Positions 1 through 33,694 of a stretch of DNA of 33,694 bases are shown piece after piece. The notes under the pieces were generated by a model, which had not been told where the DNA came from, ran no database searches, and was given only the letters and a program-made list of their open reading frames with translations. This DNA comes from Lachnospiraceae bacterium (GTDB taxonomy: Bacteria; Bacillota; Clostridia; Lachnospirales; Lachnospiraceae), in the NCBI GenBank assembly GCA_017612555.1, contig JAGAFR010000041.1:1-33694 (forward strand), written 5' to 3'. Position numbers and translations under genes: made by a program. Position 1 is the stretch's first letter; each line of letters begins with the position of its first letter.

Positions 1-36
1 CTCATACCTTGCTTTTTGAAGAGGTGAAAGATTCAT
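1..36 (-). CDS. 5' end of a gene running off the left edge
   Basis: An ATG at 36 on the minus strand follows a good ribosome binding site (AAGGAG, about 7 bases upstream) and opens 12 codons reading MNLSPLQKARYE before the window ends. The peptide loosely recalls the N-terminus of long-type pyrophosphate-dependent phosphofructokinases (SPLQ..R..Y), but 12 residues cannot establish that. A promoter candidate lies at 100-127. Confidence 0.55.
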   Translation of the reverse strand, partial: MNLSPLQKARYE

Positions 37-99
37 AGTATTACTCCTTTTCTTGTGTGGATCATGTTTAAACCTGTTTCAAATAAAAACATCCATCAG

Positions 100-127
100 A
101 TTGTACCATAACGGATGATTTTTTCAA
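100..127 (-). promoter_or_regulatory. sigma-A type promoter for the gene at the left edge
   Basis: On the minus strand TTGAAA (127-122) is followed by a 16-base spacer and TACAAT (105-100). Transcription would start near 93, giving a leader of about 57 bases before the ATG at 36. The -35 box overlaps the stop codon of the upstream phosphoglycerol transferase gene. Confidence 0.5.
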
Positions 128-1689
128 TAGAAATTGTCCGCGTAGAACTGCGAATACTTCTGAACTTCTGAATCTATGTAATCGCTTCCCAGCTTTTCGC
201 ACAACGTCTCCTGGCCCGAGAACATATCGGTTCCCAGCCCGAGCCTTCCTTCGGGTATGCTGTATCCCATGGCAGACAGGACAGTCGGGAACATATCCAT
301 TGTATTCCATGTCCTGTTCTTCATCTTAAGCGTTTGCGGATCGTATCCCGTATTGATAAAGCAGTTGTAAACCATGCGGTCCGCTGCATCAGACACAAGT
401 GCCTGATCCATCCTGGGATGATCTCCCTGTATCACGATAACCGTGTCATCATACCACTCCTGGCTTCTGCACCAGTCAACAAACTCTTTAACCTGCTTAT
501 CCGCGCATACGACCACATTGTCCAGATGTCCGGGGTATGTTTTTTCGCAAAGCGGGCATATCCATCCGTCAACATGATGTGTATCAACCGTAAGCATCGT
601 GAAGTTAAAAGGCGTGTCATTTGCCGCGATCCTTGTAAGTTCATCCTTGGCGATCTTGTAGAGCATCCAGTCCTCAAATCCCCAGTTTACTTCCTGATCG
701 GGTGTAAGATATCCGTTCTCCTCAGCCGTATACAGATCGTAAATGTTAAAATCACCGTGCTGCTCAAAGAACGCCCTTCTTCCTCCGAACCTGGCATCTG
801 ATCCGCACAGGAATTCCTGATAGTATCCCTTTTGCTTCAGTATATCTCCGAGAGTTATCGTGTTCTTAGAAAAATGCTCCTGGTTTCCGAAATCCGAATT
901 TCCCTCTATGGGAAAAGAAAAGGCCGCTCCCGTCTCGGTAGCCCACAGCGACGCCATCGTCCAGTCCGTATTCTTGGCGCTTATAAAACCTCCGAGACCA
1001 TCCTCGTCGGAAAATGAAACATTTTCATCCGCAAGTGCCGTCAGGTTCGGGATATAATTGATCTCGGGCTGCTCCCCTCCAACCTCTTTTGACGCATATG
1101 TCGTCTCCATGCTCTCCATGTAGATGTATATGAGGTTCTTCGGTCTGTCGCTCGTGATCGCCTCCACATCCGGTTTTACATAGTATTCATCATAGATCTC
1201 GGTACCGGAATTATAATCACGTATGAACGAACTTATCTCCAGTCTTTCGTTGATACTGTATATCACATAGAACGAATAACCGACCGTGACAATGAAAAGA
1301 ATGGATTTAACCAGTTTGATGGCATCGATCTTTTTTACAGATCCTTGGGTCCTGCCCAAAACGATCTCGGTCGATACGAACCTGCCGACCATAAAGAAAA
1401 CAAAAACACCGACCGCCATGATGATGATGAACGCGACAAGCTTGGGCGCTACATACTTTACGGCTCCGCCGAAAAAATCATTGTTGGCTCCCGCAAGCGG
1501 CGATTTCATCGTATAGATTATCTCGCGAAATGTGACTCCGAACGAGGCGGAAAACCACTCGAACATCCCCATAAGGGCTGTATCCGCTATAAGTCCAACC
1601 GTAAAGATCACAAAGCATATTCTGTTGAATATACGTGCTTTCCTATCCAACCGAATCTTTGTCCTTTGCTTTGATCTCACATCTGACAT
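124..1689 (-). CDS. LTA synthase/OpgB-type phosphoglycerol transferase (sulfatase fold)
   Basis: This 521-residue membrane protein has about three to four N-terminal hydrophobic helices (roughly 23-46, 82-112, 125-147) and then an extracytoplasmic sulfatase-fold domain. Visible family motifs are the metal-binding IYMESMETT segment, the nucleophile region NTDWTMASLWATETG (catalytic Thr probably in TDWT, as in OpgB GTGWT), LTVDTHH, and the metal site VIQGDHPRMD. Family members move glycerol phosphate from phosphatidylglycerol onto lipoteichoic acid or periplasmic glucans. The gene is last in an operon with a GDPD-like protein and a small membrane protein. Its start overlaps the latter by 47 bases and has no clear ribosome binding site, so translational coupling or a later start is possible. 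Substrate is inferred from the family only. Confidence 0.85.
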   Translation of the reverse strand: MSDVRSKQRTKIRLDRKARIFNRICFVIFTVGLIADTALMGMFEWFSASFGVTFREIIYTMKSPLAGANNDFFGGAVKYVAPKLVAFIIIMAVGVFVFFMVGRFVSTEIVLGRTQGSVKKIDAIKLVKSILFIVTVGYSFYVIYSINERLEISSFIRDYNSGTEIYDEYYVKPDVEAITSDRPKNLIYIYMESMETTYASKEVGGEQPEINYIPNLTALADENVSFSDEDGLGGFISAKNTDWTMASLWATETGAAFSFPIEGNSDFGNQEHFSKNTITLGDILKQKGYYQEFLCGSDARFGGRRAFFEQHGDFNIYDLYTAEENGYLTPDQEVNWGFEDWMLYKIAKDELTRIAANDTPFNFTMLTVDTHHVDGWICPLCEKTYPGHLDNVVVCADKQVKEFVDWCRSQEWYDDTVIVIQGDHPRMDQALVSDAADRMVYNCFINTGYDPQTLKMKNRTWNTMDMFPTVLSAMGYSIPEGRLGLGTDMFSGQETLCEKLGSDYIDSEVQKYSQFYADNFY

Positions 1690-1981
1690 TTATATATGTT
1701 ACAACGATCTCTTTGATGTACGGGAATATCACGGCAAACACACCTGCAACTATCGTATAGATTCCCGTGCCTGCTTCCACACTTATCCCGATCCCGAGTC
1801 TTGCGAGCACTACCCTTATGATATACGTCATGACAGCTATCCACACCGCATACTTGGCATATAATATGAGCGCATCAAGGCTAAAGCGTGCTTCCTTTCC
1901 GGAACGTCTCAGATCGATACCAAGCGCTATGACAGGTATCAGAATGTAATCGATAAACACCAGTATCCAGTCCGTATTCAT
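1643..1981 (-). CDS. small three-helix membrane protein, unknown function
   Basis: A 112-residue protein with three strongly hydrophobic stretches (about 4-20, 38-60 and 68-92) and a charged C-terminal tail (CEIKAKDKDSVG). It starts at an ATG with a strong ribosome binding site (AAAGGAG). It begins 11 bases after the GDPD-like gene and overlaps the phosphoglycerol transferase start. I do not recognise a family. Position suggests a partner or membrane scaffold for the envelope enzymes on either side, which is inference only. Confidence 0.75.
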   Translation of the reverse strand: MNTDWILVFIDYILIPVIALGIDLRRSGKEARFSLDALILYAKYAVWIAVMTYIIRVVLARLGIGISVEAGTGIYTIVAGVFAVIFPYIKEIVVTYINVRCEIKAKDKDSVG

Positions 1982-1992
1982 ACTGTTCTCCT

Positions 1993-2907
1993 TTAAAAGT
2001 ACTGTTTTTCTTTATCTACAACATCGGTATACAGGCCGGTAACTCCCATATCGATGAACTTCTCCATTTCTTTTTCTTCATTGACGGTATGTGCAAAAAG
2101 AGGTATACCGCTTCCCTTTAACACTTCAAAGCTTTCCGCATATGATGTGGGAAAATCCGTCCAGAACGTGATGCCTGAAAGCCTTGTCCTGTCTATAAAA
2201 GCCTTGAGCGAAGGCGCGGTCAGTTCCTCATCCGCAGCTCTGTACAACGTATATATTATGTTGTTGAAACCAAGAGCTTTTATGTGATCGTACTCATCTT
2301 CGTGATAGATCTGGATGATGAAATTGTTCATAAGCTCCGGATGGGATGCTTTTATCAGTCTGCACACTTCCGCGTTGTCATCCTTGACATCGGTAACGAC
2401 ATAGAAGTCAGGATGATCCTTCATGAACGCTGCCAGATCTTCAAAAGACATGGTCGACAGACAGTCATCATATTTTGCATCGATGAACACTTCAAGAGAC
2501 GGCGGGCAGTTCGGCGTCCCGGCATTCTTTACATTGTGCGCCCAGGTAACTCCGTCTTCACTGTCATGTGCACACACGATCTGATCATCTGCCGTGATCA
2601 TAAGATCGAACTCCGAGATCCTGTTTCCCTTATCATAACAATTCCTGAGAGCTTCCCTGCTGTTGGTATATGAAAACAGTTTCCCGTCGTCCTCTATATA
2701 TCCGCCCGCATGGATGATATACCTGTTATCCGTAAGGAGCTTTCGGCACTGCGACACCGTAAGGACTCCCCTTCCCGGAAAGATAATGAGCACGGCAATG
2801 ATCGCCAGAACGGCTATTATCATAACCGCCGTGACGATATACGTTACGCTGATCTTCTTTTCTTTTATATACAGATTTACATCTACGGATCTGCCCATGG
2901 AAAACAT
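1993..2907 (-). CDS. membrane-anchored glycerophosphodiester phosphodiesterase-like protein (HAGG type)
   Basis: This 304-residue protein has one N-terminal signal anchor (about 20-43) and an extracytoplasmic TIM-barrel domain of the GDPD/PI-PLC-like superfamily. Recognisable segments are IIHAGGYIEDD, YTNSREALRNCYDKG, EFDLMITADDQIVCAHD and, near the end, FAHTVNEEKEMEKFIDMGVTGLYTD. Classical GDPDs read HRG at the first catalytic histidine. Here the arginine position is alanine (HAGG), a variant I recognise from a Firmicutes GDPD-like subfamily, so activity on ordinary glycerophosphodiesters is uncertain. It is first in the operon with the phosphoglycerol transferase, which fits recycling of glycerophosphate polymers. 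ATG 2907 overlaps a TATAAT box, so ATG 2898 is a plausible start. Confidence 0.82.
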   Translation of the reverse strand: MFSMGRSVDVNLYIKEKKISVTYIVTAVMIIAVLAIIAVLIIFPGRGVLTVSQCRKLLTDNRYIIHAGGYIEDDGKLFSYTNSREALRNCYDKGNRISEFDLMITADDQIVCAHDSEDGVTWAHNVKNAGTPNCPPSLEVFIDAKYDDCLSTMSFEDLAAFMKDHPDFYVVTDVKDDNAEVCRLIKASHPELMNNFIIQIYHEDEYDHIKALGFNNIIYTLYRAADEELTAPSLKAFIDRTRLSGITFWTDFPTSYAESFEVLKGSGIPLFAHTVNEEKEMEKFIDMGVTGLYTDVVDKEKQYF

Positions 2908-2951
2908 TATACTTCTAATTCAAAAAATCTTCCACGGATTTTATTATGGTT

Positions 2952-2957
2952 TATAAT
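2952..2957 (+). promoter_or_regulatory. candidate -10 box directly before the EF-G-like gene
   Basis: TATAAT at 2952-2957 ends 6 bases before the ATG at 2964. A mirror TATAAT on the minus strand (2911-2906) ends 7 bases before the ATG at 2898 of the divergent gene. No good -35 is visible for either. If used, both mRNAs would start at or next to their start codon. Confidence 0.4.
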
Positions 2958-2963
2958 ACGGAC

Positions 2964-4892
2964 ATGGATAAAAATCATGTGACCCTCGGTATACTCGCTC
3001 ACGTAGATGCCGGCAAAACAACTTTATCGGAAAGTCTCCTGCTGAATACAAACGTCATAAGATCAGCGGGACGTGTAGACAACGGTACTTCCTTTCTTGA
3101 CCGCGATCCTCTTGAGCGGTCAAGAGGGATAACGATATACTCCAAGAACGCCCGTATCCCCATCGGCGATAACGAAGTGATCCTGATCGACACCCCGGGG
3201 CATGCGGACCTGGCTGCAGAATGTGAACGTATCCTCCCGGTGATCGATATGGCTCTTCTTCTGGTCAGCGCCCCCGACGGAGTAAGACCTTATACAAAGA
3301 CATTGTGGGATCTTCTGCGAAAAGAGCATATCCCGACCATGATCTTCGTCAACAAAACCGATCTTACCGAAAAAACACAGTCTGTAATGATCAAAGATCT
3401 GGAAAAACATTTTGGCTCAGGCATCATATCCTTTTCGGATAAAGACTTTTTCGAGAATGCTGCATCCACCGACGAAGTCCTTATGGACAAATATCTAGAC
3501 GCAGGGCTTGATGCCCGGGATATAAGGTGCGCTTTTAACAGTTGCACTATCTACCCGTTGTTTTTCGGCTCCGCATTAAGGGGCGAAGGTATCTCCGAGT
3601 TCATTTCGGCACTCGAAAACTATATTCTCCCGCCCGCATATTTGCCTCCAAAGGGCGGTGACTTTTCCGGGATCGTATATAAGATAAGTCACACCCCCGA
3701 TAATAAAAGGCTGTCATTCATGCGTGTTACCTGTGGCACATTGAAGGTAAAGGACGTACTTGGCGAGGAAAAAGTCAACGAGATACGTATATATTCAGGC
3801 GAGAAATATACCACCGCAGGAAGCGTTACCGAAGGAGACATATGTGCTCTTGTCGGTATGAAAAGTACGCATGCGGGAAGCGTTTTCGGCGACTGCTCCG
3901 GTCGTCCCCGGACCGTGTTTGCGCCGGCACTGTCATATGCGGTACGCTATCCTGCCGATGTTGATAAAACGAAAATGCTTAATATCCTTCGCGAGATCGA
4001 GGACGAGGAAACAACGCTTGCCGTCAGGTATTACGAACAGACCGGAGAGATATTTATATCCCTTATGGGCGATATACAGACAGATGTCATAAAGCATACC
4101 CTGAAAAAAAGATATGGTATCGATGTAACCTTCGATAACGGAGTTGTCTGTTATAAGGAAACGATAGATATGAAGACAGTCGGTGTGGGACATTATGAGC
4201 CGCTTAAGCACTATGCCGAAGTGCAGATCCTCATGGAACCTCTTGAGCGAGGCATGGGGATGGAATACTCATCAGATGTTTCCGAGGACGATCTTGACAA
4301 AAACTGGCAACGCCTTATTCTCACCCACATGCAGGAGCGCGATCATCCCGGTGTTCTGCTCGGCGCGCCGATAACAGACATCAGGCTGACACTTGTTGCG
4401 GGAAGATCCCATATCAAGCATACCGAAGGGGGGGATTTTCGTCAGGCCACATACCGGGCCATACGGCAGGGGCTGATGAAGCTTCGCGAAGCGGGATACG
4501 TACACATTCTCGAACCATATTACAACTATACTCTTAAGCTCCCCGAAAACTGCGTGGGACAGGCTATGACAGAGATATCGGCAATGTCAGGTGTGACCGA
4601 GATAGTCAATACTGATCCGACAGAGCTTGTCGTCACTCTTTCCGGACGTGCACCTGTTTCCGAAATGAACGACTATGCGAGCAAAGTCAGAACATACACG
4701 AAAGGACAGGGCGAACTGACTTTGTCTCTTGCGGGCTACGATCTGTGCCATGATGAAGAGGCTGTACTGGCTGCTTCAGAATACTCCCCGGAATCAGACC
4801 CAGGCAATCCGACCGGCTCGGTCTTCTGCTCACACGGCGCAGGCACGACCATCCCTTGGAACGAGGTTGACGATCATAAGCACATAAAATAG
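2964..4892 (+). CDS. TetM/EF-G-like translation factor GTPase (ribosomal protection family)
   Basis: A 642-residue (from ATG 2964) EF-G paralogue. The GTPase motifs are complete: HVDAGKTT (P-loop), RSRGITI (switch I), DTPGHADL (switch II) and NKTDL (base specificity). Domain IV and V segments follow (EYSSDVSEDDLDKNWQRLI, HTEGGDFRQATYRAIRQG, LEPYYNYTLKLPE). Ribosomal protection proteins bind the ribosome and release tetracycline using a domain IV loop, which I recall as YSPVSTP in TetM. Here the same region reads RSHIKHTEGGDFR. The protein therefore belongs to the wider family of Lachnospiraceae 'TetM-like' GTPases and need not confer resistance. I prefer ATG 2964 over ATG 2946, because the latter precedes a TATAAT box. 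No Shine-Dalgarno sequence is visible. Confidence 0.85.
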   Translation: MDKNHVTLGILAHVDAGKTTLSESLLLNTNVIRSAGRVDNGTSFLDRDPLERSRGITIYSKNARIPIGDNEVILIDTPGHADLAAECERILPVIDMALLLVSAPDGVRPYTKTLWDLLRKEHIPTMIFVNKTDLTEKTQSVMIKDLEKHFGSGIISFSDKDFFENAASTDEVLMDKYLDAGLDARDIRCAFNSCTIYPLFFGSALRGEGISEFISALENYILPPAYLPPKGGDFSGIVYKISHTPDNKRLSFMRVTCGTLKVKDVLGEEKVNEIRIYSGEKYTTAGSVTEGDICALVGMKSTHAGSVFGDCSGRPRTVFAPALSYAVRYPADVDKTKMLNILREIEDEETTLAVRYYEQTGEIFISLMGDIQTDVIKHTLKKRYGIDVTFDNGVVCYKETIDMKTVGVGHYEPLKHYAEVQILMEPLERGMGMEYSSDVSEDDLDKNWQRLILTHMQERDHPGVLLGAPITDIRLTLVAGRSHIKHTEGGDFRQATYRAIRQGLMKLREAGYVHILEPYYNYTLKLPENCVGQAMTEISAMSGVTEIVNTDPTELVVTLSGRAPVSEMNDYASKVRTYTKGQGELTLSLAGYDLCHDEEAVLAASEYSPESDPGNPTGSVFCSHGAGTTIPWNEVDDHKHIK

Positions 4893-4943
4893 GGCAATGT
4901 TTGCGGAAAGAGAGATGGTGTGGTAAGATTACCAAAGATTCTT

Positions 4944-4966
4944 CCCAATTCACTACGTGAATCGGG
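4944..4966 (+). terminator. inverted repeat after the EF-G-like gene, possible terminator
   Basis: CCCAATTCAC, a 3-base loop, and GTGAATCGGG form a 10-position stem with one mismatch, followed by CCCCTTCT rather than a clean U-tract. It lies between the GTPase stop codon and the tRNA-Leu gene. It could end the upstream transcript, but the weak T-tract lowers confidence. Confidence 0.4.
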
Positions 4967-4984
4967 CCCCTTCTATCTACATAT

Positions 4985-5064
4985 GCGGATATGGCGGAAT
5001 TGGCAGACGCGCCAGATTTAGGTTCTGGTGGGAGACCGTGCAGGTTCAAGTCCTGTTATCCGCA
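4985..5064 (+). tRNA. tRNA-Leu (anticodon UAG)
   Basis: The acceptor arms GCGGATA (4985-4991) and TATCCGC (5057-5063) pair perfectly and are followed by discriminator A; no CCA is encoded. The anticodon stem CCAGA/TCTGG encloses the loop TTTAGGT, giving anticodon TAG. The T-arm contains GTTCAAG. The extra variable-arm bases (GTGGGAGACCGTG region) fit the short class II arm of bacterial tRNA-Leu. The gene is about 40 bases upstream of the antiporter, and an open reading frame runs straight through it into that gene. Confidence 0.95.
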
Positions 5065-5104
5065 GTTTTACACAGAAACAGCAACAGAAACGACCGGGAT
5101 ATTC

Positions 5105-6280
5105 ATGGACATCAAAATCTTATTTGATCTTGCGATACTGATCTTTGCGGCAAAGGCACTTGGTCTTCTCGCCAGGCGTATAGGCGCGCCGCAGGTTGTC
5201 GGCGAAATACTAGCCGGCCTTATTGTGGGGCCGTCCGTTATCAATCTCATTCAGGTCAACGATGCCATCGAAGTATTTGCCGAGATCGGTGTTATCATGC
5301 TTATGTTTGCAGCCGGACTGGGAACAGATCTTAAGCAGCTGAAGAGTTCCGGATTCAAGGCATTTCTCGTGGCTCTTATCGGTGTGCTCGTTCCACTCGC
5401 CGGAGGCTTTGCACTTTACGGGATTTTCTACGGATTTGCGGCTCCTCCGTCAAAGGAATTCTATACTGCGCTTTTTATGGGTACCATAATAACGGCCACA
5501 AGTGTTTCCATCACTGTTGCTGCCCTGTCCGAGATGGGAAAACTGTCTACACAGGTCGGTACCACCATCGTAGGTGCTGCCGTTATAGATGACGTGATAG
5601 GTATCATCGTGCTCACATGTGTCATCGGCGGATGCGGCGGCGAAGGAAATGTGGGGCTGGTCCTTCTTAAGATAGTCCTGTTCTTCCTTATAGCCTTTGT
5701 GATAGGATTCGTGATCTACAAAGCAATGGAATGGCTCGATGCGAGGCATCCCCATACCCAGAGGATCCCCATATACAGTCTGGCATTCTGCCTGGCCATG
5801 GCTTATGTGGCACAGAGATACTTTGAAATAGCGGATATAACAGGTGCGTACTGTGCAGGTATCGCACTGTGTACGTTAAAAGATACCAAATATGTTGAAA
5901 AGAGGATAGATATAAGCAGTTACATGCTGTTCGGTCCGATATTCTTTGCGTGCATCGGGCTCAAGACTGATCTTTCGGGACTGACATTATCCATTCTGGG
6001 ATTCAGTATCTGTTTCATAATCACAGCGCTTGTGACTAAGGTGATCGGGTGCGGACTTGCCGCAAAAATATGCGGATATGATATGACAGACAGTCTCAGG
6101 ATCGGAGCAGGCATGATGACAAGAGGTGAGGTAGCTCTCATAGTTGCTCAAAAAGGGCTGTCAGCCGGTGTCCTTGATTCGACCTATTTCCCCGCCGTCA
6201 TACTTCTGATAATCGTATCATCGGTGATAACACCGGTCGTCCTGAAGCTCCTGTTTTCAAAGGGAAAGCAAGCCGTTTGA
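5105..6280 (+). CDS. CPA2-family cation/proton antiporter (KefB/NapA type)
   Basis: A 391-residue integral membrane protein with about 11-13 helices and the monovalent cation:proton antiporter-2 pattern. It opens with MDIKILFDLAILIFAAKALG and GAPQVVGEILAGLIVGPS, and carries a central TSVSITVAALSEMG...VIDDVIGIIVL segment, where the DD pair is the ion-binding aspartate site. C-terminal GAGMMTRGEVALIVAQ is also typical. No RCK/TrkA-N domain is fused. It exchanges Na+ or K+ for protons across the cytoplasmic membrane. The frame is open back to 4991, but those codons lie inside tRNA-Leu, so the start is the ATG at 5105, after a modest ribosome binding site (ACCGGGA). It converges on the CPBP gene with only 10 bases between stops. 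Confidence 0.9.
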   Translation: MDIKILFDLAILIFAAKALGLLARRIGAPQVVGEILAGLIVGPSVINLIQVNDAIEVFAEIGVIMLMFAAGLGTDLKQLKSSGFKAFLVALIGVLVPLAGGFALYGIFYGFAAPPSKEFYTALFMGTIITATSVSITVAALSEMGKLSTQVGTTIVGAAVIDDVIGIIVLTCVIGGCGGEGNVGLVLLKIVLFFLIAFVIGFVIYKAMEWLDARHPHTQRIPIYSLAFCLAMAYVAQRYFEIADITGAYCAGIALCTLKDTKYVEKRIDISSYMLFGPIFFACIGLKTDLSGLTLSILGFSICFIITALVTKVIGCGLAAKICGYDMTDSLRIGAGMMTRGEVALIVAQKGLSAGVLDSTYFPAVILLIIVSSVITPVVLKLLFSKGKQAV

Positions 6281-6290
6281 TGTTCCTCAC

Positions 6291-7163
6291 TTATTGTGCT
6301 CTGTTCCACTTGCGGTCCCAGACTTCCAGTATCTGTGCCCTTACAGAAGGTCTTGTCAGATATAATGCTATCGCAACCAGCACGGCATCCAGTGCCAGGG
6401 TACTTACGATATCAAATACAGAGATGGTCATCGAACCGGTGTATGTGATCCCGTTCTCACCCATAGCCGATACATCCGTAAACGCGATGATATCATTTGC
6501 CGTATGCATGATAATTCCCGGTATCAGATTTCCGCTGCGAATGAACAGTGCGCAGAATACACATCCTATCGCAAAGCTGTGAACAGTCTGAATGATCGAC
6601 GAAGAAAGCGGTGCACCCGAGAACACGTTCGACATATGCGCAATGGCGAATACCACAGATGTCAGGAATAATACCGGGAGTATCTTCTTTTCATCTCTCC
6701 ACTGTCTCATAAGATACGATGCCCCGATCCCACGGAAGATCGCCTCTTCGGTCAGGCCGGCCATAAAGGCTCCCACGAAGCTTACCACCGGGGGAACGCC
6801 GAGTCTGTCAAGTTCAAACAACATGGGCGCAGAGCATGCTACAGTGATCAGAAGCCCTATGCCCGTCCAGAACCATATGCGGTTTCCGCCTCGCAGTCCT
6901 CCCTCATATTCCGGATAAAACCATCTCCAAAAGATCGCAAGGACCATAAAACCACCGATCATGGTTCCGATCTCGGTTGAAACGGTCATTGCCGTGCTTG
7001 TCGTATCACCTCCGCTGATTGCAGCACCGATCACTCCTCCGATGATACCTCCAATAAGCAATTCGGAAATTCCAAACGCAAATGCTACAAATACAATGAA
7101 TGCCGGTATTGTATATCGGTCACCAAACGGATGCCTGATAACCTTTCTCTGCTTACTCTCCAT
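6291..7163 (-). CDS. CPBP family intramembrane glutamic metalloprotease
   Basis: A roughly 290-residue multi-pass membrane protein carrying the three CPBP (Abi/CAAX-protease) motifs: LTEEAIFRG (EExxxR), FAIAH (FxxxH) and MHTAND (HxxxN/D). About eight hydrophobic helices are visible. Such proteases cleave within or near the membrane in prenyl-protein processing, stress signalling or bacteriocin immunity; the substrate here is unknown. Two in-frame ATGs exist. I chose 7163 because GGGAGAG sits 5 bases before it, while the earlier ATG at 7196 has no comparable site and lies next to the upstream stop. It is the last gene of the six-gene envelope operon. Confidence 0.88.
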   Translation of the reverse strand: MESKQRKVIRHPFGDRYTIPAFIVFVAFAFGISELLIGGIIGGVIGAAISGGDTTSTAMTVSTEIGTMIGGFMVLAIFWRWFYPEYEGGLRGGNRIWFWTGIGLLITVACSAPMLFELDRLGVPPVVSFVGAFMAGLTEEAIFRGIGASYLMRQWRDEKKILPVLFLTSVVFAIAHMSNVFSGAPLSSSIIQTVHSFAIGCVFCALFIRSGNLIPGIIMHTANDIIAFTDVSAMGENGITYTGSMTISVFDIVSTLALDAVLVAIALYLTRPSVRAQILEVWDRKWNRAQ

Positions 7164-7197
7164 GTTGTCTCTCCCTTCTTCCTGATCACTTAACATA

Positions 7198-8238
7198 TCA
7201 CTTTACCCGGTTGGCGAAAGCATCCACCACTGCATTGAATTCCTCCGGTCTTTCGCGCGAGGCATTATGCCCGCACCCGGGAAGAACACACATTTCTCCG
7301 TCAGGTGTCATCGAAAGATACCAGTTTGCGGTCTCGGGTGTACCACTGTCAAACTGTCCGCAGATGTAGAGTATCGGAACATTTATACGCGAAAGAAGCT
7401 TCGTGGAATCGTGTCCTTTCAGCGTTCCCGTACATGTGAATTCGGACGGACCCCACATGTATTCGTATACGGATAAACCCTCTATTACACGAGAAGCCTT
7501 ACGGTCCACGGGTGTGCCGTCATTGGCACCTTTGACCCGGCTGTAAAAATGATCGGAATATATGTTTTTGATGTTTTCATATTCCGGTGAATCAAAATCA
7601 CCGGATGATTCGCACTCCTGTACCTTTTCCCAGTATTCCTCTCCCCCGTCCAGAGTCTTGATCAGCTTTTCGGCGTCACTGCACCATCTGTCAACATTCA
7701 GGAACGGCCCGTCAAGAATGATGCCTTTAAGCCCCTCAGGCTGTTTTGCCGCAACATACTCAACGGCAAGCATGGTTCCCCAGGAGCGCCCGCAGATAAT
7801 GAATTCCTTAAATCCAAAATGATCTACGACAGTCTGAACTTCATTGACAAAATGTTCTATCGTAAGATAACGTTTGGCCTCTTCCGGAGTCGTGATATCA
7901 TCGGAAAACGGTGAACCGGTACTTCCAAGCTGGTTATAGATCACCACCGGATGATCCTTGGCAAGCGCTGTCTGCTTAAAGAAGCACGTTCCGTCTGCGC
8001 CGGGTCCGCCGTGAAGGAATATGATCGGAATGCCCTGCTTATCCTTGCCATAATAATGATAAAGAACACTTCCTCCGTCAACGGGTATCAAACCTTCCTC
8101 CTGACCTTCCGGCCAGCCGTCTGCATCTACTGCCCCCGTATCCGGGCAGGGTCTTTGCGCGCCGCAGGCAGTAAGCGTTGCGAGCACCGTTATCAAAGCA
8201 ACACATATGATAAGATTCTTATACTCTTTTATTCCCAA
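7198..8238 (-). CDS. lipoprotein alpha/beta hydrolase, prolyl aminopeptidase-like (S33)
   Basis: A 346-residue lipoprotein: the N-terminus IICVALITVLATLTACGAQ has a lipobox (LTAC), placing the enzyme on the outer face of the membrane. The hydrolase core shows the S33 oxyanion motif HGGPG, YNQLGSTGS, the nucleophile elbow GRSWGTM, an acid in CGQFDSGT and the catalytic His in GCGHNAS. Cytoplasmic S33 enzymes remove N-terminal proline from peptides. A surface-anchored version beside other exported proteases could trim peptides outside the cell, though another esterase-type substrate is possible. The start is a TTG at 8238 with GGAGG 4-5 bases upstream, overlapping the end of the GDPD gene by 10 bases. 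Confidence 0.87.
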   Translation of the reverse strand: MGIKEYKNLIICVALITVLATLTACGAQRPCPDTGAVDADGWPEGQEEGLIPVDGGSVLYHYYGKDKQGIPIIFLHGGPGADGTCFFKQTALAKDHPVVIYNQLGSTGSPFSDDITTPEEAKRYLTIEHFVNEVQTVVDHFGFKEFIICGRSWGTMLAVEYVAAKQPEGLKGIILDGPFLNVDRWCSDAEKLIKTLDGGEEYWEKVQECESSGDFDSPEYENIKNIYSDHFYSRVKGANDGTPVDRKASRVIEGLSVYEYMWGPSEFTCTGTLKGHDSTKLLSRINVPILYICGQFDSGTPETANWYLSMTPDGEMCVLPGCGHNASRERPEEFNAVVDAFANRVK

Positions 8239-10106
8239 AGGTCCTCCAATTTATCCTCGAACACTTCATATTCTGTTCGTTCATCAAGTTCCTTCTGCAC
8301 GCGTTCGGCAAGCTCTATCTCATCTGTGATGACACCGTCGACATCGCTGTCAAGAAACTTACGCATCGATTTTTCCGTATTTACGGTCCATACGATCGCC
8401 TGTTTCCCGGCATTATGTATCTGCCTTATGCGATCATCCGTACTCATTTCCTCTTCCATTATGAGAAGGTCACAGTTAAGCTTTGCCACGTTACCTACAC
8501 CTGCAAAAAACAGCGTCCCGGTCTCAAATTCCGGATAGTTTGTCTCCGCATAATCTATCACATCATAGTTAAGAGATATGAGGACCACATCATCAACACA
8601 GTCCTTATTACGGACGATCCTCACTATGTCATCGGCCATCTGCCGGTCGGCTGTCGATCCTTTAAGCTCGATGAAGAGCTTTTCTTTATCTTTGATGACA
8701 TCAAGCATTTCTTCAATGGTCACTACCGGCAGGAGCCTGCCGCTTCCGGTCGTATCCCTGATCCTAAGCTCCTTGATCTCATCCATCGTCATGTTCTTTG
8801 GAGCCTTGGCAACACCCGTCAGTCTCTTAAAATCATTGTCGTGATTGATGACATAGAAACCATCCTTCGTCCGCTGCACATCAGTCTCGCTCCCGTAACA
8901 GCCATGCTCTATCGCAGCATACAGTCCCTCCAGAGAATTCTCCGACTCAAGCTTTCCTCCGGTTCTGTGAGCAACGATCCTTACAGGCTCTTCCTTGTCA
9001 AAAATCTCGTTATATCCGGCACCGAGGAAGAATGCCAGCACAGCCATCAGAGCTATCATAGTGAACATAAAGATCACTTTTCCGCGGTAATGGCTTTTCT
9101 TGGGGCGCTCAAGGAACTCTGCCGGGCCGTTACCCGAATGCTCGAGATAAATGCGCGTAAATCGCAGCATAAGATACGCGCCGCAAAGGAATGTCACGGA
9201 CATAAATATAAGGCCGCCGACGAGTAAGACAAACGCACTGAGGATACGATAGGCCATTATCCTGTAATCCAGTTCGGTACCGCTATCCGTTGTAAGAACG
9301 CTGATGTAATCAATGACCCGGTCGTGCGGCAGGTCCTGTCCCATACGCTGTACGAGCATACCCGGAAGATAACAGAACAGCATATAAGCCGCCAAACAGA
9401 AAACAAAAAGCAAAAGACAGGTTCCTATGAGGGAAGCGATGATCCGTCCTCCATGCGCCTTAACGATGGCCGAAGACTCCGATCTTGCCTCGGCGGAACT
9501 CTTTCCTTCAAGCAGCATTGCATGCAGGATAAAACAGTACCGGAATATGACCCATACGAGCAGAATGATCACCGCAACATATGCAAGCGCGTACAGGCGG
9601 TTTGCGTATACCACATCCATGATGAAATTCGGTACATAAAATGATTTTGTAAGGCTGATCGAAAAACCGACCCCGACAAGAGGCACCGCAAAGATGATAA
9701 AGATCACCACGAGTACTCCCGTCGGCGTGCAAAAATGCCGAAGAGCCTTAAATCCCATTCCCAACTCACGTCTTATGCCGGATGTACGTCCTTTTAATAT
9801 GTCGTCCGTCAGGTATATCTGAGCGAGTATTTCAACTGCGATATATGCAAGCACAAGGATGATGTCGAGCACCAGCATCACAGGCCCTCTCCAGCTAAAC
9901 AGGACTGTTTTGATATTCGCAGTCGTTGCAGCACCGCCCGCGGTTTCCGCAACTTCTGTCATCAGCCATGTGATCAACCTCGTGATCACTGTCAATATGA
10001 TCCCCGACACAAAGTGAAAACTCCACATCTCGGGAAGTGCTTCATATACGAGCCTTGCATAACTGACGTTCTTTTGTTCCGTCTCTGTCTGTTTCTCTTT
10101 ACTCAT
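8229..10106 (-). CDS. membrane glycerophosphodiester phosphodiesterase (GPDPase membrane domain + GDPD)
   Basis: A 625-residue protein with two parts. Residues about 1-360 form the polytopic GPDPase membrane domain with some eight hydrophobic helices. Residues about 380-605 form a GDPD catalytic barrel with canonical motifs: VAHRTGG, SENSLEGL, GSETDVQRTKDGFYVINHD, FIELKGS and IVWTVNTEKSM. The enzyme hydrolyses glycerophosphodiesters to glycerol 3-phosphate and an alcohol, probably outside the membrane. Unlike the GDPD-like protein at 1993-2907, the HR pair is intact. The preferred ATG at 10106 overlaps the stop of the S41 gene (TGATGA), a termination-reinitiation arrangement; a GTG one codon earlier is the alternative. 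Confidence 0.9.
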   Translation of the reverse strand: MSKEKQTETEQKNVSYARLVYEALPEMWSFHFVSGIILTVITRLITWLMTEVAETAGGAATTANIKTVLFSWRGPVMLVLDIILVLAYIAVEILAQIYLTDDILKGRTSGIRRELGMGFKALRHFCTPTGVLVVIFIIFAVPLVGVGFSISLTKSFYVPNFIMDVVYANRLYALAYVAVIILLVWVIFRYCFILHAMLLEGKSSAEARSESSAIVKAHGGRIIASLIGTCLLLFVFCLAAYMLFCYLPGMLVQRMGQDLPHDRVIDYISVLTTDSGTELDYRIMAYRILSAFVLLVGGLIFMSVTFLCGAYLMLRFTRIYLEHSGNGPAEFLERPKKSHYRGKVIFMFTMIALMAVLAFFLGAGYNEIFDKEEPVRIVAHRTGGKLESENSLEGLYAAIEHGCYGSETDVQRTKDGFYVINHDNDFKRLTGVAKAPKNMTMDEIKELRIRDTTGSGRLLPVVTIEEMLDVIKDKEKLFIELKGSTADRQMADDIVRIVRNKDCVDDVVLISLNYDVIDYAETNYPEFETGTLFFAGVGNVAKLNCDLLIMEEEMSTDDRIRQIHNAGKQAIVWTVNTEKSMRKFLDSDVDGVITDEIELAERVQKELDERTEYEVFEDKLEDLWE

Positions 10107-11854
10107 CACTTTCCGTATAACTCGTTGATATATGCCGTCAGATTCTCCCTGTCATAAAACTGCGCCGGAGAAGGTATCACAAAATCAGGTTCGATGCCTC
10201 TGTCTATATCATAGAACGCGCCGTTCCTTGTATAGGACATAAGGCTCGGGCCGGAAAGATTAAAGCACGCGCCGTCTGCAGTCGTAAGATTATGGACCTT
10301 GCACGATCCACCACCGGATTTCTGACCGAGCATCAGAACTTGCTGGGAATTCTTAAACACGCTCGGAACAAGATTTCCGCACGAAAAGCTCGACAGAGAT
10401 GTCAGGCATACAAGATTATACTTGCCCAGCAGCGTATCATTGTCGTCAAATTTTCTGTCAAGGTTCAGATCTGCCCTGAAGTTCTGTGTCACGAGTGCCC
10501 CTGACATCGTATCTCTGACACTTATCGATCCGTCCCCGAGAAATGCCGCGATAACAAAAGCCGCTGCCTGAACGGATCCTCCGCAGTTGCACGAAAGATC
10601 AAGGACAACATTTTCCACCGGGCTGTCAGCCCTGGTTATCTGAGAAAACGAATAGATCATAAGATTGATCGTATCCTCCAGATCCTCTTTGGGATCTCCT
10701 TCATAATAATCCTTGGAGGGAACGGAGAAGAATTGATCAAAAGTTATATATGCGGTATTTCCCACCTCTTCATACGCAGGTACGTTATCACCGTAAACTG
10801 CCGCTCTTGCTGATTTTTGACGGTCATCAGACGCAAGTGATGCGGCAAGAGACGCGCCCTGCCTTTGATCAAGACTTCCCTTCATCTGGTAAGATTTTCT
10901 GGTGTACACACTGTGTATATCATCAAGATGAATACTGATAAAATCATACAGTGCCTGGTTGTATTCCGCAGGATCCGTGCTTAGCAGCCTGTCCTTCAGG
11001 CCGATCTGATAAAAGAGCGTATCAAAATCGGTTATATCATGCTGTTCCTTAAGACCATACAGACTGTCAAGAGCCAGGCACAGTTCATTGTAATTAAACT
11101 CGGCAAGTGCAGCGCTGCGCTCTTTGGGATAATCCGTATTCTTAAACACTTCGTCATAATTATCAAACGATCCCCCCGGTCCCAAATAAACCGCCGAACC
11201 GTCACAGATCGAATTGATACCATACTGCGACAGGATTATATCGCTCAGAAGCTGCAAAGGGATATAATACCCGTCATCCTGATGAACCAGGTCTATCCCG
11301 TGATAACCCGCATCAACATACACTTCATCTCCGTATCTTTCATATGAAGTGTCACTTATCTGAAACAGATCAGGCTCTCCGTTATCGTTATATCCCGTGC
11401 GTTCCACACTGTCTATCAGTGTATCTTTTTCGGTCTTCCTGATAAACCCGTCATAATCCAAAAAATCGATCACATCATCATCACAACGTATGATCATGGG
11501 ATATCCCGATTCTCTTGTCAGAGAAACCGTATCACCGTCTTTTTCGATCGTAAGATCATATTCCGAAAGCTTTAAATCCGCCATCAGTGTGCACATTATG
11601 TTTTTTACGCTTTCAGCGGAAACGTATGGCACATCCGTATTGCCGTCGATAAACGATAATTCCACGTCACACTGCTCATCAAGACTGCCTAGATACATCG
11701 GCAAAGTCTTATCCTCCACCTCATACACGTGTCCGGTATCCGATGTTTCCTGCTGCTCCGTGTCCTCAACATTCACATTAATGTTTGCGCATCCCGTAAC
11801 AGATATCAGGACAAGTGCTAGCAGTAATGATATGATCCTTTTTCCGGTCTTCAT
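10106..11854 (-). CDS. S41-family peptidase lipoprotein
   Basis: A 582-residue protein with a lipoprotein signal (LLLALVLISVTGCAN; lipobox VTGC), a long N-terminal region of about 330 residues without an evident PDZ domain, and a C-terminal S41 (tail-specific protease/CtpA-like) core. The core shows NTAYITFDQF, VLDLSCNCGGSVQAA, TSLSSFSCGN with the probable nucleophile serine, and GQKSGGGSC with the possible general-base lysine. It acts outside the cytoplasmic membrane on unknown protein substrates. The ribosome binding site AAAGGAGG is strong. It sits between a small lipoprotein and the membrane GDPD in the same operon. Confidence 0.85.
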   Translation of the reverse strand: MKTGKRIISLLLALVLISVTGCANINVNVEDTEQQETSDTGHVYEVEDKTLPMYLGSLDEQCDVELSFIDGNTDVPYVSAESVKNIMCTLMADLKLSEYDLTIEKDGDTVSLTRESGYPMIIRCDDDVIDFLDYDGFIRKTEKDTLIDSVERTGYNDNGEPDLFQISDTSYERYGDEVYVDAGYHGIDLVHQDDGYYIPLQLLSDIILSQYGINSICDGSAVYLGPGGSFDNYDEVFKNTDYPKERSAALAEFNYNELCLALDSLYGLKEQHDITDFDTLFYQIGLKDRLLSTDPAEYNQALYDFISIHLDDIHSVYTRKSYQMKGSLDQRQGASLAASLASDDRQKSARAAVYGDNVPAYEEVGNTAYITFDQFFSVPSKDYYEGDPKEDLEDTINLMIYSFSQITRADSPVENVVLDLSCNCGGSVQAAAFVIAAFLGDGSISVRDTMSGALVTQNFRADLNLDRKFDDNDTLLGKYNLVCLTSLSSFSCGNLVPSVFKNSQQVLMLGQKSGGGSCKVHNLTTADGACFNLSGPSLMSYTRNGAFYDIDRGIEPDFVIPSPAQFYDRENLTAYINELYGK

Positions 11855-11893
11855 ACATGCCTCCTTTCAGGCGGTAAAAAACATTTCACTTAA

Positions 11894-12457
11894 CTATTGA
11901 TTATCTCTCATCATGTCAGCCACCGCAACAAGATCAAGCCCGTTAAGATCTTCTCCGGTTGCCGACAGACTGTACTTGATCCGATTTTCGGTATCATACC
12001 ACTCCACAAGCATGGCATCATAATCGTTGGGGTCATTTTCATCTTTGACATAACTGTATGACTTGCATGTAAGACCGCCATTTCCCCAATTTGATAACCT
12101 GTCTTCCTCAACTGCGGTCCATTCAAAATACATTCCGGCAATATCCGCATCTTCGGCGATACCTTCATACTCTCTTGCGCAAAATTGCGTACCGTCCATA
12201 TCGAAAAGCAGTTGGATATACTTTACCTCCTGTTCAGACGGGCTATCACTCACAAACGTCTGCCAGATCTCGTTTTTGGCACCTTCCGGAGCCTTAAACG
12301 GGTTGGTCATTCCTTTGGTTGCCTGATCCGCATTTACATCAACCCACGGATTGATAGCTCCGACGTTTACGTTTTCTTCACTTTTTGTGGAGGAACAGCC
12401 GCATACTGCTGCCAGAGCAAGGCTCATCGCGATAACTAAACAACACTTTTTCATCAT
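11894..12457 (-). CDS. small lipoprotein, unknown function
   Basis: A 187-residue protein starting MMKKCCLVIAMSLALAAVCGCSSTK, with a lipobox (VCGC) and a serine-rich spacer, so an exported lipoprotein. The mature part is acidic and contains NPWVDVNADQATKG, an aromatic-rich core (GMYFEWTAVEE, AMLVEWYDTENRIKYS) and no catalytic signature I recognise. An AAGGGG ribosome binding site lies before the tandem ATGs. It starts 26 bases after the subtilase gene and precedes the S41 peptidase by 39 bases. Operon position suggests a helper, inhibitor or sensor for these exported proteases, which is inference only. Confidence 0.8.
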   Translation of the reverse strand: MMKKCCLVIAMSLALAAVCGCSSTKSEENVNVGAINPWVDVNADQATKGMTNPFKAPEGAKNEIWQTFVSDSPSEQEVKYIQLLFDMDGTQFCAREYEGIAEDADIAGMYFEWTAVEEDRLSNWGNGGLTCKSYSYVKDENDPNDYDAMLVEWYDTENRIKYSLSATGEDLNGLDLVAVADMMRDNQ

Positions 12458-12482
12458 GGTCTTTCCCCTTTTATATCTTTTT

Positions 12483-15290
12483 CTATTTTACTTTTATCAA
12501 GAATACGAATTGTTTTCCCGACCCGTCCGTCGCGGTATAAATGATCTTGACGGTACCTTTTTTGACAAGAGTAAAACCTGTTATTCCATAGTCTCCGTAA
12601 CAGACCTTGTCGATCATCTTCATATTGGAGACGGATACAACATACCGTCCGTTGCACGGGCCGCTGTAATCTGCCTTATCCGGCTCGCCCGAAGCAGGTG
12701 TCGTGTAGAATCCATACGGTCCTAATATGTCACCTGTCATAGGATCACGAAACAGTTTGTCTGCCCCACGTAAGATCGCGCCCGTTTTCATATCCTTAAG
12801 ATTGTTCTTTAAGTAGTATTCATTTTTGTTCCTGACTGTATCCTTTTTATAGAAACCGAGCTTTTGGACAAGCTTTTCCGAATCAACGATCATCTTCAAT
12901 GTCTTTTCCAGTATCACTCCGTTATTCTCCGCGGTAACTCTTATGGTATATGTTTTTCCGAGCGAATCGGCCGGTATCTTCACCGAGCCGTTCTTTACCA
13001 CATCCGCATTTTCTTCACATGTTTCCCATTTGTAAGTTACCCTGCCGGTGACCGAAGAAGCCGAAGTACCATACGATACGGCCTTGAATTTGAGTTTACC
13101 TCCGGGTGCCACATGTATCTCATTTCTTACGGGTACACCCATGTACGTTATGGCTACATCCGTAATGGGCGTATAGCATTTGACCTTAGCCGCAGCCTTC
13201 CTGTCCGATCCGTCCGTAGCATAGGCGGTGATATTTGTCGTACCGTTGCCCGCCGCATATACCGTAACGCTTTCGTCACCTTTGGCACTGATGGTTGTTG
13301 AATGATTTGAAAACAATGCGACCTTTTTATTCGATATGACAAAGCGGTAAACGGCATCGGGATCTGCGCCTTTCACTTTAAGCCCGACGCTGTTTATACC
13401 TTTATTCGGAGAGACCGACAGTTCTTTATCATGGCTCTTTTCAACGGCAAAAGCTCCCGTGTTTACCGAATCAACAACAGTGATCATCGCCGATGCGTAT
13501 ATTTCCGGGTTATCTTCAAAATACGCACCCGCTTCAAAGGAAGTACCTGCGGGAACACTTGGAGCTATGCTAAGCACACCCGATGAAGATATCTTTACTC
13601 CATCAATAGCGTCTGTGATGTAAAGGATCTTGTGATTCCCCGCCGGTATTGCAACCGCTCCGATCTGAATCTTCTTTCCCCTCGCAACTTTGGCTTCGCT
13701 CCCTATTCCGAGTGTCAGTTCACTTTCCCGGGGTTCTGCGATCGCAGGTTCTGTCTTTGAAGGGTCATTTGTGATCTCTTCAGGCCCTGTTAAGGGAGCC
13801 GGCTCATCCGTGTCCGGTGTGATGACAGCCGCCGGTGCATCAATACCCCTATACACAACATGAAATTCATAGCTGTGGATCTCATCGGAGCCGGAGTTTA
13901 GCAGAACATTTTTTATCTGCTCCGGTGTAAAATCCGGATGTGCCTGCTTGATAAGGGCAGCCAAACCCGATACTACCGGAGTCGCCATTGAAGTGCCGGA
14001 AAGCTTACCATATGAATACCCGTCTTTTTCCTGATCCGTCTGATCAGTGAATCTGTTGGTCCTTCGTAAATAAACATTCGGATCATTGGGCATGGTTGAA
14101 TAGATCTTGGTTCCGGGCGACGCAATATCAACCCATCTTCCCCAGTTTGAATAATTGGCCAGCCCGTTATTATTTCCGGTCTTACGGTCTATCTTGCCCG
14201 GATCGTATGAGCCGACGCTGATGACACAATCGTATGCGGCCGGATAGTGCTTTTTGTTAACACCGTTGTTTCCGGCAGCAGCTATGCAGGTGATACCTTT
14301 TTCATTCGCTTTTTTTAACAGAATGTGGGTTGTATATGCATAATCGTCGAAACCGAAACTCATGCTGATGATGTCAACATTTCTGTTGATGGCCATTGCG
14401 ATCGAAATGTTAATGTCATCAGTTTCCAAATGGCCCTCTTCGTTGCCGGCCTTGATCGAGACGATCTTTGCACATGGTGCTACCCCCAGACCGCCAATAC
14501 CGTTATTAAGTGCCGCTATGATGCCGGCACAGTGAGTTCCGTGACCGTTGTCATCCTCTCCGTTTGTAAAACCCAGCGGCGAATACAATGCTTCTATGTG
14601 GTCGCTGTTGGCACTGTCCGTAAGATCGTTATTATCCGTATCAATACCGGTATCTATGACAGCAACGGTGACTCCGCTCCCGTCAATGCCCTTCAGGTCA
14701 GTGCTCTCATCCCACACTTCCTTTGTACGTATCGCTCCGTGAAACCACTGTTTATCCGCATCGGCAGAATCATCCGTGTATAGCGGATCCCTTGGATCGA
14801 CCGTATCGATATACCATATGTGGTTGGGCTCTACAAGAGTGTCAGGAAGCTTTTCGGGATCCACCGGATCCCCTTCGCAAAACGCATCGAAATCATCCAC
14901 GATCTCGGAAAACACATCATCAACGGTTCTGTCAGGCCATATAAGAGTACCCGTTCCGAGGTAAAAATGCTTAAGCTCGGCTCCGTACATTTCGGCTACC
15001 CTATTCGCCTCTTCTTCGGAGTCAGCCAGAAAGACCGCTTCATTGGGAACATAATCCTCATCGGGTGTGAGATTCTTAATACTCTCCAGTTCTTCCTTAA
15101 GGATCTTTGCATTATCTATCTGACCGGCACTAAGTTCCGGCGCTTCACCGGTGTCCGGCTCCACAATAACATCTGCATCTCCTTCCGACTCCTGCGCGAA
15201 TACATCGATCGAACCGCCCGAGCCAAGTACAAGAGAAGCCGCCAATAAGATCGAGATGATCGATCTGAAGATCATTTTATTTTTCCTCAT
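12483..15290 (-). CDS. secreted subtilisin-like serine protease (S8) with C-terminal Ig-like repeats
   Basis: A 935-residue secreted protein: signal peptide about 1-32, an acidic propeptide-like region to about 190, then an S8 catalytic domain. Catalytic residues are D213 (AVIDTGID), H250 (NGHGTHCAG), oxyanion N341 (AAGNNG) and S434 (SGTSMATP), all intact. Residues about 540-935 form several beta-rich segments resembling bacterial Ig-like/cell-surface modules; no LPXTG sorting signal is seen, so it is probably released or non-covalently held. It degrades extracellular protein or matures surface proteins. It is the first gene of the six-gene operon ending with the CPBP gene at 6291, and a strong promoter lies at 15332-15361. 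Confidence 0.93.
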   Translation of the reverse strand: MRKNKMIFRSIISILLAASLVLGSGGSIDVFAQESEGDADVIVEPDTGEAPELSAGQIDNAKILKEELESIKNLTPDEDYVPNEAVFLADSEEEANRVAEMYGAELKHFYLGTGTLIWPDRTVDDVFSEIVDDFDAFCEGDPVDPEKLPDTLVEPNHIWYIDTVDPRDPLYTDDSADADKQWFHGAIRTKEVWDESTDLKGIDGSGVTVAVIDTGIDTDNNDLTDSANSDHIEALYSPLGFTNGEDDNGHGTHCAGIIAALNNGIGGLGVAPCAKIVSIKAGNEEGHLETDDINISIAMAINRNVDIISMSFGFDDYAYTTHILLKKANEKGITCIAAAGNNGVNKKHYPAAYDCVISVGSYDPGKIDRKTGNNNGLANYSNWGRWVDIASPGTKIYSTMPNDPNVYLRRTNRFTDQTDQEKDGYSYGKLSGTSMATPVVSGLAALIKQAHPDFTPEQIKNVLLNSGSDEIHSYEFHVVYRGIDAPAAVITPDTDEPAPLTGPEEITNDPSKTEPAIAEPRESELTLGIGSEAKVARGKKIQIGAVAIPAGNHKILYITDAIDGVKISSSGVLSIAPSVPAGTSFEAGAYFEDNPEIYASAMITVVDSVNTGAFAVEKSHDKELSVSPNKGINSVGLKVKGADPDAVYRFVISNKKVALFSNHSTTISAKGDESVTVYAAGNGTTNITAYATDGSDRKAAAKVKCYTPITDVAITYMGVPVRNEIHVAPGGKLKFKAVSYGTSASSVTGRVTYKWETCEENADVVKNGSVKIPADSLGKTYTIRVTAENNGVILEKTLKMIVDSEKLVQKLGFYKKDTVRNKNEYYLKNNLKDMKTGAILRGADKLFRDPMTGDILGPYGFYTTPASGEPDKADYSGPCNGRYVVSVSNMKMIDKVCYGDYGITGFTLVKKGTVKIIYTATDGSGKQFVFLIKVK

Positions 15291-15331
15291 AAATCAGTCT
15301 CCCTATGCTTCGTTTAAGTGTTAATATAATG

Positions 15332-15361
15332 ATTTTAACGGTCGTATCGATCGTCTGTCAA
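15332..15361 (-). promoter_or_regulatory. promoter of the subtilase operon
   Basis: On the minus strand a perfect TTGACA (15361-15356), an 18-base spacer and TAAAAT (15337-15332) precede the subtilase start at 15290. The leader would be about 35 bases. It is back to back with the promoter of the DUF2156 gene. Confidence 0.7.
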
Positions 15362-15370
15362 CGTATTCTA

Positions 15371-15399
15371 TTGCTGAACAGCCTCTTTTTATGTACAAT
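15371..15399 (+). promoter_or_regulatory. promoter of the DUF2156 gene
   Basis: TTGCTG (15371-15376), a 17-base spacer and TACAAT (15394-15399) lie upstream of the ATG at 15423. The ribosome binding site AAAGGAAGG is at about 15409-15417. Confidence 0.65.
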
Positions 15400-15422
15400 C
15401 ATTCAGGGAAAGGAAGGACCTT

Positions 15423-16340
15423 ATGGACAGACCCGCTTGGACCACACCAACGATAGAGGCTTTGAATGACTACCGGATGCTCCCTTATAGAGGGAGTGAT
15501 ACTTCGTATGTCAACCTGTTCCAGCTGCGGCACAAATATAAGCTCGAGATCGCATCACATGACGGCGTGCTGTTTCGGTACTATCACGGGAAGAATGCGA
15601 ACCGTCAGGGGTACGGCTTTCCTTTATCGTCGGACAGATTTGATGCCGACAGGATCTTTCAGATGATAAAAAACGATGCCAAGGATCGCGGCGGCATAAG
15701 ATTCTGCCTGTGCGACGAGATGCAGAAGGAAGTCATCTCCAAATACTTTGATATAGACTGGCGCACGGAAGAAGGCGACAACGATTATATCTACGAGAGC
15801 GAAAAGTGGCTGACTTTTTCCGGCAGAAAATACCATCACCTGAAGTATAAGCTGAATCACTTCAACCGCACGTATGACGATGCAGAGTATTTTCCGATAG
15901 ACAGCGATGAACGCCTTGCCGATGCTCTTCGTGTTTCCGAAGTCTGGCAACATGAACACACGGATAAAGAGATGCCTGATGAGGATCTGGATCTTGAGCA
16001 GAGCTGTATCACCGAAGTATCAAAGCACTGGCACGAGCTTGGCATGACGGGGGGCGTTATGTATGTGGGCGGCTCTCCTGTTGCGATGACCATGGCTTCA
16101 TTTTTATCTAACGACAGTGTTGATTTTCATTTCGATAAAGCGATCGGCGAATTTGCCGCTGCAGGCGCCACCGTTGTATCGCGCCGCTCTTTTGTCGCAA
16201 ACGGCATAGCAAAAGGACGGCAGTTCTTCAATCTTGAGGAAGACATGAACATTCCGGGTCTTCGCCAGTCCAAAGAGACATACCGTCCGATGTGTAAGCT
16301 GAAAAAATATTACGGGGAAGCTGCGGTCACATCCCGTTAA
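15423..16340 (+). CDS. DUF2156 family protein (GNAT-fold, phosphatidylglycerol lysyltransferase C-domain-like)
   Basis: A 305-residue soluble protein matching the DUF2156 family, a double-GNAT fold also found at the C-terminus of MprF. Characteristic segments are YIYESEKWLTFSGRKYHHLKYKLNHFN in the middle and NLEEDMNIPGLRQSKETYRP at the C-terminus. No membrane helices are present, so this is the stand-alone form. Stand-alone members are of uncertain function; aminoacyl transfer to lipid or another acceptor is an inference from MprF. It has its own promoter and a strong ribosome binding site. Its 3' end overlaps the convergent 95-residue gene by 14 bases. Confidence 0.85.
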   Translation: MDRPAWTTPTIEALNDYRMLPYRGSDTSYVNLFQLRHKYKLEIASHDGVLFRYYHGKNANRQGYGFPLSSDRFDADRIFQMIKNDAKDRGGIRFCLCDEMQKEVISKYFDIDWRTEEGDNDYIYESEKWLTFSGRKYHHLKYKLNHFNRTYDDAEYFPIDSDERLADALRVSEVWQHEHTDKEMPDEDLDLEQSCITEVSKHWHELGMTGGVMYVGGSPVAMTMASFLSNDSVDFHFDKAIGEFAAAGATVVSRRSFVANGIAKGRQFFNLEEDMNIPGLRQSKETYRPMCKLKKYYGEAAVTSR

Positions 16341-16614
16341 GCAGCGCATCCACCTCTTCCTGGCTAAGGCCTACCTTGAAATTACTCGACAGGATCTGTC
16401 CCGCAAGCGCTGCTGCATCAGGCTCGGATGCAGGTTCGGCTGCAGGTGCTGCCGCGGGTTCCGGCCTGGCTTCTTCCACGGGCTGTCTTACGGCATAAAA
16501 AGGATGGTCCTGTGTGATCGGACGTTCCTTTACTACCGTATATGTTCCGTGTTTGAATATCTTCTCCCTGCCGACTCTCGACAGATATTGGATTCTCTCT
16601 TCTTCCGGATCCAT
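16327..16614 (-). CDS. small protein with C-terminal FliM/FliY-like CheY-docking motif
   Basis: A 95-residue protein with three parts: a charged N-terminal segment (about 1-45), an Ala/Pro/Glu-rich linker (46-66) and a C-terminal tail (67-95) ending in LSQEEVDALLNG (83-94). That tail closely matches the N-terminal peptide of flagellar switch proteins (FliM ILSQAEIDALLNG, FliY LSQDEIDALLNG), which binds phosphorylated CheY. Here it sits at the opposite end of an otherwise unrelated protein. A GAGG ribosome binding site precedes the ATG, and a clear promoter is at 16655-16683. No known family is recognised. It may tether CheY-like receivers or join the flagellar switch. Confidence 0.78.
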   Translation of the reverse strand: MDPEEERIQYLSRVGREKIFKHGTYTVVKERPITQDHPFYAVRQPVEEARPEPAAAPAAEPASEPDAAALAGQILSSNFKVGLSQEEVDALLNGM

Positions 16615-16654
16615 GATAACCTCATTGAATGCGCTGTTTAATATACCTTATCTA

Positions 16655-16683
16655 ATTATATTGCCGACGGGATTTCATGGCAA
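16655..16683 (-). promoter_or_regulatory. promoter of the FliM-motif gene
   Basis: On the minus strand TTGCCA (16683-16678), a 17-base spacer and TATAAT (16660-16655) lie about 40 bases upstream of the ATG at 16614. Confidence 0.65.
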
Positions 16684-16695
16684 GCAATATCTGTA

Positions 16696-16725
16696 TTGAT
16701 TTACCCACTTGCCTTGCGGTATAAT
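16696..16725 (+). promoter_or_regulatory. promoter of the Rrf2 gene
   Basis: TTGATT (16696-16701), an 18-base spacer and TATAAT (16720-16725) precede the Rrf2 start at 16764. It is divergent from the FliM-motif promoter, with 12 bases between the two -35 boxes. Autoregulation by the Rrf2 protein is usual for the family, but I do not see a clear operator. Confidence 0.6.
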
Positions 16726-16763
16726 AGGTGATTATAAAGTCAGAAGAAACAGAGGTGAACAAA

Positions 16764-17165
16764 ATGATCTCCACAAAGGGACGCTACGCTCTTCGCGTAA
16801 TGATCGATCTGGCACAAAATGAAACGGAAGGTTATACCCCGCTTAAGGATATCGCCGAGAGGCAGGATATATCCAAGAAATATCTTGAGATCATCGTCAA
16901 GGATATGGTGGCCGGCGGACTGTTGACCGGTGCCAGCGGAAAGGGCGGCGGATACAGGCTGTGCCGCAAGCCCGAAGACTATACGGTCGGCGAGATACTC
17001 GAGCTAACCGAAGGCTCGATGTGCTCTGTTGCCTGCCTTGCGGAAAAGAAAAACACCTGTCCCCGCAAGAACAAGTGTGAAACACTCCCGATGTGGGAGG
17101 AATACGACCGCATGGTCCATGATTTTTTCCATTCCAAGAAATTAACCGATCTTCTCGGCAGGTAA
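16764..17165 (+). CDS. Rrf2/IscR-family transcriptional regulator
   Basis: A 133-residue regulator starting MISTKGRYALRVMIDLAQ, the standard Rrf2 N-terminus, with a winged helix (LKDIAERQDISKKYLEIIVKDM...GASGKGGGYRL). The C-terminal part carries three cysteines in CLAEKKNTCPRKNKC, the arrangement that binds an Fe-S cluster in IscR-type members. It probably senses Fe-S status, redox or nitric oxide; the target is unknown because no isc/suf or cysteine gene is next to it. I chose ATG 16764 (AGAGGTG ribosome binding site) over an upstream frame start at 16728. It overlaps the convergent histidine kinase gene by 24 bases. Confidence 0.9.
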   Translation: MISTKGRYALRVMIDLAQNETEGYTPLKDIAERQDISKKYLEIIVKDMVAGGLLTGASGKGGGYRLCRKPEDYTVGEILELTEGSMCSVACLAEKKNTCPRKNKCETLPMWEEYDRMVHDFFHSKKLTDLLGR

Positions 17166-19283
17166 CCACTTGCGAAGGATCGCTTCAAGATCTGAGCCTT
17201 TAACCGGCTTTGCAAGGAAGTCGTCCATGCCCGCATTTAAGAGAAGGTCTCTTGCTTCCTCGACCGCATTGGCGGTAAACGCTATGACCGGAACGTTTCT
17301 GTATGCAGGGAACTGTTCGCGGATGATGTTCATGGCTTCTACGCCGTCCATCTTCGGCATCATGTGATCCATAAGGATAAGATCATACGATCTGTTCTCA
17401 CAAGCTTTGATCGCCAGTTCTCCGCTTGCAACGCATGTGGGTTCGATACCAAATGTCCCGAGAAGACTCTTTGCAACGAACAGGTTAACCGAGTTATCAT
17501 CGACAACAAGCACTGCGGCAGACGGTGCATGGAGCTTGTCCGCAGCTTTTGTTTTCTGTTTTTCTTCCGCAGAATCTGCGATCTTCTGAGGTATCGAGAT
17601 CTTGAATACGCTTCCTACACCGTACTCACTTTCAACTTCTATCGTACCGTTCATCAGCCTTACAAGGCGCTTCGTGATCGCAAGTCCCAGACCGGTTCCT
17701 TCGGCTTCACGGTTACGCTTGCTGTCCACCTGCGAGAACGATTCGAAGATCATATCGTAGTCCTGCTTCATGATACCGATACCGGTATCGGCAACTCTGA
17801 TCTTCATGTTGATCTGCCCATCCTCTAAAGGTTCATGATCAAGATTGATCGTAACCGAACCTTCTTTGGTGAACTTGACCGCATTGCTTATGACGTTTCC
17901 GAGAACCTGCCTGATCCTCGCGCTGTCTCCGTACAGATACTGAGGGATGGAAGGACTTACGTTCAGGTTCATCTTGACCGGCTTCTCGCCAAGACCCATC
18001 GCCGTTACATTTACGACTTCGCGGACTGTCTGTTTAACATCATATCTTACCGGCACGATCTCTGTCCTGCCGGCTTCTATCTGTGTAAAGTCAAGTATAT
18101 CGTTGATTATCACGAGCATCGTATTTGAAGATGCATTGATCTGTTCGATGTACTGTTTTTTCTTATCCGGATCTTCTTCCTTGGCTGCCAGTTCCGACAG
18201 TCCGATAATGGCATTCATCGGAGTTCTGATCTCATGACTCATGTTGGCAAGAAAATCACTCTTGAACTGTGCCGCCTGCGCGATCTTGCCTTCATGGATC
18301 TGAAGCTCCCTGATCATATCCGCAGTGTTGTCTGCAAGAGCTCTTATCTCATCATTTCCGTAAGAATACATCCTGATGGAATCAACCGTATCATACGCTC
18401 TCGTCGATGCAAAATCGCTTATCTGCTCCGACAGATGGTTGATCCTTTTGATATGATGTTTATTGATATAGAACAGAAGCACTGCCGAGAGAAGAGCCAG
18501 CATGACTCCGAGCTGAAGGATGAGCAGCAACGTGTTCTTCAGTATCATCGAATCAACGTCGGATACGTTGATCTCGGTAACAACAAGTCCTGCGCACTTA
18601 CCGTCTATCATGAGCGGAGTATAACAGCTGTAGGTATTGCCCCACTCGTTATTCCATTCATACACGTCATCATATCTGATACCGTTGTGGTATGTGTTCC
18701 ATAGAAGCGTATGACTGCTTGGCTCCTCGAAATAGGAGTCTCCCATGTACAGATATCCCGGATGCTCCTTATCCTCGGTACGCTCACCGTCTATCATGTA
18801 TGTCGTATAATGGCTGTCATCATCGCAAAGAAGAAAATATGTATAGGGAAGTCCGTATGCCTCCCTTGCCTTCTCAAAGGCAAGCATCCAGTATTCATGA
18901 CGATATGTATAATAGAGATTCTGAAGCCAGAGGGGCATCTCATCCTTGGCAACATCCGTACGGAAAGTCTTATCGTGGTATTCGGAACGGAACGAACTGA
19001 AGAACTCATCCCTTGCGGTCACGCATTCGTTAAAATCACACGGGATCCTGATGTCCTCATAATGAGCTTTATAGTATTTGATATGATCGAGAAAATCCTG
19101 GGGATCTTCCATGAGCTGTGCAACAAGCTGGTCTCCGACCGCCCTGATCCGGTCTTTTGCCAGTTCCCTGTACTGCTTCATCTGCGCAAAATAAGTCACG
19201 ATCGCGGACACCGCCATCGTAACCACAACAAATACAGTAACTGCATATGCATATTGTCGGATGAGTTTTTTCTTGGGCTTCAT
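17142..19283 (-). CDS. hybrid sensor histidine kinase
   Basis: A 713-residue membrane protein. TM1 is about 11-33, an extracytoplasmic sensor spans 34-247, TM2 about 250-272, then a HAMP-like linker. The HisKA domain has phosphoacceptor H350 (NMSHEIRTPMN), the ATPase has N-box NVISNAVKF and G-boxes DTGIGIM and EGTGLGLAI, and a C-terminal receiver (590-705) has D639 (LMDHMMPKMDG) and K692. No DNA-binding output domain is attached and no separate regulator is adjacent, so signal presumably passes by phosphorelay or to neighbouring c-di-GMP enzymes. The start ATG is 7 bases after a GATAAT box, with no strong Shine-Dalgarno sequence. Confidence 0.93.
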   Translation of the reverse strand: MKPKKKLIRQYAYAVTVFVVVTMAVSAIVTYFAQMKQYRELAKDRIRAVGDQLVAQLMEDPQDFLDHIKYYKAHYEDIRIPCDFNECVTARDEFFSSFRSEYHDKTFRTDVAKDEMPLWLQNLYYTYRHEYWMLAFEKAREAYGLPYTYFLLCDDDSHYTTYMIDGERTEDKEHPGYLYMGDSYFEEPSSHTLLWNTYHNGIRYDDVYEWNNEWGNTYSCYTPLMIDGKCAGLVVTEINVSDVDSMILKNTLLLILQLGVMLALLSAVLLFYINKHHIKRINHLSEQISDFASTRAYDTVDSIRMYSYGNDEIRALADNTADMIRELQIHEGKIAQAAQFKSDFLANMSHEIRTPMNAIIGLSELAAKEEDPDKKKQYIEQINASSNTMLVIINDILDFTQIEAGRTEIVPVRYDVKQTVREVVNVTAMGLGEKPVKMNLNVSPSIPQYLYGDSARIRQVLGNVISNAVKFTKEGSVTINLDHEPLEDGQINMKIRVADTGIGIMKQDYDMIFESFSQVDSKRNREAEGTGLGLAITKRLVRLMNGTIEVESEYGVGSVFKISIPQKIADSAEEKQKTKAADKLHAPSAAVLVVDDNSVNLFVAKSLLGTFGIEPTCVASGELAIKACENRSYDLILMDHMMPKMDGVEAMNIIREQFPAYRNVPVIAFTANAVEEARDLLLNAGMDDFLAKPVKGSDLEAILRKWLPAEKIG

Positions 19284-19290
19284 ATAATGT

Positions 19291-19319
19291 ATTATCCCAC
19301 TTTGATCTGATTATGTAAA
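19291..19319 (-). promoter_or_regulatory. promoter of the hybrid histidine kinase gene
   Basis: On the minus strand TTTACA (19319-19314), a 17-base spacer and GATAAT (19296-19291) are followed by 7 bases and the ATG at 19283. Transcription should start at or within a base or two of the start codon. Confidence 0.6.
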
Positions 19320-19323
19320 CCTT

Positions 19324-21849
19324 TTATTTTTCACCGTCATCAGTCTCGTGCATTGTATAATCGGTATCTTCATCGATCATCTTCAGCATCACATCGGCAA
19401 ACTTCGGATCGAACTGCGTGCCGCTCCCTTTTTGTATCTCCTCGCGCACTCTTGACTGGGGCATCACATCACGGTAGCTTCGCCTGCTCGTCATGGCGTC
19501 ATATGCATCGGCAACCGCGATGATCCTTGCCTCTTCGGGTATATCCTCACCCGATATCCCGTCAGGATATCCGCCTCCGCCGTAACGTTCATGATGCCAT
19601 CTGGCTCCGACGGCAAGCGTCGGTCTTTCCTTGATCCTCTCCAGTATCCCGGCACCGATCACAGGATGCTTTTTGATATATTCAAATTCCTCATCGGTAA
19701 GCTTTGCCGGCTTGTTGATAACTTCATCGGGAACTCCGATCTTTCCTACATCATGAAGGAGCCCCATCATGTATATCTCATCCTGACGAGCCTTGGAATA
19801 TCCCGCCCGCTCCGCGATCATCCTCGAATACTCGGCTACTCTTGATGAGTGACCGTTTGTGTATGTATCCTTTGCATCTATCGCCGAAGCAAGTGCGCTC
19901 ACGACCTGGATGTTCATCTCTTCTACTTTTTCTCCGTATACCTGTTCGTTCTTGTATCCGATATAATAGAAGATCGATATGAGGCAGAACGTGATAAGCG
20001 ATACCATGATCGTGACTGCCAGCTGCGAATAAGTTCTTTCAAACAATTCCCTGTTGGTGACCGTTATGACCGTGTACCACTGATCCATGACGGGTCTGAC
20101 AAAAACGGTGACTTTCTCGTTGTTGATCTTTTTCCATTCTTCATAAGTCACGGTCGTCTCAAATCGTCCGCTCTTGACGCTTCGTATGCTTCGAAGGAAT
20201 TCGCGTCCGTAGTAGTCGCCTACATTGCCTCCGTCATATGATTCATCTTTATGAGCGATTATGAAGCCGTCATTTGCTATGACCATTCCGGATCCTTTTC
20301 CGAGAACCTCCGTCTCTTCCGCAACATCCTGCAAATGGTTAAACACTACATCGAGGCACACGACATTTTTAGCTCTGTCTGTCGATGTACCGCCTGCGCT
20401 CGTGATACGCTTTGCAACAGTGATCACGATGGAACCTGTCTGGGCATCAACGTACGGCTTGACTATGACAACCTCACCGTCCGCATAGACCGCGGTCTTG
20501 TACCAGTCTCTTGTTGTCGGATCGTACCCTTCAGGCGGCTCCCATCCGGCACCGTCGATATATTCTCCGTTTATATATGCATATATGCCCGTGAAATTCT
20601 CGTCAAACTGGCTTGACTGTATCCGGGTCTGGTCTGTCAGATACCTTCTGATATCCTCGGTCGTACTGCCGCCGGTCATCATCAGTTCCACGCTGTCGGC
20701 AGCAACTTTCAGTGTCGCCTCTGCCAGAGTCAGGTAGTTCTCGATATCTGTGGCCGTTGTCTTGATCGCGTTTTCTCCGTTCTCATATACGCTTATGACG
20801 GACGAATTGTAGAGGGTCACTATGTTGTACACTACCGCAAAGCCCATAAGCGCAAGCGTAACCACGATCGTTATGATGAAATTGATCCTGCCCATCAGGC
20901 CTTCATTCGTCTGCTTGCGATTTTCCATCATCCGGCGATATCTTGATGTCAGCAGGAACAAAAGCATCAGCACAAGAAAGACAACAACCGCGGATATCAG
21001 GAACAGATAGAGCACGATATGTCCGCTGTCCTGGAGTGCGCCGTTTTCATTAAGGCGCGAATCTCTCATCATGACAGTTATGAAAAATCCCACAATGCAT
21101 ACTCCGACTATCGCTACAGACAGAAGCGTCTGCAACAGAAGCTGAGGCCGCAGATCGGCCGTCCGTTTTTCGCTGCTCTTGGCATCGCGCGGTCTGTAAT
21201 ACGCAGCGGCTCCGGCTCCGAAGAACAAGAGTATCACAGAACATATGATGTTGAAATAATGATAGGGGTCTTCAAGTGAGCTGCTCCATGAATAGCACGA
21301 TGCCGTCCACATCGCGTATTTGGAAGCCAGATATAATATGACGATCAGCGAGAACCACGGGAACTTCCGGTCTTCTTTCTTTCCGACCTTCAGATAATAC
21401 ATAAGTTCCTGCATACACACTACTGCGATAACGGTGGTGATCCCCACCTGCCAGAGGTTGTTGACAAACCCCTCGGCATCGACGTAGATCCTGCCTTCAA
21501 AAGTGATATACAGATAAAACTGCGGAATGTTTATGATGACGGGAAGCAGGATAAGCGGATGAAAATAACGCTTTGATTCCTTACTGCGCATGATACATGC
21601 GGAAACAAGCAGGAACACGATCGCGACGTTCCATCCCAGATAGGATACAAAATCGGACACACCGGGATCCTGTCCTATAACGAGTACATAAACAGTCCAA
21701 TAATACTCGGAAAGGAACATCGCAAGAAAGAAACCGATGATATATCTGTAACCTCTTGTGGGCTTGTCGACATACTTGAAGAAGCAGTACAGCAGGCCCG
21801 CTATTATGCATATAAGAGATACTATATTTCCAAAATCATAAAATGTCAC
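19324..21849 (-). CDS. HD-GYP c-di-GMP phosphodiesterase with membrane and Cache sensor domains
   Basis: An 841-residue protein (GTG start at 21849). Residues about 1-235 form a multi-helix membrane module, followed by two more helices (about 245-310). A dCache-like extracytoplasmic sensor (about 350-590; GWEPPEGYDPTTRDWYKTA is typical) follows, then a helix and the HD-GYP domain (about 640-810). Catalytic motifs are intact: HSSRVAEYSR, LLHDVGKIGVPD and HHERYGGGGYPDG. It should hydrolyse c-di-GMP in response to an external ligand. An upstream TTG frame start at 21924 would overlap both this gene's own promoter and the divergent one, so GTG 21849 is preferred; its Shine-Dalgarno region is AAGGCGGGG. 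Confidence 0.9.
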   Translation of the reverse strand: MTFYDFGNIVSLICIIAGLLYCFFKYVDKPTRGYRYIIGFFLAMFLSEYYWTVYVLVIGQDPGVSDFVSYLGWNVAIVFLLVSACIMRSKESKRYFHPLILLPVIINIPQFYLYITFEGRIYVDAEGFVNNLWQVGITTVIAVVCMQELMYYLKVGKKEDRKFPWFSLIVILYLASKYAMWTASCYSWSSSLEDPYHYFNIICSVILLFFGAGAAAYYRPRDAKSSEKRTADLRPQLLLQTLLSVAIVGVCIVGFFITVMMRDSRLNENGALQDSGHIVLYLFLISAVVVFLVLMLLFLLTSRYRRMMENRKQTNEGLMGRINFIITIVVTLALMGFAVVYNIVTLYNSSVISVYENGENAIKTTATDIENYLTLAEATLKVAADSVELMMTGGSTTEDIRRYLTDQTRIQSSQFDENFTGIYAYINGEYIDGAGWEPPEGYDPTTRDWYKTAVYADGEVVIVKPYVDAQTGSIVITVAKRITSAGGTSTDRAKNVVCLDVVFNHLQDVAEETEVLGKGSGMVIANDGFIIAHKDESYDGGNVGDYYGREFLRSIRSVKSGRFETTVTYEEWKKINNEKVTVFVRPVMDQWYTVITVTNRELFERTYSQLAVTIMVSLITFCLISIFYYIGYKNEQVYGEKVEEMNIQVVSALASAIDAKDTYTNGHSSRVAEYSRMIAERAGYSKARQDEIYMMGLLHDVGKIGVPDEVINKPAKLTDEEFEYIKKHPVIGAGILERIKERPTLAVGARWHHERYGGGGYPDGISGEDIPEEARIIAVADAYDAMTSRRSYRDVMPQSRVREEIQKGSGTQFDPKFADVMLKMIDEDTDYTMHETDDGEK

Positions 21850-21892
21850 TTGTCTGTAACCCCGCCTTACCTTAAATGACCATTTAAAAACT

Positions 21893-21921
21893 ATAATACA
21901 GTTATTCAGCGGTTTTGACAA
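21893..21921 (-). promoter_or_regulatory. promoter of the HD-GYP gene, sharing its -35 with a divergent promoter
   Basis: On the minus strand TTGTCA (21921-21916), a 17-base spacer and TATTAT (21898-21893) precede the GTG at 21849. The -35 hexamer overlaps the TTGACA of the divergent promoter in five of six positions. Confidence 0.65.
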
Positions 21922-21944
21922 CAAAAAGGCTCAGTTGGTATAAT
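21915..21944 (+). promoter_or_regulatory. promoter of the diguanylate cyclase gene
   Basis: A perfect TTGACA (21915-21920), an 18-base spacer and a perfect TATAAT (21939-21944) precede the ATG at 21981. Strand opposite to the HD-GYP promoter; RNA polymerase could occupy only one at a time. Confidence 0.75.
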
Positions 21945-21980
21945 GTCCGTGTTAAAAAGGACTGCTGTCGGGTTTATAAC

Positions 21981-23477
21981 ATGCACGAGAACGTTACACA
22001 CAGAAAAAAAAGAACCTCGATCGGCCATCGCGTATATGCTTTTATCTCCATCGCTGTTTTCCTTGCATCATTCGGAGCATCGTTCATTGCATATCGCGTC
22101 CACAGAGGGCAGATCGATACATACTTTAAGAATCAGTCGCTCAGCAATGCCGTCAACTTCGCATCGTTTGTTGACGGTGACTTCTTAAAAGAGCTTCATG
22201 ACGTCGTCGTGACGGATGAATACATGCAGCTTCGGGATCTGGCGGAAGAAACCGACAACGAAGAACTGATCCGCGATTACCTGAAGGAACACGGACTGTG
22301 GGAGCGTTACGATGAGACACGCGCACTTCTGATCCGGTACCTTCGCAATATGAGCGATATAGAATATCTGTATATCATGAAGCTTGGTGACGCAGGCTCC
22401 AACATGGATGTTTACCTGATCGATGATGATGATAACCCGCTCTATGTCACGGGCAGCACGGAAGAAGACTATCTTGCTATCGACGGCACAACAGGAATCG
22501 TTCCTCCGACTATCTCACACAGCGAATGGGGCTGGCTGTGTTCATCCTATGCTCCGGTATATGACTCAAACGGCGATCTTGTCTGCCATATCGGATGCGA
22601 TATCAATATGAACGATCTTATGGCGTCCCAGGAAAGAGCGCTTCTGTATGATGTACTCGGGTCCCTGATCTTTACCGTTCTTGTTACCATACTTGCCATC
22701 CACTGCACCAAGCAGGCGTTGATTAAACCGCTTGATAAGATCACCGACAATATGAGCAGGTTCTCTCCTACCGGCGATTCGGATTACGAGAAGTCGGGTG
22801 TGATCGATCTGAAGATACGTAATAACGATGAGATCCGGGATATCTATCTTGCCATACAGTCGATGCAGAAAAGAATCGTGGATTATATCAATGATATCGT
22901 TGTGATCCAGGCGGAAAAAGAAAGCGCCGAAAAAGATGTACGGCTCAAAGAAAAAGAGATCGGCAAGATCAGCAAAGATGCGTACCGTGACGCGCTGACT
23001 CATGTGGGCACCAAGATCGCATACACCAGAAAGACCGCAGAGATGAACGAAAATCTCCATAGCGAATCAAAGTTTGCGCTCGTCATGGTCGATGTCAATT
23101 TCCTCAAAACGATAAACGACCAATACGGCCACGCGGCAGGTGACAGCTATCTGTCAGGCTGTTGCAGCGTTATCTGCAATATATACAAACACTCCTCGGT
23201 ATTCAGAGTCGGCGGCGATGAGTTTGTCGTTATCGTTACCGGCGAAGATTACAGAAACAGGAATAAGCGTATCCGACAGATGCACAATTCCTTTGACAGA
23301 TCCTACAAGCGTACCGATACAGACCCGTGGCTTCGATATTCCGCAGCATTCGGCATGGCGGAACTGTCTTCCGATGACCGTACGATAGAATCCGTATACG
23401 AACGGGCAGACAAAGAGATGTACAGGCAGAAAGCCGAATTCAAGAAGTCGCTGGGATTGGATCCGGAAGCAAGGTAG
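21981..23477 (+). CDS. membrane diguanylate cyclase (sensor-HAMP-GGDEF)
   Basis: A 498-residue protein: TM1 about 18-40, an extracytoplasmic sensor (about 41-220) containing EYLYIMKLGD and an EWGWLCSSYAPVYDSNGDLVCHIG segment, TM2 about 225-247, HAMP and a charged coiled coil, then a C-terminal GGDEF domain. The active-site loop is intact (FRVGGDEFVVIV), so it should make c-di-GMP. The position of the RxxD inhibitory site, just before the loop, reads KHSS, so product inhibition is probably absent. The longer frame from TTG 21915 begins inside the -35 box, so ATG 21981 is used. It is convergent with a second cyclase, 11 bases away. Confidence 0.92.
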   Translation: MHENVTHRKKRTSIGHRVYAFISIAVFLASFGASFIAYRVHRGQIDTYFKNQSLSNAVNFASFVDGDFLKELHDVVVTDEYMQLRDLAEETDNEELIRDYLKEHGLWERYDETRALLIRYLRNMSDIEYLYIMKLGDAGSNMDVYLIDDDDNPLYVTGSTEEDYLAIDGTTGIVPPTISHSEWGWLCSSYAPVYDSNGDLVCHIGCDINMNDLMASQERALLYDVLGSLIFTVLVTILAIHCTKQALIKPLDKITDNMSRFSPTGDSDYEKSGVIDLKIRNNDEIRDIYLAIQSMQKRIVDYINDIVVIQAEKESAEKDVRLKEKEIGKISKDAYRDALTHVGTKIAYTRKTAEMNENLHSESKFALVMVDVNFLKTINDQYGHAAGDSYLSGCCSVICNIYKHSSVFRVGGDEFVVIVTGEDYRNRNKRIRQMHNSFDRSYKRTDTDPWLRYSAAFGMAELSSDDRTIESVYERADKEMYRQKAEFKKSLGLDPEAR

Positions 23478-23488
23478 ATGCGTTGCCT

Positions 23489-25126
23489 TTACCTCGCGTC
23501 CGTAAAGCTGCCCCGACTCTTCCTCTCACGTTTATCTTCATACATTATCTTGTCTGCGCGGCGTACAACATCGATCACCTTGCGATCACTCAGGGGATTG
23601 AAGATCGCAAAACCGGTCGAGACCTGAACCTGCTGCCATTGCTCCTTTGCAAGCTGATTGGTCTTGGAACGTTCTTCGTCAAACCTTGTAAACAGGGCGT
23701 CCATATTGCTATAGTCCTCATTGGTCAGTATTACGGCAAACTCATCGCCTCCAACCCTGAAGAGCGGACTGTGCTTGAATACACGTCCGATGGTCCGGCA
23801 TGCGGTCTTCAGATATATGTCTCCCTTATCATGACCGTGCTGATCATTTATGAACTTAAGATTATCACAGTCAAAAACGCCTATCGCGAACTCAACTGAT
23901 CTGTTATCGGCTTCAACCTGCTCCTGCAGTTCTTTGACCGCGTTGGTAAATGCGCCCTTGTTCTTTGCACTTGTCAGGGCATCGACAAATACCTGTTTAT
24001 TCAGATCGTTGATCTGCTCTTTCAGGTTTTCGGACATACGCCGGAACGTACTGGTCAGTCTGCCAAGCTCATCATTTCCCGAGTATCTGAGATCATAATC
24101 ATAAATACCCCTGTCCGCCTGTTCAGCAGCCTCAGTCAGCTGTTCCAGCGGCCTGGTGATCCGCCTCATATAAAACATGAAAATGAGTCCGGCAACAACG
24201 AGAACTCCCGCTGCAACGATTATTATATTCCATATCAGACCCTTCCAGTCTCCTCTTGTTTCCGAAACAGGAACAGTGATGTTTAATCTCATCCCGTTAC
24301 TCAGAGGCAGCCATACTGCTTCCTTTTCCACTCCCTCATACTTGTAACGTATGAATGTGCTGCCTCCGGCCACACCTCCGGGAATTTCCGATTTTGTCTC
24401 TTCCGTCAGGCTCGCGACATCTATATACGGATGATAGAACAGGTTTCCTTCCGAATCGTTTATAAATGCATATCCGCTGTCATATATGCGTATACTGTCG
24501 ACCTGATCCGCCATGACGGAGTAGTCAAGTTCTATCCCGACAACACCTATGAACTGCCCCTTCCAGATGATCGGGACATCATAGGATATAACACGCATAT
24601 CAAGATTCTCCGTTATATACGGTGGCAGCCATACAGGCTTTCTCTCATACTTTGGAACAGTGAACCATATCAGCTTTGATGTGTCCTCGACATCATAAAG
24701 GGTTATGTCCGTTACCTCATGTTCCTTGAATCCCTTCCCGTCAATATCCGTATACCAGAATCCCTTTACGGTATCGGAGATCGACGGATCGATCCTGTAA
24801 TAGTATGTCAGGACACCGTTTGTCTTCGATGCAGTCTCGTCAAAGTATTTCCGGACACGATCCACATGAGAGGCCAACTCTTCTTCATCCAATCCCTGCA
24901 GGTCATCCTCAACAAAGGTTGCAACCTTCCCAACCGATTTCTGTACACTGTCAAAATAATATTCAAGATTCTTCTCGCCCGTCTCACACAGCATCAGAAG
25001 CAACTGGTCCGACTCCCTGCTCTCGGTCCTCATAATGAAAACAGCCGAACAGGCCGTGACGATCACAAGAGCCGCGAACAGAACACAAAGCACCATTATC
25101 GTGATCCTTGTCCCCAATGACCTCAT
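23489..25126 (-). CDS. membrane diguanylate cyclase (dCache-HAMP-GGDEF)
   Basis: A 545-residue protein with TM1 about 8-31, a dCache-type extracytoplasmic sensor (about 35-275; TYYYRIDPSISD and IIWKGQFIGVVGIELDYSVM are typical), TM2 about 286-310, HAMP (311-365) and GGDEF (about 375-540). The catalytic loop FRVGGDEFAVILT is intact and the I-site position reads KHSP instead of RxxD. It should synthesise c-di-GMP without strong product inhibition. The start overlaps the stop of the upstream EAL gene (ATGA), with GGGAGG as ribosome binding site, so a cyclase and a phosphodiesterase are translated as a coupled pair. Confidence 0.92.
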   Translation of the reverse strand: MRSLGTRITIMVLCVLFAALVIVTACSAVFIMRTESRESDQLLLMLCETGEKNLEYYFDSVQKSVGKVATFVEDDLQGLDEEELASHVDRVRKYFDETASKTNGVLTYYYRIDPSISDTVKGFWYTDIDGKGFKEHEVTDITLYDVEDTSKLIWFTVPKYERKPVWLPPYITENLDMRVISYDVPIIWKGQFIGVVGIELDYSVMADQVDSIRIYDSGYAFINDSEGNLFYHPYIDVASLTEETKSEIPGGVAGGSTFIRYKYEGVEKEAVWLPLSNGMRLNITVPVSETRGDWKGLIWNIIIVAAGVLVVAGLIFMFYMRRITRPLEQLTEAAEQADRGIYDYDLRYSGNDELGRLTSTFRRMSENLKEQINDLNKQVFVDALTSAKNKGAFTNAVKELQEQVEADNRSVEFAIGVFDCDNLKFINDQHGHDKGDIYLKTACRTIGRVFKHSPLFRVGGDEFAVILTNEDYSNMDALFTRFDEERSKTNQLAKEQWQQVQVSTGFAIFNPLSDRKVIDVVRRADKIMYEDKRERKSRGSFTDAR

Positions 25127-28011
25127 TGTTTTTCCTCCCGAAGGATCTTTGCCTCAAAATCACTCGGATGCAGCGGCCGCGAGAAATAATATCCCTGAAC
25201 ATATCTGCATCCCATTTCCTTCAATGCAAGTATCTGCTCTTTTGTCTCCACGCCCTCAGCGATGACAGGAATGCCCATGTTCTTTGCTATCCCGAGTATA
25301 AGTGCGACCATCTGGTTATCTTTATCGTTGTTTCCGATATTCTGTACGAACATCCTGTCCATCTTAAGTACATCGATCGGCATGGCCGAAAGCATATTAA
25401 GCGAAGAATACCCTGTGCCAAAATCATCCATCTCGATCGTGTAGCCCTTCCGGTGCAGGGCTTCAGCCACATTGATGACTTTGTCCGAATTGCCCGTATA
25501 CGCTGATTCGGTGATCTCAAGTTTTAATGTATCATGTTCCAGTCCGTTCTCGATCAGTATCTCATCAAGAGTTTCTTCAAGCTTAGGGTCAAACACATCA
25601 ACCCGCGACAGATTGACTGACACCGGGAGAGTCTTTCCAAACTCCGTTTTCCATCTGGCGATCTGCCTTGCGGTATGCGACCATACGTATTTGTCGATAT
25701 CGCCGATCTTTCCGTTCTTCTCAAACAACGGGATGAACGAATCCGGCGCCACCATTCCAAGCTTCGGATGCCTCCATCTGATGAGTGCCTCGGCTCCCAC
25801 AAGTTGCGGCGGTTCAGCCTGTATGTCGTATTTAGGCTGATAGAACACTTCAAACTCAAAACCGTCAAGTGCCCTTTGCAGATCGTTTTCCAGGAGCTGA
25901 TCGTTCAGCTCGCGCTTGCGAACCTTTTCATCAAAAACTATCAGATGCTCCACGTAATGTCCGCGAGCCATGTTACAAGCCGTCCTTGCCATGTCAAACT
26001 GCTGGATCGGTTCGAGATCTTCCTGCCAGGGCATCACGCCCATACGCAGCCGGACACTGGCTTCGGGCGCAACATTCCTGAGCCTGCGCTGCAATCGGTC
26101 AAAGATCGCCTGATAATCATCGGTACTTCTGAAGTATATGTCAAAGCGGTCAGCTCCGAATCTTCCTGCGATGCCTGCCCCCTCACTCGCAACCTGGCGG
26201 ACTTCAGCCGCAAGTGCACGGAGGATCTTATCTCCGAAATCCCATCCGTTCAATGCATTGATCGAATGGAACTGCTCAATATTCAGCACGACCGCATCTC
26301 TGGGGATATCACGACGGTCAAGGAACATCCTGTAAGCATACTGGAAAAAGTAGTCACGGTTATACAATCCTGTCAGTTCATCGATCTCGGTAGCACTGAT
26401 AAGCTTCTGAGCCTTTTTCTCCGACTTCATACTGCGGAACAGCAGGAAGAGGATCAGAACTACCACGGCACCCGTGACAGCCGTCACGGTCCCTATATTG
26501 TCATACAGGACATCGGGGAGAGAACGCCTTGCATCCTCCGTCAGATAATGTGACAATGCCGCATCAAAGGTTGATGTGGGAACAATGCCCACGATCTTTG
26601 CGAGAATGGAATATAAAGGTATCTCTCCGTTTCGCACGGCAAAACAGTAGTCGAGCGCAATACCGGTGACATACGTTGTCAGGCGGTATCTCTCGCACAT
26701 CCTTGATATGTTATTGTAACGGTAACTGCTTATCAGAACACAGTCCGCAACATTATTTGACACAGCCTTAAGGCAATCTGCCGTAGTCGGATAGTATACC
26801 GTCCTCCAGTCGGGATAATTCTCCCTCAAAAACGCATCATAATTGGGATTACCCTCGTTGACAGCAACTACAACATGTTCCCTGTTGGCAAATGTTTCCC
26901 TGTCGGACTGACGTATCACGGCAAAGATCTCCGTTCTCATGAGCGCCGGCGTCATCTCCAAATGCATCTTCTCTCCGTCATAATCGCTGAGATTAGCCGG
27001 GAACACACAATCCACTTCATCCCGGTCAAGTGCTTCAAGTGCGGCCTGAGCGGTAGGAAATGCGACCGCTTCAAAATCAATATGTGCACCCTCTATACAA
27101 TCCGACGCGTACTCAAGATAATCCTTAAGTGCGCCCCTTAATTCGCCTGTCTCAGGGTCCATGGCACAAAATGCCATATATCCGTCCTGGTATCCGACAC
27201 GTATCTTTCCGTGAGATGCCAGCCAGGAACTTTCTTCCGGTGACAGGAACGCATTGGTCCCGAAACGTTTGATATGCTTTTCAAACATTTTCAGATTAAA
27301 ATACGGGTCCTCGTCCTCAATCCTGCTCATTGCCATGTTCAGCTCACCCAGCAGATCGGGGCGGTCCTTGTTGACTGCGAAGAAGAAATCGGAAGAGCCT
27401 ATCTTGCAGAGCGGAACAAGTCTCTTGGGGTCTCCGTAGGCATTCAGCGTTATGTATGCGTCAAGCTTACCGTGCTCAAGCATATCAACTGCCGTTCCCT
27501 CGTTGCATGACAGTTCAACAAGCTCGGCATTTATATTATGTTCCTTTGCCCAACTCGAATAAAAGCCTGCCTGCAGACTTCCCTTGTTCACTCCTATTCG
27601 CTTACCGTTTAATGAGGAAAGATCATCGAACGAGATCTCTTGATTTTTCGGTGTGATAAAAATACAGTATTCTTCCGTACCCATCGGAAGATCCGTAAAC
27701 AGCATGTCCTTTGCACGCTCTTCCGTATAGGAAACGTCACTTAAAATGTCAATCTTTCCATCGACCAGCATCTGCATCAGATCGGGCCAGCTGCCGCTCA
27801 CATAAGAATAATCCCAGCCCGTATACGCGGCTATCTTCATCTGATACTCATACGCATAGCCTGAACGCCTGCCGGACTCGTCCATTGAATTGAACGGGGA
27901 TTCGTACCATCCGACACGAACATTCTTGGAAGGCTCGTCTGCACATACCGTAAGCGGCGTGAGTGCAAACACTGACATTATAGTGGCTATTAGCATTATC
28001 ACGCGTCTCAT
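25123..28011 (-). CDS. tandem SBP_bac_3 sensor - degenerate GGDEF - EAL phosphodiesterase
   Basis: A 962-residue protein: signal peptide about 1-25, two periplasmic-binding-protein modules of the amino-acid type (SBP_bac_3; about 28-255 and 268-500), one helix (about 515-535), GGDEF-like (about 550-700) and EAL (about 710-955). The GGDEF loop reads RFGADRF, so cyclase activity is unlikely and the domain may be regulatory. The EAL domain is intact: GAEALIRWRHP, KLEITES, EMDDFGTGYSSLN, LKMDRMFV, IAEGVET and QGYYFSRPL. It should degrade c-di-GMP in response to an extracellular amino-acid-like ligand. A TAAAAT box lies 7 bases before the ATG. It is co-transcribed with the cyclase at 23489-25126. 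Confidence 0.93.
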   Translation of the reverse strand: MRRVIMLIATIMSVFALTPLTVCADEPSKNVRVGWYESPFNSMDESGRRSGYAYEYQMKIAAYTGWDYSYVSGSWPDLMQMLVDGKIDILSDVSYTEERAKDMLFTDLPMGTEEYCIFITPKNQEISFDDLSSLNGKRIGVNKGSLQAGFYSSWAKEHNINAELVELSCNEGTAVDMLEHGKLDAYITLNAYGDPKRLVPLCKIGSSDFFFAVNKDRPDLLGELNMAMSRIEDEDPYFNLKMFEKHIKRFGTNAFLSPEESSWLASHGKIRVGYQDGYMAFCAMDPETGELRGALKDYLEYASDCIEGAHIDFEAVAFPTAQAALEALDRDEVDCVFPANLSDYDGEKMHLEMTPALMRTEIFAVIRQSDRETFANREHVVVAVNEGNPNYDAFLRENYPDWRTVYYPTTADCLKAVSNNVADCVLISSYRYNNISRMCERYRLTTYVTGIALDYCFAVRNGEIPLYSILAKIVGIVPTSTFDAALSHYLTEDARRSLPDVLYDNIGTVTAVTGAVVVLILFLLFRSMKSEKKAQKLISATEIDELTGLYNRDYFFQYAYRMFLDRRDIPRDAVVLNIEQFHSINALNGWDFGDKILRALAAEVRQVASEGAGIAGRFGADRFDIYFRSTDDYQAIFDRLQRRLRNVAPEASVRLRMGVMPWQEDLEPIQQFDMARTACNMARGHYVEHLIVFDEKVRKRELNDQLLENDLQRALDGFEFEVFYQPKYDIQAEPPQLVGAEALIRWRHPKLGMVAPDSFIPLFEKNGKIGDIDKYVWSHTARQIARWKTEFGKTLPVSVNLSRVDVFDPKLEETLDEILIENGLEHDTLKLEITESAYTGNSDKVINVAEALHRKGYTIEMDDFGTGYSSLNMLSAMPIDVLKMDRMFVQNIGNNDKDNQMVALILGIAKNMGIPVIAEGVETKEQILALKEMGCRYVQGYYFSRPLHPSDFEAKILREEKQ

Positions 28012-28059
28012 AATACCTATTTTACCACAGTTTCGGGTTTTATGAGTACTTTTTTGATG

Positions 28060-28095
28060 AAAAACCCCCTGAACACAAGTGATTCAAGGGGTTTT
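28060..28095 (-). terminator. terminator of the original tRNA-Lys locus
   Basis: On the minus strand ACCCCTTGAAT pairs with GTTCAGGGGGT across a short loop (11 pairs including two G-T), followed by TTTT. It lies just downstream of the tRNA-Lys fragment in the tRNA's own direction, so it is probably the native terminator left behind on the chromosomal side of the prophage. Confidence 0.75.
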
Positions 28096-28102
28096 ATACG
28101 TC

Positions 28103-28144
28103 TGAGACACGGGGGATTCGAACCCCCGACAACCTGATTAAAAG
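28103..28144 (-). other. 3' fragment of tRNA-Lys: prophage attachment site
   Basis: On the minus strand the sequence runs from an anticodon loop CTTTTAA through the stem end TCAGG, the variable bases TTGTC, a perfect T-arm (GGGGG TTCGAAT CCCCC), the acceptor strand GTGTCTC and discriminator A. No 5' half with a matching GAGACAC acceptor strand lies upstream (28145 onward), where phage sequence begins. This is the expected displaced 3' end of a tRNA-Lys(UUU) gene used as attB. The reconstituted tRNA should be at the far end of the prophage, right of this window. Two direct repeats GTGGTA, 14 bases apart, at about 28187-28206 could be integrase arm sites. Confidence 0.8.
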
Positions 28145-28233
28145 GCAAATATAAACAGCGTATTTATGCGGTTTTGTCGTGCCAGTACCACATTTGATAC
28201 CACGTTCATTCTAAGTCATTGACTCTTGATACA

Positions 28234-28290
28234 CAAAACGGAGCCGACCCACGACAGTCAACCCCGTTCGTAATAATGCTTTTGAAAAGT
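28234..28290 (-). ncRNA. possible short (about 57-base) RNA with its own promoter and terminator
   Basis: A promoter ending at 28297 would start transcription near 28290. A strong terminator hairpin follows at 28267-28238 (11-base arms with loop TGTCGTGG) with TTTTG at its end. The 57-base product has no open frame of note. It lies between hicB and the attachment site. It could be a regulatory RNA or simply a promoter remnant followed by the hicAB terminator. Confidence 0.35.
28238..28267 (-). terminator. intrinsic terminator downstream of hicB
   Basis: On the minus strand ACGGGGTTGAC and GTCGGCTCCGT form an 11-position stem (three G-T pairs) closed by an 8-base loop and followed by TTTTG. 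It ends leftward transcription from hicAB before the attachment site. Confidence 0.7.
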
Positions 28291-28296
28291 GCTTTT

Positions 28297-28324
28297 ATTA
28301 TATCACCATGTATGCTCAGGTCAA
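28297..28324 (-). promoter_or_regulatory. promoter-like sequence pointing at the attachment site
   Basis: On the minus strand TTGACC (28324-28319), a 16-base spacer and TATAAT (28302-28297) immediately follow the end of hicB. The only thing downstream before the terminator at 28238 is about 57 bases. Confidence 0.45.
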
Positions 28325-28713
28325 GCATTTATTTTATCCAACAACGCTTCCTGTAAAACTCTGGAAAAGTTAATTCCTAATTTTTCGGCTTTTTGATTGA
28401 TATAATATGGTATTGTGACATTCTTCCTTACTGATCTGGTATCGTGTTCGGCGCGATATTCTGCAAAACTGACATCCACCCAGTATTCTTCCTCTCCTTT
28501 TTTTGCCTTATAGTTCGACGATAATGGCGCAGGCGCCTCCATTCCTTCATCTTGCAGGCATATGCCGCGAAGTCCTATCGCATCTCTAGCCATAAATAAT
28601 GCCTCGGCCAAATTCTCGCCCTGCGTATGATCTCCGAAGTCCGGTATTGTTACCGCGTACCAGTTTTCCTTTGTTCGTTTTACAAAAATTGGATAGGCCA
28701 CCCTTTCTGACAC
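28321..28713 (-). CDS. hicB: HicB-family antitoxin
   Basis: A 130-residue protein with the HicB partial RNase-H-like fold at the N-terminus (YPIFVKRTKENWYAVTIPDFGDHTQGENLAEALFMARDAIGL, the hallmark substrate-mimic half) and a C-terminal ribbon-helix-helix-like DNA-binding part (KNVTIPYYINQKAEKLGINFSRVLQEAL). It should neutralise HicA and repress the operon. The start is GTG at 28713 with AAAGGAG upstream. It follows hicA with a 78-base gap, the usual toxin-first order. Confidence 0.9.
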   Translation of the reverse strand: MSERVAYPIFVKRTKENWYAVTIPDFGDHTQGENLAEALFMARDAIGLRGICLQDEGMEAPAPLSSNYKAKKGEEEYWVDVSFAEYRAEHDTRSVRKNVTIPYYINQKAEKLGINFSRVLQEALLDKINA

Positions 28714-28791
28714 CGCTGTTCTCCTTTCGTTTCCTCTGCTTCCCCTTTATAAAGAAGAGTAATGCTTTGAAGAGTTTTTTGAAGCGGGGGC

Positions 28792-28965
28792 TCATTTAAG
28801 CCCCGCTTCTTTTAATATTCCTCTTGCTGTATCTTCAACTATTTCCTTGTGCCTTGGTATCGCTATCTGTTTCTTTCCTTTTCGGTAGATGTCGTGGTTG
28901 CTACCGTGGCGATAGAGTTCGTATCCGTTACTCGTAAGAGTCTCGATCAAATCTCTTCTTTTCAA
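28792..28965 (-). CDS. hicA: HicA-family mRNA interferase toxin
   Basis: A 57-residue protein starting MKRRDLIETLTSNGYELYRHGSNHDIYRKGKKQ and continuing with QIAIPRHKEI. This is the double-stranded-RNA-binding-like HicA fold; the His in HGSNHDIY is the catalytic histidine of the family. HicA cleaves mRNA when not bound by HicB. The start is a TTG (28965) 7 bases after a perfect AGGAGG; an ATG two codons earlier (28971) is only 2-3 bases from the AGGAGG and so is less likely. The gene is easy to miss because of its size and start codon. Promoter with a palindrome lies at 28991-29019. Confidence 0.9.
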   Translation of the reverse strand: MKRRDLIETLTSNGYELYRHGSNHDIYRKGKKQIAIPRHKEIVEDTARGILKEAGLK

Positions 28966-28990
28966 AAGCATTACCTCCTTTCTTGATTAT

Positions 28991-29019
28991 ATTATACGCA
29001 TTTTATGCGCATTAGTCAA
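28991..29019 (-). promoter_or_regulatory. hicAB promoter with palindromic operator candidate
   Basis: On the minus strand TTGACT (29019-29014), a 17-base spacer and a perfect TATAAT (28996-28991) precede hicA. The spacer next to the -10 contains a perfect inverted repeat CGCAT-TTT-ATGCG (28997-29009). HicB antitoxins bind such palindromes to repress their own operon, so this is the likely operator. Confidence 0.7.
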
Positions 29020-29030
29020 GTGCTTTTTTT

Positions 29031-29065
29031 AAAAAAATAAGAGCCATCGTTATTTCCGATGGCTC
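29031..29065 (-). terminator. terminator of the prophage lysis operon
   Basis: On the minus strand GAGCCATCG, a 7-base loop and CGATGGCTC form a perfect 9-base-pair stem followed by TTATTTTTTT. It lies 20 bases after the endolysin stop codon and separates the late genes from hicAB. Confidence 0.9.
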
Positions 29066-29085
29066 AGTGTTTGTGTATGGTGTCA

Positions 29086-30219
29086 TTATATCAGATTGGC
29101 GTCAAGATCTACATTTCCGGATATTCCCGGAAGAGATCCTTTGGAAGTGTATTGCCATCCGTACAGGTTTTTGATACCAGTTGGCTTGTGAGACTCGTCA
29201 AAAGATCCGATGTCGTCCTTCTTATACCTAGCAATCCAGAAAGCGACATTCTGTTTGAGATAGTCGCTCATCAGATTTTTGTACCAGTTCACGTTGCAAT
29301 ATATTCCACAAGCGATGCCGGCGTTGAACAGCTCGGTCATGAACGTGTTCGCTATGATCTGTATACCATTCTTGCCGAGCGGCGCTTGCGTATTATCTTC
29401 AAGATCGTACCACACGAGAAGCTTTCTTCCTTTTAGGGCCTTAATTACTCCTTGAGCTTCGGCGCGTGCCTGGTCAATAGTAAGTGCCCGTGAATATTTG
29501 TACGCACTGATTGGAATCTTATACTTAATGCACTCTGAAAGATTTCGTTCGAAGTATTGATCCGGCGTCTGATCCTTGACCGTAGCGCGGAGGATTGCAA
29601 ACTGAACGCCCTCATTCTTGACCTTGTTGAAATCGATTACGCCCTGATATGCAGATACATCCATACCGAATTTGTACTTTTTCGGCGGTCTTACGACTGA
29701 AGTTGCCGGTGTAACTGCGGTTCCTTTGTCGTCATATTTCGGTGTGATATAGCCTCGTATATACTTACCGTTGACGGTCATATCGCGGAGGTTCACGCCG
29801 TCGCTCTTATTGCCTTCGCATACCTGGAACTTATTGCCTACGACATCGGATACTACATATCCGGTATGATCAGGAATTCCAGCGTTATCTCCAATCCCGC
29901 TGTCGTCCCAGTCATACATTACGATATCGGCCTTTTGCGGTACGTAAGCATCGCTTTCCTGCCATATTCCCATTTTCTGAGCGAGTGCGATCATTCGGTT
30001 GCAGGAACACTCCGTCGGGATGATGTCCGTGTATCCGCATTCGATAGCGGCCGCTGATACTGTGGTAGCGCACCATTTATCCGTGTATTTGACCTTGTAT
30101 CCCTGGGCCGGACCGTGGGAATTGTATGTGTCGATAATATGCTTATGTATGGCGTCGCCTTCGTGACAGCCGAGCCATGACATCACTTTATCAACGATCT
30201 TTTGCCTGCTATGCTGCAT
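29086..30219 (-). CDS. phage endolysin: CHAP-like peptidase + GH25 muramidase
   Basis: A roughly 377-residue two-domain lysin. Residues about 1-165 are a CHAP/NlpC-P60-like amidase or endopeptidase with the catalytic Cys in DKWCATTVSAA and His in IPDHTGYV. Residues about 185-377 are a GH25 lysozyme (FGMDVSAYQGVIDF, AILRATVKDQTPDQYF, LLVWYDLED with catalytic Asp/Glu, CGIYCNVNWY and YGWQYTSKG). No signal peptide is present, so export depends on the holin. The first ATG (30225) overlaps the holin stop, but GGAGG abuts it; the ATG at 30219 has ideal 6-base spacing and is preferred. It is the last gene of the late operon. Confidence 0.92.
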   Translation of the reverse strand: MQHSRQKIVDKVMSWLGCHEGDAIHKHIIDTYNSHGPAQGYKVKYTDKWCATTVSAAAIECGYTDIIPTECSCNRMIALAQKMGIWQESDAYVPQKADIVMYDWDDSGIGDNAGIPDHTGYVVSDVVGNKFQVCEGNKSDGVNLRDMTVNGKYIRGYITPKYDDKGTAVTPATSVVRPPKKYKFGMDVSAYQGVIDFNKVKNEGVQFAILRATVKDQTPDQYFERNLSECIKYKIPISAYKYSRALTIDQARAEAQGVIKALKGRKLLVWYDLEDNTQAPLGKNGIQIIANTFMTELFNAGIACGIYCNVNWYKNLMSDYLKQNVAFWIARYKKDDIGSFDESHKPTGIKNLYGWQYTSKGSLPGISGNVDLDANLI

Positions 30220-30221
30220 AT

Positions 30222-30545
30222 TCATCCTCCGTTCGCTTTATTATGCTTCACATAATTGACAATTCCTTCGATCACGGCATCGATCTCAGCTTCATTGAGT
30301 CCTATTCCAAGATCGTTGGCCTTCTCGCTCACGAGCTTTGTCACGTACTCTTTCTTGAATTTCCAATCTTCCGGCGTGTATAACTGTTCAGCAGCTCGAA
30401 CGCATGTCTCTGTAAATTCCTGAAGAAGCTGCATCTTGTCCGTTCCGATCTTGTTCTTCAGAAACGGAATCACGTATGCAGATACGATCAAGATTATAAC
30501 GGTGATCGTACATTCGGTTATCTTTGATATCATTTCCGGTGTCAT
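30222..30545 (-). CDS. phage holin, LLH-type
   Basis: A 107-residue protein with one N-terminal hydrophobic helix (about 10-30; ITVIILIVSAYVIPFL) and a long amphipathic C-terminal part (LLQEFTETCVRAAEQLY...EYVTKLVSEKANDLGIGLNEAEIDAVIEGIV), the layout of LLH-family phage holins. It forms the membrane lesion that releases the endolysin. The start has an AAAGGAG site, and the gene runs directly into the endolysin. Confidence 0.85.
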   Translation of the reverse strand: MTPEMISKITECTITVIILIVSAYVIPFLKNKIGTDKMQLLQEFTETCVRAAEQLYTPEDWKFKKEYVTKLVSEKANDLGIGLNEAEIDAVIEGIVNYVKHNKANGG

Positions 30546-30579
30546 AATTTAATTCTCCTTTTTTTTGTAATTGTTATAG

Positions 30580-30834
30580 TCAATCAACTCCTAGATCGGT
30601 GTCGCTGATTTTGTCGGACAGCTTCCACTTGTTGAGGTTTTCCGCTTTCGCTTTCCAGTAGTAAAACCCGTGCGATGTTGCAGATAATCCAAACACTGCG
30701 GGAATCAAATACGCAAGCGGCTCTGGGTTCTGAGAATGAAAAACAGCGATGATAGTCACTGTGGTTACAGCAAATGACATCATATCGGAATAGATCAGTA
30801 GGAGCTTTGATGTCTCAATCTTTTTCTTTTTCAT
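30580..30834 (-). CDS. small two-helix membrane protein of the lysis module
   Basis: An 84-residue protein with a basic start (MKKKKIETSK), two hydrophobic helices (about 12-32 and 38-58) and a charged C-terminus (WKAKAENLNKWKLSDKISDTDLGVD). A GAGGTG ribosome binding site is present and the gene begins 4 bases after the coiled-coil gene. I cannot name a family. Position and topology fit a second holin, antiholin or a spanin-like accessory. Confidence 0.7.
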   Translation of the reverse strand: MKKKKIETSKLLLIYSDMMSFAVTTVTIIAVFHSQNPEPLAYLIPAVFGLSATSHGFYYWKAKAENLNKWKLSDKISDTDLGVD

Positions 30835-30838
30835 CGTT

Positions 30839-31342
30839 TCACCTCTTCAGCCTTCTCACTTCCTCTTCGAGATCCGAGATGCGGTGATTACCTACAGATA
30901 TTTTTTCCTCGAGGAGTTTGTCGTTGTCTTCGAGTCTGTATGTTCTTTCGATGACTCCATTATGCTTCTCGACGCGTGAGCTTAGTGTCACTACATCCTC
31001 TCTGATGTGTTGCTGCTGTACCTCTACAACAGCTATCTTCTGTTGAAGGTTGGCGCCCATCTGTGTGATATCGTCCCTGGTCTTTGTGATATCGTCCCTG
31101 GTCTTTGTGATATCTTTCCGGATCTCTCCGAGATCGTTCTGTCTAATCTTCTCAATCTCTTCGCGGTTCTTGTTGTGATATGAGAGGAGTTCAGCCTTCA
31201 GATCCTGCCTTTGCTCTTTTCGATCCTTCTTTGTCGATAATTGAAAAGTCGCTATTGCCGTGATAAGTGCTGTGATTATGCCCGTGCCTCCGGATATGAG
31301 AGCAATCTTAACATCGTCGCTCATAAGCAATATTGCATTCAT
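30839..31342 (-). CDS. membrane-anchored coiled-coil phage protein
   Basis: A 167-residue protein with one N-terminal hydrophobic helix (about 11-30; IALISGGTGIITALITAIATF) and then almost continuous coiled coil to the end. The heptads are partly built from a 21-base tandem repeat at 31065-31106 (KTRDDIT units). It resembles XhlA-type hemolysin accessories of phage lysis cassettes in layout, but similarity is structural only. It overlaps the preceding 49-residue gene by 4 bases (ATGA). Confidence 0.72.
   Translation of the reverse strand: MNAILLMSDDVKIALISGGTGIITALITAIATFQLSTKKDRKEQRQDLKAELLSYHNKNREEIEKIRQNDLGEIRKDITKTRDDITKTRDDITQMGANLQQKIAVVEVQQQHIREDVVTLSSRVEKHNGVIERTYRLEDNDKLLEEKISVGNHRISDLEEEVRRLKR
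31065..31115 (+). repeat. 21-base tandem repeat inside the coiled-coil gene
   Basis: Two identical 21-base copies (31065-31085 and 31086-31106) and the first 8 bases of a third. One unit equals exactly seven codons, that is one coiled-coil heptad. Confidence 0.85.
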
Positions 31343-31488
31343 CGGTCTGTTCCCTCCAGTTCCCGGAGTTTTCGCTCCTCTTCTTCGCAGTTCTTATACT
31401 GTGACAATTCGGATATCAACTGTTTACATAAGGCGCTCAGCTCGTCAATGATCCGTGCCTGCGCTTCAGCTATTGCCTGATAGATCAT
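31339..31488 (-). CDS. 49-residue coiled-coil phage protein
   Basis: A short frame from ATG 31488 (MIYQAIAEAQARIIDELSAL, then a Glu/Arg/Lys-rich helix ending GTDR). The whole product is predicted to be one charged helix. It overlaps the start of the next gene in the ATGA manner and fills the only gap in the late operon, which supports it being real. The ribosome binding site (AGAGAG) is moderate. Function unknown; small helical proteins of this type are common between tail and lysis genes. Confidence 0.65.
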   Translation of the reverse strand: MIYQAIAEAQARIIDELSALCKQLISELSQYKNCEEEERKLRELEGTDR

Positions 31489-31498
31489 TGTGCTCTCT

Positions 31499-31750
31499 TT
31501 ATGCCTCCGCGTTTACAACAACGTACTTTCCTGCCTCAAGTTTGTCGAGTACATTGCCCTGTGTATCCTCAACCTTACCCATCCAATATACGAGGTTGGA
31601 TGACTTGATCATGGTTGCGTATGTCTCGTGCAGTTCTGAAATAGCGGCAATCTTACCTGCATCGTCAACGCCCTTTGTTTCCTTTTTGCCGTACTCTTGG
31701 TATGCTCCGTCCTTAAGGCTCTGTGTTGCTGTGTTAAGATAGTATCTCAT
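31499..31750 (-). CDS. conserved-looking phage protein, unknown function
   Basis: An 83-residue soluble protein (MRYYLNTATQSLKDGAYQEYGKKET..., ending GKYVVVNAEA) with a strong AAAGGAGAAC ribosome binding site. No membrane helix or catalytic motif is seen. It sits between the 157-residue protein downstream of the DGR reverse transcriptase and the lysis module. It is probably a tail-associated or late phage protein, from position only. Confidence 0.7.
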   Translation of the reverse strand: MRYYLNTATQSLKDGAYQEYGKKETKGVDDAGKIAAISELHETYATMIKSSNLVYWMGKVEDTQGNVLDKLEAGKYVVVNAEA

Positions 31751-31765
31751 TTTGTTCTCCTTTTC

Positions 31766-32239
31766 TTATGATATTTGTATTGTTACTGTTGCCAAAGATG
31801 TACGCTGTTCAAACGATACCTTTACATCTGAATTGATGCGTTCATAGGTACATGGTACAGGCTGATTGTCGCCGTCTATCATGAACAGTGATAAGTTTCC
31901 GTTCGGTACATCGTTGAAGGTTATGGACGTATCATCGATGTACGCTGTTGCCGTTATCGTGTACGGTGTCACACTCTTGATTATCGATTCCTTCTGCGGT
32001 GTGAAGAAGTCTACGTATCGATAGTGGTTATCGATGGTGTACCAGTCGTAGCAGTTTCCTTCTTCGTCTTCCTTGGATCTGAATTTCTCAATAACCTTGA
32101 ATCTGTCGATTATCACCGAATCGTCATATTCGCGCTTGGTTTCCACAATTCCTTCAAGGTTCGAGTGTACATCTCCTTTTGTTTTTAGTGCTTCTTGCAG
32201 CACTCCTCTTCTGACTGCGCTGCCAAAAACATATTCCAT
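31766..32239 (-). CDS. phage protein next to the DGR reverse transcriptase, unknown function
   Basis: A 157-residue protein with an acidic-basic N-terminal half (MEYVFGSAVRRGVLQEALK..., DWYTIDNHYRYVDFFTP) and a beta-rich C-terminal half (TPYTITATAYIDDTSITFNDV..., SFEQRTSLATVTIQIS) that may be a small beta-sandwich. The start has an AGGGAG site and overlaps the reverse transcriptase gene by 55 bases in another frame, so the two are likely coupled. I recognise no family. A virion or baseplate/fibre role is plausible because DGR targets are usually tail-tip adhesins. Confidence 0.72.
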   Translation of the reverse strand: MEYVFGSAVRRGVLQEALKTKGDVHSNLEGIVETKREYDDSVIIDRFKVIEKFRSKEDEEGNCYDWYTIDNHYRYVDFFTPQKESIIKSVTPYTITATAYIDDTSITFNDVPNGNLSLFMIDGDNQPVPCTYERINSDVKVSFEQRTSLATVTIQIS

Positions 32240-33321
32240 GTAAGCATCTCCCTTCTTTGTTTTCTTACGATGTTTTTAAGATCGCGGACTATTCGTTCTC
32301 CCCGGAATAGATCTTTGTATATGTTCACGTTGTTACAATGCTTTAACTGTCCGAGTCTTGACAGGATGCTCTCTGCCATCCTGGGGCTTACCCTTTTTCC
32401 CTCTCTCACCCTTTTTCGGTATCTGGCTATCGCTCTTTTTGTTCGCAAGAGATTATGCTTTCTCGGGATCGTGTATCCCCTTCCGTATCTATAGCCCACT
32501 GAGTTCGGCATTCGTCCTTCGGGGCATTTAGTACTTATCACGGGATAGATCTGCCAGTCTCCTTTAAGTTCAAGATCGTGCCCTGCAAGCCATGCTTCGA
32601 TCATTGCTTTGAGCTTACGCAGCTTCCGCTTGTTTGGTCCGAATATTGTCAGGTTATCCATGTACCTGACGTAGTGGCTGCATAATCCACTCTGCCTTAT
32701 CATGACGTCGAGAGGTTGAAGGACGGTGTTTGCAAACCACTGTGACGGGTACGCTCCTATCTTTATTCCGTCTTTTGTGATCCGGTGTATAAGGTCAAGC
32801 GTCTTCCTGTCTTTGATGAGTGATCTCATCCGGTTCATTACAATATCCGGCGAAAGACTATCGTAAAAGTGCCGGATATCTCCGCAGAAACAATACCGGG
32901 TTCCTTTGATATCGCTTGTCATCCATCCTTCTATTGCTCTCTGAGCGTAGTGGGTTCCCCTTCCTCTTATGCTTCCGCAACAATATCGATCCATGCCCCT
33001 CATCAGAGTTGGCTGTATAACCTGTATCAATGCGTGGTGTACATATTGATCCGGCCATTGGATGGGTTCTGATATTGTCCGCCATTTTCTTGCGCTTGCA
33101 TCGTATCTCTCAACTATGCGCGGCGGTTTTTGTACAAAACCGTCCGTGATGATCTTTCTTAAATGTTTGATCCTTACTTCTTTGGTTCTCTCAACCCATG
33201 CGGTTGTTTTGTTCGGCTGATGTCTCGAATGCCATCGATGTGATCTATTGACCTCATCTATTGCTTTTGCAAGATTCTGATCTGATATAAGTACCTCAAA
33301 CAGATTTCCTGCTCTTTTCAA
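32185..33321 (-). CDS. DGR-type reverse transcriptase
   Basis: A 378-residue reverse transcriptase. Fingers and palm motifs are in order: RTISEPIQWPDQYVHHALIQ (about 81-100), CCGSIRGRGTHYAQRAIEGW (114-133), motif A CGDIRHFYDSL with D148, motif B IGAYPSQWFANTVLQPLD (188-205) and motif C RYMDN (219-223). The IGxxxSQ form of motif B is the mark of diversity-generating retroelements, as opposed to retrons or group II introns. Motif C has Asn at the second acidic position (YMDN instead of YMDD). No maturase, endonuclease or RNase H domain is attached. The start is a TTG at 33321, 9 bases after a perfect AGGAGG (33336-33331). The template repeat lies directly upstream. Confidence 0.95.
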   Translation of the reverse strand: MKRAGNLFEVLISDQNLAKAIDEVNRSHRWHSRHQPNKTTAWVERTKEVRIKHLRKIITDGFVQKPPRIVERYDASARKWRTISEPIQWPDQYVHHALIQVIQPTLMRGMDRYCCGSIRGRGTHYAQRAIEGWMTSDIKGTRYCFCGDIRHFYDSLSPDIVMNRMRSLIKDRKTLDLIHRITKDGIKIGAYPSQWFANTVLQPLDVMIRQSGLCSHYVRYMDNLTIFGPNKRKLRKLKAMIEAWLAGHDLELKGDWQIYPVISTKCPEGRMPNSVGYRYGRGYTIPRKHNLLRTKRAIARYRKRVREGKRVSPRMAESILSRLGQLKHCNNVNIYKDLFRGERIVRDLKNIVRKQRREMLTWNMFLAAQSEEECCKKH

Positions 33322-33460
33322 GGGATATAACCTCCTTTTAGCATTACGGACGTTCCAGCGCCCTGTTGGGTGTACTAGCCCGTTCCCTTATTCGCTCATC
33401 TTCACCATGAGGTGCGCGATATCCTGTGCTCGGATCAAGAGGTTTAGCTTACTAAAATGG

Positions 33461-33600
33461 CGACAGCCGTGGTTCGCGTTCGAGTTGGAAGTACTCGTGT
33501 AGTTCACGTAGAACAGCCCGTGATTGCCGTTCTGGTTATAATTGCCACCAACGTACAGGCACGGGTTAGACGCGTTGAAGTTCCAGTTATCGCACGAATG
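33461..33600 (-). repeat. DGR template repeat (TR)
   Basis: Read on the minus strand in the target protein's frame, this stretch encodes a C-type-lectin-like variable region: DNWNFNASNPCLYVGG, NYNQNGNHGLFYVN and TSTSNSNANHGCR. It holds 12 AAC/AAT codons within about 50, the expected excess of adenine-first, adenine-second codons in a DGR template. The right boundary (33461) is set by the end of identity with the target gene fragment at 33682-33694; the other boundary is approximate because most of the variable repeat is outside the window. The 73-residue frame at 33388-33609 is this repeat and not a separate gene. The spacer to the reverse transcriptase (33322-33460) holds a small hairpin CTCAT/ATGAG and no gene. 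Confidence 0.88.
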
Positions 33601-33633
33601 CCACAGCATTGCACAGGATACCCCGATTTATTA

Positions 33634-33653
33634 TGAGGGGGCAGTCCCCCTCA
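33634..33653. repeat. perfect hairpin/cruciform after the DGR variable repeat
   Basis: TGAGGGGG, loop CAGT, CCCCCTCA: an 8-base-pair perfect stem with a 4-base loop, 28 bases downstream of the variable repeat end. DGR targets characterised so far need a hairpin or cruciform of this size just after the variable repeat for efficient homing. It could also help terminate the target gene transcript. Confidence 0.75.
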
Positions 33654-33673
33654 AACTCCCCCTTAAGGGAGTT
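33654..33673. repeat. second hairpin spanning the target stop codon
   Basis: AACTCCC, 6-base loop CCTTAA, GGGAGTT: a 7-base-pair perfect stem that abuts the hairpin at 33634-33653 without a gap and includes the target gene stop codon in its loop. Confidence 0.6.
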
Positions 33674-33694
33674 CTAGGAGACGACAGCCGAGGC
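33663..33694 (-). CDS. 3' end of the DGR target gene with the end of its variable repeat (VR)
   Basis: On the minus strand the last codons before the edge read (x)GC-LGCRLLELP-stop, with the stop codon TAA at 33665-33663. Aligned to the template (..N-H-G-C-R), 13 bases (33694-33682) match except at the two template adenines: AAC reads xGC and CAC reads CTC. Both changes are A-to-N and all 11 non-adenine bases are identical, the signature of a diversified VR. The remainder of the target, expected to be a tail-fibre or surface adhesin with a C-type-lectin fold, is outside the window. Short overlap limits certainty. Confidence 0.75.
   Translation of the reverse strand, partial: LGCRLLELP

What the first reader, a model, noticed from the sequence alone, without database searches (positions are those of the whole stretch)
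32185..33694. A complete-looking diversity-generating retroelement at the prophage edge
Reverse transcriptase with IGxxxSQ motif, an Asn-codon-rich template repeat directly upstream, and the end of a target gene with the variable repeat, in the order target-TR-RT on one strand. DGRs (established in Bordetella phage BPP-1) mutate a receptor-binding protein at template adenines. This prophage probably diversifies its tail tip. An avd accessory gene is not seen between TR and RT and would have to lie to the right.
Basis: partly seen in the sequence, partly recalled or inferred. Interest (0 to 1): 0.92.

Follow-up and report, generated by a model that had tools for sequence, protein, structure and literature searches.

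The report
Retroelement with altered polymerase active site
A gut-bacterial prophage carries a mutation-making retroelement that probably rewrites the tip of its tail fibre, and its enzyme belongs to a lineage in which one of the textbook catalytic aspartates of reverse transcriptases is replaced by asparagine.

Summary
The finding is real but cut off. On the minus strand of 33694-32185 lie, in order: the last nine codons of a target gene with the final 13 nt of its variable repeat (VR), a GC-rich hairpin, a 139-nt adenine-rich template repeat (TR), an Rfam RT-18 RNA and a reverse transcriptase (RT). The contig ends inside the VR. Relatives are decisive: over 32 non-redundant clade loci (46 in all) 500 of 1106 template adenines differ between TR and VR, but only 13 of 3312 other bases. 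Five of five scanned targets match a tail-protein family. No Avd was recognised in 26 of 26 clade records offered.

In a tree of 96 RTs, 46 rows have xxDN and form one group (100/100); 48 have xxDD, two are gapped. A 2012 survey called both aspartates 100% conserved. VRs of this lineage have few A-to-C changes (31/500 against 127/622 in controls; second A of AAC 2/154 against 23/99). So this is a DGR of an apparently undescribed lineage with an altered active site. That the Asn causes the changed spectrum is plausible, unproven.

The parts
33663..33692 (-). 3' end of the target gene: last nine codons LGCRLLELP and stop; the rest lies beyond the contig end
   Evidence: translation; the seven aligned relatives' targets end GCRL[LQ][EV]LP
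33682..33694 (-). last 13 nt of the variable repeat (VR)
   Evidence: 11 of 13 identical to TR 33473-33461, both mismatches at TR adenines
33634..33653 (-). inverted repeat behind the VR: 8-bp stem, 4-nt loop (TGAGGGGG-ACTG-CCCCCTCA), 28 nt from the VR end
   Evidence: such a stem (7 bp or more) in 40 of 46 clade loci against 1.4 expected from mononucleotide shuffles
33461..33599 (-). template repeat (TR), 139 nt, 36 A, 10 AAC
   Evidence: ends by comparison with relatives
33332..33414 (-). RT-18 RNA (RF03021), read here as the spacer part of the DGR template RNA
   Evidence: 77.6 bits against a gathering score of 41.3, E 1.3e-13; 14 of 14 clade sources scanned have it in this place
32185..33321 (-). 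reverse transcriptase gene, TTG start behind AGGAGG, 378 aa, IGAYPSQ motif
32653..32655 (-). codon of Asn223, second residue of the usual catalytic pair (YMDN instead of YxDD)
   Evidence: N in 46 of 46 clade rows, D in 48 of 48 readable outgroup rows
31766..32239 (-). 157-aa ORF overlapping the RT end; fibre-linked phage gene, probably not part of the retroelement

Best explanation
This is a diversity-generating retroelement of a prophage, cut by the contig end inside its VR; the host is probably a member of the Clostridia (nearest named relatives are Lachnospiraceae bacteria of the rumen). Proposed working: TR and RT-18 spacer are transcribed together; the RT copies the TR into cDNA and misincorporates at about half of the template adenines; the cDNA replaces the VR at the 3' end of the tail-fibre gene, guided by the shared 3' end of TR and VR and the hairpin behind the VR; the TR stays unchanged, so the fibre tip can be rewritten again and again to bind new host surfaces. 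It works without a recognisable Avd. Its RT belongs to one lineage in which the second catalytic aspartate is asparagine and which nevertheless diversifies its targets, with few A-to-C changes. Shown by sequence: anatomy, adenine specificity in relatives, the motif and its single origin, the spectrum, conservation of RNA and hairpin. Inferred from established DGR biology: cDNA synthesis and retrohoming, receptor binding, activity of this very copy. Open: whether the Asn causes the spectrum.
For: Adenine-specific TR/VR pairs in 46 clade loci (32 non-redundant): 500 of 1106 A changed, 13 of 3312 other bases. VR remnant in the window. RT with SQ motif, grouping with annotated DGR RTs including BPP-1's. 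RT-18 between TR and RT. Hairpin. Tail-protein targets in 5 of 5 scanned relatives, E 5.6e-37 to 2.3e-49. xxDN in 46 of 46 clade rows, one change on the tree; also in loci fetched without the motif: 21 of 24 genome loci, 2 unreadable, 1 xxDD, and 27 of 27 readable RTs fetched by the neighbouring gene (many on contigs already held).
Against: The window holds only 13 nt of the VR and no body of the target, so its own diversification is not seen. The hairpin loop ACTG is not the GRNA found in other phage DGRs. A changed catalytic motif would by itself suggest a weak or dead enzyme. Fold of RT and target not tested; the search of solved structures with the target gave only antibody light chains (best E 0.0032), read as chance.
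Confidence: 0.9

Rival explanations
1. A dying DGR: YMDN marks a dead RT, and the VR differences are left over from an active ancestor.
For: The second aspartate of YxDD is 100% conserved in a survey of 155 DGR RTs (PMC3521204); changing both aspartates is the standard inactivation of BPP-1's RT (SMAA; passages).
Against: The Asn is fixed through a diverse group (clade members down to 43% identity to the window), with open RT frames in nearly all; non-adenine differences between TR and VR are 0.4% (13 of 3312) while 45% of adenines differ, which dead copies would not keep apart; D148 and D222 are invariant in the 28-row alignment.
Confidence: 0.05
2. The A-to-C shortage comes from selection on the fibre, or from other changes on the same branch, not from Asn223.
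For: Asn arose once, so the correlation is a single event; 36 alignment columns separate the clade from the outgroup by the cut-offs used; C is the rarest change in DGRs generally (PMC3521204, section 11); VRs are seen after selection; TRs are also longer in the clade.
Against: The shortage holds at one position of one codon (second A of AAC 2/154 against 23/99) and across clade members with different fibres; xxDD DGRs in hosts of the same genus lack it (5/15, 3/15, 5/20), one of them in the same assembly as a clade member with 1/17 (that assembly is a MAG with 6% contamination, and the RT of L043 is split over two frames).
Confidence: 0.55
3. Not a DGR but another RT (retron, group II, DRT-type) next to a chance Asn-rich frame.
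For: General RT, DRT and group II models match.
Against: NCBIfam scores lie far below the cut-offs (51.3 against 300 for group II); SQ motif; adenine-specific TR/VR pairs in relatives; best match among solved structures is the RT of 8ub7 (that this is the BPP-1 enzyme is recalled).
Confidence: 0.01
4. The ORF behind the RT replaces Avd as a dedicated DGR accessory factor.
For: It overlaps the RT end in much of the clade (27 of 46 rows by a strict regex that missed at least L008; 0 of 48 outgroup rows).
Against: In 3 of 33 viral loci it stands directly behind a long ORF whose C-terminus resembles the fibre (by eye) with no RT on the stretch held.
Confidence: 0.1

Closest known systems
Bordetella phage BPP-1 DGR (mtd, avd, TR, brt; AY029185)
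   Different: avd lies between mtd and TR; RT motif YMDD; other spacer RNA family; GAAA loop; more A-to-C in NAC context in E. coli (PMC12875486, passages).
Lactobacillus phage LBR48 RT (GU967410)
   Same: RT 35% identical, RT-18 RNA before the RT, small ORF overlapping the RT end.
   Different: Motif NIDD, not xxDN; no TR/VR pair found on the stretch held.
Butyrivibrio phage Arawn and Faecalibacterium phage FP_Epona DGRs
   Same: TR/VR pairs with only adenine differences, fibre-type target before the RT, no bAvd match.
   Different: YMDD; TR 111 and 106 nt; Epona has RT-4 RNA, Arawn no Rfam match.
L008, L009, L039/L153, L134 (rumen phages and Lachnospiraceae genomes)
   Same: 71-74% RT identity (for L008 and L009, for the others), YMDN, same cassette with VR present.
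   Different: Other phages; other VR contents; targets only partly held in several.

Membership tests
Diversity-generating retroelement | RT of the DGR group with (I/V/L)GxxxSQ | tested here: met
   IGAYPSQ; groups with annotated DGR RTs in the tree
Diversity-generating retroelement | TR and VR differing at template adenines | tested here: met
   In relatives 500/1106 A and 13/3312 other bases; in the window only 13 nt of VR, 2 mismatches, both at A
Diversity-generating retroelement | target gene with the VR at its 3' end | tested here: met
   Relatives; in the window only the last nine codons
Diversity-generating retroelement | RT motif YxDD (described as 100% conserved, not used to define DGRs) | tested here: not met
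   YMDN; 46 of 46 clade rows xxDN; survey statement in PMC3521204
Diversity-generating retroelement | accessory protein Avd (frequent, 62% in complete genomes by PMC8934634 passages, not universal) | tested here: not met
   0 of 26 clade records offered and 0 in the host assembly, BPP-1 control found; but the model also misses the gene annotated as Avd in PV107408, and PF05635 rang nowhere
Diversity-generating retroelement | hairpin behind the VR: 7-10 bp GC-rich stem, 4-nt GRNA loop, 4-34 bp away (PMC3240598) | tested here: inconclusive
   stem 8 bp, loop 4 nt, distance 28 nt fit; loop ACTG does not
Diversity-generating retroelement | C-type lectin fold of the target | not testable with these tools
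   structure prediction switched off; solved-structure search by sequence gave only antibody chains, best E 0.0032
Diversity-generating retroelement | RT-dependent transfer from TR to VR | not testable with these tools
   needs reads or experiment
Rfam RT-18 RNA | covariance-model score above the gathering score | tested here: met
   77.6 against 41.3 bits

The most novel reading that the evidence does not exclude
A deep lineage of DGR reverse transcriptases evolved a two-aspartate catalytic centre (xxDN), is fully active, needs no Avd, and this active site changes which wrong base is inserted opposite adenine (G hardly ever), so that the amino acids open to the phage's fibre tip are set by a catalytic substitution.
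Probability: 0.35. Interest if true: 0.8.

Novelty: new variant of a known kind. Interest (0 to 1): 0.6.

Why it matters
RTs are taught to need three catalytic carboxylates (recalled). A natural, fixed exchange of one of them in enzymes whose errors can be read directly from genomes (TR against VR) is a ready-made experiment on how an RT active site sets the type of error, with D and N lineages even in one host assembly. It also places Rfam's RT-18 RNA as the spacer of a DGR template RNA and defines a lineage in which no Avd is recognisable. DGR searches that demand YxDD would miss this lineage.

Tried and rejected
Avd to the right of the TR: not supported (VR-TR distances 88-225 nt in 46 loci). 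Avd replaced by the 157-aa ORF: considered, less likely, not excluded. TR copy or target body elsewhere in the assembly: none found. PF05635 search: nothing rang, uninformative. Structure of RT and target: not obtained. Solved-structure search with the target: antibody light chains only.

Rows dropped before the spectrum counts; no pair found in 3 clade loci (L027, L036, L037) and 21 xxDD loci; L083 and L091 had no readable motif C; L119 had none and 7 non-adenine differences. L121, L122 and L133 gave no RT frame. Of the genome loci: L136, L137, L150 no pair; L149, L155 chance pairs only; L157 four non-adenine differences; L154 no RT frame. The window is not in the counts. L021 was first paired with a wrong repeat; the pair was put in its place. 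The 46 clade loci include near-copies (for example L039 and L153); counts use 32 after removing TRs 90% or more alike. Column numbers printed are 18 higher than in the protein (241 there is N223). L087 and L088 are gapped at motif C in the tree alignment; a regex read RYMDD in them. L156 shows RNGDN by regex but QMDN in sequence and aligned column. An extended spacer alignment held badly framed rows (L017, L021, L024) and was not used.

Literature: no held paper has YMDN or YxDN together with 'reverse transcriptase'; papers with both YMDN and 'diversity-generating' would have been listed first and the five listed have none. Only open-licence main texts were searched. Two papers, recalled as the 2018 DGR survey (10.1093/nar/gkx1150) and the 2017 structured-RNA survey (10.1093/nar/gkx699), are not held; supplements were not readable. 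'Apparently undescribed' is therefore provisional. A search for D186N was seen as a listing only and is not used.

Full report
What is in the window. The window is one whole contig (C31 of a 94-contig assembly, 89.7% complete, 5.5% contaminated). Reading the minus strand from the contig end, the first 13 nt (33694-33682) match the 3' end of a repeat 221 nt further on, with two differences, both at adenines of that second copy. They lie in the end of an open frame, LGCRLLELP and stop (33692-33663), the C-terminus seen in relatives. Behind it are an inverted repeat with an 8-bp stem and a 4-nt loop (33653-33634), the 139-nt TR (33599-33461; 36 A, 10 AAC), an RNA matching Rfam RT-18 with 77.6 bits (33414-33332) and, after AGGAGG, the RT gene with a TTG start (33321-32185). 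Downstream follow a 157-aa ORF, small ORFs, a holin (PF09682) and an endolysin (GH25).

Relatives show that it is a DGR. Searches with the RT gave 30 viral loci, 106 phage records at E 1e-5 or better, matches in 5 of 99 related genomes, the own one included, the own genome alone of 392 of the order at E 1e-60, and 24 genome loci. In relatives with enough upstream DNA the VR lies upstream of the TR at the end of a long ORF. Over 32 non-redundant clade loci (46 in all, near-copies included) 500 of 1106 TR adenines differ in the VR but only 13 of 3312 other bases. All 5 scanned targets match PHROG 5302 'tail protein' (E 5.6e-37 to 2.3e-49), and the one neighbour each scanned for that purpose in L011 and L020 matches a baseplate wedge family. 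The target is therefore read as a tail fibre or tip protein. That it binds receptors is inferred from DGR biology.

The cassette. VR and TR are 88-225 nt apart in the 46 clade loci, while BPP-1's avd takes 387 bases. Two limits: many records are fragments, and the model also misses the gene annotated as Avd in a Bacteroides phage, which resembles DUF4376 instead. A divergent Avd elsewhere is not excluded. RT-18 was found in 14 of 14 clade sources scanned; of six xxDD sources, LBR48 has RT-18, Epona and L094 have RT-4, BPP-1 has Phage_DGR, and L046 and L057 have none. Where found, the RNA sits just before the RT, so RT-18 is best read as the spacer part of the DGR template RNA. In an 18-row alignment 7 of 23 predicted pairs have a change on both sides. 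A stem of 7 bp or more behind the VR is present in 40 of 46 clade loci (1.4 expected from mononucleotide shuffles) and in 22 of 66 xxDD loci (1.9 expected). The window's stem length, loop size and distance fit the description for phage DGRs; its loop sequence does not (PMC3240598, passages).

The unexpected part: the active site. Motif C of the window's RT is YMDN. Of 96 RTs left after clustering at 88% identity, 46 have xxDN (YMDN 42; YVDN, NMDN, YIDN, QMDN once each), 48 have xxDD and two are gapped there. The tree needs one change of the label, support 100/100, in all 200 bootstrap trees. The xxDD row nearest to the clade is L041 (YIDD), on a long branch whose place is unsure. D148 of motif A and D222, the first Asp of motif C, are invariant in the 28-row alignment A2. 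The pattern does not come from searching with the motif: the genome scan used two patterns elsewhere in the protein and gave 21 xxDN, 2 unreadable and 1 xxDD (33% identity) of 24; fetching by the neighbouring gene gave RYMDN in 27 of 27 readable RTs, many on contigs already held. [quoted passage not shown] I found no mention of the variant in the papers that could be searched.

A changed error spectrum. Among changed adenines the clade has G 298, T 171, C 31 (6%); the xxDD controls have G 324, T 171, C 127 (20%). Per locus the medians of the C fraction are 0.059 (n = 31) and 0.211 (n = 39), Mann-Whitney p = 1.6e-8. Loci of one clade are not independent and the Asn arose once, so this p-value overstates. 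The difference holds inside one context: at the second A of AAC, C makes up 2 of 154 changes in the clade and 23 of 99 in controls. BPP-1 in E. coli shows raised G misincorporation just in the NAC context, the opposite (PMC12875486, passages). xxDD DGRs in hosts of the same genus have 5/15, 3/15 and 5/20 A-to-C changes, and one assembly holds both kinds (L039 1/17, L043 5/20), which speaks against host effects alone; that assembly is a MAG with 6% contamination and the RT of L043 is split over two frames. Early-branching clade members share the shortage (L151 1/15, L032 1/15, L028 2/22, L147 0/11) and L041 does not (4/13). Against a strong claim: C is the rarest change in DGRs generally, and that survey argued against a strong enzymatic bias (PMC3521204, section 11); selection and the other residues that changed on the same branch (36 columns by the cut-offs used, N223 among them) remain open. 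TRs are also longer in the clade, median 139 against 110.5 nt.

The gene behind the RT. The 157-aa ORF overlaps the RT end. Its N-terminal domain was found in 33 viral loci; 30 have RT sequence before it, 3 have a long fibre-like ORF directly before it and no RT on the stretch held. I read it as a fibre-linked phage gene beside which the TR-RT cassette was inserted, or from which it was lost, rather than as an Avd substitute.

Verdict. By its defining features (SQ-type RT, adenine-specific TR/VR pairs, target 3' end) this is a DGR. It is a new variant by its catalytic motif; the absence of a recognisable Avd is shared with the Arawn and Epona phages. The mechanism is mutagenic retrohoming, inferred from the known systems. 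That Asn223 alters the type of error is a testable hypothesis, which I put at about one in three.

Noticed in passing
L162 around 871-2718, L184 around 1319-3169, L185 around 1049-3231: The small gene that follows the RT in this lineage stands directly behind a long ORF with a fibre-like C-terminus (by eye), with no RT on the stretch held: possible sites without, or after loss of, the DGR cassette.
   Followed up: partly
L045 702-777: Lactobacillus phage LBR48 has an RT-18 RNA before an RT with NIDD in motif C, so RT-18 is not confined to the xxDN lineage.
   Followed up: partly
L156 5001-6173: The most diverged full-length clade member (43% identity) has QMDN in motif C and IGAFFSA instead of the SQ motif, yet 15 adenine and 0 other differences between TR and VR.
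   Followed up: partly
L028 9424-9746 and L029 4059-4159: The 3' part of a tmRNA gene lies at the contig end beside the phage DNA; the phage may integrate there.
   Followed up: no
L044 2238-2638: Only 4 of 26 TR adenines differ from the VR, the lowest share seen in the clade.
   Followed up: no
window 23489-28011: Two adjacent large minus-strand ORFs (545 and 962 aa) that look by eye like membrane sensors with GGDEF- and EAL-type motifs (recalled motifs, not scanned), host side of the prophage.
   Followed up: no
window 28321-28713: HicB-like antitoxin ORF (PF15919, E 2e-9) next to the prophage lysis end.
   Followed up: no
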